Assembly (NCBI GenBank): GCA_001725155.1
Contig: MEFP01000015.1
Span: 1-64,000 of the forward strand
Direction of reading: 5' to 3'
Length of the DNA stretch: 64,000 bases
Origin: Lysobacteraceae bacterium SCN 69-320
GTDB taxonomy: Bacteria; Pseudomonadota; Gammaproteobacteria; Xanthomonadales; Rhodanobacteraceae
Shown: positions 1 through 64,000 of the stretch, piece by piece
Layout: the number at the start of each line of letters is the position of its first letter
How positions within the stretch are numbered: position 1 is the first letter of the stretch
Notes under the pieces: model-generated
The model's input: only the letters and a program-made list of their open reading frames with translations
Databases searched by the model: none
What the model was told of the DNA's origin: nothing
Position numbers and translations under genes: made by a program

Positions 1-199
1 ATCCCGGCACCTGCGTGTCCGCCACCTGGAAATAGCAACTCGCCGTCCCCGCCGACGGCTGCTCGAAACCCAGGTTCACGAACGTGCGTTGCACCTGGGA
101 CCAGGCCGGCAGGGCCAGCACCGCTCCGAACACCACCGCCAGCACTTGGCACAGCCGCGCCACCAGGCCGGCTCGCGCCGGCGCTACCGATGTCATCAT
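1..199 (-). CDS. Secreted protein, N-terminal part only (cut by left edge)
   Basis: Reads leftward and leaves the window after 66 codons. The start at 199 has AGGGGA five bases upstream; a second ATG follows directly at 196. Residues 1-35 form a signal peptide: an Arg-containing start, a hydrophobic stretch rich in Leu, Val and Ala, and a cleavage-like site near LPAWSQ. The mature start reads VQRTFVNLGFEQPSAG, with one Cys soon after. Such openings occur in large surface or repeat proteins of Xanthomonadales, but too little is present to name a family. Function unknown. Confidence 0.6.
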   Translation of the reverse strand, partial: MMTSVAPARAGLVARLCQVLAVVFGAVLALPAWSQVQRTFVNLGFEQPSAGTASCYFQVADTQVPG

Positions 200-386
200 T
201 TCCATCCCCTGAAGATCGACGAGCAGCACTGCCCGCACACGGCGCAGTCTCTCAGTCCGTTGTGTCACGGCCCGAGACGACCTGTGTTAATCGCCGGTAA
301 AACCTCCATTTTTCCGTAACACCTGCGCATACCCCTGGTCCGGCGCAACAGAACCGGCATCACCAACAGGGAGCGATGTCGCGGAC

Positions 387-414
387 AAAAAAGAGGCGGC
401 CTTGCGGCCGCCTC
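387..414 (-). terminator. Rho-independent terminator of the dcaP-like/MFS operon
   Basis: A perfect 9-bp stem (393-401 with 406-414) and a 4-nt loop are followed on the minus strand by six U. It lies 28 nt past the MFS stop codon, so it should end the dcaP-like/MFS transcript. Confidence 0.9.
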
Positions 415-441
415 CCGGGTTTCCAGCAGTGCGTTGCGGGG

Positions 442-2112
442 CTACTGCGAGATGTCGACGTCCTTGGTCTCGCGCAGGAACAGGCTGCCGATCACGAAGG
501 TCATCAGCGCGACGACGATCGGATACCACAGTCCCTGATAGATGTTGCCGGTCGCCGCGACCAGGGCGAAGGCCGTGGTCGGCAGGAAGCCGCCGAACCA
601 GCCGTTGCCGATGTGGTAGGGCAGGCTCATCGAGGTGTAGCGTATGCGCGTCGGGAACAGTTCGACCAGCCAGGCCGCGATCGGGCCGTAGACCATCGTC
701 ACGTAGATCACGAGTATGGTCAGCAGCACGAACACCATGAAATGGTTGATCTGCGCAGGATCGGCCTTTTCCGGATAGCCCGCACCGGTGACTGCGGCGC
801 CCATGGCCTTCGTGAACGCGGCACCCTGCTCCTTGAACTGATCGGCGGTGAGGCCGGCGCCGTCGAAGCTCGGTATGACCTGGCTACCGATCTTGATGCT
901 GGCGACGCTGCCGGTGGGACCGGCTTCGTTGACGTAGGGAATGTTCTTGCCGGCGAGATAGCCCTTCGCGATATCGCAGGAGCTGCGGAAGGTCACGTGC
1001 GATTTGAGTTCGCCGGGCACGAACTGGAACGCGCACTGAGCCGGATCGGCGACGACAGTGATCGGCGCGGTCGCGCTCGCGGCGGCCAGCGCCGGATTGC
1101 CGTAGTGGGTCAGCCCCTTGAAGATCGGGAAGTAGGTCAGCGCGGCGATGAGACAGCCTGCCATGATGATGGGCTTGCGGCCTATCTTGTCCGACATCCA
1201 GCCGAACACGACGAAGAACGGCGTCGCGAGCACGAGTGCGCCGGCCATCAGCAGGTTCGCGGTCGTCGCGTCGATCTTCAGGGTCTGGGTCAGGAAGAAC
1301 AGCGCGTAGAACTGTCCGGCGTACCAGACCACGGCCTGACCGGCGGTCGCGCCGAGCAGCGCCAGCAGTGCGATCTTGCCGTTGCTCGAGAAGAAGCTCT
1401 CCTTGATCGGCGACTTCGAGCCCTTGCCTTCGGCCTTCATCTGCTGGAACAGCGGCGATTCGTTGAGCTGCAGGCGAATCCAGACCGAGATGCCGAGCAG
1501 CACGACCGACAGCAGGAACGGAATGCGCCAGCCCCAGGCGTCGAAAGCCTCGGTGCCGAGCCAGGTACGCGTACCGAGGATCACGAGCAGGGACAGGAAC
1601 AGGCCCAGGGTCGCGGTCGTCTGGATGAAGCTCGTATACAGGCCACGTTTGCCCGGCGGCGCATGTTCCGCGACGTAGGTCGCCGCGCCGCCGTATTCGC
1701 CGCCGAGCGCAAGACCCTGCAGCAGACGCAGGGTGATCAGGATCACCGGCGCGGCGATGCCGATGCTCGCATAGCTCGGCAGGATGCCGACGAGGAACGT
1801 CGACAGGCCCATGATCACGATCGTGACGAGGAACGTGTACTTGCGGCCGATCAGGTCGCCGAGACGGCCGAACACCAGCGCGCCGAACGGACGCACGGCG
1901 AAGCCGGCGGCGAAGGCGAGCAAGGCGAAGATGAAGCCGCTGGTCGGACTCAGCGCGGTGAAAAACTGCTTGGCGATGATCGCCGCGAGCGAGCCGTACA
2001 GATAGAAGTCGTACCACTCGAACACGGTGCCAAGGCTGGACGCGAAGATCACGCGCTTGTGGCCTTGGGTCAGCGGCGCCGAGCCGCTGGCTTCGTAGGG
2101 AACGCTAGCCAT
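442..2112 (-). CDS. MFS transporter, metabolite:H+ symporter (MHS) type, with large extracytoplasmic insert
   Basis: 556 residues, about 100 more than a usual MHS carrier. About twelve membrane segments are visible. The MFS signature GRLGDLIGRK is at 82-91 and its second-half copy SDKIGRK at 307-313. The extra length is one block, about 335-455, between segments 9 and 10, on the predicted periplasmic side; it carries two Cys (360, 379) that could pair. The start at 2112 has a strong GAGGAGG ribosome site. It lies 12 nt after the DcaP-like porin gene and shares its terminator. Beside acs, an organic acid (acetate, propionate, pyruvate or a dicarboxylate) is a reasonable substrate. That is inferred from context; no substrate residues identify it. 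Confidence 0.85.
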   Translation of the reverse strand: MASVPYEASGSAPLTQGHKRVIFASSLGTVFEWYDFYLYGSLAAIIAKQFFTALSPTSGFIFALLAFAAGFAVRPFGALVFGRLGDLIGRKYTFLVTIVIMGLSTFLVGILPSYASIGIAAPVILITLRLLQGLALGGEYGGAATYVAEHAPPGKRGLYTSFIQTTATLGLFLSLLVILGTRTWLGTEAFDAWGWRIPFLLSVVLLGISVWIRLQLNESPLFQQMKAEGKGSKSPIKESFFSSNGKIALLALLGATAGQAVVWYAGQFYALFFLTQTLKIDATTANLLMAGALVLATPFFVVFGWMSDKIGRKPIIMAGCLIAALTYFPIFKGLTHYGNPALAAASATAPITVVADPAQCAFQFVPGELKSHVTFRSSCDIAKGYLAGKNIPYVNEAGPTGSVASIKIGSQVIPSFDGAGLTADQFKEQGAAFTKAMGAAVTGAGYPEKADPAQINHFMVFVLLTILVIYVTMVYGPIAAWLVELFPTRIRYTSMSLPYHIGNGWFGGFLPTTAFALVAATGNIYQGLWYPIVVALMTFVIGSLFLRETKDVDISQ

Positions 2113-2124
2113 TCGTGATCCTCC

Positions 2125-3495
2125 TCAGAACGAGTACTTGGCCATGAACTGCAGGCGATCAATGTCGCCCTTGGCGCCGCTTTCGATCTCGCGCCGGCCG
2201 ACCATGTACTCGACGCCCACGTCGAGCTTGGGCAGCGGCGAGTAGATGAAATTCAGGCGGAAGCTCTGCGAGTTCTTGGTGACACCGGTTCCGGTGTAGG
2301 CCACGGGGTTGTCGTATTCGCTGCGGGCGTACATCAGGTTGCTGCGCAGCTGCTTGTTGAAGACGTGGCGCCAGGCGACGTAGCCGGCCCAGCCGTCGAT
2401 GGTCTCCAGATCGTTGGCGCTGTCGAGCACCGAGTCGGAGGTCACGCCCAGACCGATGTAGCGGCTGATCGAGCCGCCGCTCAGCTGGTAGCGGATGTCG
2501 TTGCTCTCGCCGAGGTTCCATTTGCCGCTGACGCTGAGCGCGCCGGCGAACGTGTTGTCCTTGATTGCCGGCGTGGTTCCGGCGGCCTGACGGTCGACGG
2601 CCAGATCACGCAACAGCGCGGCGACGCCGAAGTGGCCCCAGCTGCCTTTCCAGGTATAGCGCGCGGCCACATCGGGCATCGCGCCGCGATCCGAACTCGC
2701 GGCCGCGCCGCCGCCACGCGGAATGATCGTGGTCTGCGGATCTTCCAGCGAGATCTGGAAATTGCCGGTGGTGTAGCGGATCTGCGGCTGGCGCACGAAC
2801 ACCACGCCGTCGGTCGGGCCGATGAAGTCGACCGCTTCCGGCAGTGCCGCCGTGTCCATGAAGGTGGACCAGGTCTGGCCGGCCAGCCACTGGTTCCAGT
2901 AGACGTAGGCGTGGCGCAGGGTCAGGCCGTAGGTGTTGGTCGAGTTCTCGTTGCCGAGCGCGCCGCCGAAGAAATCCCATTCGAAGAACGCGCCGAGCTT
3001 GTCGTTGTTGTCGGTGACCGTGTCGATGCCGATGCCCAGGCGCGAGAACTTGGCGCCGGAGTCGTAGTCGGTGCTCGATCCCTTGCCGCCGACCGGTGTC
3101 TGCGACGGCACATACAGGTCGCGTCCCGTCGCCGAGTCGGCGAGCTGGCCCGAGTCGGTGCGCGTGGCCATGAAATCGGCCTTGATAAAGCCGCCGATCT
3201 TCACGGTCGTGCCCGGTGTCGAGGCCGGCGTCAACGTCGTGGTCTGTATCGGCAGCTTCACGCCGGCGGCGGCCGGTCCCGCGGGTGCGGGAGCAGCGGC
3301 CGGTGCGGCGGCGGTGGCTTTCTTCTGTGCTTCGACGGCGGTCTTCAGTTCGGCCAGCTGCTGCTCGAGCTGGGCGATGCGTGCCTCAAGTGCGGCTTCG
3401 CTGCGACTGTCGGCGTGAACGGCGCCGCTCAACGAGAGCAGCAGTGCAGCCGCGAGTACGCTGCGGCGTAGTGAACAACGATGCGTGATAGCCAT
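2125..3495 (-). CDS. DcaP-like outer-membrane porin
   Basis: 456 residues. Signal peptide at 1-28, then a coiled coil at about 30-62 (ARIAQLEQQLAELKTAVEAQ), an Ala/Pro linker, and a beta-barrel from about 100 to the C-terminal Phe (AKYSF), as expected for substrates of the BAM machinery. GGFIKADFMATRTDSG opens the barrel and is typical of DcaP porins, trimeric channels known for dicarboxylates in Acinetobacter. A GGGAGGGG site lies just before the start. It is first in an operon with the MFS carrier, so the pair may form an outer- plus inner-membrane uptake route for a small acid. The substrate is inferred. Confidence 0.85.
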   Translation of the reverse strand: MAITHRCSLRRSVLAAALLLSLSGAVHADSRSEAALEARIAQLEQQLAELKTAVEAQKKATAAAPAAAPAPAGPAAAGVKLPIQTTTLTPASTPGTTVKIGGFIKADFMATRTDSGQLADSATGRDLYVPSQTPVGGKGSSTDYDSGAKFSRLGIGIDTVTDNNDKLGAFFEWDFFGGALGNENSTNTYGLTLRHAYVYWNQWLAGQTWSTFMDTAALPEAVDFIGPTDGVVFVRQPQIRYTTGNFQISLEDPQTTIIPRGGGAAASSDRGAMPDVAARYTWKGSWGHFGVAALLRDLAVDRQAAGTTPAIKDNTFAGALSVSGKWNLGESNDIRYQLSGGSISRYIGLGVTSDSVLDSANDLETIDGWAGYVAWRHVFNKQLRSNLMYARSEYDNPVAYTGTGVTKNSQSFRLNFIYSPLPKLDVGVEYMVGRREIESGAKGDIDRLQFMAKYSF

Positions 3496-3704
3496 TGAAC
3501 CCCTCCCAAGGTGTTTGGCCGACCGAGGTTGCGCCCGGCAGATTTGGCCGCCTATTCGCCATTGGTCGAAGCATCTGCTCGTTTCGACTAAAGTCGGATT
3601 GGTTGTGCGTAAGCCTCGGATACTGTTGATGCATTGCAGCAGGGGAGGGGCGCCGACGGCGCGAAACTTTGCTGCTTTCTAGCTATGTAGATAAGGATAC
3701 AGTC
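3496..3704. promoter_or_regulatory. Divergent control region between dcaP-like gene and acs
   Basis: 209 nt separate the two divergent starts, so both promoters must lie here. If the neighbouring CrbR-like regulator acts as its relatives do, this is its most likely binding region. I could not pick a convincing -35/-10 pair or a regulator site by eye. Confidence 0.4.
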
Positions 3705-5651
<1,947 letters not shown>

Positions 5652-5751
5652 AGGCCGGACCGGCGCAATCCCGGCGGGCCGGCGATGCCGGCCTGCTCGG
5701 GCGTTGTCGTGCTTGTTGCCGAGGAGGACGGCGGATGCGATGCTCGGGCGC

Positions 5752-6423
5752 ATGTCCGAGATCCTCATCGCCGACGACCATCCGCTGTACCGCGACGCGC
5801 TGCGCCGCGCCCTGAACCAGGCGGCGCCCGGCACCAGCCTGTTCGAGGCGTCCACCGTGCCGGAGCTGCTGAGCCTGGTGGAAGCGCATCCGGAAGCCGA
5901 GCTGCTGCTGCTGGATCTGCACATGCCCGGCGCGCGCGGCTTCTCGGCGCTGGCTCACCTGCGCGGCCAGCATCCGGGCCTGCCGGTCATCGTCGTATCG
6001 GCGCACGAGGAAGGCAGCGTCGCGCGGCGCGCTCTGGCCCATGGCGCGGCCGGCTACATCCCGAAGTCCAGCTCGGCCGACACCATCGTCGACGCGATAC
6101 GCCACGTGCGCGAAGGCGAGATCTGGCTGCCGGTGGCCATGGGCGCGAGCACCACACCGCTGCAGGACGACGAGGCGCAGATCGCCGCGCGCGTCGCCGA
6201 GCTGACGCCGCAACAGTTCCGCGTGCTTGCGATGATTGCCGAGGGCCTGCTCAACAAGCAGATCGCCTACGAACTCGGCGTATCGGAAGCGACCGTCAAG
6301 GCGCACATGACCGCGATCATGCGCAAACTCGGCTGCAACAATCGCACCCAGGTCGCGCTCGCGGCCAGCCAGCTCGCGCTGGACCCGAACACGGCGCTGC
6401 CGTTGGTCGACGACGAGGCCTGA
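5752..6423 (+). CDS. crbR: NarL/LuxR-family response regulator, CrbR-like
   Basis: 223 residues. Receiver domain about 1-118 with the acidic pair at 8-9, phospho-acceptor Asp55 (LLLLDLHMPG) and conserved Lys105. LuxR-type helix-turn-helix about 148-205 (LTPQQFRVLAMIAEG, then NKQIAYELGVSEATVKAHM). It follows acs on the same strand and converges with a CrbS-like sensor kinase, with 15 nt between this stop and the next gene. In Vibrio, Pseudomonas and Shewanella, CrbS/CrbR (also MxtR/ErdR) activates acs. The assignment rests on domain type plus neighbourhood. An ATG four codons upstream (5740), with GAGGAGG 12 nt before it, is the alternative start. Confidence 0.85.
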   Translation: MSEILIADDHPLYRDALRRALNQAAPGTSLFEASTVPELLSLVEAHPEAELLLLDLHMPGARGFSALAHLRGQHPGLPVIVVSAHEEGSVARRALAHGAAGYIPKSSSADTIVDAIRHVREGEIWLPVAMGASTTPLQDDEAQIAARVAELTPQQFRVLAMIAEGLLNKQIAYELGVSEATVKAHMTAIMRKLGCNNRTQVALAASQLALDPNTALPLVDDEA

Positions 6424-6438
6424 GGCCTCGCGGCGTAC

Positions 6439-6873
6439 TCAGTCGCCATCCGGCCGTGCGGGACCGGCGTCCGGCTCCTGCTGTTTCAGCTCGATCATGA
6501 TCAATGCCTCGTCGGCGCCGCCGACGGCAGGCTCGAACTCCATCGATTCGAGCAGGCCGTTCGCCCTGCGCGCGAGCGGCGCGTGCGGATGAAAGCGCTC
6601 GATGACGATCTCCTGCTCGCGGCCGTGGTCGTCGATCAGGAAGCGAAGGCGCGCGCAGCCGGACAGCTGGCTGCGGTGGAACATCGGGAAGTGTTGCGGC
6701 ATCGGCGAGCGGCGCAGGCGGCGTGCGGCGGTCTCCTTCAGCAGAACCTGCCGCGCGTCGCCGAGATCTTCGCGGCATGAGGTAATGGGATCGGGCTCGC
6801 GCGCGGCGTCGGTTGCAGCGAGGTTCGAGGTCGGCATCAACAGCAACGCGGCGGCCATGAGCATGTGAAGCAT
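6439..6873 (-). CDS. Small secreted protein with TonB C-terminal-like domain
   Basis: 144 residues. Hydrophobic N-terminus (MLHMLMAAALLLMPTSNLAA) reads as a signal peptide. The second half (GCARLRFLIDDHGREQEIVI, ending in MEFEPA) resembles the TonB C-terminal fold: a strand, a turn with a polar Asp-His-Gly, then a helix containing paired small residues. It has no proline-rich span, so it is not a full TonB. Two Cys (in TSCRED and SGCARL) could form a disulfide. It lies 74 nt after the sensor kinase stop on the same strand and may be co-transcribed. A link to acetate sensing is only positional. Confidence 0.7.
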   Translation of the reverse strand: MLHMLMAAALLLMPTSNLAATDAAREPDPITSCREDLGDARQVLLKETAARRLRRSPMPQHFPMFHRSQLSGCARLRFLIDDHGREQEIVIERFHPHAPLARRANGLLESMEFEPAVGGADEALIMIELKQQEPDAGPARPDGD

Positions 6874-6947
6874 CCGGCAGGCTGAGGCCGGATCAACGCG
6901 ACGGCACGGCGGCCGGGGCTGCCCGGTCCTCCGGGGCCGGACACGTC

Positions 6948-9900
6948 TCAGGTGCCCGAGCGCGCCGTCGGCAAGCGCCCCATGGCCGACAGCAGCGCGC
7001 GCAGTGCCGCCGGTTTGACCGGCTTGTGCAGCAGTGCGTAGTGGCGCAGGCGCGCGCGCTGCTTGAGCTCGGGGCTGCGGTCGGCGGTCAGCAGCGCCGC
7101 AGGCGGCGGCGGCGTCAGGCGCGCCTGCAGTTCGGCCAGCGCTTCCATGCCGTCCTGGCCGGTGCCGAGATGGAAGTCGGCGATGATCAGATCGGGCCGG
7201 CGACGCTGCACGGCCTGGTGCGCTTCGTCCAATGTCGCGGCCAGGTCGCAGCTGATGCCCCAGCGCGACAGCAGCGCATTCATGCCTTCGAGGATCGCCG
7301 GCTCGTTGTCGAGGCAGAGCACGTGCAGCGGCGCGAGTTCGGCCGTCGAAGCTTCGCGCTCGGCCGGGCGCGGCACATGATGGCTGCGGCGCGCGACGAT
7401 CGGCACGCGCACCGAAAAGCAGCTGCCCTTGCCCGGCTGGGAATACACGGCCAGGCGATGGCCGAGGATGCGCGCCATGCGTTCGCAGATCGACAGGCCC
7501 AGGCCCAGGCCCTGCTCGCCCCAGGGCGAGGCCTGATCGAAGCGCTGGAACTCGTCGAAGATGCGTTTCTGCTGCGCCGGCGCGATGCCGGGGCCGGTGT
7601 CCCAGACCTGGATCAGCGCCTCGCTGCCGCGCGGCCGCACGCCGACGACGACGCGGCCGCTGCGCGTATAGCGCAACGCGTTGGAGATGAAGTTCTGCAG
7701 GATGCGGCTGAGCAGGTGCGCGTCGGTGCGCACGACGATGCGGCTCGGGTGAATGCGCAGCTGCAGGCCGCGCCGCTCGGCGATCATCGCGAACTGCTGC
7801 TGCAACGGCTCGATGACGTCGGCATAGGCGACGCTGGCGATGTCGGGACGGTACTTGCCGGCGTCCAGGCGCGAGGCTTCCAGCAGCGCGTCGAGCAGGG
7901 TCTCGGCGGCGCGGAACGCGGTGTCGATGCGCTCGGCCAGCTGGGCCGCTTCGGCGTCGAGGTTGGGCTGGTGGCGCAGCGCCGAGGTGAACAGCTTCGC
8001 CGCGTTCAGCGGCTGCAGCAGATCGTGGCTGGCCGCCGCGAGGAAACGCGTCTTGGACTGGTTGGCCGCCTCCGCCTCGAACTTGGCGCGCTCCTGCGCG
8101 GCCAGCGCGGTCGACAGCTGGGCCGTGCGCTGCGATACGCGCTGCTCCAGGGTTTCGTTGGATTCGCGCAGCGCCTGCTCGGCGCGCTTGTAGTCGGTGA
8201 CGTCGGTGAACGTCGTGACGAAGCCGCCGCCGGGCAGCGGCTGGCCGCGCATTTCCAGCACGCTGCCGTCGGCGCGCACGCGCTGGTAGACATGGGCCGT
8301 GCCGGCGCGCATGTGCTGCAGGCGCCTGGCCACGTGCGCTTCGACGTCGCCGGGACCGCACTCGCCGCGCTCGGCGTTGTAGCGGATCAGGTCGGCGATC
8401 GGCCGGCCGACATAGACCGAGTCGTCCGGGTAGCCGAACATTTCCATGTAGCGCCGGTTCCAGGCGACCAGGCGCATGTCGGCGTCGACCACGCTGATGC
8501 CCTGCGAGATGTTCTCCATCGTCGTGGACAGCAGCTCGCGGTTGTAGCGCAGTTCCTGCGACGCCTCGTCGAGCAGCGCGACGGCTTCGCTGAAATCCAG
8601 GCCGGTGCCGCGCAGAGCGCTGGTCAGCATGCGCCGCGCCGATGCGGCGCCGATCGACGCGGCGAGGATGCGTTCGCTGTGCTGCAGCAGCGGCCGGTCG
8701 GCGGCCAGCGCATCCTGCAGCGGCTTGCCGCTGGACGCGGCGTAGTCGTCGAATGCGCGCCGCGCGCCGCGCTCGCCGATGATGCGGCCGATGATCGCGC
8801 GCAGGTCGGCCACGCTGACGCGGCCGCGCCATTCGCCGGCGGCGCTGCTGCCGCGGTCGGCGGAAAGATCGAGGAAGCTCGCCGCGCGCAGGCGCTCTTC
8901 CATGCTCGGCCGGTAGCGCAGCGACAGGATCAGCACGCAGCCGGCATTGGCCAGCAGCGACCAGAACGTGCCGTGGGTCAGCGGATGCCAGCCGCCGAGA
9001 TCGAACAGCGACTGCGGCCGCAGCCAGCTCAACCCGAACGGGCCGGTCTGCAGCCAGCGCGCGTCGAACCAGCCGGCGTCGCCGAGGCTCGGCAACAGCA
9101 GGGTGTAGGTCCAGACCGCGAAGCCCGCGACGAGGCCGGCCAGCACGCCGACGCGGCTCGCGCTGCGCCAGTACAGGCCGGCAACGATGGCCGGCGCGAA
9201 CTGCGCGACCGCGGCGAACGACAGCAGACCGATCGAGGCCAGCTGCGCGCCCTGCGGCATCGCGCGGTAATAGGCCACCGCGAGCAGGCTCAGGACGACG
9301 ATGGCCGCACGGCGCACGCCGAGCACGATGCGCGACAGGTCGTGTCGCTGGTCCAGCTTCAGCGCGCGTATGCGCAGCAGCGCCGGCATGACCAGGTCGT
9401 TGGAGATCATGGTGGCCAGCGCGACCGAGGCGACGATGACCATGCCGGTCGCGGCCGAGAAACCGCCGATGTAGGCCAGCAGCGCCAGGAGGTTGTTGTC
9501 GTGGGCCAGCGGCAGCCAGAGCAGCCAGACGTCGGGGCTCAGGCTGGTGCCGGCCGCTGCACTGCGGCCAGCGGCGACGATGACCGGCACGAACGCGCAG
9601 ATCAGCGCGAGGTACAGCGGAAACAGCCAGCGCGCGCGGCGCACGTCCTGCGGGTCTTCGCATTCGACGACACCGACATGGAACTGGCGCGGCAGGCAGA
9701 ACATGGCCGTGAACGCGAGCAGGGTCTGGGCCAGGAAACCGGCCGGCAGGTTCCAGTCGGGACTCGGCAGGGCCGGCACGACATTGGTCCCGCCCAACTG
9801 CTGCTGCGCGTAGATGCCGATCACCAGGAAGGCGATCAGCTTGACCAGCGACTCGGCCGCGACCGCGAGCACCATGCCGTGGTGGTGCTCGGTCGCATCG

Positions 9901-10448
9901 ACCCGGCGCGTGCCGAACAGGATGCCGAACAGAGCCAGCATCAGCGCCGTGTAGAACGCCGAATCCTGCAGCAGGTCCGCCGGCGGGCTGCTGCCCGCAT
10001 GGCCCTTGCCGAGCACGCCGATGCTGAGCGCGACGGCCTTGTACTGCAGCGCGATGTAGGGAATCGCCGCAGTCATCGCGATGAGCGTGACCAGCGCGCC
10101 GAGCGCATGCGACTTGCCGAAGCGCGTGCCGATGAAGTCGGCGATCGAGGTGATGTTGTTGGCCTTGGCGACGCGCGTGAGCCGCTCGATCAGGCCGCTG
10201 CCGAACACGAACAGCAGGATCGGCCCGAGGTAGATCGGCAGATAGCCCAGCGTCGAGTTCGCCGCGCTGCCGACCGCGCCGTAAAACGTCCACGACGAGC
10301 AATAGACGGCCAGGGCGAGGCTGTAGATCCACGGCCGCAGGCCTGGCCGGCCCGGATACAGCGGCCGCGCGTCGCCCCAGTACGCAATGCCGAACAGCAG
10401 TGCGACGTAGACCAGGGATACGAGCAGCAGGGTCCAGCCAGCGATCAT
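6948..10448 (-). CDS. crbS: Hybrid sensor kinase with Na+/solute symporter domain, CrbS-like
   Basis: 1166 residues in the CbrA/CrbS architecture. About 1-515 is a sodium:solute symporter domain with roughly 13 membrane segments. About 520-620 is a soluble linker, probably the STAC-type domain of this family. PAS about 635-755 (ENISQGISVVDADMRLVAWN), then a coiled coil. HisKA has phospho-acceptor His808 (AASHDLLQPLN). The ATPase domain has the N box at 918-924 (QNFISNA), WDTGPGIAP at 949-957 and GLGLGLSI at 980-987. A C-terminal receiver has Asp1091 and Lys1142. A frame open further upstream is ignored because MIAGW starts the first membrane helix and has GAGGG before it. Convergent with acs-crbR. 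Confidence 0.9.
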   Translation of the reverse strand: MIAGWTLLLVSLVYVALLFGIAYWGDARPLYPGRPGLRPWIYSLALAVYCSSWTFYGAVGSAANSTLGYLPIYLGPILLFVFGSGLIERLTRVAKANNITSIADFIGTRFGKSHALGALVTLIAMTAAIPYIALQYKAVALSIGVLGKGHAGSSPPADLLQDSAFYTALMLALFGILFGTRRVDATEHHHGMVLAVAAESLVKLIAFLVIGIYAQQQLGGTNVVPALPSPDWNLPAGFLAQTLLAFTAMFCLPRQFHVGVVECEDPQDVRRARWLFPLYLALICAFVPVIVAAGRSAAAGTSLSPDVWLLWLPLAHDNNLLALLAYIGGFSAATGMVIVASVALATMISNDLVMPALLRIRALKLDQRHDLSRIVLGVRRAAIVVLSLLAVAYYRAMPQGAQLASIGLLSFAAVAQFAPAIVAGLYWRSASRVGVLAGLVAGFAVWTYTLLLPSLGDAGWFDARWLQTGPFGLSWLRPQSLFDLGGWHPLTHGTFWSLLANAGCVLILSLRYRPSMEERLRAASFLDLSADRGSSAAGEWRGRVSVADLRAIIGRIIGERGARRAFDDYAASSGKPLQDALAADRPLLQHSERILAASIGAASARRMLTSALRGTGLDFSEAVALLDEASQELRYNRELLSTTMENISQGISVVDADMRLVAWNRRYMEMFGYPDDSVYVGRPIADLIRYNAERGECGPGDVEAHVARRLQHMRAGTAHVYQRVRADGSVLEMRGQPLPGGGFVTTFTDVTDYKRAEQALRESNETLEQRVSQRTAQLSTALAAQERAKFEAEAANQSKTRFLAAASHDLLQPLNAAKLFTSALRHQPNLDAEAAQLAERIDTAFRAAETLLDALLEASRLDAGKYRPDIASVAYADVIEPLQQQFAMIAERRGLQLRIHPSRIVVRTDAHLLSRILQNFISNALRYTRSGRVVVGVRPRGSEALIQVWDTGPGIAPAQQKRIFDEFQRFDQASPWGEQGLGLGLSICERMARILGHRLAVYSQPGKGSCFSVRVPIVARRSHHVPRPAEREASTAELAPLHVLCLDNEPAILEGMNALLSRWGISCDLAATLDEAHQAVQRRRPDLIIADFHLGTGQDGMEALAELQARLTPPPPAALLTADRSPELKQRARLRHYALLHKPVKPAALRALLSAMGRLPTARSGT

Positions 10449-10536
10449 CGCAGCACCCTCGGGAACCGGACCGGGATTGTAGTCAAGCCGGCGCCGCTTG
10501 CTTGACCGGTGCGGCGGCGGCGGCCGAGGATGGCCC

Positions 10537-11214
10537 ATGCCCGCCCCCGTCCCGCCCCCGTCCATCGCCGTGCCGGTGCTGGCCGACAGTGAAATACATT
10601 TGTGGTTTTGTAGATTCATCGAGACCGATCCGGCGGCCCGGCGCAGCGCCGCCCAGACCTGGCTGCGACGGCGCCTGTCGGCCTATGCCGGCCGCGAGCT
10701 CGGCGCCGACGCGTTGCAGATCGGCGCGCACGGCAAGCCGGCGCTGGCCGACGCCTCGTTCGCATTCAACCTGAGCCACAGCGGCGCGGCGGCCGCGCTG
10801 GCGATCGCGCGCGGCGTGGAGCTCGGCGTCGATCTGGAAACACCCGGCCGCGTGCGACCCTTCGTCGCACTGGCGCGGCGCTATTTCCGGCCGGCCGAGG
10901 CGCAGGCGGTCGAAGACGCCGCTGCGGCCGACCGCGAGACCGTGTTCCTGCGCCTGTGGACCGCCAAGGAAGCCGTGCTCAAGGCGCTGGGCCGCGGCCT
11001 GGCCTTCGGCCTGGACCGGCTTGAATTCGACCTCGCGGCGCCGCGGCCGAGGCTGGCCTGGATCGCCGACGACGGTGGTACAGCGGCACACTGGCAGCTG
11101 CGCGCGCTGCCGGTCGCCGCGCCGCGCATCGGCCATCTGGCCTGGCGCGGCGCAGCGCGCGAACTGCGTTGTTTCGACGATGTCATGCCGGTGTCATCGA
11201 CACCACCGGACTGA
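10537..11214 (+). CDS. 4'-Phosphopantetheinyl transferase (Sfp/AcpT type)
   Basis: Moves the phosphopantetheine arm of CoA onto a carrier-protein serine. 225 residues, the length of the Sfp class. Both family signatures are present: GVDLE at 97-101, with metal-binding Asp99 and Glu101, and WTAKEAVLK at 141-149, with Lys144, Glu145 and Lys149. FNLSHSG at 77-83 is the CoA-binding strand. The start at 10537 has GAGG seven bases upstream. It is divergent from the sensor kinase with 88 nt between. No carrier protein or polyketide/peptide synthase gene lies in the window, so its client may be the fatty-acid ACP. Confidence 0.9.
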   Translation: MPAPVPPPSIAVPVLADSEIHLWFCRFIETDPAARRSAAQTWLRRRLSAYAGRELGADALQIGAHGKPALADASFAFNLSHSGAAAALAIARGVELGVDLETPGRVRPFVALARRYFRPAEAQAVEDAAAADRETVFLRLWTAKEAVLKALGRGLAFGLDRLEFDLAAPRPRLAWIADDGGTAAHWQLRALPVAAPRIGHLAWRGAARELRCFDDVMPVSSTPPD

Positions 11215-11295
11215 TACCGCGCCCAGTTGTCGGCCAAGGCGTAACGGGCTAAGTTCCGGTTGAACCTGAACGCTCGGTCGAGGCCTGTCGTCGAC

Positions 11296-12951
11296 ATGTG
11301 GAAGCTCCTGCGCAACTTGCTGCTATCGGCCGTTGTGCTTGCGCTGGGGCTCAAGCTCGCACTGTGGTTCGCCGCCGGACAACAGGCGCAGGCGCTGGCC
11401 GACAGCGTGCAACGCTGGGGTGAGCTGAGCTGGACCAGCGCCAGCGGCTCGTTCGACGGCGACGTGACACTCAGCGGCGTGCAGTTCCGGCCCAAGCCAG
11501 GCCACGAGATCGCCGCGTTCAGCGCGTCGTCGCTGCGGCTGCGTACGCCCGGCGTGTTGTGGACTCTGCGCCGCTCGATCACGCGCGACAGCAGCCCGCC
11601 CGAACAGCTCGGCCTGCGGCTGAACGATCTGAATCTGCCGGCCCTGCGCAAGCTCGCCGGCGCCAGTTCGCCGCCATGGTTCGGCGCGCAGAGCCTCGCT
11701 CCGTTCGAGACCTTCGCCTGCGGCGCGGTCACCGAGCTGACCGCGGCCAACTTCAGCGCCCTCCAGCTGCAGCCGCGCACGCCGCAGCTTGATCTGGACT
11801 ATCGCTACGACGCCGCGGGGCAGCAGCTGGAAGCGGACCTGCGCATCGACAACGCGCCGTTCGGCGCGGTCGCGCTGCGCACCGAGCTGCGCCAGTTCCA
11901 GCCGCAGATCCTCGACAGCGCCGCCGCGCGCGACGCGTTGCGCATCGCCTCGGCCGATTTCAGCTACCGCGACGACGGCTTCCTGCGCCGGCGCAACGAG
12001 TTCTGCGCGCGCGAGACCGGCCTCGACGTCGACGCTTTCATCGACCGGCACATCGCCAGCGTGCAGGAACGGCTCAAGGCCTCGCACATCGTGCCGGCCG
12101 AAGGCGTGGTCGAGATCTACCGCGAGCTGCTGAGCGGCGGCGGCGAGATCAAGCTCCTGAGCCTGCCGCGCGAGGACATCGCGCCGGCCCAGTACGACAC
12201 CTACGATCCCGAGGAGGTGCTGCGCTGGCTCAACCTGACCGCCCGCCACAACGACGCGCCGCCAGTGCTGTTCAAACTGTTCTTCCTGGCCGAACCGGTC
12301 GAGGCGCTGGCCGGCATCGACCTGGCGCTGATGCATGATCCGCTGGCCGAGCCGGAACCGGAAACGGTCGTGGTCAAGCCGCCGGAAAACCCGGTGCTCG
12401 CGACGACGACCGGCGCTGCAGCGCCGGTCAAGCCGCCGGCCGCCAAGCCACCGGCGCCGGTCGTCGCGGAGGTGCCGCCGCCGCCGTCTCTGCCGCCTAT
12501 GGCCAGCAGCACCGACGTCAGCCGGCCCGCGACCACGCCAGTCACGACACCGCCCGAACCGGAATCAGCCGATGTGGCTGCTACCCGGCCCAGCCGCCCA
12601 TCCGGGCGCAACGATCCGCGTTTCGACCCTCGTCTGGCTGGTCTGCCCTCGGCGCCGCCGCCGCCGCCGGGTTCGACCGCGGCCCTGGTCTGGAAAGGCC
12701 CGGGCATCGACCGGCTGCCGGAAAAAGCGCAACGCGAGCGGCCGTTCGCGGTCATTTCCTACGAAGCGCTGGGCAGCCAGCCGGGCGCGCGCGTAGTGCT
12801 GATCACCAGCGGCGGCCGCGAAATCGAAGGCAAGGTCATCGAGGTCAGCGCTGCCGGCGTCACGGTCAGCGTGAACCGCGAGTCCGGCCAGGCGCGGCTG
12901 TTCGTCGAACGTGGCCGCATCCTGGAGATTCGCGTCGCCCGGCGCGGCTGA
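11296..12951 (+). CDS. Membrane-anchored protein of unknown family with C-terminal small beta-barrel-like domain
   Basis: 551 residues; no family recognised. One membrane anchor at about 5-27. About 30-360 is a mixed domain presumably outside the membrane, with a few Cys (in FACGAV and EFCARE) and a helical stretch near 240-300. About 370-475 is a Pro/Ala/Thr-rich linker. The last 70 residues (VLITSGGREIEGKVIEVSAA, then VTVSVNRESGQARLFVERGR) alternate strands and turns like an SH3 or Sm-like barrel. The downstream sigma-factor gene starts 74 nt away on the same strand. The first ATG at the membrane segment was chosen over a TTG twelve codons earlier. Confidence 0.75.
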   Translation: MWKLLRNLLLSAVVLALGLKLALWFAAGQQAQALADSVQRWGELSWTSASGSFDGDVTLSGVQFRPKPGHEIAAFSASSLRLRTPGVLWTLRRSITRDSSPPEQLGLRLNDLNLPALRKLAGASSPPWFGAQSLAPFETFACGAVTELTAANFSALQLQPRTPQLDLDYRYDAAGQQLEADLRIDNAPFGAVALRTELRQFQPQILDSAAARDALRIASADFSYRDDGFLRRRNEFCARETGLDVDAFIDRHIASVQERLKASHIVPAEGVVEIYRELLSGGGEIKLLSLPREDIAPAQYDTYDPEEVLRWLNLTARHNDAPPVLFKLFFLAEPVEALAGIDLALMHDPLAEPEPETVVVKPPENPVLATTTGAAAPVKPPAAKPPAPVVAEVPPPPSLPPMASSTDVSRPATTPVTTPPEPESADVAATRPSRPSGRNDPRFDPRLAGLPSAPPPPPGSTAALVWKGPGIDRLPEKAQRERPFAVISYEALGSQPGARVVLITSGGREIEGKVIEVSAAGVTVSVNRESGQARLFVERGRILEIRVARRG

Positions 12952-13025
12952 CGCCGAGCCGCCGGCGTCGCGTTTTTTCGCGACGGCTGCGACGCGGCGG
13001 CTCTCCCGTCCGTCGAGCGCTTTGC

Positions 13026-13625
13026 ATGGACATGAATCCGACCGAAATTCGCACCGGTTTCGCGCAGCTCGTCGACGAGATGACCCTGGCGCGCGCGCGG
13101 CGCGGCGACGTGGCGGCTCACGCGACGCTGTATCGCACCTATGCACGGCCTTGCTATACGCTGGCGATGCGCGTGCTCGGCAGCTCCGCGGCGGCGGAGG
13201 ACATCGTCCAGGACGTGTTCCTCAAGCTCATGGACGCAATCCGCCAATACCGTGGCGACGCACCGTTCGGCGCCTGGCTCAAGCGCATGACCGTAAACGC
13301 CGCGATCGACCAGCTGCGCAGCCAGCGGCACATTGATCCGGACGACCCGGAGTTGCTGTTTGCCAATGCGGCGGAACCCGGCAACACGCTGGCAGCCGAT
13401 GCCTACGACGTGATGGGTCTGCTGCAACGCCTGCCGCCGCGGGCACGTCTTATCCTCGTGCTGCATGAGCTCGAGGGCTATACGCACAAGGAGCTGGCCG
13501 AGCTGTTCGGCCAGACCGAGAGTTATTCGAAGTCCATCCTGTCGCGCTCACTGCGGCGGCTGCAGGAATGGTTGCGACCCGATACCACCGAAGTGGAGAT
13601 CTCGCCATGGCCGAGCCGGAGTTGA
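13026..13625 (+). CDS. ECF-type RNA polymerase sigma factor
   Basis: 199 residues. Sigma region 2 is about 25-100 (ALYRTYARPCYTLAMRVLGS, AAEDIVQDVFLKLM, then FGAWLKRMTVNAAIDQLRS). Region 4 is about 130-185 (LQRLPPRARLILVLHELEGY, then KELAELFGQT and SRSLRRLQEWL). Its end overlaps the next gene by 19 nt, so the two are translated together. That gene encodes a single-pass membrane protein, the usual arrangement of sigma factor and anti-sigma regulator. Confidence 0.9.
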   Translation: MDMNPTEIRTGFAQLVDEMTLARARRGDVAAHATLYRTYARPCYTLAMRVLGSSAAAEDIVQDVFLKLMDAIRQYRGDAPFGAWLKRMTVNAAIDQLRSQRHIDPDDPELLFANAAEPGNTLAADAYDVMGLLQRLPPRARLILVLHELEGYTHKELAELFGQTESYSKSILSRSLRRLQEWLRPDTTEVEISPWPSRS

Positions 13626-14062
13626 GTTTGAAGGCCTTGCGCCTGGCTGCGCTGCCGGAGTTCGATCCGCCGCCGCAGTTGTGGGCGCGCATCGAAGCAG
13701 CGCATCTGCGCCGACGGCAACGCCGCCGCCTCGTGCAGTGGGGCGCCGGCATGGCCGCGGTGCTGACCTTCGCCGCCCTTGCCACGCTGCTGCCGTCCGC
13801 GCCGACCGTACCGGTCAACGGCAGTCCGCTGGCCCAGCTGCAGAGGCAGTCGCACGAACTGGAGCAGCGCTACGCGGGCCTGGACGGAACGCTTGCCGAC
13901 GACGGCGAGACCGAGCTGCGCGCGGCCGAACTGGCCCTGCAGCGGGCTTACGACCGCGGCGCCCCGGCCGAGGAACTGCTGCCGCTATGGCAGCAGCGCA
14001 ACGAAGTGTTGTCGAGTCTGATAGCGGTGGCTGCCGATGGCGCGCAGCTGACGCGGATCTGA
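13607..14062 (+). CDS. Single-pass membrane protein, probable anti-sigma regulator
   Basis: 151 residues. The N-terminal 50 residues are soluble and helical (ALRLAALPEFDPPPQLWARI), followed by a basic patch RRRQRRRL and one membrane segment at about 46-68. The rest is a helical periplasmic domain (LQRQSHELEQRYAGLDGTL). No zinc-binding His-Cys-Cys motif is present. The layout and overlap with the sigma gene make an anti-sigma role likely, but the sequence alone does not prove it. GGAGA lies seven bases before the ATG at 13607. Confidence 0.7.
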   Translation: MAEPELSLKALRLAALPEFDPPPQLWARIEAAHLRRRQRRRLVQWGAGMAAVLTFAALATLLPSAPTVPVNGSPLAQLQRQSHELEQRYAGLDGTLADDGETELRAAELALQRAYDRGAPAEELLPLWQQRNEVLSSLIAVAADGAQLTRI

Positions 14063-14075
14063 GTGGAGAACGGTG

Positions 14076-15035
14076 ATGTCGATGGTCAAGCATTCAATGC
14101 TGGCGCTGCTGGGCATGGCCCTGGCGACGGCGGTTTCAGCCCAGCCGGCTCCGGTCGAGCAACGTCTCGGCGAGGAGGTGCAGCTCGCGCTCGCGCGGCT
14201 GATCGAGTCCGGCGCCTTCGCCGACAAGAACGGCGAGGACATCGCCTTCACGCTGGACGAGCCGGCGCGGCGGGTCAACAACCTCGGCCTGCTCGTCGAC
14301 AGCGCGAACGCGGAACGCGCGCGTGACGGCCTGCGCGTGCTCGGCGTGACGCCGCGCAGTGCGGCGCAGCGCATGGGTATCAAGGCCGGCGACCGCATCG
14401 TCAGCGTGAACGGCAACAGCCTGGTCGGGCTCGGCGCCGATCCGGCCGGCCACGCGCAGGCGGCCACGACCATGCGCACGCTGGTCGATTCCCTGGCCGA
14501 CGGCGCGCCGCTGGAGTTCAGCCTGCAGCGCGAGGACAAGCCGCTGACTGTGCGCGGCGAACTCAGCAGCATCGTGCTGCCACCGATTCATCTTAAGGTC
14601 GGCCGCGACGAACTGATGGCGAGCACGGCCATCGCCGGCGCCACACGGCGCGAGCCGCAGAATGGCGGCGGCACCAGCGGTTGCGCCCGCTTCAACGATT
14701 TCGACGTGGCGCCGCGACAGCAGGATCTCTATGGCGTGAAGCTGCTGGCCATCGACGGCAATTCCACCGGCCCGGCCGGCGTGCATCAGTTCCGCGTCGG
14801 CGTCGGTACCCATGAGCTCAAGCTCGTCGAGCTGATTCCGGCCAAGGTCTACCGGCGTCTGAATCCGACGCGGCTCGGCGACGGCCCCGAGGTCAAGACC
14901 TTGACGGTCACGGTCAAGGCCGACACGACGTACTACCTCGCAGCCCGGTTCAACGAGGACAAGCGCAACAGCCGCGTCGGCGGCGAGTACTGGGAACCGG
15001 TGGTCTGGCGCGAGACGCCGGACAAGTGCGGCTGA
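14076..15035 (+). CDS. Secreted PDZ-domain protein
   Basis: 319 residues. Signal peptide at 1-23 (ends VSAQ). A PDZ domain spans about 65-165 (LRVLGVTPRSAAQRMGIKAG, DRIVSVNG). The C-terminal 150 residues form another beta-rich domain with two Cys (in SGCARF and the last residues DKCG). No protease triad is visible. The gene starts 13 nt after the sigma/membrane-regulator pair and ends at a strong terminator, so the three form one operon. The protein may feed an envelope signal to the regulator, as PDZ proteins do in other sigma circuits; this is inference. GGAG seven bases before the ATG at 14076 fixes the start. Confidence 0.75.
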   Translation: MSMVKHSMLALLGMALATAVSAQPAPVEQRLGEEVQLALARLIESGAFADKNGEDIAFTLDEPARRVNNLGLLVDSANAERARDGLRVLGVTPRSAAQRMGIKAGDRIVSVNGNSLVGLGADPAGHAQAATTMRTLVDSLADGAPLEFSLQREDKPLTVRGELSSIVLPPIHLKVGRDELMASTAIAGATRREPQNGGGTSGCARFNDFDVAPRQQDLYGVKLLAIDGNSTGPAGVHQFRVGVGTHELKLVELIPAKVYRRLNPTRLGDGPEVKTLTVTVKADTTYYLAARFNEDKRNSRVGGEYWEPVVWRETPDKCG

Positions 15036-15124
15036 GGAACTTCACGGCATGTTGCGGGTCGAATTTCCCGCACTCCCCTCCACAGGTGCAACCGAGTCCA
15101 CAGGGATGTGACTCTCTTTACACG

Positions 15125-15152
15125 AAGCCGCAGCGCAAGCTGCGGCTTTTTT
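15125..15152 (+). terminator. Rho-independent terminator after the sigma/PDZ operon
   Basis: A perfect 10-bp stem (125-134 with 139-148 of this kilobase) with the stable loop GCAA, followed by U-rich sequence. It lies 90 nt past the PDZ stop codon and separates that operon from the next gene. Confidence 0.92.
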
Positions 15153-15215
15153 CTGCACCTCGCCGTGACGCGCGCCAGCGCGACGGCGACGCCGCAGCGG
15201 CTATGCTTGCGCGCC

Positions 15216-17384
15216 ATGCGCATTGCTCTACGACTATTGGCCACCGCCCTGCTCGCTCCGGTGGCGGCGCCGGCAGCTGACACGGACGCCAGCGCCACGC
15301 TGCCGGCCGCAGCCGCCGCCTATCTCGAACACGCGACGGCGCAGGGCGGCTGGCCTCAGGTCGCCGCCGCCTATCTGGTCCAGTCGACCGGCAGCACGAC
15401 GACGTACCCCGCCAGCACGGAGGCGGCCGACCGGCGCCTGCTGCTCGGCGATGCCGGCGTCGCACTGACGGGACTTCTGCTCGCTGATCTGGCCAGCACG
15501 GGTCGCGTGCGTCTGGACGATCCGCTCAGCCGTTATCTGCCTGCCGGCTTTGTCTGCGCGGACGCGCGTGTCTGCGCGCTGACATTGCAGCAGCTCGCCG
15601 CCCAGGACAGCGGTCTGCCGCCGCTGCCGGCCAACCTGTTTCCGGCCGATCCGGCCGATCCGTGGCGCGACTATCGCGAGACCGATCTGCTCGATTTTCT
15701 CGCCAACTACCATTTGCCGAACACGATTGCCCCGCGCGAATCGCCGCTGGGCAACGTGCTGCTGGCCTGGCTGCTCGGCCGTGCGCACGGCGACGGCTTC
15801 GCGAGCGCACTGGCCGAGCGCGTGACGACGCCGCTGCAGCTCAGCGCCAGTGGCGTAGGCCGCACCGGCACTCAGGTTGGTCGTCGCGACGGCAGAATGC
15901 TGGCTGCCGCGACGACGGAAACGCCGTTGCCCGTCCATCTGCACAGCAGCACACAGGATCTCGCGCGCCTGCTGCGCGCGATGCTGCGGCCCGGCGATTC
16001 GCCGCTGCGCGCCGCCCTGTTGCTGTCGCGCCAGCCGCGCGATGCGCAGCAACGCTGGGGTCTCGGCTGGCGCATACGCACGGTCCATGTGGACGGCCAG
16101 GAGTGGCCGCTGGTCTTCCAGAGCGGCGGCAGCGACGGCCATGCGGTGTTCTTCGGTTTTCGCACCGACCGCCAGCAGGCGCTCGCGCTGACTGCCAACG
16201 CCGACGCAAGCCTGCAGCCGCTGGGCCTGGCCGTGCTCGACGACACGGCGCTGCCGCCCTTTCCGATGGCACCGGCAGCGGCGACGCCGGGCTTCGTTGC
16301 CGACGACTACACCGGCCTCTACGAATTTTCGCCGGGCAGCTCGCTGCTGATCCGCGCGAATGCGGGCGGCCTGGTCGCCCAGGCCAGCGGACGCCTCGGC
16401 ATCAAGCTGCTGCCGCTGTCGCCCGATCTGTTCGCGGCCGAGCACTCGTCCATCCGCCTGTCGTTCCAGCGCGATGCACGCGGCCAGGTCGACAGCCTGC
16501 GCTGGTCGGAGAACGGCATGATCGTGCCGATGCCGCGACTGAGCCGGCGCGCGCCGAACGTGACGCGCACTGAAATCACCCTGGCGCCGGCGAAGCTGGC
16601 GGACTACTGCGGAGACTACGCCGTCGACGGCGACGTTCTCGCGCGCCTGTCTTGCAGCGGCGGCGTGGCGCTGCAGTTCAGCGGCAGCGCTGCTCGCGAG
16701 CTGTATGCCTATGCCGACGACCGTTTTGCGAGCCGCGACGGCGATCTCGAACTCGTCGCCCGCCGCGACAGCGACGGCCGCGTGCGTGCGCTGGACCTGA
16801 TCCTTTCCGGCAGCGAAACCGAACTGCCGCGCGTGCGGTGGACGACACTGTCGCCGGCGTTGGCCGCCACGCTGCAACGCGAGCGCGAGTTGCGCGCGCA
16901 GGAAAAAGCGGCGGCGGCCGCGCAGGCGCGCAGTGCGGCGACCACTGCCGCGCCGCCGCAAGCGGCGGCCGGTTCGCTCGCCGCGCCGTGGGACGCCAAC
17001 CTGCCGGCGACGACGGCGCCGGAGCACACACCGTATCTTGCGCCAGGAACCTCGTCGCCAGCTTCCATTGCGCCGGCGGCTGCGGCCTCGGCTGCCCCGT
17101 CCTCTCCTGCTTCGGCATCTGCGGCGACAGCTTCAGCACCGCCGCCTTCCTATGCGCCGGTTTCTGCCGACGCGGCTTCGGCCATGCCGCCGGCCGCCGC
17201 CACAGCAGCGACCGCAACAGCCGGTCGAGGCACGACACCCAAGGTCCAGGCGGCACCGCCGAAACCGCCGGCGCAGGTGGAACCATTGCCGGAAAAGTTC
17301 GAGCGGCCACGCTTTGCACCACCGCGCAGCGACGAGAAGATTCGCGACGAAACCAGCAAGGAGGCCGCCAATGACGGTGCTTAG
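15216..17384 (+). CDS. Beta-lactamase-fold (serine hydrolase family) protein lacking the catalytic residues
   Basis: 722 residues. Signal peptide at 1-20. About 25-345 follows the beta-lactamase/esterase fold: [23 protein letters not shown] at 87-109 and [14 protein letters not shown] at 122-135 match family landmarks. The active site is gone: SxxK reads Asp79-Ala-Gly-Val82, YxN reads Glu175-Ser-Pro177, and the HxG position reads Gln302-Ser-Gly304. Two lipocalin-like domains follow (about 358-440 and 458-535), then an Ala/Pro/Ser-rich tail of about 180 residues. The reading frame is intact with normal codon use, so this is a maintained non-enzyme rather than a decayed gene. It overlaps pdxJ by 14 nt. 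Confidence 0.8.
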
Positions 17385-18120
17385 CGTCAACTTGAACAAG
17401 ATCGCCGTGCTCAGGAACTCGCGTGGCGAAGACGAGCCGGATATCGGTCGCGCTTGCGACTGCGTCATCGCCGCCGGCGCCGGCGGCATTACCGTACATC
17501 CGCGTCCGGACCAGCGCCACGTGCGTCCTGACGACGTGCGCGCGCTGAATGCGCGGATCGCGCGCCGCGTGGAGTTCAATATCGAGGGCAACGCGTTCGC
17601 GCCGCCGCGCGGCGACTATCCCGGGCTGATCGCGCTCGTACGCGAAGTGCGGCCCGAGCAGGTCACGCTGGTGCCCGACAGCGATGCGCAGATCACGTCC
17701 GACCACGGCTTCGACCTCGCCGCGACGGCGTCGGCGCTGCGCCCGATCGTCGCCGAGCTGCGTTCGCTCGGTGCCCGCGTCAGCCTGTTCGTCGATGCCG
17801 GCGACACGCGCATGGACCTGGCCGCCGCACTTGGCGCCGATCGCGTGGAGATCTACACCGGACCGTTCGCCAAGGCATTCGCCGCCGGTGATGTCGGCGC
17901 GGAGCTCGCGCGCTGCGTTGCCACCGCGCAGGCCGCTCGAGCAGCCGGGCTCGGCGTCAATGCCGGTCACGATCTTAGTCAGGCCAATCTCGGATGCCTG
18001 GTCAACGCGATTCCGTTCCTGGCCGAAGTCTCGATCGGCCATGCCCTGATCGGTGAGGCGCTGTACGACGGCCTCGCGACGACCGTGCGCAACTATCGCC
18101 GTCTGCTCGGCGACGCCTGA
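17371..18120 (+). CDS. pdxJ: Pyridoxine 5'-phosphate synthase
   Basis: Closes the pyridine ring from 1-deoxyxylulose 5-phosphate and aminoacetone phosphate in vitamin B6 synthesis. 249 residues. Family motifs are clear: [13 protein letters not shown] at the N-terminus, [18 protein letters not shown] in the first barrel turns, [13 protein letters not shown], and [15 protein letters not shown] near the C-terminus. AAGGAGG six bases before the ATG sits inside the end of the upstream hydrolase-fold gene, so translation is probably coupled. In Xanthomonas pdxJ also lies beside the tonB-exb cluster, as here. Confidence 0.97.
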
Positions 18121-18127
18121 TTTTTTT

Positions 18128-18157
18128 CTTTATTTCTCTGTCCATGAAGAAATAAAG
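18128..18157. repeat. AT-rich inverted repeat between convergent pdxJ and exbD2
   Basis: Ten-base arms (18128-18137 and 18148-18157) are perfectly complementary around a 10-nt loop, after seven T that directly follow the pdxJ stop. It is strikingly AT-rich for this chromosome. The stem is too weak for a classic terminator on the plus strand; on the minus strand the T run becomes A, so it is not one there either. The rest of the 194-nt gap shows nothing I recognise. Confidence 0.6.
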
Positions 18158-18314
18158 TCATTTATGGATAAAAGCTCGGGATGTCCGGCGCGGTTTCGGC
18201 CACCACCCGCTGCATACCGCAGCTATCCGGCACGTCCACCGCCCGCGCCGCAGAAATTCGATCGGTCGCGACGCTCGCCGTCTGCTGCGCCGCGACCGGC
18301 CGGGACGCCCTTGC

Positions 18315-18713
18315 TCAGCGCGGCGTCTCGATCGAAATGCCGTCCATGCCGGTCTGCCGCGCCAGCGACAGCACGTCGATCAGGTTCTGGTGCGTGGTCG
18401 CCTTGTCCGGATGCAGCTGCAGCACCGGTTTGTTGTCGCCCTGGCCGGCCCAGCTGAGCAGCTGCGCTTCGAGCTCGATGCGACTCAGCACCGCGTCGTT
18501 GTAGATCACTTGCCCGTCGGCGGCGATGCGCAGGTCAACCGTGCGCGACATCGCCGTACCTGGACGACCGCCCAGCGGCAACGGGATCTTGTCGGTCAGC
18601 AGCGGCGCCGAGATCATGAAAATCAGCAGCAGGGCGAGCATCACGTCGATCAACGGAGTGATGTTGATCTCGGCCAGCGGCCGTTCGGTGGAGCGCACGG
18701 ACAGGGCGGACAT
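18315..18713 (-). CDS. exbD2: ExbD-family biopolymer transport protein, second copy
   Basis: 132 residues. One membrane helix at about 16-36 preceded by the ExbD motif LAEINITPLIDVMLALLLIF; the Asp in PLIDVML is the essential proton-carrying residue. A periplasmic domain follows. It differs from exbD1 in having a shorter loop after the helix (DKIPLPLGGRPG). The Xanthomonas campestris tonB cluster also carries a second exbD between exbD1 and pdxJ; there exbD2 is dispensable for iron uptake but needed for plant responses. Here it is set apart from exbD1 by 448 nt with a terminator, so it probably has its own promoter. Confidence 0.9.
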   Translation of the reverse strand: MSALSVRSTERPLAEINITPLIDVMLALLLIFMISAPLLTDKIPLPLGGRPGTAMSRTVDLRIAADGQVIYNDAVLSRIELEAQLLSWAGQGDNKPVLQLHPDKATTHQNLIDVLSLARQTGMDGISIETPR

Positions 18714-19086
18714 GCGGGGTACTCCGGGCTACGCCAGGGTTGGCGCTTTCAGAATACCGCCGCGCCCGGCTTTGCCCAGCCGTTCGTCATGCTTCGATAT
18801 TGCAAGGCTTGCGCGTTCGTACCGGCACAGAGCCTTTTGTCCCCGTCAGCGGCTCGGCCCGGCGAGCCGCGCGGCTGTGCCCTAGTTCCCCCAGGCGCTT
18901 GGACAGAGCGGCGCTTCATCAATGGATGAGCTCGTATCTTGAGGGACTTGGCGCGACGCCGGCCCGCTGCAGGGCGGAAACGGGTGCGCCGGCTCGGCCG
19001 ACGGCCCAGCCTCGACGCAGGCTCCGCGCCGGCAGCAGCCGGTGGAAGGTCCTGATCGTGGCCTCTGCACTGCTGCCGAGGCACGC
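18714..19086. other. Gap between exbD1 terminator and exbD2; no gene seen
   Basis: About 370 nt upstream of exbD2. Short open frames exist on both strands but have Arg/Pro-rich composition and no ribosome site, so I call none. The exbD2 promoter must lie here unless the terminator is read through. No clear -35/-10 pair was found by eye. Confidence 0.4.
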
Positions 19087-19121
19087 AAAAAGAAAGGCGC
19101 CCCGGTTTCCCGAGGCGCCTT
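19087..19121 (-). terminator. Rho-independent terminator after exbD1
   Basis: On the minus strand a stem of about 10 bp with one G-U pair and a short GAAA loop is followed by a U-rich run (TTTCTTTTT). It lies 41 nt after the exbD1 stop and should end the tonB-exbB-exbD1 transcript. Confidence 0.85.
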
Positions 19122-19161
19122 ATCCGGCTCGCACCGGCAGGGTAGCGTTGGCGAGCTTGAG

Positions 19162-19590
19162 TTACTGCTGGCCGCGCGGGCCCGGCGTCGTCACGAAGCC
19201 GATCTTGACCATGCCCTGGTTCTTCGCATCGGCCATCACCTTCGCCACGATTTCGTAGCGGGTGTTCTTTTCGGCGCGAATCTGCAGTTCCGGCTGTACC
19301 GTCTTCTGTGCACTGACGGCGAGCTGGGCCTTCAGTTCCAGATCGCTGATCTGGCTGTCGTTCCAGTACAGCGTGCCGTCTTCCTTGATGGCCAGGTCGA
19401 TCGGTTCCGGCGGAGGCTCGGGATTGGTGATGACCGAAGCCTGCGGCAGGTCGATGCGAATGCGGTGCTGCATCATCGGTGCCGTGATCATGAAGATGAT
19501 CAGCAGCACCAGCATCACGTCGACGAGCGGCGTGACGTTGATTTCGGCCATCGGCGCGCCACCGCCGCCGCCACCTGAGCTGAATGCCAT
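19162..19590 (-). CDS. exbD1: ExbD biopolymer transport protein, first copy
   Basis: 142 residues. A Gly-rich N-terminus (SSGGGGGGAPMAEINVTPL) leads into the membrane helix at about 21-41, with the conserved Asp in PLVDVMLVLL. The periplasmic domain ends in TTPGPRGQQ. With ExbB it forms the proton-driven motor that energises TonB. Only 3 nt separate it from exbB, and GAGGAAG lies five bases before its ATG inside the end of exbB, so the genes are tightly coupled. Confidence 0.95.
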   Translation of the reverse strand: MAFSSGGGGGGAPMAEINVTPLVDVMLVLLIIFMITAPMMQHRIRIDLPQASVITNPEPPPEPIDLAIKEDGTLYWNDSQISDLELKAQLAVSAQKTVQPELQIRAEKNTRYEIVAKVMADAKNQGMVKIGFVTTPGPRGQQ

Positions 19591-19593
19591 GGC

Positions 19594-20454
19594 TTACTTC
19601 CTCGCAGCAGGCGCCGCCGGAGCCGCCGTGCGAGCCGGTGCGGGAGCACCCGCTTCGACGCGCGAGCCGGTAGCGAAGAAATCGTGCAGGTCGTGCGCAA
19701 ATTCGTCGAAGCGCGCCAGGATCACGCGGTTGGAGCGGACGAAGAAGTTGTACGCGAGCACGGCGGGAATTGCGACGAACAGACCGAACGCGGTCATGAT
19801 CAGCGCTTCACCGACCGGACCGGCCACGGCGGACATCGATGCGTCGCCCGAAGCCGAGATGCGGATCAGGGCGTGGTAGATGCCCCACACCGTACCGAGC
19901 AGACCGACGAACGGGCCGGTCGAACCCACCGTCGCGAGCACGGTCAGACCGCCTTCGAGACGGCCGCTTTCGCGGGCGACGGCCTGGCGCAGCGCACGGT
20001 CGATGAACTCCGAACGGTTCAGCGCTTCGACGAGGCGGCTGCCTTCGTGACGCTGGTGGTGAGCCGCGGCCGACGCGCAGTCCAGCGCGATCTTCGAGAA
20101 CGGCTCGGAAGCCGGCTGCTCTTCCATGAAGCGGATCGCTTCCTGCGCCGACGGCGTTTCCCAGAACGTGCGCATGATGGAGTTCATGCGGCTGCGGATC
20201 GCCGTGTTGCGGATCAGGTTCAGCACGATCCAGTAGATCGACATGATCGAGAACAGGCACAGCGTCACGAAGACGATGGCGCCGACCAGGTCGAAGTTCG
20301 GATTCGCCGGGTTGTAGTTCTGGATCAGGTGGCTGAAGCCCATTTCCTTCAGGGCTGCGGCATTGCTGTTGGTGCCGAGGGTCGGCGCAGCGACAGCCGC
20401 TGCGTCAGCCGCCGGAGGAACGGACCCCGCCGGGGTCGAGGTGTCTTGAAACAT
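19594..20454 (-). CDS. exbB: ExbB/TolQ-family motor protein
   Basis: 286 residues. An Ala/Pro-rich N-terminal extension of about 45 residues precedes three membrane segments (about 55-78, 163-190 and 205-230). The channel motif GLTVLATVGSTGPFVGLLGT leads into segment 2, and VGEALIMTAFGLFVAIPAVL is segment 3. It forms the ring of the TonB motor in the inner membrane. It lies between tonB (35 nt) and exbD1 (3 nt). Confidence 0.95.
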   Translation of the reverse strand: MFQDTSTPAGSVPPAADAAAVAAPTLGTNSNAAALKEMGFSHLIQNYNPANPNFDLVGAIVFVTLCLFSIMSIYWIVLNLIRNTAIRSRMNSIMRTFWETPSAQEAIRFMEEQPASEPFSKIALDCASAAAHHQRHEGSRLVEALNRSEFIDRALRQAVARESGRLEGGLTVLATVGSTGPFVGLLGTVWGIYHALIRISASGDASMSAVAGPVGEALIMTAFGLFVAIPAVLAYNFFVRSNRVILARFDEFAHDLHDFFATGSRVEAGAPAPARTAAPAAPAARK

Positions 20455-20489
20455 GACGCTACCCTTGAATTGAGTGATACGGGTGGAAG

Positions 20490-21149
20490 TTACAGTTCGT
20501 TGAGGCTGAAGCGGAACGGAACCAGTGCCCAGCCCTCAACCGCAGCACCGTTTTTCTGACCCGGATTGAACACCCAAGTCTGCGCGGCATCAATCGCCGC
20601 ACGATCCAGTTCGCGGAATCCGGACGATTTCTCGACCTGGATATCCTTGGGCTTGCCGTCGACACCGACGAGCACGCGAAGTACGACCTCGCCTTCGTGG
20701 CGCTGACGCACGGCCTGCGGCGGATAGCGCGGCGGGCGAGCCTTGCGATAGCTGATGTTTTCGCTCGGCGCGATGTCGGCCGGAGGGGCCGGCGGCGCCG
20801 GTGGAGCCGGAGGCGGTGCAGGAATCGCCATGGTCGACGGTTCCTCGGACACGACCACCGGCGGCGGCTCCGGTGGCGGAGTCGGCGGCGGCTTGACCTT
20901 TTCGATAATTTTCGGAGGCGGCTTCTTCGGCGGCTCCGGCGGCGGGGGCGGCGGCGGCGGCGGCGGCGGCGGAGGTTCGACGAATTCGACCGAAACGATG
21001 GTCTCCTTCTTCTTCTCCTTCGCCTGCGGCGGTGCCACCGGCGCAATCATCATGATGAAAGCGAGTCCATGCACGGCCATGGCGGCGGCCAGCGCTGAGG
21101 TGCGCCTCCAACTGTACGTTTCGCGCTGGTCTTCTGTCGTCAACGCCAT
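20490..21149 (-). CDS. tonB: TonB energy transducer
   Basis: 219 residues. Membrane anchor at about 17-38 with the conserved Ser-His-like face (ALAAAMAVHGLAF), then a long Pro-rich span at about 58-150 containing a run of 13 prolines, which reaches across the periplasm. The TonB C-terminal domain is about 155-219 (YPPQAVRQRHEGEVVLRVLV and SSGFRELDRAAIDAAQTW). It couples the ExbB/ExbD motor to outer-membrane receptors. The first ATG at 21149 was chosen over a TTG five codons up; neither has a strong ribosome site. First gene of tonB-exbB-exbD1. Confidence 0.95.
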   Translation of the reverse strand: MALTTEDQRETYSWRRTSALAAAMAVHGLAFIMMIAPVAPPQAKEKKKETIVSVEFVEPPPPPPPPPPPPPEPPKKPPPKIIEKVKPPPTPPPEPPPVVVSEEPSTMAIPAPPPAPPAPPAPPADIAPSENISYRKARPPRYPPQAVRQRHEGEVVLRVLVGVDGKPKDIQVEKSSGFRELDRAAIDAAQTWVFNPGQKNGAAVEGWALVPFRFSLNEL

Positions 21150-21345
21150 TTGCTTTTGAACCAAGGTTCGCTGTGTGTGAGATCTGAGGGCTTGTGGCAG
21201 TGGACACCGCGCCGCTGTGGCGGCGAGGGGCTGGCACCGTACACGAGGCCAACTCGACGCTCAAGCTTGTAGTCGAGATGGCTATATTAACCCGGCCTGA
21301 AGGTTTCCGAATACCGCGCTGTTATTGCGAGGAATGCGGAATGAC

Positions 21346-22662
21346 TTACTTTTTCTTCGGCGCGCCTCCGCCCTTGATCATCTTGAGCCACGTACCGGCC
21401 ATCTGGCGGGTTTCTTCGTAGCCCTGCGCCTTTTCCATGGCAGCGATGGCGGCACTCTTGTTGCCGAGTTCGTTCTCGGCGTTGCCGAGCAGCACATAAG
21501 CCGCGCCCTGGCGCTTGACGCCGCGCGACAGCGCCTTGGTCAGGGACTCCTTGGCGCCAGCCCACTGCTGGCTGTTGATCTGCAGCTGACCGCGCAGCAG
21601 GTCGGCTTCGCCGTCCTTGGCCAGCGGGGAGGCCTTGCCGTAGGCGTCGATGGCCTTGGGCTCATTCTCGGCAAGCGCGTAGGAGTCGCCGAGCAGCTTG
21701 TACATGTCATAGCTGGGCTGGATCGCGCCCTTCTGGAAACCTTCTTCCAGCAGCGCAGCGCCTTCAGCCGGCTTTTCCGCCTGGCCATAGAGCTGGGCCA
21801 GCAGCTTGTAGTCGTCGGACGTCGTGATCAGGCCGCGACCCTTGGCGTCGCTGAGCAGCTTCAGCGCCTTGTCGTTCTTGTCGTCGTTGACGTAGATCGA
21901 GGCGAGCTGCTGGATCAGCTTCTTGTCGTTCGGATTCTTGGCGAGCTGTTCCTCGGAGAGCTTGGCCGCCTCGCCGTACTGGTTCAGCTCGAAGTAGCTG
22001 GCCATCAGGATCTGGTTCCAGCTTTCCTGCGGCTTGTCGCTGGCCGCGATGGCCTGCTTCATCGTGTCGATGGCGTCCTGGAACTTGTCCGCGCGGTACA
22101 GCGCATTGGCCTTGACCGCGATCGCCTCGGGCTTCTTGTCGCCGCTGAGGTCGATGTACTGGTCGACGGTCTTGGCTGCGTCGGCGTACTGCTCTTCCTG
22201 CAGCTGGAACTGGGCCAGCGTGTAGATCGCCGGGAACTGGTTGGAATTCGGCAGCGCGTCGATCGCGATCGCTTCCTTCAGGTCGGCGATGGCGCCGGCG
22301 CCGTCTTCCTTTTCCCACTTCGCGTTGGAACGCAGGTACAGCGCGAAGGCCTTGGCGTACGGCGTGACCTTCTTGTCGGCCAGCACTTCGTCGATGAGGT
22401 TGAGGGCCTTGTCGGTATCGCCGTCGGAGGCCGCTTCCTGCGCCTTGTTCAGCTTGGTGCCGAGGGAGCCCGGCATGTCCGTCTTCGGATCGTTGCGCTT
22501 GGCGTTCGGGTACAGGTTCTCGGTCTTGCTGCTGCTCTTGCTGGAGCGCTGCTGATCGCTGTTGCGCTCACCCGGAATGCGCGACGCGGAAGCGACACCG
22601 GCCGCGAGCAGCGTGGCTGCACCGAGACAAAGGACAAGCTTCTTGACGTTGGCTGCATGCAT
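21346..22662 (-). CDS. Secreted tetratricopeptide-repeat protein upstream of tonB
   Basis: 438 residues. Signal peptide at 1-26 (ends ASAS), a Ser/Lys-rich linker, then at least eight helix-pair repeats from about 65 to 420 (for example ALNLIDEVLADKKVTPYAKA and YADAAKTVDQYID), ending in a basic tail GGGAPKKK. It should act as a periplasmic scaffold. It lies 196 nt before tonB on the same strand. TPR proteins tied to TonB complexes are known in Vibrio and Shewanella (TtpA), so a TonB role is plausible but inferred from position. The gap to tonB holds AT-rich sequence near 21285-21295 that may carry a tonB promoter. Confidence 0.85.
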   Translation of the reverse strand: MHAANVKKLVLCLGAATLLAAGVASASRIPGERNSDQQRSSKSSSKTENLYPNAKRNDPKTDMPGSLGTKLNKAQEAASDGDTDKALNLIDEVLADKKVTPYAKAFALYLRSNAKWEKEDGAGAIADLKEAIAIDALPNSNQFPAIYTLAQFQLQEEQYADAAKTVDQYIDLSGDKKPEAIAVKANALYRADKFQDAIDTMKQAIAASDKPQESWNQILMASYFELNQYGEAAKLSEEQLAKNPNDKKLIQQLASIYVNDDKNDKALKLLSDAKGRGLITTSDDYKLLAQLYGQAEKPAEGAALLEEGFQKGAIQPSYDMYKLLGDSYALAENEPKAIDAYGKASPLAKDGEADLLRGQLQINSQQWAGAKESLTKALSRGVKRQGAAYVLLGNAENELGNKSAAIAAMEKAQGYEETRQMAGTWLKMIKGGGAPKKK

Positions 22663-23107
22663 GGAGTGAGTGCCTCGGCTGGTTTTTCTCGGCCTGCGGT
22701 TCAGGCAAGCGGTAAAGGGGTCGCAGAGGTTAATCCGCGAATGTGCAAACTACAAGCACACGACTTTAGTCGTTCGTTATCGCGGCGTTAAAAAGAAACC
22801 TAGATTTTCCAGCCGCTTGCAACGAGTTGTTACAGCGGGCTCTGGCGCAGGCAAAGTCGCCGGAAACCGGGCTGATTTACGGGGTTTTTCGTAGATGCGG
22901 TTTCTTTTTTCCATTGACCACTCGGCCGGATTTCCAAATAGATAAATAGGAAATCTTCAGGGGCGCCGGCAGCGTGCTGCCGCTGCGTGGGGTCTGCACG
23001 TTTCGCCGCGGATTTGCGCGGCCGGCTGCCGCTCGACGGTGACTCGCAGCCGCCCTGCGCCGGCAGCGTCGCCAGCTTCGCGCCATGCAGGTGAACGCCG
23101 CATGCAT
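22663..23107. other. Gap between gyrB and the TPR gene; possible operator
   Basis: About 445 nt without a gene. It must hold the TPR-gene promoter. A small palindrome with 6-bp arms and a TT centre (22760-22773, ACGACT-TT-AGTCGT) lies about 100 nt before the TPR start and could be an operator. The stretch 22880-22960 is AT-rich. Nothing else was recognised. Confidence 0.35.
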
Positions 23108-23134
23108 GCACGGCGGCCCTTGCGGCCGCCGTGC
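23108..23134 (-). terminator. Strong hairpin after gyrB, without U run
   Basis: An 11-bp perfect GC-rich stem (23108-23118 with 23124-23134) with a 5-nt loop lies 8 nt past the gyrB stop. No run of U follows on the minus strand, so it may protect the 3' end or be an inefficient terminator. Confidence 0.55.
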
Positions 23135-23142
23135 CGGAAACA

Positions 23143-26699
<3,557 letters not shown>

Positions 26700-26722
26700 G
26701 CCCTGCCCGCCTCCACACGCAT

Positions 26723-26757
26723 AAAAAAAGCCTGCGGCACCACCGCGCCGCAGGCTT
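26723..26757 (-). terminator. Rho-independent terminator between dnaN and recF
   Basis: An 11-bp perfect stem (26728-26738 with 26747-26757), 8-nt loop and a run of seven U on the minus strand. It lies 25 nt past the dnaN stop and 24 nt before the recF start. Confidence 0.92.
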
Positions 26758-26781
26758 GATCTTGCACCGATGCTGCGCCGG

Positions 26782-27882
26782 TCAGAGGCGCAACGGCATG
26801 ACCACGTGGCGCGACTCGTCGGAATCGACAGCCTTGATCAGGCAGCTCGACTGACCGTCGCGCAGACAGACGACGACGTTCTCGCCGGTCAGCGCACCCA
26901 GTGCGTCGAGCAGATAATTCACGTTGAAGCCCACGCTGAGATCACTGACCGACGTATCGGCTTCAAGCTCCTCGTGCGCTTCTTCCTGTTCCGGATTGTG
27001 AGCGACGATGCCGAGACGGCCCGGCCCGACGTCGAGCTTTACGCCCCGGTACTTCTCGTTCGACAGGATCGCTGCCCGCTGCAGCGCGGTACGCAGTGTC
27101 TCGCGCCCGATGCGAACTTCCTTGTCGGCGCCGATCGGAATGACCGCTTCGTAATCCGGAAAACGGCCGTCGATGAGCTTCGACGTGAACTGCACATCCC
27201 CGCGACGAACGCGCAGATGGTTCTTGCCGAATTCCAGGCTCACGACGCCGTCGCCGGTTTCGAACAGGCCTTGCAGCTCCAGCACGCCCTTGCGCGGAAT
27301 GATGATCTGCCGGCGCTGCGAAACTTTGGCCTGGACCGTCGTCTCCGCCAGCGCCAGTCGATGCCCGTCGGTCGCCACACAACGCAGCGCGTCTTCGCGC
27401 AGATCCACGAGCATGCCGTTGAGGTAGTACCGCACGTCCTGATGTGCCATCGCAAACGCCGTGCGGTCCATCAGATTCTTCAAGGTCGCTTCGGGTAGCT
27501 CCACCTTGTCGACGGTCTCGATGCTCTCGATGACCGGAAACTCGCTGGCAGGCAATGTCGCCAACGTGAAGCGGCTGCGACCGGCGTTGACCACGACGCG
27601 GTCGCCGTTGAGTTTCACGTCGATGTTCGCACCGTCCGGCAGCGCGCGGCAGATATCGAACAGCTTGCGCGCGGGAATCGTGATCTCGCCAGCTTCGACG
27701 CCACCGGCTGCGACCGACGCCACCATCTCGACTTCCAGATCCGTTCCCGTGAACGAGACGCGGCCGTCTGACACGTTGACCAGCAGATTGGCCAGAACCG
27801 GCAATGTCTGTCGCCGTTCCACGACGCCGACGACTTGTTGCAGAGGCTTGAGCAAGGCTTCGCGTTGGAGACTGAATCGCAT
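26782..27882 (-). CDS. dnaN: DNA polymerase III beta subunit (sliding clamp)
   Basis: Ring-shaped processivity clamp. 366 residues, the standard length. Three clamp domains; recognisable stretches are MRFSLQREALLKPLQQVVGV, PVLANLLVNVSDG, LPASEFPVIE, GMLVDLREDALRCVATDGHR, SKLIDGRFPDYEAVIP and the C-terminal VVMPLRL, which lies in the client-peptide pocket. It reads away from dnaA across the putative origin. Confidence 0.98.
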   Translation of the reverse strand: MRFSLQREALLKPLQQVVGVVERRQTLPVLANLLVNVSDGRVSFTGTDLEVEMVASVAAGGVEAGEITIPARKLFDICRALPDGANIDVKLNGDRVVVNAGRSRFTLATLPASEFPVIESIETVDKVELPEATLKNLMDRTAFAMAHQDVRYYLNGMLVDLREDALRCVATDGHRLALAETTVQAKVSQRRQIIIPRKGVLELQGLFETGDGVVSLEFGKNHLRVRRGDVQFTSKLIDGRFPDYEAVIPIGADKEVRIGRETLRTALQRAAILSNEKYRGVKLDVGPGRLGIVAHNPEQEEAHEELEADTSVSDLSVGFNVNYLLDALGALTGENVVVCLRDGQSSCLIKAVDSDESRHVVMPLRL

Positions 27883-28052
27883 GATCAGGGATTCCCAGGG
27901 TTCGCTAACGAACGCTTTTGTTCTTTTTAAGGAAGATTTCAGTGGTTGTAGTAGCGCGAAAAACTGGGGATTACCCCGAATTTCTCAGAAAAATCATAAA
28001 CTTGTCGTCACGAAAACTTGCGGGATTCAGAGGCTGAGGCTTGTCGACCAAC

Positions 28053-28061
28053 TGTGGATAA
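28053..28061 (-). promoter_or_regulatory. DnaA box 1
   Basis: Perfect consensus TTATCCACA on the minus strand, 41 nt beyond the dnaA stop codon. Confidence 0.85.
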
Positions 28062-28087
28062 CTTTGCTCCCCACGTCTGCCCCCTGT

Positions 28088-28096
28088 TTATCCACA
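28088..28096 (+). promoter_or_regulatory. DnaA box 2
   Basis: Perfect consensus TTATCCACA on the plus strand, 5 nt beyond the dnaA stop codon. It is inverted relative to box 1. Confidence 0.85.
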
Positions 28097-28101
28097 GGCA
28101 A

Positions 28102-29454
28102 TCACCCGGTCAAGATGCGCACTAGCTTCTCGTAATCCTGCCGCAGCTTGCCGTCGGTTTCGGTGAGCTCGCGTATGGTTCGGCACGCGTGCAGCACCGT
28201 CGTGTGGTCACGGCCACCGAAGGCTTCGCCGATCTCCGGCAGGCTGTGCTCGGTGAGTTCCTTGGACAAGGCCATGGCGACCTGGCGCGGCCGCGCCAGC
28301 GAGCGCGAACGGCGCTTGGACAGCAGATCCTGCAGACGCAGCTGGTAGAAGTCGGCCACAGTCTTCTGGATGTTCGGCACCGTGATCGCCTGAGCGTGCA
28401 CGGTCAGCAGGTCGCGCAGGGTTTCCTGGGCGAATTCGAGGGTGATCGCGCGGCCGAGGAAGTTCGCGCGTGCGGCCAGCGTATTGAGCGCGCCTTCGAG
28501 GTCGCGCACGTTGGAGCGCATGCGCTTGGCCACGAGCAGCGCCACTTCCTCGGGCAGGTTCATGCCCTTGGCCTGTGCCTTGGACAGCAGGATCGCTGCG
28601 CGCGTCTCGAAATCCGGCGGTTCGATCGCGACCGACAGACCCCAGCCCAGACGCGACTTCAGCCGCGGCTCGAGGTTCTCGACCTCCTTGGGATAGCGGT
28701 CACAGGTCAGGATGATCTGCTGCTTGCCTTCGAACAGCGCATTGAAGGTGTGGAAGAACTCCTCCTGCGTCGTGTTCTTGCCGGCGAAGAACTGGATGTC
28801 GTCGATCAGCAGCGCGTCGACCTCGCGGAAACGGCGCTTGAACTCGTCCATGTTCTTGTTGCGCAATGCGTCGATCATCGCCGACACGAACTGCTCGGAA
28901 CGCAGATACATGACCTTGGTCCGCGGATTGTTCTCGCGGATCAGGTTGCCGGCCGCATGCATCAGGTGGGTCTTGCCCAGACCGGTGCCGCCGTAAAGCA
29001 GCAAGGGGTTGTAGGCGCGTCCCGGATTCGTCGCGACCTGGATCGCCGCCGCCTTGCCGAGCTGGTTCGACTTGCCCTCGACAAAGCTGTCGAAGGTGTA
29101 GTTCGGATCGAGATTGCCGTCGAACTCCGCTACGACCGGTGCGGCCTCGACGATCGCGGCCGCTGCGGCGCCGTTGCGCGGCGCAGCCGCCCGTGGCGCT
29201 GTCGCGCGCCGCGCATTCAAAGTGCCGACCTCCAGCCGAACCGGTATGCTCCGGCCGGCCAGATGACTGAGGATCGCGCGGATGCGCGGCAGGAACTCCT
29301 GTTCGATGCGTTCCAGCGTATAGGCGTTCGGTGCGAGCAATCGCAATCCGTCGTCGCCTTCCGCCGGCTGCAGCGGTTTCAGGTAGGTGTGGATATCTTC
29401 AGCGCCGAACTCGCCTTCCAGGCGTTCCAGACAGCGCCGCCAGAGTTCGCTCAT
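28102..29454 (-). CDS. dnaA: Chromosomal replication initiator DnaA
   Basis: AAA+ ATPase that binds DnaA boxes and opens oriC. 450 residues. Domain I about 1-75 ([20 protein letters not shown]); variable Ala-rich linker 80-112; Walker A GGTGLGKT at 155-162; Walker B LLIDDIQ at 215-221; DNA-binding domain IV with [11 protein letters not shown] at 413-423. The frame stays open 101 codons upstream, but MSELW matches the family start and GAGGA lies just before it. It is divergent from rpmH. Confidence 0.98.
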
Positions 29455-29541
29455 TACTTCCTCGTCGACGGGCGGGGAGCCGGGGCTGCCCGGCGGGGCG
29501 CGGAAGTCTACGCCGACGCTGGTTTTTCCGCCACGCGCGGC

Positions 29542-29571
29542 TTGACACTGGCGCCTGGCCGCCGCTAATCT
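29542..29571 (+). promoter_or_regulatory. Sigma-70 promoter of rpmH
   Basis: A perfect -35 TTGACA (29542-29547) and a -10 TAATCT (29566-29571) with an 18-nt spacer lie 39 nt before the rpmH start, in the rpmH/dnaA divergent gap. No equally good promoter for dnaA was found in this gap. Confidence 0.75.
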
Positions 29572-29610
29572 CCCGCCCCTTTTCCCACCCTTTCGATCGG
29601 AGACGACGCC

Positions 29611-29745
29611 ATGAAGCGTACGTACCAGCCCAGCCGCCTCAAGCGCGCCCGCGATCATGGCTTCCGCGCCCGCATGAAGACCAAGAACGGCCGCAAGATC
29701 ATCAACGCTCGCCGCGCCAAGGGCCGCAAGCGTCTGGCCGTCTGA
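29611..29745 (+). CDS. rpmH: 50S ribosomal protein L34
   Basis: 44 residues, very basic: [18 protein letters not shown], then [20 protein letters not shown], ending RLAV. This is the universal L34 pattern. GGAGA lies seven bases before the ATG. It heads the conserved rpmH-rnpA-yidC-mnmE run. Confidence 0.98.
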
Positions 29746-29765
29746 ATTCAAACCCACGCGGCAAG

Positions 29766-30119
29766 ATGGGAGCGTTCCGCTTCCCGCGCGCCGCGCGGAT
29801 GCTCAAGCCGGGCGATTTCGCCCGCTTGCGCGGGGCTGGCCGACGCATCGGCAGCCGCTACTTCAGCGCCGAGTACCGCATCACCGACGACACCGCTGCC
29901 CGAGTCGGGCTCGCGGTGTCTCGTCGTGTCTCGAAACTGGCGGTACAGCGCAATCGTCTCAAACGCCTGGTTCGCGAGAGCTTCCGCCACCGCCGTGCGG
30001 CGTTCGCGCCGCTCGACGTGCTCGTCATCGCACGCAGCGCCGCCGTGGTCATTCCCGGCCCCGAACTGCTGGCTGATCTGGATCTGCTCTGGAGCAAATT
30101 GCCGCGCGCGCAGCGTTGA
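29766..30119 (+). CDS. rnpA: Ribonuclease P protein component
   Basis: 117 residues. Small basic protein that helps RNase P RNA bind precursor tRNA. The RNR signature is intact ([17 protein letters not shown]), with [14 protein letters not shown] before it and [12 protein letters not shown] at the C-terminus. The ATG lies 20 nt after the rpmH stop; the frame is open further up through rpmH, so the start rests on family length. Confidence 0.95.
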
Positions 30120-30240
30120 AGCCGCAACAGCCGCCCGGCACAATGCGCGGTCGATCCGGGGCCTGCGCGCCCGCCTTGTTCCGCCCTCGTTCCATCCCCA
30201 TCCGCGTCGGGCCCGGCCCGCACCAGCCCTTGCCTAGCCC

Positions 30241-31953
30241 ATGAATAATCCGCGTTCCATCCTGTTGATCGCCCTGCTGCTGGTGTCCTATCTGGTCTGG
30301 AACCAGTGGCAGCAGGACTATGCGCGACCCGCCGCCGCCGCGACGGAGACGACGGCCAGTGCCGACGGTTCTGCCGCGCCGGCGACTCCGCCGGGCAGCG
30401 AAGTGCCGAGCGCGAATGCATCGGCCACAGCGGCCGAAACACCGGCGGCCACGGTGCCGGGCAGCACTGCCGAGAGCAAGGGCGATCTCGTCGAAGTCAG
30501 CAACGATGTGCTCAAGCTCTGGATAGACACGCGCGGCGCGACCATCGTGCGCGCCGATCTGCTCGCCTATCCGCAGCAACCCAGGGACTACACCAATCCG
30601 GTCCGCCTGCTCGATGACAGCGCCGACCACTATTTCGTCGCCCAGTCCGGCCTGGCCAGCGCCGCCAACTCGGTCAAGGCGGCAAGCCACCAGGATCTGT
30701 TCGTCGCGGAGCAGAAGAGCTACGCGCTGGCCGCCGGCGAGAACAAGCTCGAAGTGCCGCTGACCTGGACCGATGCGGCCAGCGGCCTGACGGTGCGCAA
30801 GGTGTTCGTGCTCGATCGCGGCAGCTACGTGCTCGGTACGCGCCAGGAAATCAAGAACGACGGCACGGCAGCCTGGCACGGCAACGCCTATCGCCAGCTG
30901 CAGCGCGTGATTCCGCCGGCGGTGGCCAAAAAAGGCTTCTTCAGCTCCATCACGAGTCCGCAGACCTACAGCTTCACCGGCGCGGCCTGGTACTCGCCGG
31001 AAGACAAATTCCAGAAGATCGCGTTCGACAAGTTCCTCAAGACTCCTTTGCAGAATCACGCCGTGACCGGCGGCTGGGTCGCGATGCTGCAGCACTATTT
31101 CTTTGCTGCCTGGCTGCCGCCGGCGAATTCCGCCGAAACCTATACGACCGAAGTCCGCGACGGCGCGCATGCACGCTTCACGATCCGCGCCATGGGTCCG
31201 GGACTCAACGTGGCGCCGGGCGGCAGCGCGACCAGCGAAGCGCGCCTGTACGTCGGGCCCAAGCTGCAGTCCAGCCTCAACGACGTCGCGCCGGGGCTGG
31301 AGAAGACAGTCGATTATGGATTGCTCACTTTCCTCTCCGAGATCCTGTACATCGTTTTGTCGAAACTCCATGCGCTGACCGGCAACTGGGGCTTTGCGAT
31401 CATCCTGCTGGTGCTGCTGATCAAGGCGCTGTTCTTCAAGCTCAGCGAAGCGCAGTACCGCTCCATGGCCAAGATGCGCAAGCTGCAGCCGCGCATCCAG
31501 GCGCTCAAGGACCGCTACGGCGACGACCGCCAGAAGCTCGGTCAGGCGCAGATGGAGTTGTTCCAGAAGGAGAAGATCAACCCGCTCGGCAGCTGCCTGC
31601 CGATGCTGGTGCAGATCCCGGTGTTCTTCGCGCTGTACTGGGTGCTCGTCGAGAGCGTCGAGCTGCGCCAGGCGCCGTTCATCCTGTGGATTCAGAACCT
31701 GACCGCGCCGGATCCCTACTTCGTGCTGCCGGTGCTCAACGCCGCAACGATGATCGCGACCCAGTACCTGACGCCGACCACCGGAATGGACCCGGTCCAG
31801 GCGCGCATGATGAAGATCATGCCGGTGGCGTTCTCGGTGCTGTTCGCGTTCTTCCCGGCCGGCCTGGTGCTCTACTGGACCGTCAACGGCATGACCTCGC
31901 TGCTGCAGCAGTGGATCATCACGCGCCGCATCGAAGCCGCCGACAAGGCCTGA
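30241..31953 (+). CDS. yidC: Membrane protein insertase YidC (Oxa1 family)
   Basis: 570 residues. N-terminal membrane helix at about 5-22 (SILLIALLLVSYLVWNQW), an Ala/Thr/Pro linker, a large periplasmic beta-domain about 80-340, then the five-helix insertase core about 345-560. Core landmarks: GNWGFAIILLVLLIKALFFK, the conserved KMRKLQPRIQALKDRYGDDR loop, and NPLGSCLPMLVQIPVFFALY. It inserts proteins with or without SecYEG. The gap to rnpA is only 121 nt, so the yidD gene found here in many gammaproteobacteria is missing. Confidence 0.97.
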   Translation: MNNPRSILLIALLLVSYLVWNQWQQDYARPAAAATETTASADGSAAPATPPGSEVPSANASATAAETPAATVPGSTAESKGDLVEVSNDVLKLWIDTRGATIVRADLLAYPQQPRDYTNPVRLLDDSADHYFVAQSGLASAANSVKAASHQDLFVAEQKSYALAAGENKLEVPLTWTDAASGLTVRKVFVLDRGSYVLGTRQEIKNDGTAAWHGNAYRQLQRVIPPAVAKKGFFSSITSPQTYSFTGAAWYSPEDKFQKIAFDKFLKTPLQNHAVTGGWVAMLQHYFFAAWLPPANSAETYTTEVRDGAHARFTIRAMGPGLNVAPGGSATSEARLYVGPKLQSSLNDVAPGLEKTVDYGLLTFLSEILYIVLSKLHALTGNWGFAIILLVLLIKALFFKLSEAQYRSMAKMRKLQPRIQALKDRYGDDRQKLGQAQMELFQKEKINPLGSCLPMLVQIPVFFALYWVLVESVELRQAPFILWIQNLTAPDPYFVLPVLNAATMIATQYLTPTTGMDPVQARMMKIMPVAFSVLFAFFPAGLVLYWTVNGMTSLLQQWIITRRIEAADKA

Positions 31954-31959
31954 TCGCCC

Positions 31960-31990
31960 GCGGCGAGCGGACACCTCGTCCGCTCGCCGC
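31960..31990. other. Strong stem-loop between yidC and mnmE
   Basis: A perfect 13-bp stem (31960-31972 with 31978-31990) with a 5-nt loop, 7 nt after the yidC stop. No U run follows on either strand. It could slow RNA decay or reduce read-through into mnmE. Confidence 0.7.
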
Positions 31991-32037
31991 AACGCCCGCG
32001 CGTCGCGTCCGCTGTACCTAGCCATCGCAGGCCCGTC

Positions 32038-33387
32038 ATGACTGCCGCTGCTGAAACCATCGCCGCCATCGCGACCGCGCCGGGCGCCGGCGGCATCGGC
32101 GTACTGCGCGTGTCCGGCACACAGGCAACCGCGATCGCAACGACCCTGCTCGGCCGCGTGCCGCAGCCGCGACATGCCCACTACTGCGCGTTCCGCGACG
32201 CAGCCTCCGCGCTGATCGATCGTGGAATCATGCTGCATTTTCCACAACCGAATTCATTCACGGGCGAGGACGTGGTCGAGCTGCAGACCCACGGTTCGGC
32301 CGTCGTACTGGATCTGCTGCTGCGCCGCGTCTGTGAACTCGGCGCGCGGCCGGCGCGCGCCGGCGAGTTTTCCGAGCGCGCCTTCCTCAACGGCAAGCTG
32401 GATCTGGCCCAGGCCGAGGCCATTGCCGATCTGATCGCCAGCCAGTCCGAAGCCGCGGCACGCGCTGCGCTGCGCTCCCTCGACGGCGCGTTCTCGCTGC
32501 GCGTGAAACGGCTCCTGGCCAATCTCGTCGATCTGCGCGTCTACATCGAAGCCGCGATTGATTTTCCGGAGGAAGAAATCGACTTCCTAGCCGCGCCCGA
32601 ACTGCGCGCGCGACTGGATGCCGTCAGTGACGAGCTGTCGACCCTGCTGAGCGAGACACGCCGCGGCCTGCGGCTGGCCGACGGCCTGCATGTCGTCATC
32701 GTCGGCCGGCCCAACGCAGGCAAGTCCAGTCTGCTCAACGCACTTGCCGCCCAGGACCGTGCCATCGTCACACCGGTGGCTGGTACGACGCGCGACGTGC
32801 TGCGCGAGAACATCCAGCTCGATGGCGTACTGCTGACCTTGGTCGATACTGCAGGCCTGCGCGAATCCGCCGACATCGTCGAACGCGAAGGCATGCGCCG
32901 CGCGCGCGGCGAGCTCGAACGCGCCGACGTGGCGCTGCTCGTCAGCGATGCCGAGCATCTGAATGCCGACATCGCCCTGCTCGGACCGGCTCAATCGGGC
33001 CAGACGCGTCTGCTGGTCTGCAACAAGATCGACCTCGCGCAACTGCCGCCGCAGCGCGTCGGGCACGCCGCCGGCATCCGCATCGACCTGTCCGCGCGCA
33101 CCGGCGAAGGACTGGATCTGCTGCGCCGCGAGTTGAAGTCCCTGGCCGGCGTCGATGGCGACGGCAGCAACGGCGCTTTCAGCGCCCGCACGCGCCATGT
33201 CCTCGCCCTGGAACGCGTCGCCGCCCACCTCGCCGCCGCCGAATTCGCCCTGGTCGGCCAACAGGCCGGCGAACTCGCCGCCGAAGAACTGCGCCACGCC
33301 CAGCGCGACCTCGGCGAACTGACCGGCGAATACACCAGCGACGACCTGCTCGGCGCGATCTTTTCGAGCTTCTGCATCGGGAAATGA
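32038..33387 (+). CDS. mnmE: tRNA modification GTPase MnmE
   Basis: With MnmG adds the aminomethyl-type group to the wobble uridine of some tRNAs. 449 residues. Formyl-THF-binding N-domain 1-118, helical domain, and an inserted G domain: G1 GRPNAGKS at 223-230, AGTTRD near 248-253, DTAG at 270-273, NKID at about 324-327. It ends in the invariant FCIGK with its catalytic Cys. It lies 84 nt after yidC with a hairpin between. Confidence 0.97.
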   Translation: MTAAAETIAAIATAPGAGGIGVLRVSGTQATAIATTLLGRVPQPRHAHYCAFRDAASALIDRGIMLHFPQPNSFTGEDVVELQTHGSAVVLDLLLRRVCELGARPARAGEFSERAFLNGKLDLAQAEAIADLIASQSEAAARAALRSLDGAFSLRVKRLLANLVDLRVYIEAAIDFPEEEIDFLAAPELRARLDAVSDELSTLLSETRRGLRLADGLHVVIVGRPNAGKSSLLNALAAQDRAIVTPVAGTTRDVLRENIQLDGVLLTLVDTAGLRESADIVEREGMRRARGELERADVALLVSDAEHLNADIALLGPAQSGQTRLLVCNKIDLAQLPPQRVGHAAGIRIDLSARTGEGLDLLRRELKSLAGVDGDGSNGAFSARTRHVLALERVAAHLAAAEFALVGQQAGELAAEELRHAQRDLGELTGEYTSDDLLGAIFSSFCIGK

Positions 33388-33534
33388 CCGTGCCGCGCCG
33401 GCGCGGCCGTTTCGCGCGGCGAAGCTGCCCACTGTTACGACCATCGCGTTCCCCAACCCGGCTGATTGGCAGGACGGCTTGATCGCGTGCGGTGCCGGCG
33501 CCGGTTTCTCAGGCTCCCCGTCCGTCGCGCGAAC

Positions 33535-34005
33535 TCAATCGGAACGCTTGAGCCGCGCCTGATCGACACGAACGATCAGATCCTCCGCCACCGGGTTCAG
33601 CGCGAACGGGTTGAAGGAGATTTTCGACGGCGGAGAGAATGCGACCTGGCTGCCGAACCGGCCGGGACGCGCGAGTCGCAAGGTGATTCTCGGCGGCCGC
33701 GTCTGGGTAGACGCATTGACGTTGATGATGTTGCTGAGCGGAATTCTTTCCTCTTCGCTTCCGTTCCTGACAAGCAGGGAGTCCCCGCAGTCATGAACCT
33801 CGTCGACAAGATCCCAGACCACGTTCTTCATCACGAAGAAACCCACGATCGCCATGAGGCATGGCATCAGCAGGAACTTCCAGCCGCCGGTGCTGAGTCC
33901 GTTTCCGGTGACAGACACCACGAAGAACGCTGCGAGCAGGCCGAACCACATCGCCGGAAACACTTTCTTGTAGAACCACGTGGAATCCGACGAGATCTTC
34001 TTCAT
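33535..34005 (-). CDS. Small inner-membrane protein of unknown function
   Basis: 156 residues. Two membrane helices (about 14-33 and 41-60: GLLAAFFVVSVTGNG and FLLMPCLMAIVGFFVM) and a beta-rich soluble C-terminal half (DSLLVRNGSEEERIPLSNI, RPPRITLRL) reminiscent of small PH-like membrane proteins. The start at 34005 has AGAGGA six bases upstream; the frame extends 79 codons further but that part is Arg/Ser-rich and overlaps the next gene. No named family. It converges with mnmE. Confidence 0.7.
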   Translation of the reverse strand: MKKISSDSTWFYKKVFPAMWFGLLAAFFVVSVTGNGLSTGGWKFLLMPCLMAIVGFFVMKNVVWDLVDEVHDCGDSLLVRNGSEEERIPLSNIINVNASTQTRPPRITLRLARPGRFGSQVAFSPPSKISFNPFALNPVAEDLIVRVDQARLKRSD

Positions 34006-34123
34006 GCGTTCCTCTGCCGTGTAGTTGCTGCGCGCAGTCGTGCGCGATTTCCGCCTACGCCGCGAGCCGCGGTTATCTTCGCCGCCGCCGCTTCCGCTGC
34101 GCGGAGCACGAAACGGAGCTCGT

Positions 34124-34531
34124 TCAGTGGGCGCCGACGATCGCCCTGAGTGCGCCCAGCGATGCTTCCCATTCGTCGGCGTCGCCCTCGTGCCAAAGCT
34201 CCCTGAGTTCCGATTGCTCGCCGACAATGCGTTCGAGCGCATGCTGCGCCTTCGTCAGCAGCGCGCGCGAAGGAACGACACGAAGCTGCTCCACCCATCG
34301 CTCGACCTTTTCCGTATATGCGTCCGACCGCGTTCCGCGGCCGAGCAGCTTTGCGATGACTTCGACTGCCGCCACCGCGCACGCCGCTTCGGACGCATCG
34401 ACGTAACCGTCGTTCTCCAGCACGGCGTCGAGGGCGGCTTCCACCGGCGACAGGTCTTTTGCTCCTTCGAGCTCATATGCCCAGTCGGCCGCATCGTCGT
34501 TGCCGAACGGCTCGTGCGACCACGTTCCCAT
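34124..34531 (-). CDS. DUF4259-family protein
   Basis: 135 residues, all helical. The family start MGTWSHEPFGNDDAADWAYE is plain, and a four-Glu/Leu-rich end (LRELWHEGDADEWEASL) follows the DUF4259 pattern. AGGAGA seven bases before the ATG fixes the start. Function of the family is unknown. It lies 118 nt upstream of the small membrane protein on the same strand and may share its transcript. Confidence 0.8.
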   Translation of the reverse strand: MGTWSHEPFGNDDAADWAYELEGAKDLSPVEAALDAVLENDGYVDASEAACAVAAVEVIAKLLGRGTRSDAYTEKVERWVEQLRVVPSRALLTKAQHALERIVGEQSELRELWHEGDADEWEASLGALRAIVGAH

Positions 34532-34745
34532 CCCTGTCTCCTGTGATTCGCTTCGGTGCTGCGCCGACGTTCGTGCCAACGCACTACCTGAAGTGGCTGC
34601 TGCGAAAATCTACCGAGTTCGGCATTGCGCGGGAATTGCACCTGGTACCCGACCTCGGCTGGCTGCAGACCTGCGATCGAAACCGCAACCGAGTGGAGAC
34701 GATCGCCGCGGTCGCGCAGGATGAAAATTACATGCAGAGTAACTT

Positions 34746-34760
34746 TTTTCTTGCAGAAAA
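34746..34760. promoter_or_regulatory. Candidate operator upstream of the regulator/NTase operon
   Basis: An inverted repeat with 6-bp arms (TTTTCT-TGC-AGAAAA) lies in an AT-rich patch 42 nt before the likely start of the regulator gene. TGCAGA also recurs as a direct repeat (34733-34738 and 34752-34757), about two helical turns apart. Self-regulation through such a site is typical for AbiEi-like genes; here it is inferred. Confidence 0.35.
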
Positions 34761-34801
34761 CTTTCAGACAAGGAACAATGACGGCAATCCCGGGAGCAGC
34801 C

Positions 34802-35773
34802 ATGGACGCACCGCTGCGCAGGACCTTGCATCAGTTGCGCAACACGCGCGATCTTCGCGCCGAAATCGTATCTCTGGCGGCCAGCCTGCTGGTCACGCGC
34901 GCCGATGGCGAGCTGATCGTCACCGAACCGGTCATCAGCGCGGCCACCGTGCGGCGGGAATGGCAGCAGCTGCTGCCGGCGCTGGCCGCCGACGTGCGTG
35001 GCCGGATGACCCTGCTCATCGAGCCGGCGACCTCCCGAGTTGGCGAGAAGCGTGCCGATTACGAGATCGGCGCGTCGTTGCAGCAGCTGCAAAAACCCAA
35101 CTATCGCTTCGAGGTCCTGCGCCAACTGCTGCGCGCCGATCTGGAAAACGTCGGGCCGTTGCCGGTCAAGGCCTTGCTCGACGCGATCGGCGCTTCACAG
35201 ACGCCGATACGCGCGGCGCTGGCCGAGCTGGGCGAGGCCGGCATCGTGCGCCGGCGCGGTCGCCATTACGCGGTGCGCGCCGAAGAAGTCTCCGCCGAAC
35301 TACTCGCGAAGCTACAGGCGATGCCGCAGATCCTGCGCTTTCGCTTCGAGCGCGGCGCGCAGATCCGGCCGCCGGCCGTGCTGCTGCAGCGTGCGTTGAC
35401 CTTGCTTTCCGCGACCGCGTCGGACGGCTGGCAGGATCTGGCCCTGTCGGGCGTTGCCGTGGCGCGCGCCGATGTCGCGCCGCTCGATCTGCTCGGTCTG
35501 CCGCGGCTCGATCTGCTGGCCCAGTTGCCGCGGGCAGTACAGTCCTTCGATCCGCTGCTGCTGCGCCGGCTCGACGACGGGCTGGAGCCGGAGCCCAGCG
35601 TGCTCGCCCCGGCACCGGTCATCGTCACGCTGGTCCGCGCCGATGAGACCGTGCTGCGTGATGCCCCGCTCGATGGCGCACGCTGCGCGCGCAGCGTGGA
35701 CGTCTATCTGTCCCTGCACGAGCAGGGGCTGTCGGCACAGGCACTGCAGTACGCGAAGGCGGTGCGTGGATGA
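34802..35773 (+). CDS. Winged-helix regulator, possibly AbiEi-like antitoxin
   Basis: 323 residues. The centre (about 115-175) holds a winged helix-turn-helix: PLPVKALLDAIGASQTPIRA, then LAELGEAGIVRRRGRHYAV. The C-terminal half is predicted alpha/beta and ends SVDVYLSLHEQGLSAQALQY, resembling the last segment of type IV AbiEi-family proteins. Its stop overlaps the next start (ATGA), so the pair is translated together. The next gene has a nucleotidyltransferase fold, matching the antitoxin-toxin pair AbiEi-AbiEii in order. I am not sure of the family. GGGAG five bases before the ATG at 34802 favours it over the ATG at 34778. Confidence 0.6.
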   Translation: MDAPLRRTLHQLRNTRDLRAEIVSLAASLLVTRADGELIVTEPVISAATVRREWQQLLPALAADVRGRMTLLIEPATSRVGEKRADYEIGASLQQLQKPNYRFEVLRQLLRADLENVGPLPVKALLDAIGASQTPIRAALAELGEAGIVRRRGRHYAVRAEEVSAELLAKLQAMPQILRFRFERGAQIRPPAVLLQRALTLLSATASDGWQDLALSGVAVARADVAPLDLLGLPRLDLLAQLPRAVQSFDPLLLRRLDDGLEPEPSVLAPAPVIVTLVRADETVLRDAPLDGARCARSVDVYLSLHEQGLSAQALQYAKAVRG

Positions 35774-36651
35774 ACGCGCATGCAGCGCTCGATGCGGCGG
35801 AACTGCTGCGCCGCGTGGCCGAGCGGATTTCGCCGGCGCTGCGCGCGCACGTCGTCGTCGTCGGCAGCATCGCTGCGGCCTGGGCATTCCGTGACGTGTC
35901 GGGCGCCCACGCGGTCGCAACCAAGGACATAGACCTGCTGCTGCGTCCGGCCGTCGATGCGCTCGCGACGGCGACGTCGCTCGGCAGGATCTGGCTGGAT
36001 GAAGGCTGGCAGCCGCAGTTCACGCACGGGCGCCGGCCGGGCGACGACGCGACGCCCGACGACGAACTGCCGGCGCTGCGCCTGCAGCCGCCCGGCGAAA
36101 GAACCGGCTGGTTCGTCGAGCTGCTCGGCGAGGCGTCGCCGGATCAGGTCACGCGCAAGCACTGGCGCCGCTTTGCGACCGGGCTCGGTGCATTCGCGCT
36201 GCCGAGCTTCCGCTATCTGCGCGTGGCCGTGCATGAGCCCGACGACACCGAGTTCGGTTTGCGTGTCGCACGCCCGGCGCGCATGGCGCTGGCGCATCTG
36301 CTCGAACATGCCGAGCCGGACACCACGCCGATCGCCGGCCTGCCGGGCCAGCCGGCGCGTTTCGTCAAGGATCTCGGCCGCGCAGTCGTGCTGTGGTGGC
36401 TCGCCCGGCAGCAGTCGCCGCTGGCCGATCGGCAGTGGCTGGCGGAATGGCGCGAGACCTTGGCCGCGCTGTACCCGGATGACATCGCCGTGCTCAAGGT
36501 TTCAGCCGCACGCGGCGTCGCGAATCTTGCCGATCATCTGCGCGCAGCACACGCGATCGCGCTCAACAGTCTGCTCGCGGCCCACGGCACGACCTTGCCG
36601 GCCTACCAGCGCGCATACACCGGCCTGTGCGAACTCGTCGACAGGCTCTGA
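35770..36651 (+). CDS. Nucleotidyltransferase-fold protein, possibly AbiEii-like
   Basis: 293 residues. An N-terminal nucleotidyltransferase pattern: VVVGSIAAAWAFRD at about 29-42 gives the GS motif, and ATKDIDLLLRP at about 50-60 gives the Asp-x-Asp metal pair. A helical domain follows, with RPARMALAHLLEH and RFVKDLGRAVVLWWL. The upstream winged-helix gene overlaps its start by 4 nt. In type IV toxin-antitoxin systems a two-gene unit like this encodes an antitoxin-repressor and a nucleotidyltransferase toxin. Whether this pair acts so is inference; a housekeeping nucleotidyltransferase with its regulator is the alternative. Confidence 0.65.
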   Translation: MNAHAALDAAELLRRVAERISPALRAHVVVVGSIAAAWAFRDVSGAHAVATKDIDLLLRPAVDALATATSLGRIWLDEGWQPQFTHGRRPGDDATPDDELPALRLQPPGERTGWFVELLGEASPDQVTRKHWRRFATGLGAFALPSFRYLRVAVHEPDDTEFGLRVARPARMALAHLLEHAEPDTTPIAGLPGQPARFVKDLGRAVVLWWLARQQSPLADRQWLAEWRETLAALYPDDIAVLKVSAARGVANLADHLRAAHAIALNSLLAAHGTTLPAYQRAYTGLCELVDRL

Positions 36652-36709
36652 ACCGCGCAGGCTGGCTCCGGGCCGGCGCCTGGGCAGTGAGATCGCCGCT
36701 GGCCGTGTT

Positions 36710-37747
36710 TCAGTACCACTCCAGCAACGACAGCCCGAGCCCGACGTAAGTCGCGCGATGGTTGTAGTCGATCAGGCTCTCGCCGTGGCCGTCGAACAAT
36801 TGCAGATGTCCACGAAGCTGATTGTGGATCGGAAATGCCCAGTCGAACTGCGCCGCGCCGCCTTCGGGGCTGGGCCGCAGCATCAGCGCGAACTCGTGGC
36901 CGTTCCAGACGCGCACGATCTGCACGTCGCCGTGGCCGATGTAGTTGCCGATGTCGGGGTTGTCGGACTTGTCGAAAGATTCCCTGACGATCCACCAGGG
37001 GCGGATCATCACGGTCCAGTCGCCGTGTTCGAAGCCGGCCTGGCCGATCACGCGGTTCCAGCTGCGCGACAGCGGCAGGCTGCGGCCGTTGGACTGGTGA
37101 TTCACGCCGACGCCGAGCAGATGACCGTCCCAGCCGAGCAGGTGCATGTTGGAGCGGAACACGAGCATGAGCTCCGGTTCGTAGTTGGTCTCGCGGAACG
37201 GACGCGAATTCTGCGGATTGGCAACCTGCCAGTGCGAGGCCTGGGTATAGCCCAGCCAGAGGTCGCCGTTGTCGCCGAACAGGTTCTCCAGGATCTTGCC
37301 CTTGAAGCTCAGCTGGAACTTCATCTCGGCGGCCTTGAGCCGCTCGGGCAGTTCGACGTCGTGGTTCGGCGACGGGCTGCGCGGCAAGGCGTTGATGTTC
37401 GAGGTATGGAAGAACGGCAGCAGGTACAGCGGCTTGTAGCCGCGGATGTTGAATGCGCCGAGCTTGGAGTCGGGTTCGAGTTCCCAGCGGCTGTCGAGCA
37501 GCGAGAGCGGCTCGGCGCCTGTTGGCGCGGGTTCGTCGTGAGCGTAGAGCACCGGCGTGTCGGTGTTCGTCCTTTCCGCGCTCGATGCGGGCGCGATGCG
37601 GCGCGGATATGCGGCGTCGTAGCAGGCCAGGCGCTCGGGGTCCGAGGCGATCGCCGCGCAGGCGCGCGGGTCGGACGGAGTGGCTGCAGCCGCGACGAAC
37701 GCGCAGGGCAGCAGCGACAGCGGGGCGGCGAAGCGGCGCAGGTCCAT
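36710..37747 (-). CDS. pldA: Outer-membrane phospholipase A1
   Basis: 345 residues. Signal peptide at 1-22, then a Cys-containing linker (ACAAIASDPERLACYDAAYP), then a 12-strand barrel. The catalytic segment NHQSNGRS is at 216-223, with His217 and Ser219 the expected His-Ser pair and Asn220. WELEPDSKLGAFNIRGYKPL marks the barrel start; the C-terminus ends LSLLEWY. It hydrolyses misplaced outer-leaflet phospholipids when it dimerises. It converges with the NTase-fold gene. Confidence 0.93.
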   Translation of the reverse strand: MDLRRFAAPLSLLPCAFVAAAATPSDPRACAAIASDPERLACYDAAYPRRIAPASSAERTNTDTPVLYAHDEPAPTGAEPLSLLDSRWELEPDSKLGAFNIRGYKPLYLLPFFHTSNINALPRSPSPNHDVELPERLKAAEMKFQLSFKGKILENLFGDNGDLWLGYTQASHWQVANPQNSRPFRETNYEPELMLVFRSNMHLLGWDGHLLGVGVNHQSNGRSLPLSRSWNRVIGQAGFEHGDWTVMIRPWWIVRESFDKSDNPDIGNYIGHGDVQIVRVWNGHEFALMLRPSPEGGAAQFDWAFPIHNQLRGHLQLFDGHGESLIDYNHRATYVGLGLSLLEWY

Positions 37748-37894
37748 CGGCGGCGAACTCCGGGGCGGAAAGCCGAATGCTAGCAGGCGCGCCGGCGCCT
37801 ATTTGATCCGACGCCCGCGCAAGGCAGCCGTCGGCGACATGACGGCCGGCCCCGAACCCGGTTTAATGCGGTCTTCGTTTGCGGAAGGTTGCTC

Positions 37895-40129
37895 ATGCGT
37901 ACGATGCTGATGGCCGCCCTGTTGGCCGTTTCCCTGCCTGCGATGTCCGAAAAGCTCACGATAGAACGCATCCTCGACGATCCCGCCGTGCTCGGCACGA
38001 CGCCGCGCGGCCTGAAGATCGCCCCCGACGGTTCGCGCGTAACCTTCCTGCGCGGCAAGGCCGACGACCAGAACGCGCTGGATCTCTGGGAGTACCACCT
38101 CGCCGACAACGCGACGCGGCTGCTGGTGGACTCGCGTGCGTTGCAGCCGACCGAGGAAGTCCTGTCCGATGCCGAAAAGGCCACGCGCGAGCGTCAGCGC
38201 ATCGCCGGCCTCAAGGGCATCGTCAACTACCGCTGGGCGCCCGACGCCCGGCGCCTGCTGTTCCCGCTCGCCGGCCAGCTCTATCTGTACGACCTCGATG
38301 CGCCTCCGGCCGAGGCGGTGCGCTCGCTGACGCCCAAGGACGCCGAAATCATCGACGCGCAGGTCGCGCCGAGCGGCCGCTATGTCTCGTTCGTAAGCCG
38401 GCAGAATCTCTGGGTCGTCGATCTCACGACCAATCTCAAGCAGCGCCTGACCGACGACGGCAAGGACACCGTGCACAACGGCGAAGCCGAATTCATCGCG
38501 CAGGAAGAGATGGACCGCTTCAGCGGCTACTGGTGGTCGCCCAAGGGCGACTGGATCGCGTTCGAGCGCTATGACGAGGCGCGCGTGCCGGCCGTGCGGC
38601 GCTTCGAGATCCAGCCCGACCGCACCGACGTGACCGAGCAGCGTTACCCGGCCGCGGGCCAGCCCAATGCCAAGGTACAGCTCGGCCTGATCCGGCCCGG
38701 CGGCGGCCGCACGCGCTGGATCGACCTCGGCGCCGACGCGGACATCTATCTGAACCGCGTGAACTGGACGCCGGACGGCAAGCATGTCGCGTTCCAGCGC
38801 CAGACCCGCGACCAGCATCGACTCGACCTCGTGCTCGTCGATGTCGACACCTTGAAGTCGCAGTTGCTGCTCAGCGAGACCAATCCGACCTGGATCAACC
38901 TGCACGACGACCTACGCTTCCTGTCGCGCCAGAGCGCCTTCGTCTGGGCCTCGGACCGCAGCGGCCACAAGCATCTGTACTTGTACGGAATGGACGGAAA
39001 GGAAAAATTTCCGCTTTCGACCGGCGACTGGGACGTGGATCGCGTACTGGCCGTCGACGAAGCCGCCGGGCTGGTCTACATCGCGGCCAATCGCGACCAT
39101 CCGCTGGACAAGCAGGTCTATGCGCTGAAGCTCGACGGCAGCAACGCGGCGAATCCGCAGCGCATCACGCGCGAGGACGGCTGGCACGAAGCGACCTTCG
39201 CCGGCGACGGCGCGGTCAAGCTGTTCGTCGACAGCTGGGCCGATCCGCAGACGCCGACCCAGGTGAGCGTGCGGGGCCCCGGCGGCGAGCGCCTGTCATG
39301 GATCACCGAGAACCGCGTCGACGCGTCGCATCCGTACGCGCCGTATCGCGCCGAGCACATCGTGCCGGAGTTCGGCAGCATCAAGGCCGCCGACGGCCAG
39401 GCGCTGTGGTACCGCCTGTACAAGCCGGCCGGCTTCGATCCGGCCAAGCGCTATCCGGTGATCTCGCATTTCTACGGCGGCCCGACCGCGCAGCTGGCCA
39501 AGCGCGATTTCGGCGATCTGCTCGACCAGTACTTCGCCCAGCAGGGCTATGTGGTGCTGACCCTGGACAATCGCGGCATGGCACGCCGCGGCCGCCAGTT
39601 CTCCGATCCCATCCATCTTCAGCTCGGCAAGATCGAAGTCGAGGACCAGCGCGCCGCGCTGCAGTGGCTGGCCAGTCAGCCCTGGGTCGACGGCAAGCAC
39701 ATGGGCGTGTTCGGCTGGAGCTACGGCGGTTACCTGAGCCTGATGATGCTGGCCAAGTCCTCCGACATCGTCGCGGCGGCGGCCTCGGTCGCGCCGGTCA
39801 CCGACTGGGCGCTGTACGACACGCACTACACCGAGCGCTATCTCGGCCTGCCCAAGGACAATGCCGAGGGCTATCGCCTCAGCGGCGTGCTGCCGTGGCT
39901 GGACGGCATGACCTCGCCGCTGCTGCTGATCCACGGCATGGCCGACGACAACGTGCTGTTCACCAATTCGACCCAGCTCATGGCCGAGCTGCAGAACCGT
40001 GGCAAGGCCTTTGAACTCATGACGTATCCGGGCGGCAAGCACGGCATGTCGACGCCGGCCATGAAGAAGCACGTCTACAACACGATCAAGCGCTGGTTCG
40101 ACCGCCAGCTCAAGACGCCGGCGCCCTGA
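37895..40129 (+). CDS. Dipeptidyl peptidase IV-type prolyl peptidase (S9B)
   Basis: Removes Xaa-Pro dipeptides, likely in the periplasm (signal peptide 1-19, MRTMLMAALLAVSLPAMSEK). 744 residues. An N-terminal eight-blade propeller with the paired Glu of family S9B in AQEEMDRFSGYWW, which binds the substrate amino group, precedes a C-terminal alpha/beta hydrolase. Catalytic Ser609 is in GWSYGG, Asp684 in HGMADDNV and His716 in GGKHGMS. GGAAGG six bases before the ATG sets the start. A small secreted-protein gene follows. Confidence 0.95.
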   Translation: MRTMLMAALLAVSLPAMSEKLTIERILDDPAVLGTTPRGLKIAPDGSRVTFLRGKADDQNALDLWEYHLADNATRLLVDSRALQPTEEVLSDAEKATRERQRIAGLKGIVNYRWAPDARRLLFPLAGQLYLYDLDAPPAEAVRSLTPKDAEIIDAQVAPSGRYVSFVSRQNLWVVDLTTNLKQRLTDDGKDTVHNGEAEFIAQEEMDRFSGYWWSPKGDWIAFERYDEARVPAVRRFEIQPDRTDVTEQRYPAAGQPNAKVQLGLIRPGGGRTRWIDLGADADIYLNRVNWTPDGKHVAFQRQTRDQHRLDLVLVDVDTLKSQLLLSETNPTWINLHDDLRFLSRQSAFVWASDRSGHKHLYLYGMDGKEKFPLSTGDWDVDRVLAVDEAAGLVYIAANRDHPLDKQVYALKLDGSNAANPQRITREDGWHEATFAGDGAVKLFVDSWADPQTPTQVSVRGPGGERLSWITENRVDASHPYAPYRAEHIVPEFGSIKAADGQALWYRLYKPAGFDPAKRYPVISHFYGGPTAQLAKRDFGDLLDQYFAQQGYVVLTLDNRGMARRGRQFSDPIHLQLGKIEVEDQRAALQWLASQPWVDGKHMGVFGWSYGGYLSLMMLAKSSDIVAAAASVAPVTDWALYDTHYTERYLGLPKDNAEGYRLSGVLPWLDGMTSPLLLIHGMADDNVLFTNSTQLMAELQNRGKAFELMTYPGGKHGMSTPAMKKHVYNTIKRWFDRQLKTPAP

Positions 40130-40161
40130 GCCGGCGCGCAGCGGCTGCACGAGGACGGACG

Positions 40162-40575
40162 ATGAAGACAATGCAGACACGCATGATGACGGCGGCCCTG
40201 CTGCTGGCGGCCGCGGTCGCCGCCCCGGCGGCCGAGCCCGCAGCGAAAGCCAAGGCGACAGATGCGTCGGTTTCGGACAAGGCTGCGACGCGTCAGAAAA
40301 CGCCGGCGAAGAAAGCCGCCGATGGGACCAAGGCGAAGGCGCCGCCGGAGGCGAAAACCGGATCGGCCGATGCCAGGCCGCCCGCGCCGCCGCCGAGCAA
40401 GGAAGACTGCGGCGTCGGTCGTCGCGTGACGCTGGCCGACGAGCGCAAGGGCGGCGTGATCTCCGTGGCGGCCGACGCCTGCGTCATCGAGCTCGACGAC
40501 GGCACCGTGACAAGGGCGACGCCGGACGCGCTGCATTTCGACGGCGCCGAGGACGAGCCGGCGCAACGGCCGTAA
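40162..40575 (+). CDS. Small secreted Lys/Ala/Pro-rich protein
   Basis: 137 residues. Signal peptide at 1-24 (ends APAAEP). Residues 25-80 are low-complexity Lys/Ala/Pro/Thr. The last 50 residues hold a compact beta motif (CGVGRRVTLADERKGGVISV, then ADACVIELDDGTVTRATPDA) with two Cys that may pair, like the small barrel in the anchored protein at 11296-12951. GAGGAC lies before the ATG. It follows the dipeptidyl peptidase by 32 nt on the same strand. Function unknown. Confidence 0.75.
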   Translation: MKTMQTRMMTAALLLAAAVAAPAAEPAAKAKATDASVSDKAATRQKTPAKKAADGTKAKAPPEAKTGSADARPPAPPPSKEDCGVGRRVTLADERKGGVISVAADACVIELDDGTVTRATPDALHFDGAEDEPAQRP

Positions 40576-40605
40576 CCGTCGCGCCGCCTGATCGTACCGC
40601 GCGGT

Positions 40606-41463
40606 TCAGACGAAACGCCCGGCCTGGTAATCGCGGATCGCCGTCATGATCTGCTCCTGCGTGTTCATGACGAACGGTCCGTACTTGGCGACCGGTTCAT
40701 TCAACGGCCGGCCGGCGACGAGAATCAGTCGTCCGCCGGTCGGTGCTGCAAGACGCACCTGCGCGCCACGGCTCAGCACACCGAGCTGGCCGCGCGGCAA
40801 GGTGCGCGCCTGGGCGCCCTCGCCCACCGTCGCGTCGCCGTCGTAGACATAGACGAACGCGTTGTGCGTCCCGGGCAGATCGGCAACCCATTGCGCGCCG
40901 GCCTGCAGGCGCACATCCACATAGAACGGATCGGTCGCGACGTCGGCGACCGGTCCGCTCACGTCGCCGATGCGACCGGTCAGCAGACGCAGCTCAACGC
41001 CGTCGGCCGGCTGCAGCAGCGGCACCTGTTCCGGTGCGATGTCCTGGTAGCGCGGCGCGGTCATCTTGTCCCTGGCCGGCAGATTGACCCAGAGCTGGAA
41101 GCCCCACATCAAGCCGTCTTCCTGCTCGGGCATCTCCGAATGCACGATGCCGCGTCCGGCCGTCATCCACTGCACGCTGCCGGCGCGCAGCCGGCCGCTG
41201 TTGCCCTGGTTGTCGCCGTGGCGCATGTTGCCGGCGAGCATGTAGGTCACGGTCTCGAAGCCGCGATGCGGGTGATCCGGAAAGCCGGCCAGATAGTCGC
41301 CGGGCTGGTCCGAGCGGAATTCGTCGAGCATCAGGAACGGATCGAGCATGTCCAGCGCCGGCTGGCCGATCACGCGATTGAGCTTGACGCCCGCGCCGTC
41401 GCTGGCCGGCATGCCGCGTACGGTCTGCACGATCTGGCGGGAAGGGGAAACGGTGGCGTTCAT
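40606..41463 (-). CDS. Pirin-family protein
   Basis: 285 residues; two cupin domains. The N-terminal cupin has the metal-binding set His64, His66, His108 and Glu110 (in DHPHRGFETVTY and GRGIVHSEMPE). Pirins bind iron and some act as quercetin dioxygenases; others regulate metabolism. Bacterial physiological roles are mostly open. The frame is open another 325 codons upstream, but the cupin starts at MNATVSPSRQ. It converges with the small secreted protein gene. Confidence 0.93.
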   Translation of the reverse strand: MNATVSPSRQIVQTVRGMPASDGAGVKLNRVIGQPALDMLDPFLMLDEFRSDQPGDYLAGFPDHPHRGFETVTYMLAGNMRHGDNQGNSGRLRAGSVQWMTAGRGIVHSEMPEQEDGLMWGFQLWVNLPARDKMTAPRYQDIAPEQVPLLQPADGVELRLLTGRIGDVSGPVADVATDPFYVDVRLQAGAQWVADLPGTHNAFVYVYDGDATVGEGAQARTLPRGQLGVLSRGAQVRLAAPTGGRLILVAGRPLNEPVAKYGPFVMNTQEQIMTAIRDYQAGRFV

Positions 41464-41660
41464 GTCGCGTCCTCGATCAACGATCGCCGCAAGATGGCAG
41501 CTGCCGCCGCCGATACCAAGCCGCGGGTCATGAACAAGTTGCGCGTGCGGCGGCAACAATACGCCGCGGCATCCGCCGTCCCGCCGGCGCGCAATCGGAA
41601 GGCCTGTCGCCGGGTGTGCCGTACCGACACGATCCGGCGGCAGAGGCCCTGCCTGGTACC

Positions 41661-42188
41661 TCAGCTTCGCGCAACGACCGGTGTGGAAGCCTCGCCTGCC
41701 CACACCGCCAGCAGCGCCCGCGCCGCGCGCAGGTCGCGCTTGACCGTGGGGACGGAGATCGCCAGCGCCTCGGCGATCTGGTCGAGGTCGATGCCGACCA
41801 AGGTGTGCCATTCCAGCACCGCAGCCTTGCGCACATCGAGTTCGCGCAGGCGATCCAGTCCGTTGATCAGGTCGATCGCGTCGCCGGCACGGTCCGGCGG
41901 AGCCTCGATGCCGTCGTGCAGCGCCGCCGTTGCCACGCCTTCTCCACGCTTGCCGGTCCCGCGCGAGCGCTGGTGATCCAGGACGATCTGCCGCATCGCG
42001 AGCGCCGCCGTACGGAACAGATGCGCCCGGTCGACGCTGCAGTGCTCCCCGGCGTGCAGTTTCAGCCAGGCTTCGTGTACGAGCGCGGTCGTGTCGAGGG
42101 TGGCGCCGGCCAGGCGCAGGCGGCGCGCGCGCGTCTTCAGCTCCTGATACAGCGCAGCGAACAGGTCGGTGTCGAACGGCGAAGCCAT
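41661..42188 (-). CDS. ECF sigma factor of the kinase-linked type (module 1)
   Basis: 175 residues. Region 2 contains GATLDTTALVHEAWLKLHAG and the RAHLFRTAALAMRQIVLDHQ helix; region 4 contains LDQIAEALAISVPTVKRDLR. This 'TLDTTALVHEAW' pattern is the one of the ECF group found next to Ser/Thr kinases (ECF43 type), where the sigma factor itself is activated by phosphorylation instead of an anti-sigma factor, as in Xanthomonas citri (EcfK/PknS) and Vibrio (EcfP/PpkA2). The kinase gene is immediately upstream (35 nt). Assignment to that group is by eye. Confidence 0.9.
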   Translation of the reverse strand: MASPFDTDLFAALYQELKTRARRLRLAGATLDTTALVHEAWLKLHAGEHCSVDRAHLFRTAALAMRQIVLDHQRSRGTGKRGEGVATAALHDGIEAPPDRAGDAIDLINGLDRLRELDVRKAAVLEWHTLVGIDLDQIAEALAISVPTVKRDLRAARALLAVWAGEASTPVVARS

Positions 42189-42223
42189 GGCGCAGCTTAG
42201 CGCGTCGGCGAGGCGGAATCGGC

Positions 42224-44569
42224 TCAGCGGGCGGCCGCGTCCAAACCGGACAGCGCCAGCTCGCGGGAAAGTGTCGCGACCCGCGCGGCGTCAAGCGCGC
42301 CCAGCGCGTCGCGCGCCTGGACCGGACGGCCCAGGCGCAGCAGTGCATAGGCGAGGAAGGCCTGGGTTTCTTCGCGCGGCTGCTGCGCTTCCGGGTGTGC
42401 GCGCAGCTCGCCGAGCAGCCGGCGCGCCAGTGCGGCAAGGTCGGCCCAGGCCCCGTCGTGGACCTGGGCGTCCATCAGGTAGCGCGCCGTATTCATGCGC
42501 GGCATGAGCCCGGCGCCGGCGGATTGGAGTTCGGCCAGCAGGGAAGTCAGCTCGCGGCGTGCCTCGCCGTGCCTGCCGCTGCCGTCCAGCGCGCGGGCGC
42601 GATGCTGGCGCAGCTGACGTTCCCGATGGTTGCCGGGACCGTACACGGCGCGCAACTCCGGCAGCACAGCCTCGGCGACGCCCAGGGCGTCCGCATAGCG
42701 GTGCTGCCGATTGAGCAGATACACGCGCGTTTCGGCGATGCGCAGCCGCATCGCGACAAAGCGCTGCGCGTCCCGTGCGACGGCCGCATCGGCCGAATCC
42801 AGCCAGCGTGCCGCCTCGTCGTAGCGATTGAGCCAGATGAGATTCTGGGCGAGGTTGTGCCGCGCGTAGGCGTCCTCTTCCGGCCAGCGTTCTGCCTGCG
42901 CCGCGGCCAGCGCCTGAGCGCGCTGCTGCCAGGGCAAGGCCGCCGCATACCGGCCCTGCCAGGCTTCGGTCAGGCCTCGCTCGGTCAGGACGCCGATGCG
43001 CGCCAGCACGGCACGAGGGTCGCCGTCGCGAGTCAGTCCGATGGCCTGATCGAGCAGCGTTGCCGCGTGCGTGAAGTTGCCTTCGCCGCGCTCCAGCACC
43101 GCGAGGTAGCGCAGGTTGAAGGCCAGATCTACCGGGTCACCGCCGTCGGCGACGGCGCGTTCGAGCAGGCCGCGCGCCGCCGCCAGTTCGCCCACACCGT
43201 TGAGCGCACTGGCGATGTGGTGGGTGAGACGGGTGCGGATCGGCGTGCGGATGTCGCCGCGCTTCTGCAGCGATTCCAGTGCCGACAGCAGCACTTCACG
43301 CGCCGTGACGTCCGGGCGGTTGGCGACTGAAGGGTCCGCCGCGCTCATCAGCGACGACAGCAGGACACTGACCTCCCGGGAAATGGCCGCCTCGTCCTCG
43401 GCGCGCAGCGCCGCGGCTTCGGCGGCTCGCTGGGCCTCGCGTGCCTGACGCGCCTGCACTGCGACTCCGGCGACACCGGCGCCGAGTGCGATCGCGGCCA
43501 GCGCGGCGAAGCCGCTTGCCGCACGATGACGGCCGACGAAACGGCGCACGCGGTAGCTCCAGCGCGCTGGCCGCGCCTGCACGGGACGTCCCTGGCGCCA
43601 GCATTCAAGGTCGTCGCCGAGCGCCTGGGCGCTCGGATAGCGCTCACCAGCCGCATCGGCGGTCGACTGCAGCACGATGGCGGCCAGGTCCGCGTCGAGC
43701 TGGCGCCGCCACTGTGCCGCCGCAAGGTCGCGTGCAGTCCGGCCGAGCAGCAGCTCGCCCAGCAGCAGACCGAGCTGGAACACATCCGTCGCCGTCTGTG
43801 GCGGCTCGCCGCGCAGCTGTTCGGGCGCCGCGTAGCGCGGAGTGTGGGCGAGGCCGCCGACCGTGGCTTCGTCTTCGTCGAGCAGGCGCGCGATACCGAA
43901 ATCGAGCAGATGCGGACTGCCTTCGCCGTCGACGAGCACGTTGGCCGGCTTGATGTCGCGATGCAGGACCAGATGCCGGTGGGCGTGCTCGACCGCGCGA
44001 CACAGCCGCGCGACCAGGGCCACGCACCCCCGCCGGTCCACCTGGTTCGCGGCGACGTAGCGGTCGATGCGCACGCCGTCCACGTATTCGAGCACGAGCC
44101 AGGCGCGACCGCCGGCATCGACACCCGCGTCGAGCAGGCGGGCGATGGCGGGATGGTCCAGCCGGGCCAGGACGCGCTGCTCGCGGGCGAAGCGCTGACG
44201 CGCCGGCGCGCCGGCCATGGTGTCGTGCAGCAGCTTGACCGCGACGCGCTGACTGAAATCAGCCTGATCGCGGCGCGCCTCCCACACTTCGCCCATACCA
44301 CCGCGTCCGAGCAGGCGCACCAGCGTGCAGTTGCCGACGCGCTGGCCGGGCAGCGGACCGTCGGCATCGGTTTCCTGCAACAGCGCATCCCGCAGGCTGC
44401 CGGCCGATGGGCTGGCCGGAACCCGTGCGTCGGCCTGCAGCAGCGCCTGTACGGCTGCGCGCACCTGGGCATCGTCCACGGCGTCGAGCGCGTGCTCGCG
44501 GCTGATCGCGTCGAGATCGGCGATTTCCTCGAAAAGCGCCAGTGCCCGCTGCATCGTCGATGCGTCCAT
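42224..44569 (-). CDS. Membrane Ser/Thr protein kinase with C-terminal repeat domain (module 1)
   Basis: 781 residues. N-terminal helical region 1-75; kinase domain about 80-335 with Gly loop GRGGMGEV at 88-95, Lys112, HRDIKPAN at 203-210 (catalytic Asp205) and DFG at 223-225; one membrane helix at about 351-372. The remaining 400 residues are helical, tetratricopeptide-like pairs, presumably periplasmic, and could sense a ligand. The order is secreted protein, kinase, ECF sigma, all minus strand with gaps of 27 and 35 nt. By analogy with PknS-type kinases it should phosphorylate the adjacent sigma factor. Confidence 0.93.
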   Translation of the reverse strand: MDASTMQRALALFEEIADLDAISREHALDAVDDAQVRAAVQALLQADARVPASPSAGSLRDALLQETDADGPLPGQRVGNCTLVRLLGRGGMGEVWEARRDQADFSQRVAVKLLHDTMAGAPARQRFAREQRVLARLDHPAIARLLDAGVDAGGRAWLVLEYVDGVRIDRYVAANQVDRRGCVALVARLCRAVEHAHRHLVLHRDIKPANVLVDGEGSPHLLDFGIARLLDEDEATVGGLAHTPRYAAPEQLRGEPPQTATDVFQLGLLLGELLLGRTARDLAAAQWRRQLDADLAAIVLQSTADAAGERYPSAQALGDDLECWRQGRPVQARPARWSYRVRRFVGRHRAASGFAALAAIALGAGVAGVAVQARQAREAQRAAEAAALRAEDEAAISREVSVLLSSLMSAADPSVANRPDVTAREVLLSALESLQKRGDIRTPIRTRLTHHIASALNGVGELAAARGLLERAVADGGDPVDLAFNLRYLAVLERGEGNFTHAATLLDQAIGLTRDGDPRAVLARIGVLTERGLTEAWQGRYAAALPWQQRAQALAAAQAERWPEEDAYARHNLAQNLIWLNRYDEAARWLDSADAAVARDAQRFVAMRLRIAETRVYLLNRQHRYADALGVAEAVLPELRAVYGPGNHRERQLRQHRARALDGSGRHGEARRELTSLLAELQSAGAGLMPRMNTARYLMDAQVHDGAWADLAALARRLLGELRAHPEAQQPREETQAFLAYALLRLGRPVQARDALGALDAARVATLSRELALSGLDAAAR

Positions 44570-44596
44570 CGGTCCGCCGTCCGGAGTCGGCGTTGC

Positions 44597-46141
44597 TCAG
44601 TCCATTCCCGAGGCGAAGATATAGTCAGGACCGACGAAGCGCATCACCAGCACATCGTGATCGACGTTGCCGGGATCGTTGGCTTCGTACTGGCGGTCGC
44701 CGATGACGACAGGCCTGCCCTGGTCGAGCAGCAGCGCAGCGCCCCAATGGCGGCGGGTCTCGTTCAGCGTACCGTTGAACGCCTGGAAGACGTAGGGCTC
44801 CGAGAGGCCGGGAATCGCCGGCCAGCTGTAGCGGAAGCCGCCGGGCCAGGCCGAATCGGCCGTGCGTACGAAACGGCCGAGCAGCACATGCTCGAAGCGC
44901 GCGCCGCCCTCGACGCGCCAGCTTCCGGCGAACCAGAGCAAGCCGCGCAGCGCGTCGTAGGCGGCGTCGAGCACGAGGCAGGATTCGCCGCGCAGCACGG
45001 CCGTGGCGGCGTCGCAAAGGTCGTCCGCGAGCCAGGCCACCGCATCGGTCGTGCGCAGCGCCCCGCTGGCCTGGTCGATCGGAATGCGCTGCAACGCCGG
45101 CTTGAACAGCGGGCCGTAGGCATCGGCGCCCGGCGCGCGGTTGAGCACCAGCAGCAGCGCGTTGTCGAAACCGAGCGTGCCGGGCCCGGTCTCCACGGCG
45201 AGGGCGCCGACGCTGACGTCGCCGAGCGCGTCGCCGGCTTCGTAGCGCTGCAGCTCGCTGACGGCGTCATAGCGGCGCACCTGCACCCGGCGGCGGTCGC
45301 CACCGTTGCGCACATAGTCGAGCGCCAGGAAGAAGTCGTGCGGCAGCGCACCGGCCGCACGCGAGAAGCGTACGCGGCGCGCGACTTCGTACTCGCCGTC
45401 CGCGCCGACGACATGGAACACGGGACTGTCGAAGCTCGTATTCGCGTACGTGTCCCTGCCTTCCGCATCCATCAGCGTGAACGCGCCGTCGCTCGGGGGA
45501 TTGGGTGCCGTCGTCTGGTTGTACGCCAGCGCGGTGACCACCCAGCCGGTGCCGGGCTGAACGTCCAGATCGCCGAGCTCGGGCGCGTAGGCGGGACTGC
45601 TGGCGCTGGAGGCGATGCTGCAGCCCGCCGGCCAGCTGTTGCCCCATCCCCAGCTGCGGAACGACGTGTCCGCGCTGCCGTCCAGAAAGACGCGGCAAAC
45701 GGTGACCCGGCCGTAACTGCTTTCCTGGGAACTGAAGGCGTAGTAAGCCGTGTTGCCGTACAGCACCGGACCGGCCACCGAGAGCACGCCCGTGTGGCGC
45801 AGAATCTGGCCGTTGTTGCCGACGTCACCGAAGCTCGCATCGCGGGATCCGTCGGCGTTCAGACGCAGCAGGCCCACGCGCCCGGAGGGACCGGGATTGA
45901 TCAGCGCCAGACCGAGGTACTTGCCGTCCGGCAATACGACGATGCCGCGCCCGGCGTCGAAGCTCGTGCCGCCGGCCAGGCTGTCGAACGCCGCGATCGT
46001 CGAGCCGCGGCCGATGCCGTTGTAGAGCGCCGGATTCAACGTCGCATTGAAGCGCACGTCCAGATCCACCGCGCTCGCCGCCGCGGCTGCCGTCGCGACC
46101 AGCCCCCACCATCCTCCGAACAACCATCTTGTCCCGCGCAT
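44597..46141 (-). CDS. Secreted delta-60-repeat-like protein (module 1)
   Basis: 514 residues from the ATG with the strong GAGGAG site; an ATG six codons earlier (46159) has none. Signal peptide at 1-25. Repeats of the delta-60 kind are visible: LLRLNADGSRDASFGDVGNN and CRVFLDGSADTSFRSWGW, each followed by a strand. About 60-505 is therefore likely a beta-propeller-like fold. It ends DYIFASGMD, similar to the end of the beta-helix protein in module 2. It is first in a run with the kinase and sigma genes. Function unknown; a surface or secreted role is inferred from the signal peptide. Confidence 0.75.
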   Translation of the reverse strand: MRGTRWLFGGWWGLVATAAAAASAVDLDVRFNATLNPALYNGIGRGSTIAAFDSLAGGTSFDAGRGIVVLPDGKYLGLALINPGPSGRVGLLRLNADGSRDASFGDVGNNGQILRHTGVLSVAGPVLYGNTAYYAFSSQESSYGRVTVCRVFLDGSADTSFRSWGWGNSWPAGCSIASSASSPAYAPELGDLDVQPGTGWVVTALAYNQTTAPNPPSDGAFTLMDAEGRDTYANTSFDSPVFHVVGADGEYEVARRVRFSRAAGALPHDFFLALDYVRNGGDRRRVQVRRYDAVSELQRYEAGDALGDVSVGALAVETGPGTLGFDNALLLVLNRAPGADAYGPLFKPALQRIPIDQASGALRTTDAVAWLADDLCDAATAVLRGESCLVLDAAYDALRGLLWFAGSWRVEGGARFEHVLLGRFVRTADSAWPGGFRYSWPAIPGLSEPYVFQAFNGTLNETRRHWGAALLLDQGRPVVIGDRQYEANDPGNVDHDVLVMRFVGPDYIFASGMD

Positions 46142-46302
46142 CGAAGTTCTCCTCGCCATTGCCGGCGGAGGAAGAACGCCAAAACGGTGCAGCCGGGATC
46201 ACCCGCGGCGGGCCGAACGGGAGATACAGGGTGCCGCCGGGTCCGCCCGGCTCAGGACGGCCGGCGGCGGCGCCGGCCGGAAAGTCGCGCCTGCCGCGGC
46301 GC

Positions 46303-46974
46303 TCAGTGCACCCAGCGTCCGCCGCGGCGGCGCGGCGGATCGCGGAACTCGCTGGATGCGGCGCCGCTGCCGGCCTTTTCGCGTTCGCTGGCCGGGTGCA
46401 CGCGCCAGTACTGCGCGACCTGGGCGACGACCTGCGGAATGTGCGCCAGGCAGTCGTCGTATTCCTGTTCGGTCAGGCGCTCGAATTCGGCTTCGGCCGT
46501 CAGCACGCCTTCGTCGACCGACAGCGCCATGACCGGACCGAGCATCTCCATGAGCTGCGCGTCTTCGGCCAGGCGCGATTCCCAGGCACTGGCGCGCAGG
46601 TCGATCGCTCGGCTGACGCCTTCGCACCAGCCCGCGGCCGACAGCGCCACGCCGCCGTCCTCGAGGTCGACCTCGCCGAGTATCGGCTCGTAGGTTTCGG
46701 CGTCGATCTCGCCGACGATGGAATCGTTGAGCTTGGCCAGCAGCAGCAGGATGCGCTCGCCCTCTTCCTCGTCGGTGAACGGCGCATGCAGCACTTCGGG
46801 CAGCCATTCGTCCGGCAGCGCCGGATCCGGACCTATCGCGAGCAGGGTCAGCAGGCCATGCACGCCGTCGAGCAGCAGATCGGCTTCGTTCTCCCGCGCA
46901 TGGGCGCGCAGGTACTGATCGAGCTCGTCGAGCTCGTGGTCCTCGAGAGAGGGCGTGACTTCACGTTCGGTCAT
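46303..46974 (-). CDS. UPF0149 (YgfB/YecA-like) protein
   Basis: 223 residues, acidic helical protein. DLLLDGVHGLLTLLAIGPDP, LPDEWLPEVLHAPF and EYDDCLAHIPQVV follow the UPF0149 pattern. A basic tail (RDPPRRRGGRWVH) ends it; no Cys-rich SEC-C domain is visible. It overlaps the exonuclease gene by 4 nt (ATGA), so the two are translationally coupled. Related YgfB proteins regulate gene expression in Pseudomonas; here the role is unknown. Confidence 0.8.
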   Translation of the reverse strand: MTEREVTPSLEDHELDELDQYLRAHARENEADLLLDGVHGLLTLLAIGPDPALPDEWLPEVLHAPFTDEEEGERILLLLAKLNDSIVGEIDAETYEPILGEVDLEDGGVALSAAGWCEGVSRAIDLRASAWESRLAEDAQLMEMLGPVMALSVDEGVLTAEAEFERLTEQEYDDCLAHIPQVVAQVAQYWRVHPASEREKAGSGAASSEFRDPPRRRGGRWVH

Positions 46975-47741
46975 GCGTTGAGTTCCAGCAGCGCCGGTGC
47001 GTGGTCCGAAGGACGCTCCCAGCGGCGCGGTTCCAGATCTATGCTGGCGCCCGCGAAACGCGGCCGCAGCGCGTGGCTGGCCAGCACGAGGTCGATGCGC
47101 AGGCCGAGGTTGCGACGGAACGCGGCCTGGCGGTAGTCCCACCAGCTGAATGCGCCATCGTTGCTGTGAAATTCGCGAAAGCTGTCGAGCAGGCCGATGT
47201 CGAGCAGCTTGCGCAGCGCCGCGCGTTCCGGCTCGGAGCACAGGATCTGGTCCTTCCAGGCCACCGGATCGTGCACGTCGCGGTCGTCCGGCGCGATGTT
47301 GAAATCGCCGAGCACGACGAGGTTCGGATGCCGCGCCGCCTCATTGGCGAGGTAATCGGTCACACGGGCCAGCCAGTTGAGCTTGTAGGCGTATTTGTCG
47401 CTGCCGACGGCCTGGCCGTTGACGACGTAGAGATTCGCGATGCGCAGGTCGCCGACGTCGGCGATCAGGATGCGCCGCTGCGGATCGTCGAGGCCGGGTA
47501 TGTCGGTCACCACGTTCTGCGGCATGTCGTGGCGCGACAGCAGTGCGACGCCGTTGTAGGTCTTCTGCCCCGAGAACACGCTGCGGTAGCCCAGCGCGGC
47601 CAGTTCGGTATCTGGAAATTTGGAATCTTCCAGTTTTGTCTCCTGCAGCGCGACGATGTCGGGCTGCGCGGCCGCCAGCCATTGCTTGAGGTGCGGCAGC
47701 CGCACGTTGAGCGAATTGACGTTCCAGGTCGCGATTTTCAT
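46971..47741 (-). CDS. xth: Exodeoxyribonuclease III
   Basis: 256 residues. AP endonuclease and 3' exonuclease of the ExoIII family. Motifs: MKIATWNVNSLNVR, VALQETKLED with the metal-binding Glu, ANLYVVNG, VLGDFNIAPDD with Asp and Asn, FSWWDYR, LRIDLVLAS, and the C-terminal PSDHAPALLELN with Asp-His. It removes damaged 3' ends and abasic sites. Its stop overlaps the UPF0149 start. Confidence 0.96.
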   Translation of the reverse strand: MKIATWNVNSLNVRLPHLKQWLAAAQPDIVALQETKLEDSKFPDTELAALGYRSVFSGQKTYNGVALLSRHDMPQNVVTDIPGLDDPQRRILIADVGDLRIANLYVVNGQAVGSDKYAYKLNWLARVTDYLANEAARHPNLVVLGDFNIAPDDRDVHDPVAWKDQILCSEPERAALRKLLDIGLLDSFREFHSNDGAFSWWDYRQAAFRRNLGLRIDLVLASHALRPRFAGASIDLEPRRWERPSDHAPALLELNA

Positions 47742-47859
47742 GCGCGCAGTCTAGTGTCCCGTCCTGCAGATAGCCACCGGCGAGCGCCGCTGCCGCAGGC
47801 CTGCGGCAGCGTTCGCCGTGCCGGCACGCACGCGTGCCGCGGCCGGTGTCCGGCCCGGC

Positions 47860-49902
47860 TCAGACCAGGCCGTAGCTGTGCAGCAGCGCGTCGGTTTCCG
47901 GTTCGCGGCCGCGGAATGCGACGAAGCTTTCCAGCGCCGGCCGCGAGCCGCCGACCGCGAGCACTTCGCGGCGGAAATCGGCGCCGGTGGCCTTGTTGAA
48001 CACGCCTTCGGCCTCGAAGCGCGCGAACGCGTCGGCCGACAGCACTTCGGCCCAGAGATAGCTGTAATAGCCGGCGCCGTAGCCGCCGGCGAAGATGTGG
48101 GTGAAGCTGTGCGCGAAGCGCTGCCAGGCCGGCGGCTGCACGACGGCGACTTCGCGGCGCACCTGCTGCAGCACCGCGTCCGTGCGCGCGCCCTGCGCCG
48201 GATCGAAACCCAGATGCAGGCGGAAATCGAACAGGGCGAACTCGAGCTGGCGTACGAGGAACATGCCGGCCTGGAAATGCCGCGCCGCGAGCATGCGCTG
48301 GAACAGCGCCTCGGGCAGTGCCTCGCCGGTCTGGTAGTGGCGCGCGAACAGGTCCAGCGTCTCGCGCTGCCAGCCGAAGTTCTCCAGGAACTGGCTCGGC
48401 AGCTCAACCGCATCCCATTCCACGCCGCTGATGCCGGACACGCCCGGAAAGTCGATCTCGGTCAGCAGATGGTGCAGGCCGTGGCCGAATTCGTGGAACA
48501 GGGTCAGCACGTCGTCGTGGGTCAGCAGCGACGGCGCCGTCGCGGTCGGCGGCGCAAAGTTGCAGGTCAGATAGGCGATGGGCCGGTGCAGGCCGTCGGC
48601 ATCGCGGAAGCGCGATCGGCAGACATCCATCCACGCGCCGCCGCGCTTGCCGCTGCGCGCGTAGAGGTCGACGTAGGCGCCGGCGATCAGCTGGCCGTTC
48701 GCGTCGAACACTTCGTAATAGGCGACGTCCTCGTGCCAGACGTCGACGCCGTCGCGGCGCTGCAGGCGTATGCCGAACACGCGCTCGCAGATGCCGAACA
48801 GGCCGTCGATGACCGCCGGCAGCGGGAAATACGGCTTGAGTTCTTCCTCGTTGAGCTGGAAGCGGCGCTCGCGCAGTTTCTCGGACGCATAGCCGATGTC
48901 CCAGGGCTGCAGGTCGGCCAGGCCGAGCTCGGCTGCCGCGAACGCGCGCAGCTCGGCGATTTCGCGCTCGGCGACGGGTTTGGCACGGCGCACGAGGTCG
49001 GCGAGGAAATCCAGCACCTTCTGCGGCGAGGTCGCCATCTTCGTCGCGAGCGATTCCTCGGCGGCATTGGCGAAGCCGAGCAGTTGCGCCGCTTCGTGGC
49101 GCAGCGCAAGGATCTGCTCGATGCGCCCGGAGTTGTCGAAGCGGCCGGCGTCCGGGCCCTGGTCCGATGCGCGCGTCGAATAGGCCGTGTAGACGCGTTC
49201 GCGCAACGCACGGTCGTCGGCATAGGTCAGCACGGCCTGTACGCTGGGTTGCTTGAGCGTGACGAGCCAGCCGTCGAGCTCCTTCTCCCGTGCATAGGCG
49301 GCGAGCACGGCACGGCCGGATTCGGGAATGCCGGCGAGCAGGGCCGGGTCGGTCAGGTGCTCGGTCCAGGCCTCGCTCGCGTCGAGCACGGCTTCCTCGA
49401 ACTCGGTCGAAAGCCGCGACAGCTCGTTGGCGATGGTCTTGAAGCGCGAACGCGCCGGCTCTTCGAGCGCCACGCCGGACAGGCGGAAGTCGCGCAGCGC
49501 GTGCTCGGTCAGGGTGCGCGCCGGTCGCGGCAGGCCGGCGAAGTCGCCGCGCCGGGCGACGGCGTCGACGGCCGCATACAGGTCGCGGTTCTGGCCCAGT
49601 TCGGTGGAGTGCTCGGTGATCGCTTCCAGCGCCGTCGAATAGGCCTTGCGCAGTTCTTCGGAATCCTTGACCGAATGCAGGTGCGATACCGGCGACCAGG
49701 CCCGGCCCAGGCGTTCCTCCCAGGCTTCCTGCGGCAGCAGCGTATTGGCGAAATCGCGGGCGTCCGGCGCGGCGGTCAGCGTGGCTATCGCTTCGCGGTA
49801 GTCGTGCAGGATACGTTCGACGGCCGGCACGACGTGCTCGGGCCGGATCTCCGAAAACGCCGGCAGCTCGCCGTCGCGCAGCAGGGGGTTGGTCGCATCC
49901 AT
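47860..49902 (-). CDS. prlC: Oligopeptidase A (M3 metallopeptidase)
   Basis: Cytoplasmic zinc peptidase that finishes breakdown of peptides and cleaved signal peptides. 680 residues, the normal length. The zinc site HEFGH is at 470-474, inside VLTLFHEFGHGLHHLLTEID; the third ligand should be the Glu about 25 residues on (SGVEWDAVELPSQF). The C-terminal substrate-binding Tyr region is FAGGYGAGYYSYLWAEVLSA. No signal peptide. Confidence 0.95.
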   Translation of the reverse strand: MDATNPLLRDGELPAFSEIRPEHVVPAVERILHDYREAIATLTAAPDARDFANTLLPQEAWEERLGRAWSPVSHLHSVKDSEELRKAYSTALEAITEHSTELGQNRDLYAAVDAVARRGDFAGLPRPARTLTEHALRDFRLSGVALEEPARSRFKTIANELSRLSTEFEEAVLDASEAWTEHLTDPALLAGIPESGRAVLAAYAREKELDGWLVTLKQPSVQAVLTYADDRALRERVYTAYSTRASDQGPDAGRFDNSGRIEQILALRHEAAQLLGFANAAEESLATKMATSPQKVLDFLADLVRRAKPVAEREIAELRAFAAAELGLADLQPWDIGYASEKLRERRFQLNEEELKPYFPLPAVIDGLFGICERVFGIRLQRRDGVDVWHEDVAYYEVFDANGQLIAGAYVDLYARSGKRGGAWMDVCRSRFRDADGLHRPIAYLTCNFAPPTATAPSLLTHDDVLTLFHEFGHGLHHLLTEIDFPGVSGISGVEWDAVELPSQFLENFGWQRETLDLFARHYQTGEALPEALFQRMLAARHFQAGMFLVRQLEFALFDFRLHLGFDPAQGARTDAVLQQVRREVAVVQPPAWQRFAHSFTHIFAGGYGAGYYSYLWAEVLSADAFARFEAEGVFNKATGADFRREVLAVGGSRPALESFVAFRGREPETDALLHSYGLV

Positions 49903-50009
49903 GGTCGCTGTCCGGAACGGGGCAAACCGCCAAGGTGTAGCGCGGCCGCCGGAAAATCAAGCGCGCGCGCCTGCGCCGCGGCGGTCGGGCTCGGCGTAGC
50001 ATTGCCTGC

Positions 50010-51785
50010 ATGACGGCCGTCGATACCCCGCTGATCCTGCCGGTGCGCGAACTGCTGCGCCGCTCGACCCTGTTCCGCCATCTCGACGACGACGAACTCG
50101 CCGCGCTGACCCAGGCGCTGGAATGGTTCATGCTGCCCGGCGGTGCGACCCTGTTCGAGGCCGGCGAAGCCGCCGATGCGCTGTACGTGCTGCGCAGCGG
50201 CAGTCTCGGCGCATTCCGTCGCCACGACGACGGTGAAGTGGAGGAATGCATAGGCCTGATCGCCGCCGGCGAAAGCGTCGGCGAGCTCGGCCTCATCGTC
50301 GACCAGCCGCGCTCGGCCACGGTACGTGCGCTGCGCGACTCGGAACTGCTGCGCCTGTCGCGCGCCGCGTTCAACGAACTCGTGCAGCGCCAGCCGACGG
50401 CCATGCTCGAAGCGGCCCGCGTCGCGGTCGAGCGTCTGGTGCGCCGGCGCAGCGGCGACCTGACGTCCTCGCCGCGCACCCTGGCCGTGCTGCCCCACGA
50501 TGCCGGCATCGACGCGCGCGAATTCGCCTATGCGCTGGAGCAGGTGCTCGGCGCCTACGGCAGCTGCCGCGTGCTCGATGCGGATCAGGCAGCCGGCCGG
50601 ACCAGCGCGTGGTTCGCCGCACAGGAAGCCGAGTTCCGCTTTGTGATCTATCTGGCCGGGGCCGACGCCGACGCCTGGCGCGAGCTCTGCGTGCGCCAGG
50701 CCGACGCGCTGTTGCTGCTGGCCGATGCGGCCACGCCGCCGTCGCCGTGGCGGGAACGCGCCTGCCAGAACGCACAGCAGGCGCTGTTCCGGCCGCGTCA
50801 TCTGGTGCTGCGCCATCGCAGCGGCGAGGTGCAGACCGGCAGCGGGGCGGCCTGGCTCGCGGCCGCGCCGGGCGCGCGACTGCATCACTGGTGCCGCGCC
50901 GACGACGTCGAACGCATCGCGCGGCTGATCGCCGGCCGCAGCCTCGGCCTCGTGCTGTCCGGCGGCGGCGCGCGCGGCTTCGCGCATATCGGCGTGATCC
51001 GCGCATTGCGCGAGGCCGGCATCCGCATCGACGCGGTCGGCGGCACCAGCATCGGCGCGATCATCGCCGCCGGCGTCGCGGCCGGCTGGAGCGACGAGGA
51101 AATGATCGACAACTACCGCCGCGCGTTCGTCGCCGGGCGGCCCCTGTCGGACTACACCTTCCCATTCGTCGCGATGACCAGCGGCCGGCGCGTGTCCGAG
51201 CTGCTGCGCGAGGCGTTCGGCGAGCGGCACATCGAAGATCTGGCCCTGCCGTTCTTCGCCGTCTCGGCCAACCTGACCAGTGGCGACGCGGTGACCCATC
51301 GCAGCGGTCCGCTGTGGTACTGGCTGCGTGCGAGTTCGGCGATTCCGGGCGTGCTGCCGCCGGTTTTTCACGACGGCCAGGTACTGGTCGACGGTGCCGT
51401 CATCAACAACCTGCCCACCGACGTGATGCGCGACGAGTCGGTCGGCGACGTCATCGCCGTGGACATCGGCGCCGACGACGTGCTGCATGCGCGGGTCGAG
51501 GAATTCGCCTCGCCGCAGGGCTGGCGCCTGCTGCTGGACCAGTTCGGCAGTCCGACCCGGCCCGGCGTCGTCAGCATCCTGCTGCGCGCCGGCATGGTGA
51601 ATTCCAAGGCCGCCAACGCCGACCGCCGCGCCAAGGCCAGTCTGCTGCTCGCCCCGCCGGTCACCGGCGTCGGTCTGCTCGACTGGGCCGCCTACGAACG
51701 CGCGATCGAGCTTGGCTACCAGTACGCGCTGCGCGAGATCGGCGGACCTAAGGACGCGCTGGCCGACGACATGCCGCTGCTCTGA
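50010..51785 (+). CDS. Cyclic-nucleotide-domain patatin phospholipase (NTE/RssA-like)
   Basis: 591 residues. About 15-140 is a cyclic-nucleotide-binding domain (LFEAGEAADALYVLRSGSLG, GESVGELGLIVDQPRSATVR). A linker follows with an adjacent Asp/Glu-rich fold. From about 315 comes the patatin domain: oxyanion loop SGGGARGFAHIG, nucleophile Ser347 in GTSIG, and Asp461 in VDGAVINNLP, the Ser-Asp dyad of patatins. It should hydrolyse phospholipids or lysophospholipids at the membrane. The P-loop order CNB-patatin is the same as in neuropathy-target-esterase relatives. It is divergent from the M3 gene. Confidence 0.92.
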   Translation: MTAVDTPLILPVRELLRRSTLFRHLDDDELAALTQALEWFMLPGGATLFEAGEAADALYVLRSGSLGAFRRHDDGEVEECIGLIAAGESVGELGLIVDQPRSATVRALRDSELLRLSRAAFNELVQRQPTAMLEAARVAVERLVRRRSGDLTSSPRTLAVLPHDAGIDAREFAYALEQVLGAYGSCRVLDADQAAGRTSAWFAAQEAEFRFVIYLAGADADAWRELCVRQADALLLLADAATPPSPWRERACQNAQQALFRPRHLVLRHRSGEVQTGSGAAWLAAAPGARLHHWCRADDVERIARLIAGRSLGLVLSGGGARGFAHIGVIRALREAGIRIDAVGGTSIGAIIAAGVAAGWSDEEMIDNYRRAFVAGRPLSDYTFPFVAMTSGRRVSELLREAFGERHIEDLALPFFAVSANLTSGDAVTHRSGPLWYWLRASSAIPGVLPPVFHDGQVLVDGAVINNLPTDVMRDESVGDVIAVDIGADDVLHARVEEFASPQGWRLLLDQFGSPTRPGVVSILLRAGMVNSKAANADRRAKASLLLAPPVTGVGLLDWAAYERAIELGYQYALREIGGPKDALADDMPLL

Positions 51786-51899
51786 CCGCGGCTCGTCCAC
51801 GGCGGCGCGTCTGCGGCCTTCATTTTTCTTCATTCGCGCTTCCGGCACTTCATTCGCCGCTGTCGCAGGGTGTCCGCCGTCATTCCATCGGAGAACACC

Positions 51900-53012
51900 A
51901 TGCGACACCTGCTCGGCCTCATCGCGCTCGCCGCCGCCACGACGGCCGTCGCCTACGACATGCCGGCCCGTCTCGACGACGGCTGGCCCGTCGCCGACGC
52001 CGCGGCCCTGGGCTGGGACACGGCCCGTCTCGACCGGCTGGCCACGACCTTGTCCGAGGAAAGCCATGCCGGCGTCACCAGCGTGCTGATCGCGCAGCGC
52101 GGACAGCTGATCTACGAGACCTATGCCAACGGCGGCAGCCGCGACCAGCTCAACGACATGCGTTCGGCGACCAAGACCGTGACCGCACTGCTGGTCGGGG
52201 CCGCGGCGGACCGCGGCCGCCTCGCCGGTGCGCAGGCCAAGGTCTATCCCTGGTTCCGCGACAAGGTCCGCGCGCGCGGGCTCGATCCGCGCAAGGCTGC
52301 GATGACGCTCGAAGATCTGCTCAGCATGAGCAGCGCCTGGGAGTGCGACGACGAGAACGCGTTCTCCAGCGGCAACGAGGAACGCATGTACGTCAGCGAA
52401 GACTGGACCGCGTTCGCGCTGAACCTGCCGATCCGCGGCTACGCACCCTGGCAGAAGCGGCCGCCGGAAAGCCCCTACGGCCGCGCGTTCTCGTACTGCA
52501 CGGCCGGATCGTTCCTGCTCGGCGCCACCGTCGAGCGTGCGACCGGCCAACCGCTCGCCCAGTTCGCGCACGATGCGCTGGAACAGCCGCTGGGTATCAC
52601 CCAGGTGCAGTGGAACCGTTCGTCGGAAGGTATCGGCATGGGCGGCGGCGGCACGCGCTACCGCACGCGCGACGCCGCGAAACTCGGCGAGCTGCTGCGC
52701 GACGCGGGCCGCTGGCAGGGCCGGCCGGTCATTTCGGCCGGCTGGATCGCCGCGATGCTGACGCCGCGCGCGGTGCCCCGCGACAACACCGAATACGGCT
52801 ATCAGATCTGGCGTTTCCGCTTTCCGGTCCGGGGACACGACGAATGGGTCTGGGCCATGTCGGGCAACGGCGGCAACTACGTTTTCGTCGCACCGCAGTT
52901 CGCCCTCGTCGCCGTGATCACGAGTACCTCGTACAACATGCGTGCTGCGCATCCACGTTCGCAGGCCCTGTTCGGTGACGCGGTGCTCGGTGCCTTGCCG
53001 GCACCGCGCTGA
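51900..53012 (+). CDS. Serine hydrolase, beta-lactamase family (secreted)
   Basis: 370 residues. Signal peptide at 1-18. The nucleophile motif SATK is at 89-92 and is intact (Ser89, Lys92). The second motif reads Tyr199-Cys-Thr, a Y-x-N variant. MTLEDLLSMSSAWEC and the C-terminal GNGGNYVFVAPQ are further family landmarks. Such proteins act as esterases or peptidases on the cell wall; the substrate is unknown. Its stop touches that of the CadC-like regulator on the other strand with no gap. Confidence 0.88.
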   Translation: MRHLLGLIALAAATTAVAYDMPARLDDGWPVADAAALGWDTARLDRLATTLSEESHAGVTSVLIAQRGQLIYETYANGGSRDQLNDMRSATKTVTALLVGAAADRGRLAGAQAKVYPWFRDKVRARGLDPRKAAMTLEDLLSMSSAWECDDENAFSSGNEERMYVSEDWTAFALNLPIRGYAPWQKRPPESPYGRAFSYCTAGSFLLGATVERATGQPLAQFAHDALEQPLGITQVQWNRSSEGIGMGGGGTRYRTRDAAKLGELLRDAGRWQGRPVISAGWIAAMLTPRAVPRDNTEYGYQIWRFRFPVRGHDEWVWAMSGNGGNYVFVAPQFALVAVITSTSYNMRAAHPRSQALFGDAVLGALPAPR

Positions 53013-54599
53013 CTAACGCGGCGTGGTCGCGGCGGCGATAGCCGCCGCTGCGGCCTCGCGTTCGCCGCGCACGCGGCCGGCGATGTCTTCGAGCACGCGC
53101 ACGAAGGCCGGATCGCCGGCCAGCGGCTGGAACAGCGCCGAGGTCTGCAGATAGGCGCGGTCGCGCCAGCCATCCTCGACCGCGGCCTGCAGTGCGGCGA
53201 TCGCAGCGGCGTGATCCTCGCGCGCGAGCTGCAGCACGGCCAGCTCGAGATGGTCCTCGGGCCAGCCGCCGCGACGGCTCGCGGCGGTGATTTCTGCCAC
53301 GCGCCGGTCCAGCCCGTCGCGCGGCGGCGGCGGTACGGCGTAACGGCGCGCGAGTGTCTGCCCCAGACCCGCGTGCGGTCGCAGCCGCGCCGCTGCGGCG
53401 AAAGCCTCCGCCGCGGTTCCGGGACGGCCGCGCAGCAGGGCCAGCTCGCCCTGCAGCAGATACAGCTCCGGATGCTCGCTGCGCTGCTGCGCCAGCGCCA
53501 GCGCGGCCTCGGCTTCGCCGAGACGGCCCTGCAGGAACAGGCAGCGCGGCCAGGCCGCATTGGAATAGACGTTGTCCGGATACAGCCGGAAGCTGCGTGC
53601 ATAGCGCTGTTCTGCCGCGGTCGTTTCGCCAAGCAGCTCGAGATTGCGCGCGATCTGGATGTCGAGATAGCGCGGCCGCGTTGCCGCGCGGCGTTCGGCG
53701 TCGAGGTTGCGCGCGAGCGCATCGGCCAGCCGGCCCTGGATCATGTAGAGATAGGCCAGCGATGCGGCCGTGTCGATGCGGCCGGCCGGATCGAGCGCGA
53801 CCGCACGCTCGTAGTGCGCTATCGCCGCATCCATCGTGCCGCGGCAATCGTGGGCATAACCCAGGGCGGCTTCGGCCGCAGCGTCGCGCGGTGCTGCGGC
53901 GAGCACGGTTTCGGCCAGCGCCTGGGCGCGATCGGCCCATTCCGGCGCCTGGTTGTAGAGGCAGACCCGCGTGCTGTACGCCAAGCTCAAGCCGACCAGC
54001 GCGTCACGGTCGGCGCCGTCGCGGTCCAGCAGTTGCCGATAGAACCCTATCGCGCGTTCGACGTCGTCCTTCTGGCCGATGCCGGCGTAATAGCGTGCGC
54101 GCTGCAGGATTTCCTCGCGTTCGCCCGACGGCGCCCGCGGCGCGGGTCCGTGCCAGAGCAGCCAGATGCCCGGCAGCAACAGCAGCACCGCGGCGATCGG
54201 CAGCCAGCGCCAGGGACGCGTGTGCCCGTGATCAGGCCGGGCCGCCGGCGTTTCCGCCGCAGCGACTGCGGCGACTGCATGCCGCGGCTGCGGCGAAGCG
54301 CAGAGCTGGTAGCCCTTGCCGCGTACCGAACGCACATAGCGCGGTCGCCGGCCGTCGTCGCCGAGCGACTGGCGCAGCAGCTTGACGCGCTGGGTCACGG
54401 TTTCCTCGCCGACCACGGCCGGCGACCAGACTTGCGCGATCAGTTCGTCGAAGCCGACGACGCGCGTTCCCTGGCCCAGCAGGTACGCGAACAGGTCGAA
54501 GCTGAGGCCGGCGAGTTCCAGCACCGCGTCGCCGCGCCGCACTTCGCGGCGGTCGAGGTCGATCTCGAGATCCTCGAAACGGTAGGCGCGAGGCGTCAT
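53013..54599 (-). CDS. CadC/ToxR-like transmembrane transcription regulator with TPR domain
   Basis: 528 residues. OmpR/PhoB-type winged helix at about 5-103 (YRFEDLEIDLDRREVRRGDA, TVTQRVKLLRQSLGDDG, YVRSVRGKGYQL). One membrane segment at 131-149 (RWLPIAAVLLLLPGIWLLW). A large helical C-terminal part with tetratricopeptide-like pairs (AAEAALGYAHDCRGTMDAAI, AALQAAVEDGWRD) probably lies in the periplasm. This is the layout of membrane-bound one-component regulators such as CadC. Its stop abuts the serine hydrolase stop, and the aldehyde dehydrogenase gene lies upstream (29 nt). Confidence 0.9.
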   Translation of the reverse strand: MTPRAYRFEDLEIDLDRREVRRGDAVLELAGLSFDLFAYLLGQGTRVVGFDELIAQVWSPAVVGEETVTQRVKLLRQSLGDDGRRPRYVRSVRGKGYQLCASPQPRHAVAAVAAAETPAARPDHGHTRPWRWLPIAAVLLLLPGIWLLWHGPAPRAPSGEREEILQRARYYAGIGQKDDVERAIGFYRQLLDRDGADRDALVGLSLAYSTRVCLYNQAPEWADRAQALAETVLAAAPRDAAAEAALGYAHDCRGTMDAAIAHYERAVALDPAGRIDTAASLAYLYMIQGRLADALARNLDAERRAATRPRYLDIQIARNLELLGETTAAEQRYARSFRLYPDNVYSNAAWPRCLFLQGRLGEAEAALALAQQRSEHPELYLLQGELALLRGRPGTAAEAFAAAARLRPHAGLGQTLARRYAVPPPPRDGLDRRVAEITAASRRGGWPEDHLELAVLQLAREDHAAAIAALQAAVEDGWRDRAYLQTSALFQPLAGDPAFVRVLEDIAGRVRGEREAAAAAIAAATTPR

Positions 54600-54628
54600 G
54601 CAACGAACGCCGGCCGCACTGCTTCGCT

Positions 54629-56041
54629 TCAGCGGGTCAGGAAGCGCGTGACGAAGCCCGCCAGGCCGCGGTACGGCGGACGCAGCAGCGACAGCGAGCT
54701 CCAGCGCGTCTGGCGGAATACCGGCAGTTGCTTGGAGAAGGTCAGAAAGCCGTAGTGGCCGTGGTAGTGACCCATGCCGGACGGGCCGACGCCACCGAAC
54801 GGAAGTTCACTTTGCGCATTGTGGTAAATGCAGTCGTTCACGCTGACTCCGCCGGCCACGCAGCTTTCCAGCACGCGGCGCGTGCGCGCGCGATCGTGGT
54901 CGAAGTGATACAGCGCCAGCGGCCGCGGCCGCGCGTTGATGTAGTCGATCGCCGCATCCACCGACTCCACCGTGACGATCGGCAGGATCGGCCCGAAGAT
55001 CTCGTCCTGCATGACGCGGCTGTCCTCGGGCGCGCCGAGTACCAGGGTCGGCGCGAACACGCGCGCGTCGATGTCGTGCGCGTTCGCGTCGGGCAACGTC
55101 AGCACCTGCGCGCCGCGGCGCGCGGCTTCATCGGCCAGGCTCTGCAGCCGCGTGTACTGGCGTGCGTTGATGATGCTGGTGTAGTCGGGGTTCTCGCGCA
55201 GATTCGGGTAGTGCCGTTGCACGTAGTCGCGCAGCGCGGCGACGAAAGGCTCGCGGTCCTCGGCGCGCAGCAGCACGTAGTCGGGCGCGATGCAGGTCTG
55301 GCCGGCGTTGAGGAACTTGCCCGCCGCGATGCGCGCGGCGGCCGTGGCGATCGGATAGCCCGGCGCGACGATGGCCGGCGACTTGCCGCCGAGTTCGAGG
55401 GTGACCGGAGTCAGATTCGGCGCCGCCGCGGCCATGACCTTGCGGCCGACCGGCGTGGAACCCGTGAACAGCAGATGGTCGAACGGCAGGCCGGCGAACC
55501 CGGCCGCCACATCCGCATCGCCCAGCACGGTCGCGACGCGGTCGGCCGGAAACACCTCGGCCAGCAGCTCGGCCATCGCCTGCGAGGTGCGCGGCGTGAA
55601 CTCCGACGGCTTGAGCATGACGTGGTTGCCGGCGCCGATCGCGCTGACCAGCGGGATCAGCGCCAGATTCACCGGATAGTTCCACGGCGCGATGATGCCG
55701 ACGACGCCGAGCGCCTGATAGCGGATCTCGGCGCTGGCCGGCATGAAGGTCCAGTCCACCGAGCGCGAACGCGGACGCATCCAGCGGCGCAGCTGGCTGC
55801 GCACGAGGTCGATCTCGTGCAGCACGGTCATGCCGTCGGTCAGCAGCGATTCGTGGCGTGAGCGGCGGCCGAAGTCGGCGCTCATCGCCTCGATCAACCC
55901 GGTCAGGCGGCGCTTGAACGCGGCCCGCAGCCGGGCCAGGTCGTCCATGCGCTGGGCATAGTCGGGTCGATGCGCAGTCCAGGCTTCGCGCAGTTGGGCG
56001 AGCGTGGCGTTCAGTGACGGCGGGCGGTTGGCGGTGTCCAT
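54629..56041 (-). CDS. Aldehyde dehydrogenase, coniferyl-aldehyde type
   Basis: 470 residues. NAD(P)-dependent oxidation of an aldehyde to the acid. TGSTPVGRKVM binds the cofactor, ELGGKSPAIV has the general-base Glu, and NAGQTCIAPDYVL carries the nucleophile Cys. APWNYPVNLALIPLVSAIGA and EIFGPILPI are further family motifs. It matches the coniferyl aldehyde dehydrogenase branch (class 3 type) with a hydrophobic C-terminal tail. It lies 29 nt upstream of the CadC-like regulator gene. The true substrate cannot be told from sequence. Confidence 0.9.
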   Translation of the reverse strand: MDTANRPPSLNATLAQLREAWTAHRPDYAQRMDDLARLRAAFKRRLTGLIEAMSADFGRRSRHESLLTDGMTVLHEIDLVRSQLRRWMRPRSRSVDWTFMPASAEIRYQALGVVGIIAPWNYPVNLALIPLVSAIGAGNHVMLKPSEFTPRTSQAMAELLAEVFPADRVATVLGDADVAAGFAGLPFDHLLFTGSTPVGRKVMAAAAPNLTPVTLELGGKSPAIVAPGYPIATAAARIAAGKFLNAGQTCIAPDYVLLRAEDREPFVAALRDYVQRHYPNLRENPDYTSIINARQYTRLQSLADEAARRGAQVLTLPDANAHDIDARVFAPTLVLGAPEDSRVMQDEIFGPILPIVTVESVDAAIDYINARPRPLALYHFDHDRARTRRVLESCVAGGVSVNDCIYHNAQSELPFGGVGPSGMGHYHGHYGFLTFSKQLPVFRQTRWSSLSLLRPPYRGLAGFVTRFLTR

Positions 56042-56235
56042 GACCGCCAATAGTAGTCGGGAATCGCGACGCGTAAACGACCGTTTGAGTCCGCTGCGAG
56101 GCTCGCCGTCGCGGCATGGCGGCGGCGCGTGGATTGCCGCACTGCAGCAGCGCCGCGCCGGCGTTGCCCCGGCCGCGTTGGCGCATCCGCTGCGGCGCGC
56201 TACCCTCGCCCTCCGTTTCCCTGTTGCGGTCTGCC

Positions 56236-56760
56236 ATGGCTTTGCGTCCTTATCGCGGTATCCACCCCGTCGTCGCTGCGACGGCCTACGTCGATCCCGC
56301 CGCCGTCGTCATCGGCGACGTGGAGATCGGCGCCGACAGCTCGATCTGGCCCTGTGCGGTGATCCGCGGCGACGTGCAGCGCATCCGCATCGGCGCACGC
56401 AGCAACATCCAGGACGGCAGCATCGTCCACGTGACCCACGACGGCCCGTACACGCCCGGCGGCTTCGCCACCCATATCGGCGACGACGTGACCATAGGCC
56501 ATGCGGCCGTGATCCATGCCTGCACGATCGAGAGCGCCTGCCTGATCGGCATGCATGCGACCGTGCTCGACGGCGCGCGCGTGCGCCGGCACGGCTTCGT
56601 CGGCGCCGGCGCGGTGGTCGCGCCGGGCAAGGAGGTCGGTGAAGGCGAACTCTGGCTCGGCAATCCGGCGCGTTTCGTGCGCAAGCTCAGCGACGAGGAG
56701 ATCCAGCGCCTGTATTACTCCGCCGAGAAATACGTCGAGCTCAAGAACGACTACGTCTGA
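56236..56760 (+). CDS. Gamma-class carbonic anhydrase-like protein (YrdA family)
   Basis: 174 residues. Left-handed beta-helix of hexapeptide repeats (AVVIGDVEIGADSSIWPCAV, RSNIQDGSIVHVTHDG). The three zinc His are at about 65, 89 and 94 (IVHVTHDG, TIGHAAVIHAC). C-terminal helix EEIQRLYYSAEKYVELKNDY. It is probably a trimer; catalytic activity in this subgroup is often weak. Start chosen at MALRPYRGI, 40 codons inside a longer open frame. Confidence 0.93.
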   Translation: MALRPYRGIHPVVAATAYVDPAAVVIGDVEIGADSSIWPCAVIRGDVQRIRIGARSNIQDGSIVHVTHDGPYTPGGFATHIGDDVTIGHAAVIHACTIESACLIGMHATVLDGARVRRHGFVGAGAVVAPGKEVGEGELWLGNPARFVRKLSDEEIQRLYYSAEKYVELKNDYV

Positions 56761-56853
56761 GCCGGCTGGCGCCGGTCCGTCCGCGCCGGGCCGGATGCCG
56801 GCGCCGGCAGACGGTTCCGGCCCGGTCGTCATACTGCGGCACGGGAGGGGTCG

Positions 56854-57396
56854 ATGACCGAAGCGGGGGAAACGGCAGGCCCGCCACAGGGCGGCGATGC
56901 GCTGTTCGCGGCGGTCTATGCGCGGCTCAAGGCCATGGCCGGGCGCGCGCTGGACCGGGCTTCCAGCTCCACGCTCGACACCACGGCGCTTGTGCATGAG
57001 CTATACCTGCGCGTCGGCGCACGCGACGAGCTGCAGTTCGAGCATCCGCATCAGTTCTTCGCCTATGCGGCGCGGGCCATGCGCCATCTGCTGGCCGACC
57101 GCGCGCGCGACCGCCTGCGCCTGCGCGCCGGCGGCGACTGGCAGCGCGTCACCCTGAGCGGCGTCGACGACGGCCTGGCGCTGCATACCGGCGAACAGGC
57201 GCTGGCGCTGGACGCGGCGCTGCAGCGGCTGGAACAGATCGACGCGCGCGCCGCCCAGGTCGTCGAGCTGCGCTACTTCGCCGGCCTTACCCAGGAACAG
57301 ATCGGTGAACAGCTCGGCTGCACGCGGCGCACCGCCGATCGCGACTGGCGCTTCGCGCGGGCGTTCCTGAAGTCCGAGCTGCAGACGCAGGACTGA
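56854..57396 (+). CDS. ECF sigma factor of the kinase-linked type (module 2)
   Basis: 180 residues. Region 2 has SSTLDTTALVHELYLRVGAR and the HQFFAYAARAMRHLLADRAR helix; region 4 has GLTQEQIGEQLGCTRRTADR. It is a paralogue of the sigma factor in module 1, and both carry the TLDTTALVHE pattern of the ECF43-type group that works with a Ser/Thr kinase. GGAGGGG lies just before the ATG. The kinase gene follows after 70 nt, in which a candidate ECF promoter sits. Confidence 0.92.
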   Translation: MTEAGETAGPPQGGDALFAAVYARLKAMAGRALDRASSSTLDTTALVHELYLRVGARDELQFEHPHQFFAYAARAMRHLLADRARDRLRLRAGGDWQRVTLSGVDDGLALHTGEQALALDAALQRLEQIDARAAQVVELRYFAGLTQEQIGEQLGCTRRTADRDWRFARAFLKSELQTQD

Positions 57397-57405
57397 GCCG
57401 CGCGG

Positions 57406-57433
57406 TGTCGCAGCAGCACGTCGCCCGGCGTTC
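57406..57433 (+). promoter_or_regulatory. Candidate ECF promoter upstream of the module 2 kinase
   Basis: TGTCGCA (57406-57412), 16 nt, CGTTC (57429-57433), ending 33 nt before the kinase start. The same element with the same spacing precedes both beta-helix genes. Half-sites like TGTCxCA with CGTT or CGTC are typical ECF -35 and -10 sequences. Confidence 0.55.
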
Positions 57434-57466
57434 TGTTTTCCTCGGAGCCCTTGTTCCGGAGCCGGC

Positions 57467-60229
57467 ATGAACACCTCCGTCCCTTCCCTGCGCGACCTGT
57501 TCGAGGCCGTCTGCGAACTGGACGCGGCAGCGCGCGAGGCCTATCTCGCGACACAGTGCGCCGACGCTGCGCAGCGCGCCCAGATCGAGCGCCTGCTGGC
57601 CGCCGACAGTGATGCCGGCGACGGCGCGCTGGCCCAGGACGCGGTCGACGCCCTGCAGCTGCTCGGCGAAAGTGAGGATCCGACGTTCACGGCGGGCCGG
57701 CGCATCGGCCCATGGCAGCTGCTGGCGCTGCTCGGCGAAGGCGGTTCGTCCACGGTGTTCCGCGCCGAACGCGACGCGGCCGGCGTGCGCCAGGAGGTTG
57801 CGCTGAAGCTGCTGCGCCGCGGCCTCTACAGTTACGAGGCGCAGCGCCAGTTCCGCCGCGAGCGGCAGGCGCTGGCGGCGCTGAGCCATCCCGACATCGC
57901 CAGCCTGATCGAAGGCGGCGTCACCGAGCAGGGCCTGGCCTACATCGCGCTGGAACTCGTCGACGGCCAGGCCATCACCGACTACGCGCGCACGCGCAGC
58001 CTGGACCTGACCGCGCGCCTGCGCCTGTTCCTGCGCGTCTGCCGCGCGGTGGAGGCCGCGCACCGCGCGCTGATCGTGCATCGCGACCTCAAGCCGTCCA
58101 ACGTGCTGGTCAGCGCCGACGGCCACGTGAAGCTGCTGGACTTCGGCATCGCCAAGTTGCTCGACGCCGACGACGAGACACAGACCCGCCTGCCCGTGTT
58201 CACGCCGGCGTACGCGGCGCCGGAGCAGCGCCGCGGCGGCGCGGTCACGACGGCGACCGACGTCTATGCACTGGGCATCCTGCTCGGCGAACTGCTGACC
58301 GGCCAGCGTCCCGGCGACGGCCGCGCGCAGGCGCCGAGCGGCCAGGTCCGCGACGATGCCGCGCCGGGCCTGCTGCCGGCGCCGCCGCAGGCCATGCGCC
58401 GGCTGCTGCGCGGGGATCTGGACAACATCGTGCTCAAGGCCATCGCCGAGGAGCCCGAACAGCGCTATGCCAGTGCCGGTGCCCTGGCCGAGGACATCGA
58501 ACGCCTGCTCGACGGCCGGCCGGTCGCGGCGCATCCGCCGTCGCGCTGGTACCGCACGAAGAAATTCGTCGCCCGCCATCGCGGCGGCGTGGCCACGTCG
58601 GCGACATTCCTGCTCGCTCTGCTCGCCGCGCTCGGCCTCGCGCTGTGGCAGGCCAATGTCGCGCGCGACGAACTGCGCCGCGCCAACGCGATGCGCGACT
58701 TCATGGTCGTCGCGTTCCAGGAAGCGCAGCCGAGCTCACCGCGCGAGGGTCCGCCGCGCATCACCGAAGTGGTGGAGCAGGCCGTCGCCCGGGCGCGCAG
58801 CGATGCGCAAATGAATCCGCGCGCGCGCGCGGAGCTGCTGACCGAACTGGCGACGGTGCTGCGCATCCAGGGGCGTCTGGCCTCGGCGCGCGACCTGGCG
58901 CAGTGGAACTACGAGCAGGCGCAGCGCGAGTTCGGCGATGCCTCGCCGCTGTCCCTGGCCGCCGGCGGCGAGGCGGCCTATACGCTGTTCCTGCTCGGCG
59001 ACTTCGCCGAAGCGCGCACCCGCACGGACCGTCTGCTCGCGCAGTCGGCCGCGGCCGAAGCGCGTCTGCGCAGCCGCCTGCTGAGCTATTCCTCGGCGAT
59101 CGCGACCAAGGAGCACGACACCAGACGCGCCGTCGCCGACGTCGAGGACGCCGTCGCGCTCGCGCGCCGCAGCGGCGACGCGGCGCTGCTGTCCTGGATC
59201 CTGAGCTCGCAGTCGACCGTGCGGCTTGCCGCCGGCGACGCAGCCGGCGCGATCGACAGCCTGAAGGAACAGCTGGCGATCAACGAGCGGCTGTACGGAT
59301 CGCAGCACCTCAACGCGGCGTCGGTGCGCGCCGCGCTGTCGCGCGCCTATCGCCGCGTCGGCGATCTGCCGGCGGCCGAGCGCGAGATCCGCGCGGCGCT
59401 GGACATCGACGCGGCGGTGCTGCCGCGCGACGACTGGCGCCGCGCGCGTCATCTGAACGCACTGATGGTGCTGCAGCATGCGCAGCGCGATTTCGACGCG
59501 GCGCTGGCCTCGGGCCTGGAGTCGCTGCGTATCAACCGCATCGCCTATGCCGACGACCATCCCGAAATCGCCAACGACCTGGAAAACCTCGGCCGCCTGC
59601 AGCTGCAGCTCGAACAGCCGGCCGCGGCGCTGGAGCTGCTGCGCGAAGCACTGGCCCGCAACACCGCCAAGCTCGGCGCCGAACATGCGGACACGGCCGG
59701 CGTGCGCGCGAGCTACGGCGAAGCGCTCGCGCGCACCGGCGAACGCGCCGCCGGCGAAGCGGAACTGCGCCATGCGCTGACGTCGCTGCAAGCCGCACCG
59801 GATCGCGATGCCGAAGCGCGCGTCTGCGAGCAGTTCGCGCGCCTGTATCTGGACCTCGGCGACGCCGCGTCGGCGCTGCCGCTGCTCGACCGCATCGACA
59901 TGACCCTGGTGCCGGCGCTGAACGGCTTGGCCTATTGGGATGGCCGCAGCGGCGTGCTGCGCGGCGACGCCCTGCTGCTGCTGGGCCGCACCGCACAGGC
60001 CGGCGCGGTGCTGGCCGCGGCCGACGCCGCGCTGGCCGGCTCCAGGTCCGCCGATCCGGCGCTGCAGATCGAGGTCGCGCTGCGCCAGGCGCAGACAGCC
60101 CGGGCGCTCGGCGATGCCGCGGCGGCGCAACGCCAGGCCGCGCTCGGCCGCACGCGCCTGGCCGCGCTGCGCCATCCGCCCGGTCGCCTGCTGCGGCTCG
60201 CCGCGGAGCTGCCGGCCGCCGCGCCTTGA
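57467..60229 (+). CDS. Membrane Ser/Thr protein kinase with C-terminal TPR domain (module 2)
   Basis: 920 residues. N-terminal helical region 1-75 as in module 1; kinase domain about 80-355 with Lys114, HRDLKPSN at 205-212 (Asp207) and DFG at 225-227; one membrane helix at about 375-394 (TSATFLLALLAALGLALW). About 500 residues of helical repeats follow (ASARDLAQWNYEQAQREFGD, YADDHPEIANDLENLGRLQL), the tetratricopeptide form seen in extracellular sensor domains. It probably senses an envelope signal and phosphorylates the preceding sigma factor. The latter is known for related pairs and inferred here. Confidence 0.93.
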   Translation: MNTSVPSLRDLFEAVCELDAAAREAYLATQCADAAQRAQIERLLAADSDAGDGALAQDAVDALQLLGESEDPTFTAGRRIGPWQLLALLGEGGSSTVFRAERDAAGVRQEVALKLLRRGLYSYEAQRQFRRERQALAALSHPDIASLIEGGVTEQGLAYIALELVDGQAITDYARTRSLDLTARLRLFLRVCRAVEAAHRALIVHRDLKPSNVLVSADGHVKLLDFGIAKLLDADDETQTRLPVFTPAYAAPEQRRGGAVTTATDVYALGILLGELLTGQRPGDGRAQAPSGQVRDDAAPGLLPAPPQAMRRLLRGDLDNIVLKAIAEEPEQRYASAGALAEDIERLLDGRPVAAHPPSRWYRTKKFVARHRGGVATSATFLLALLAALGLALWQANVARDELRRANAMRDFMVVAFQEAQPSSPREGPPRITEVVEQAVARARSDAQMNPRARAELLTELATVLRIQGRLASARDLAQWNYEQAQREFGDASPLSLAAGGEAAYTLFLLGDFAEARTRTDRLLAQSAAAEARLRSRLLSYSSAIATKEHDTRRAVADVEDAVALARRSGDAALLSWILSSQSTVRLAAGDAAGAIDSLKEQLAINERLYGSQHLNAASVRAALSRAYRRVGDLPAAEREIRAALDIDAAVLPRDDWRRARHLNALMVLQHAQRDFDAALASGLESLRINRIAYADDHPEIANDLENLGRLQLQLEQPAAALELLREALARNTAKLGAEHADTAGVRASYGEALARTGERAAGEAELRHALTSLQAAPDRDAEARVCEQFARLYLDLGDAASALPLLDRIDMTLVPALNGLAYWDGRSGVLRGDALLLLGRTAQAGAVLAAADAALAGSRSADPALQIEVALRQAQTARALGDAAAAQRQAALGRTRLAALRHPPGRLLRLAAELPAAAP

Positions 60230-60249
60230 GCTAGTCGCCCGACGCCGCC

Positions 60250-60277
60250 TGTCGCAGTCCGGCTTCGGGCGGCGTTC
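60250..60277 (+). promoter_or_regulatory. Candidate ECF promoter upstream of beta-helix gene 1
   Basis: TGTCGCA (60250-60256), 16 nt, CGTTC (60273-60277), 41 nt before the start. The -10 part sits in GGCGGCGTTCCTCG (60268-60281), which recurs exactly before beta-helix gene 2. Confidence 0.6.
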
Positions 60278-60318
60278 CTCGGCGCTGCCCGGATTGCGGG
60301 CGTGTCGAGGGGTTTCCG

Positions 60319-62121
60319 ATGAAACGTCGCCTTTCCGCGTTGGCCGGCTGCCTGGCGCTGCTGTGGCTCGGCGGGCTGCCGGCGGCGGCGCTGGCCGCGG
60401 TGTTCACGGTCGGCGGCGCGACCGGCCCCGGGCTGTGCACGCATCCCAGCCTGCAATCGGCCATCGACGCGGCTGCCGCATCGTCGGGTCTGGACTTCAT
60501 CCGCCTCACGCGTGGCGCGTATGCGGCGCAACGCGTCGTCGTCAACGACAGCGGCGATCTGTCGATCGAAGGTGGCTATCTCGAATGCGCGGCGCCGGTG
60601 CGCGTGGACTACACGACGCTCGACGGCCAGGGCGCGAGCCCGCGCGGCCCGGTCATCACGCATCTGGGCGCCGGGCGCCTGACCCTGTCCGATCTGCAGA
60701 TCCGCAACGGCCATGCCTATGGCGCCGGCGCCAGCACGACCTTCGGCGGCGGCGTGTCGTCCTCGGGAACCGGCGCGCTGACGGTCTATCGCAGCCTCAT
60801 CTACAACAACACGGCCGGCAACGGCGGCGGCATCTACGCCGGCGCGAATGCGGGCCAGACCAAGGACGTGACGCTGGTCGGCGTCGGCTTCAATTCCAAC
60901 GGCGCAGCCGAAAGCGGCGGCGGCCTGTACGTGCTGCGCGGCGACGTGAAGATCACCGGCGACGACGTCAGCTACTTCGCTGCCAACCACGCCGACAGCG
61001 CCGACATCAATCACGGCGGCGGCGCGCTGTATGCACTCGACAGCATCGTGCGCATCGACGGCAAGCCGCCGGCGGCCTCGCCGTTCATGGACGGCAACAG
61101 CACCGCGTCCAACGGCGGCGCGATCCATTTCGCAAGCCTTTCGGCCGGCTGGCGTTCGCTGTGGATGGAGAACCGCATCGGCGGCGCTCCGCTGACGATC
61201 GCGAACAACGCCGCGACGCGCTTCGGCGGCGCGATCTATGTCCGCTCCACCGCGACCGGCGGTATCAACAACGCCGCCGTGACCCTGTACAACGGCATCG
61301 TAGCGGCCAACCGCGCCGGCGAAGGCAGCGCCTTCTATCTTTACGGCAACGGCAATGACAACGACAACGCCGCGTCCCTGACCCTGGCCTCGAGCGAACC
61401 CGGCCATGCCGCGCCGGCCTGCACCGCGGCGCAGCGCTGCAACCGCGTCGACGGCAACGTCAGTGGCCAGGGACCGACCATCGTGCTCGAACAGCTCGGC
61501 ACGCGCGGCCGCGCGAACCTGTTCTTCAAGCGCGGCCATCTGGTCAACAACAACGCCGTCAATGGCGGCGGCCTGATCCACGGCGACGGCTACGTCTTCA
61601 TCGACAACAGCGTCATCGGCAACAACGACGCCGGCAACTCGGCGCTGATCGGCAACAGCAGCGGCAGCATCTTCCAGATCCAGAACAGCACGGTCGCCGG
61701 CAACCTGCGCATCACGCCGAGCGTGTTCGCGCTGTACGCGACCGGCGGCACCCTGCGCCTGCACAACAGCATCGCGTTCCAGCCCGGCGCGCCGATCCAT
61801 CAGGCGGTTGCGGGCACGTCTGCCGATCTGCGCAACCTGCTGGTCGGCGACAGCCACGGCCTCAGCAACCTTGCCGCGCTGAACATCCAGCAGACGCCCG
61901 ATCCGCTGTTCGTCGATGCCGCGCAGGGCGATTTCCGCCTGCAGCAGGGCTCGCAGGCGATCAATCGCTGGTCGCCCGGCAATGGCGTGAATGTGCCGAC
62001 CGTCGACCTGCCCGGTGCGGCCCGGCCCGCGCCGCCGAGCGGCGCGCCGACGCCGTACGACTTCGGCGCCTACGAATTCGGCGCCGTGGTGGATCGGATT
62101 TTCGGTAACGGGTTTCAGTGA
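60319..62121 (+). CDS. Secreted right-handed beta-helix protein 1 (module 2)
   Basis: 600 residues. Signal peptide at 1-27 (ends ALAA), then AVFTVGGATGPGLCTHPSLQ with a paired-looking Cys. Parallel beta-helix coils rich in Gly and Asn fill 60-560 (NNTAGNGGGIYAGANAG, ESGGGLYVLRGDVKI, NAVNGGGLIHGDGYVFI). A short final part runs to YDFGAYEFGAVVDRIFGNGFQ. No catalytic residues of pectate lyases can be picked, so an adhesin or surface role is as likely as an enzyme. The end IFGNGFQ resembles the end of the module 1 secreted protein. GAGGGG lies before the ATG. Confidence 0.82.
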   Translation: MKRRLSALAGCLALLWLGGLPAAALAAVFTVGGATGPGLCTHPSLQSAIDAAAASSGLDFIRLTRGAYAAQRVVVNDSGDLSIEGGYLECAAPVRVDYTTLDGQGASPRGPVITHLGAGRLTLSDLQIRNGHAYGAGASTTFGGGVSSSGTGALTVYRSLIYNNTAGNGGGIYAGANAGQTKDVTLVGVGFNSNGAAESGGGLYVLRGDVKITGDDVSYFAANHADSADINHGGGALYALDSIVRIDGKPPAASPFMDGNSTASNGGAIHFASLSAGWRSLWMENRIGGAPLTIANNAATRFGGAIYVRSTATGGINNAAVTLYNGIVAANRAGEGSAFYLYGNGNDNDNAASLTLASSEPGHAAPACTAAQRCNRVDGNVSGQGPTIVLEQLGTRGRANLFFKRGHLVNNNAVNGGGLIHGDGYVFIDNSVIGNNDAGNSALIGNSSGSIFQIQNSTVAGNLRITPSVFALYATGGTLRLHNSIAFQPGAPIHQAVAGTSADLRNLLVGDSHGLSNLAALNIQQTPDPLFVDAAQGDFRLQQGSQAINRWSPGNGVNVPTVDLPGAARPAPPSGAPTPYDFGAYEFGAVVDRIFGNGFQ

Positions 62122-62346
62122 CCGGGCCGGCTTGCGCCGACGAATTTTCGGATGGTCGTTCAAGCCGCTCGCAATGTCGTGCTCGTCGTCGGGCGTGCAG
62201 CCAGGGAAACGCCGGCGCAGGAAGAGCACTTCGCCAGTCGCAGCGAACCGCCGGCAATCAACCCGGATTTCCTCGGCCGGATTCGTGCCCGATCAGTGAC
62301 TCGCTTCTCACCTGAAGCGACATCCCGCTCCTCACACGAAGCGCCA

Positions 62347-62374
62347 TGTCGCAAACCCGCGACAGGCGGCGTTC
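62347..62374 (+). promoter_or_regulatory. Candidate ECF promoter upstream of beta-helix gene 2
   Basis: TGTCGCA (62347-62353), 16 nt, CGTTC (62370-62374), 34 nt before the start. The flanking 14-nt GGCGGCGTTCCTCG (62365-62378) is identical to that before gene 1, while the 11 nt between TGTCGCA and that block differ. Confidence 0.6.
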
Positions 62375-62408
62375 CTCGCCGGTGCTCGCCATCTACAGGA
62401 GTTCGACC

Positions 62409-64000
62409 ATGCTTCGCTGTATCCCGCCTGCGACGACTGCGCCGCGCCTTGCCGCGTCGGCGACCCTGCTGTTTCTGTTCGCGACGGCGTCCGCGCCGGC
62501 TGCGGTGTTCACCGTCGGCACGCCGGTCGGTCCCGGCCAGTGCACTCACGGCACCATCCAGTCGGCGATCAACGCGGCCGAGTCCAGCCCCGGCGCCGAT
62601 ACCGTGCGCCTGACGCGTTCGCTGACCTACGAACCCGAAGCGAACTCGGTCAACACCGCCCAGGAACTCACGATCGAAGGCGGTTACGCCAACTGCACCG
62701 CGGCCTTCGACGGCACCTATACCACCGTCAGCGGCGCCGGCGGCGCCACCGAACCGGTGTTCCGCATCACCGGCAACACCGGCGCGCTGATACGCCTGCG
62801 CTACCTGACGATCAGCGGCGGCGACGAGGACGGCGCCGGCAAGGGCGGCGGCATCTATTTCCGCGGCGACGGTCTGCTCGACGTCAGCAACAGCAACATC
62901 CGCCAGAACACCGCCGGCAACGGCGGCGGCATCTACGCCGAGGGCACCGGCACGAACGCCGAGCTCGCGATCGGCGCGAACGTGAACGTCAGCAACAACA
63001 TCGCCCGCTACAACGGCGGCGGCATCGTGGCTGACCAGATCGAGATGACGATGCTGACGTCCGACAGCGCGATCTTCTTCAACGAAGCGCAGGGCCTCGG
63101 CGGTACCGGCGGCCGCGGCGGCGGCCTGTATGTCTATTCGGCGGGCCTGTCGAGCTACGCCACGATCGGCAGCGGCAGCTCTCTCGGTGCGATCTTCGGC
63201 AATCGCGCGCTGTACGGCGGCGGCGCAGCCGTCGGCGGATCGCCTTCGGGTAATGGCCCCACCTCGTTGCTGAAGGTCTATGCGACGGCGGCGGGGCGCC
63301 CGGCCGTGCTGTCGGGCAACATCGCCTCGGTGGCCGGCGGCGGTATCTACGTGCGCTCCGAAGACAGTCTGACCAGCGGAGGCGTTTTCTCCAGAGCGCA
63401 GCTGTTCAATGCCTCGCTGCAGAACAACAGCGCGCCGCAGGGCGCTGCCGTGCAGGTGCAGGGATCGGACACGGCCGTGCTGGTCGAGGAGTACGCCGAG
63501 TTCACGTTCAACAGCGGCAGCTGGCCGGGAGACGCCGCCCCCTGCGCCATCGACGTCCCCTGCGGCCGCATCGTCAACAACACGGCCGAGGACGCCGGCG
63601 GACAGCCGACCCAGGGCGCCATCCTGAATGCCGAGCACGATACGTTCCTGCAGCTGGGCAGCCCCGGCCGCGGCATCTTCCTGCAGGGCAATCGCGGCGG
63701 CCGTCTGATCGCCGCCAGCACCGGCGACGGCTACAGCCCGGTCGCGTTGCGGGCGGCGCTGGTCACCGGCAACACCGTCAGCCAGCAGCTGATCCAGGCC
63801 TCCGGCGGCGACGTGCTGGCCGTGACCGATTCCACCATCACCGGCAACCTCGTCAGTGGCAGCAGCGTGCTCGCGGCGACCGACAAGGACGTGCAGCTGC
63901 TGCGCTCCATCCTCTGGCAGCCCGGCGTGAGCCTGCTGTCGCGCAGCGGCGGCAGCCTGAGCACGGGCTCGATCGACGCCAGCGACAACGCCAGCCTCGG
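62409..64000 (+). CDS. Secreted right-handed beta-helix protein 2, C-terminus cut by right edge
   Basis: At least 530 residues, open to the window end. Signal peptide at 1-32, then AAVFTVGTPVGPGQCTHGTI, a close match to beta-helix protein 1 (VGGATGPGLCTHPSLQ). Gly/Asn-rich helix coils follow (GAGKGGGIYFRGDGLLDVS, NNIARYNGGGIVADQIEM). It is a diverged tandem paralogue that keeps the same N-terminal cap. AGGAG lies eight bases before the ATG at 62409. Whether it ends in the IFxxGF-like tag cannot be seen. Confidence 0.8.
   Translation, partial: MLRCIPPATTAPRLAASATLLFLFATASAPAAVFTVGTPVGPGQCTHGTIQSAINAAESSPGADTVRLTRSLTYEPEANSVNTAQELTIEGGYANCTAAFDGTYTTVSGAGGATEPVFRITGNTGALIRLRYLTISGGDEDGAGKGGGIYFRGDGLLDVSNSNIRQNTAGNGGGIYAEGTGTNAELAIGANVNVSNNIARYNGGGIVADQIEMTMLTSDSAIFFNEAQGLGGTGGRGGGLYVYSAGLSSYATIGSGSSLGAIFGNRALYGGGAAVGGSPSGNGPTSLLKVYATAAGRPAVLSGNIASVAGGGIYVRSEDSLTSGGVFSRAQLFNASLQNNSAPQGAAVQVQGSDTAVLVEEYAEFTFNSGSWPGDAAPCAIDVPCGRIVNNTAEDAGGQPTQGAILNAEHDTFLQLGSPGRGIFLQGNRGGRLIAASTGDGYSPVALRAALVTGNTVSQQLIQASGGDVLAVTDSTITGNLVSGSSVLAATDKDVQLLRSILWQPGVSLLSRSGGSLSTGSIDASDNASL

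Follow-up and report, generated by a model that had tools for sequence, protein, structure and literature searches.

The closest described systems are EcfK/PknS of Xanthomonas citri and EcfP/PknT of Vibrio parahaemolyticus, in which the sigma factor gene likewise lies beside the gene of a transmembrane Ser/Thr kinase and the acidic DxxD motif of sigma region 2.2 is likewise swapped for one that bears threonine. The accessible text of two reports gives this motif as QTTA in the ECF43 consensus and QATE in EcfK (PMC13147305), and as STTA in EcfP (PMC8103513). The latter, as far as its accessible text goes, also describes the prediction of ECF target promoters, which draws on sigma/promoter pairs already known and on the autoregulation of sigma factors. 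The literature searched, so far as its text was accessible, yielded no target promoter motif for either pair, and a search of literature that lacked the key ECF43 papers yielded no published account of a TGTCGCA-N16-CGTT promoter.

The stretch of DNA analysed here, 64 kb in full (the window), holds a comparable sigma/kinase gene pair, followed by two genes for predicted secreted β-helix proteins. Its features are given below, with distances counted from the end of CGTTC to the ATG.

56854..57396, + strand: ECF sigma factor, 180 aa, ECF43-like (PF07638, TIGR02999)
57406..57433, + strand: putative promoter element 1, in the sigma-kinase gap, 33 nt 5' of the kinase ATG
57467..60229, + strand: Hanks-type Ser/Thr kinase, 920 aa (Pkinase, 133.7 bits)
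60250..60277, + strand: putative promoter element 2, 41 nt 5' of the ATG of β-helix gene 1
60319..62121, + strand: secreted β-helix protein 1, 600 aa, predicted β-solenoid (mean pLDDT 86.8)
62347..62374, + strand: putative promoter element 3, 34 nt 5' of the ATG of β-helix gene 2
62409..64000, + strand: secreted β-helix protein 2, 779 aa, which starts in the window and ends at contig position 64748

The sigma factor matches PF07638 with 137.1 bits (cut-off 21.1) and TIGR02999 with 167.7 bits (cut-off 126.15), which we take to be the type to which ECF43 sigma factors belong. By our own placement of the region limits, region 2.2 contains LDTTALVHE, regions 2.3/2.4 contain HLLADRARDR and the recognition helix contains CTRRTADRDW. 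The DxxD of region 2.2 is replaced by DTTA, which, unlike the QTTA consensus, retains the first aspartate; this residue is kept in 62 of 78 aligned sigma factors, and T44, which corresponds to T51 of EcfK in our alignment, in all 78. The Hanks-type kinase gene adjoins the sigma gene, as is characteristic of ECF43. Its product has a kinase domain at residues 85-288 with P-loop, HRDLKPSN, DFG and APE motifs, a single hydrophobic segment (about residues 373-399) and C-terminal TPR matches. The source genome contains 23 matches to the sigma family, and some Lysobacterales genomes have about twenty or more ECF43-like sigma factors.

The original prediction had placed three identical elements, TGTCGCA-N16-CGTTC, at 57406, 60250 and 62347, at 33-41 nt before start codons, and had proposed that they are ECF promoters. 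All three are exact and are the only copies in the window (three on the + strand, none on the − strand), where a shuffled window leads one to expect 0.02; the same word pair at the other spacings from 10 to 22 has no copy in the window. A matrix trained on other genomes only ranked the three elements first to third over both strands of the window (30.4, 25.5 and 16.1 bits), followed by a site of 15.4 bits close to copy 1. The spacers do differ between copies, as had been claimed, but those of copies 2 and 3 have a longer 3' part in common (GGCGGCGTTCCTCG). With a bipartite −35/−10 structure, fixed spacing, a CGT-type −10 and an orientation towards the genes, the elements are, by sequence, of the ECF promoter type; the −35 would be TGTCGCA and the −10 CGTT, separated by a fixed 16-nt spacer that ends in GG. 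Our reading is that they are very probably promoters of the neighbouring ECF43-like sigma factor, which would drive the genes of its activating kinase and of secreted effectors, though not its own gene.

Their position so close to start codons would also suit a structured RNA leader, or a terminator or attenuator, at the 5' end of the transcript, and a weak terminator-like hairpin with a T-run does overlap copy 1. We regard this explanation as extremely improbable: the spacer is for the most part poor in information, the spacing stays at 16 regardless of the spacer, and RNAalifold found no common structure in 83 distinct sites (0.0 kcal/mol), a result on which we rejected a shared RNA fold.

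Conservation was examined at 79 related sigma loci (1.15 Mb); related loci occur, among others, in Dokdonella fugitiva. Here TGTCGCA...CGTT at N16 occurs 39 times on the + strand and once on the − strand, whereas each of 17 other spacings occurs 0-1 and 0-2 times, respectively, and shuffled word pairs at N16 occur on average 0.37 times (maximum 7). Sixteen of the 39 plus-strand sites lie in the sigma-kinase gap, where relatives of element 1 keep its position and form, 14 within 260 nt upstream of β-helix matches and 9 elsewhere. Sites of at least 15 bits are found in 54 of 77 sigma-kinase gaps and 33 of 43 β-helix upstream regions, both in-sample scores since the matrix was seeded with the motif of the original prediction, against 40 of 3000 random windows; none was found upstream of the sigma gene at 77 loci. 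The 23 gaps that have no such site include some whose sigma factors are 62-70% identical (L123, L130). The comparison of orthologous upstream regions that had been proposed as a check showed place and spacing to be conserved in relatives, which supports the ECF promoter reading.

A bipartite, conserved and repeated element could also be bound by a separate transcription factor, or be a dispersed repeat. To this we give next to no credence, as the element lacks inverted-repeat symmetry, combines a typical ECF −10 with unrelated spacers, covaries with putative sigma contact residues (see below) and is strongly strand-biased: 109 sites of at least 18 bits lie on the sigma strand of the 79 loci and 6 on the opposite strand (in-sample).

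A genome scan, also proposed originally, was only partly favourable. This is on account of the loose form TGTCGCAN14-18CGTT, of which the source genome has no excess (19 matches, 18 for the reversed control). Most of its matches lie within long open frames, although location in open frames is a weak test at this G+C content. The N16 form has 8 matches against 4. The extended form TGTCGCAN14GGCGTT occurs exactly four times, as the three window elements and at C8:261843. With at most one mismatch it has 23 matches against 13 in the control, among which a crude script covering 20 loci gave no further convincing target; the filter of this script overlooked, in addition, the gene that follows the fourth exact match.

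If the elements are promoters, the sigma factor that reads them could still be a different one, such as an ECF43-like paralogue encoded in the same genome. The 23 family matches provide candidates, and more distant loci (L166, L168, L170, L171; about 52-55% identity) carry similar sites of the form TGTCGCN-N16-CGTT/CGCT. However, among the 21 of 22 paralogues that could be aligned, none has the RRTxDRDW recognition helix and none the HLLxDRARDR stretch. Further, 15 genomes with an orthologue of the sigma factor have 71 matches against 27 in controls, whereas seven other genomes of the same genus (probably Tahibacter), all without a close orthologue (best 48-56%), have 24 against 25 (Fisher p 0.006, or 0.056 when genome G022 is dropped); the lack of a close orthologue in all seven also weighs against our own reading. 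Together with the −35 changes that follow region 4, and the −10 change that follows region 2, of the adjacent sigma factor, described next, this makes a paralogue, whose recognition helix differs in 21 of 21 cases, an unlikely reader, and we give any other sigma factor only a slim chance.

Within loci, the promoters of kinase and β-helix genes resemble each other in their −35 heptamers much more than chance would allow (summed Hamming distance 31, against 65.7 ± 4.7 in permutations, n=30), also when non-consensus loci are taken alone (31 against 57.2, n=21). Their spacers match slightly better too (267 against 299 ± 9.5; 1 of 10000 permutations), suggesting that they have base composition or descent in common.

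Among 117 variable sigma columns, R159 is the one most strongly linked to −35 position 3, which tracks changes in R158/R159, and D82 the one most strongly linked to the first −10 base. With this base masked during the scan, C stands there in 71 sequences with D82, against 2 with another base, and in none with N82, against 41; the pattern is alike in kinase and other promoters, although these are counts of sequences, with few independent events beneath. On the sigma tree, D82 and the first −10 base change twice each, and sign tests of the residue-base links are powerless because the tree, built from 133 columns, has few well-supported branches. In four genomes with the N82 variant, the motif that belongs to this variant has one exact match per genome, before the kinase gene (reversed control: 1 in total), and a further site is present downstream at each of the 15 N82-variant loci examined. 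Positions 1, 4, 6 and 7 of the −35 have their strongest links, by z-score, with columns that are not in the recognition helix, and position 5 with Q147. A joint prominence of the recognition-helix columns for the −35 core is unsupported, their scores not being significantly higher than those of other columns (p=0.12).

SigH N92 contacts the −11 base pair, according to the accessible text of PMC6411747, and D82 appears to correspond to it. We set this register ourselves by means of conserved residues and not by structural alignment, since a search of solved structures with the sigma alignment turned up no more than a weak match (SigK, 4nqw, E 0.007).

The sequence comparison shows the element with its fixed spacing and place, and its covariation both between promoters and with putative sigma contact residues. 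Many relatives appear to keep the arrangement, with promoter and sigma factor changing together, which agrees with the proposal that the neighbouring kinase-linked sigma factor reads the elements. The sites in relatives, and the way in which the two promoters at a locus vary in step, likewise favour the proposed kinase feedback and secreted targets.

In the mechanism we propose, the kinase would activate the sigma factor by phosphorylation around T44, by analogy with EcfK/PknS and EcfP/PknT, and RNA polymerase carrying the sigma factor would read the three elements. With the kinase gene under the element, activated sigma factor would raise the level of its own activating kinase, a positive feedback that would run through the kinase because the sigma gene seems to lie outside the control of its own promoter type. 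Active sigma factor would also switch on the β-helix proteins, which may act at the surface. More generally, we lean slightly towards the view that the many ECF43-like sigma factors of some Lysobacterales genomes are kept apart by a recognition code of residue 82 and residues 158/159, with co-changing promoters and kinase feedback in place of autoregulation. Within it, residue 82 (D or N, region 2) may set C or not-C at the first −10 base, residues 158/159 (region 4) may set T or A/G at −35 position 3, and the modules may run dedicated secreted-protein outputs.

The targets of a sigma group apparently without autoregulation would stay hidden from prediction methods that depend on it. The loci supply dozens of matched sigma/promoter pairs for the kinase-linked group, with a testable residue-to-base code. 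For one of the genome's 23 sigma relatives they also suggest a likely output, namely exported proteins, the secreted β-helix proteins among them.

This output differs from those described for ECF43 in the accessible sources, a type VI secretion system and polymyxin resistance. The β-helix proteins are best compared with Rhombotarget A and further surface proteins that have a right-handed β-helix. A Foldseek search with the model of β-helix protein 1 gave five PDB matches with E <0.001: a PL6 alginate lyase, two chains of Rhombotarget A, the lacto-N-biosidase LnbX and a phage tailspike. TM-scores normalized by query length are low (0.21-0.35) and identities are 12-14%; no catalytic role is assignable. 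Residues 538-587 of the protein are choice-of-anchor-Q-like (24.6 bits, cut-off 25), and one homologue (L107) has a weak GlyGly_RbtA match (16.4 bits, cut-off 295).

In its architecture, the element is nearly equal to the ECF41 promoter, given as TGTCACA-n16-CGTC in the accessible text of Wecke et al. 2012 (PMC3426412), with a seven-base −35 that starts with TGTC, a spacer of 16 ± 1 bp and a CGTC/TGTT −10. ECF41 sigma factors, however, have a fused C-terminal regulatory domain, whereas the sigma factor of the window, whose TIGR02999 match reaches residue 176 of 180 and in which no extra domain was found, stops after region 4 and adjoins a kinase. The likeness of the two promoters is a matter of convergence or common ancestry, not of membership in ECF41.

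Three copies of the element TGTCGCA-N16-CGTTC, all exact, lie on the plus strand of the window, where 0.02 would be expected by chance:

57406, plus strand: copy 1, exact match, ahead of the kinase gene (57467-60229, plus strand)
60250, plus strand: copy 2, exact match, ahead of the first β-helix gene
62347, plus strand: copy 3, exact match, ahead of the second β-helix gene

The original prediction had described three such sites with identical 16-nt spacing close to start codons, and this was borne out: the distance from element to ATG is 33-41 nt at all three copies, and spacings of 10 to 22 other than 16 gave no copy in the window. The genes that follow encode a 920-aa Hanks-type kinase and two β-helix proteins with signal-like N-termini, and directly upstream of the first copy and the kinase gene lies the gene for a 180-aa ECF sigma factor of the PF07638/TIGR02999 type (56854-57396, plus strand). 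In a scan of the 64 kb with a matrix trained without the window, the three elements took ranks 1 to 3, with the rank-4 site 0.7 bits under copy 1. The window also holds a second ECF43-like sigma gene (41709-42167, minus strand), with 38% identity to the first.

The genome-wide motif scan suggested along with the original prediction favours it only in part. TGTCGCAN14-18CGTT showed no excess in the genome (19 matches against 18 in the reversed control) and the N16 form gave 8 against 4, whereas TGTCGCAN14GGCGTT had four exact matches and, with at most one mismatch, 23 in total against 13 in the controls. The fourth exact match (C8:261843) is 136 nt ahead of the probable ATG of a gene whose 947-aa product begins with a signal-like stretch and matches PD40 and DUF11.

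Matches to the sigma factor were found in 73 of 99 genomes searched, its own included, where identity reached 73% in other genera and was at best 48-56% in seven other genomes of the same genus. Several other genera have matches of 63-73%, yet the seven same-genus genomes have no close orthologue of the sigma factor, which may reflect horizontal gain or repeated loss of the region 56854-64000. In 18 stretches fetched from relatives, exact TGTCGCA-N16-CGTT occurred ten times in six stretches, nine of these sites preceding kinase or β-helix genes, and several of the remaining stretches had near-copies with unchanged spacing.

For a broader comparison we used 79 loci, mostly from Rhodanobacteraceae and other Lysobacterales, taken from the best 80 of 85 matches in a GTDB genome scan for which 15 sigma sequences had been aligned. 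The loci are not fully independent of one another, because some share one genome and some repeat genomes of the 99-genome search. In their 1,150,047 bases, TGTCGCA-Nd-CGTT occurred 39 times on the plus and once on the minus strand at d = 16, while the remaining 17 values between 8 and 25 gave 0-1 plus and 0-2 minus occurrences apiece; letter-shuffled word pairs at N16 had a mean of 0.37 and a maximum of 7. The comparison of regions upstream of sigma/kinase relatives, suggested along with the original prediction, supports it: spacing is fixed, and 16 of the 39 plus sites fall into the sigma-kinase gap. Another 14 are less than 260 nt ahead of a β-helix match. The nine elsewhere, behind some of which our crude ORF caller gave no gene, include sites ahead of genes for a cytochrome-like (L113), a small DUF4242-like (L125), an NnrU-like (L134) and a propeller protein (L138, with a DUF5122 match); the names at L113 and L134 are borrowed from scanned look-alikes at L105 and L101, and that at L125 was given by eye.

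Motif counts were also compared between genomes with and without a close orthologue. Fifteen of the 16 genomes with a match of at least 58% identity, own genome included and G069 (59%) left out, contained 71 TGTCGCAN16CGTT matches against 27 in controls, compared with 24 against 25 in the seven same-genus genomes (best matches 48-56%; Fisher p 0.006, or 0.056 without G022, which alone gives 24 of the 71, control 5). By eye, ten of the 24 sites in G022, scattered genome-wide, precede genes of these kinds: two are ahead of kinase-like genes and eight ahead of genes for exported proteins; the latter include β-helix-like, propeller- or RCC1-like repeat and cupredoxin-like proteins. The sigma orthologue of this genome (G022:C2:1743847) has no relative of the kinase in the surrounding 15 kb; a kinase-like gene elsewhere (L184, G022:C2:2168292; by eye) has the element 10 nt ahead of its start. 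TGTCGCA-N16-CGTT sites of G022 also form a cluster at about 3.01-3.05 Mb of C2 (L187-L189). Their -10 flank is different, CGTT being mostly preceded by TT or CT, and close by lie a kinase-like gene, genes for exported proteins and one more sigma relative; the cluster is possibly a second regulon that has a code of its own. Two same-genus genomes have four sites (G003:C2:59419, G003:C14:187222, G007:C14:375754, G007:C23:504636) with TGTCGCA...AACGTCGTT in common, perhaps promoters of another paralogue. The own genome has 23 matches to the sigma family, of which 22 are relatives of the sigma factor with at most 50% identity, and the seven same-genus genomes have 17-29. Neither RRTxDRDW nor HLLxDRARDR occurs in any of the 21 aligned paralogues from the own genome (the weakest of the 22 omitted).

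We trained EM models, seeded with the motif of the original prediction, on 77 sigma-kinase gaps (two of the 79 loci were too short to give one) and 43 β-helix upstream regions, excluding the window. The two sets yielded ATGTCgCAa...cGGcGTT and ATGTC.CAat...CggCGTTccTC, respectively. Sites of at least 15 bits were present, in-sample, in 54 of 77 gaps and 33 of 43 β-helix regions, in 40 of 3000 random 150-mers from the same loci, and in none of the 77 150-nt regions upstream of the estimated sigma start. In this sigma family, the kinase gene, but not the sigma gene, is apparently autoregulated.

If one protein reads both promoters of a locus, they are expected to change together. In 30 loci with a kinase and a β-helix site of at least 9 bits each (one pair per locus), the summed Hamming distance between -35 heptamers was 31 within loci against 65.7 ± 4.7 in permutations, none of 10000 reaching 31; restricted to the 21 loci in which one or both heptamers depart from the consensus, it was 31 against 57.2. 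Both promoters have TGACACA in L118, TGTCCCG in L151 and L153, TGTCCCC in L155 and TGATCCG in L140. The -10 tetramers gave 4 against 6.6 ± 0.7, and the spacers, as control, agreed just slightly above chance (267 against 299 ± 9.5). The kinase and β-helix promoters of one locus thus change together.

We also searched for links between promoter bases and 117 variable columns in 59 sigma factors (58 loci with sites of at least 12 bits and the window). The strongest link of -35 position 3 was to R159 in the recognition helix, that of position 5 to Q147, and that of the first -10 base to D82 in region 2.3/2.4. RR at 158-159 goes along with T at position 3 in 44 of 45 sigma factors; of the 14 that have other pairs, 11 go along with A or G. 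With the first -10 base masked in the scan, D82 sigma factors had 71 C and 2 other bases, N82 sigma factors no C and 41 others; these residue-base figures count sequences, and on the tree D82 and the -10 base change just twice each. Sign tests on supported branches had no power for such links, the recognition-helix columns as a group were not significantly linked to the -35 core (p = 0.12), and -35 positions 1, 4, 6 and 7 have their best z-scores with columns outside this helix.

In loci of the N82 sigma factors, which come mostly from Rhodanobacter and Frateuria, the kinase gene is preceded by GGTCGCA or CGTCGCA-N16-GGTT. BGTCGCAN14GGGGTT matched exactly once per genome in four N82 genomes, ahead of the kinase (reversed control: one over all four), and once over six genomes without a sigma match (control two). 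All 15 loci examined, chosen out of 24 N82 sigma factors, also have TGTCGCA-N16-TGTT as a second site, 2.8-3.6 kb downstream of the sigma gene. In the masked scan, the first -10 base in N82 loci is mostly G in kinase promoters (19/21) and T in the others (20/20). ORFs were listed for six of the 15 loci. In five of them (L100, L101, L105, L112, L146) the second site is close to where a gene for a protein of 478-515 aa begins, whose N-terminus is signal-like, and no ORF was called there in L132; the L105 protein matches CCP_MauG and RoxA-like cytochrome domains.

The kinase contains the catalytic motifs and a single hydrophobic segment and matches TPR models in its C-terminal part; it is thus probably a membrane-spanning protein whose sensor faces outward. 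The predicted model of β-helix protein 1 (30 sequences) is a confident β-solenoid with a mean pLDDT of 86.8 and a disordered tail of 11 residues; the closest solved folds are β-helix enzymes, a tailspike and Rhombotarget A, every match being weak. Both β-helix proteins terminate in IFxNGFQ-stop (window 62098-62121; contig 64725-64748). A DNA-level search for IFx(N/D)GF(E/Q) with TRR directly after it gave 11 matches in the own genome and at least one in 9 of 11 genomes, with no reversed-control match in any of the 11. All 30 matches inspected (L214-L243) close open frames of at least 182 codons; the sequence ahead of the tail mostly differs among them, three from G011 being alike. No NCBIfam model covers the tail in five proteins scanned, four of them β-helix proteins, and its appearance is that of a C-terminal tail for sorting or anchoring.

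No description of the promoter came up in the part of the literature on ECF43, EcfP/PknT and EcfK/PknS that was covered. For ECF43 systems, passages of PMC13147305 propose that phosphorylation of the threonine equivalent to T51 of EcfK restores the charge needed for polymerase binding, although resistance to predation had earlier been found restored by the T51A form of EcfK. The region 2.2 motif of our sigma factor is DTTA, with T44 kept in 78 of 78 aligned sigma factors, and in our alignment T44 corresponds to T51 of EcfK. From this match and the proposed phosphorylation we infer a chain in which a signal would activate the kinase, the active kinase would phosphorylate the sigma factor, and the latter, with polymerase, would bind TGTCGCA-N16-CGTT and raise the output of kinase and secreted proteins; the DNA comparisons and sequence covariation speak to the promoter step of this chain. 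N92 of SigH from M. tuberculosis, described in PMC6411747 as hydrogen-bonding at the -11 pair, matches D82 in our reading of the register, and this pair adjoins the first -10 base considered here.
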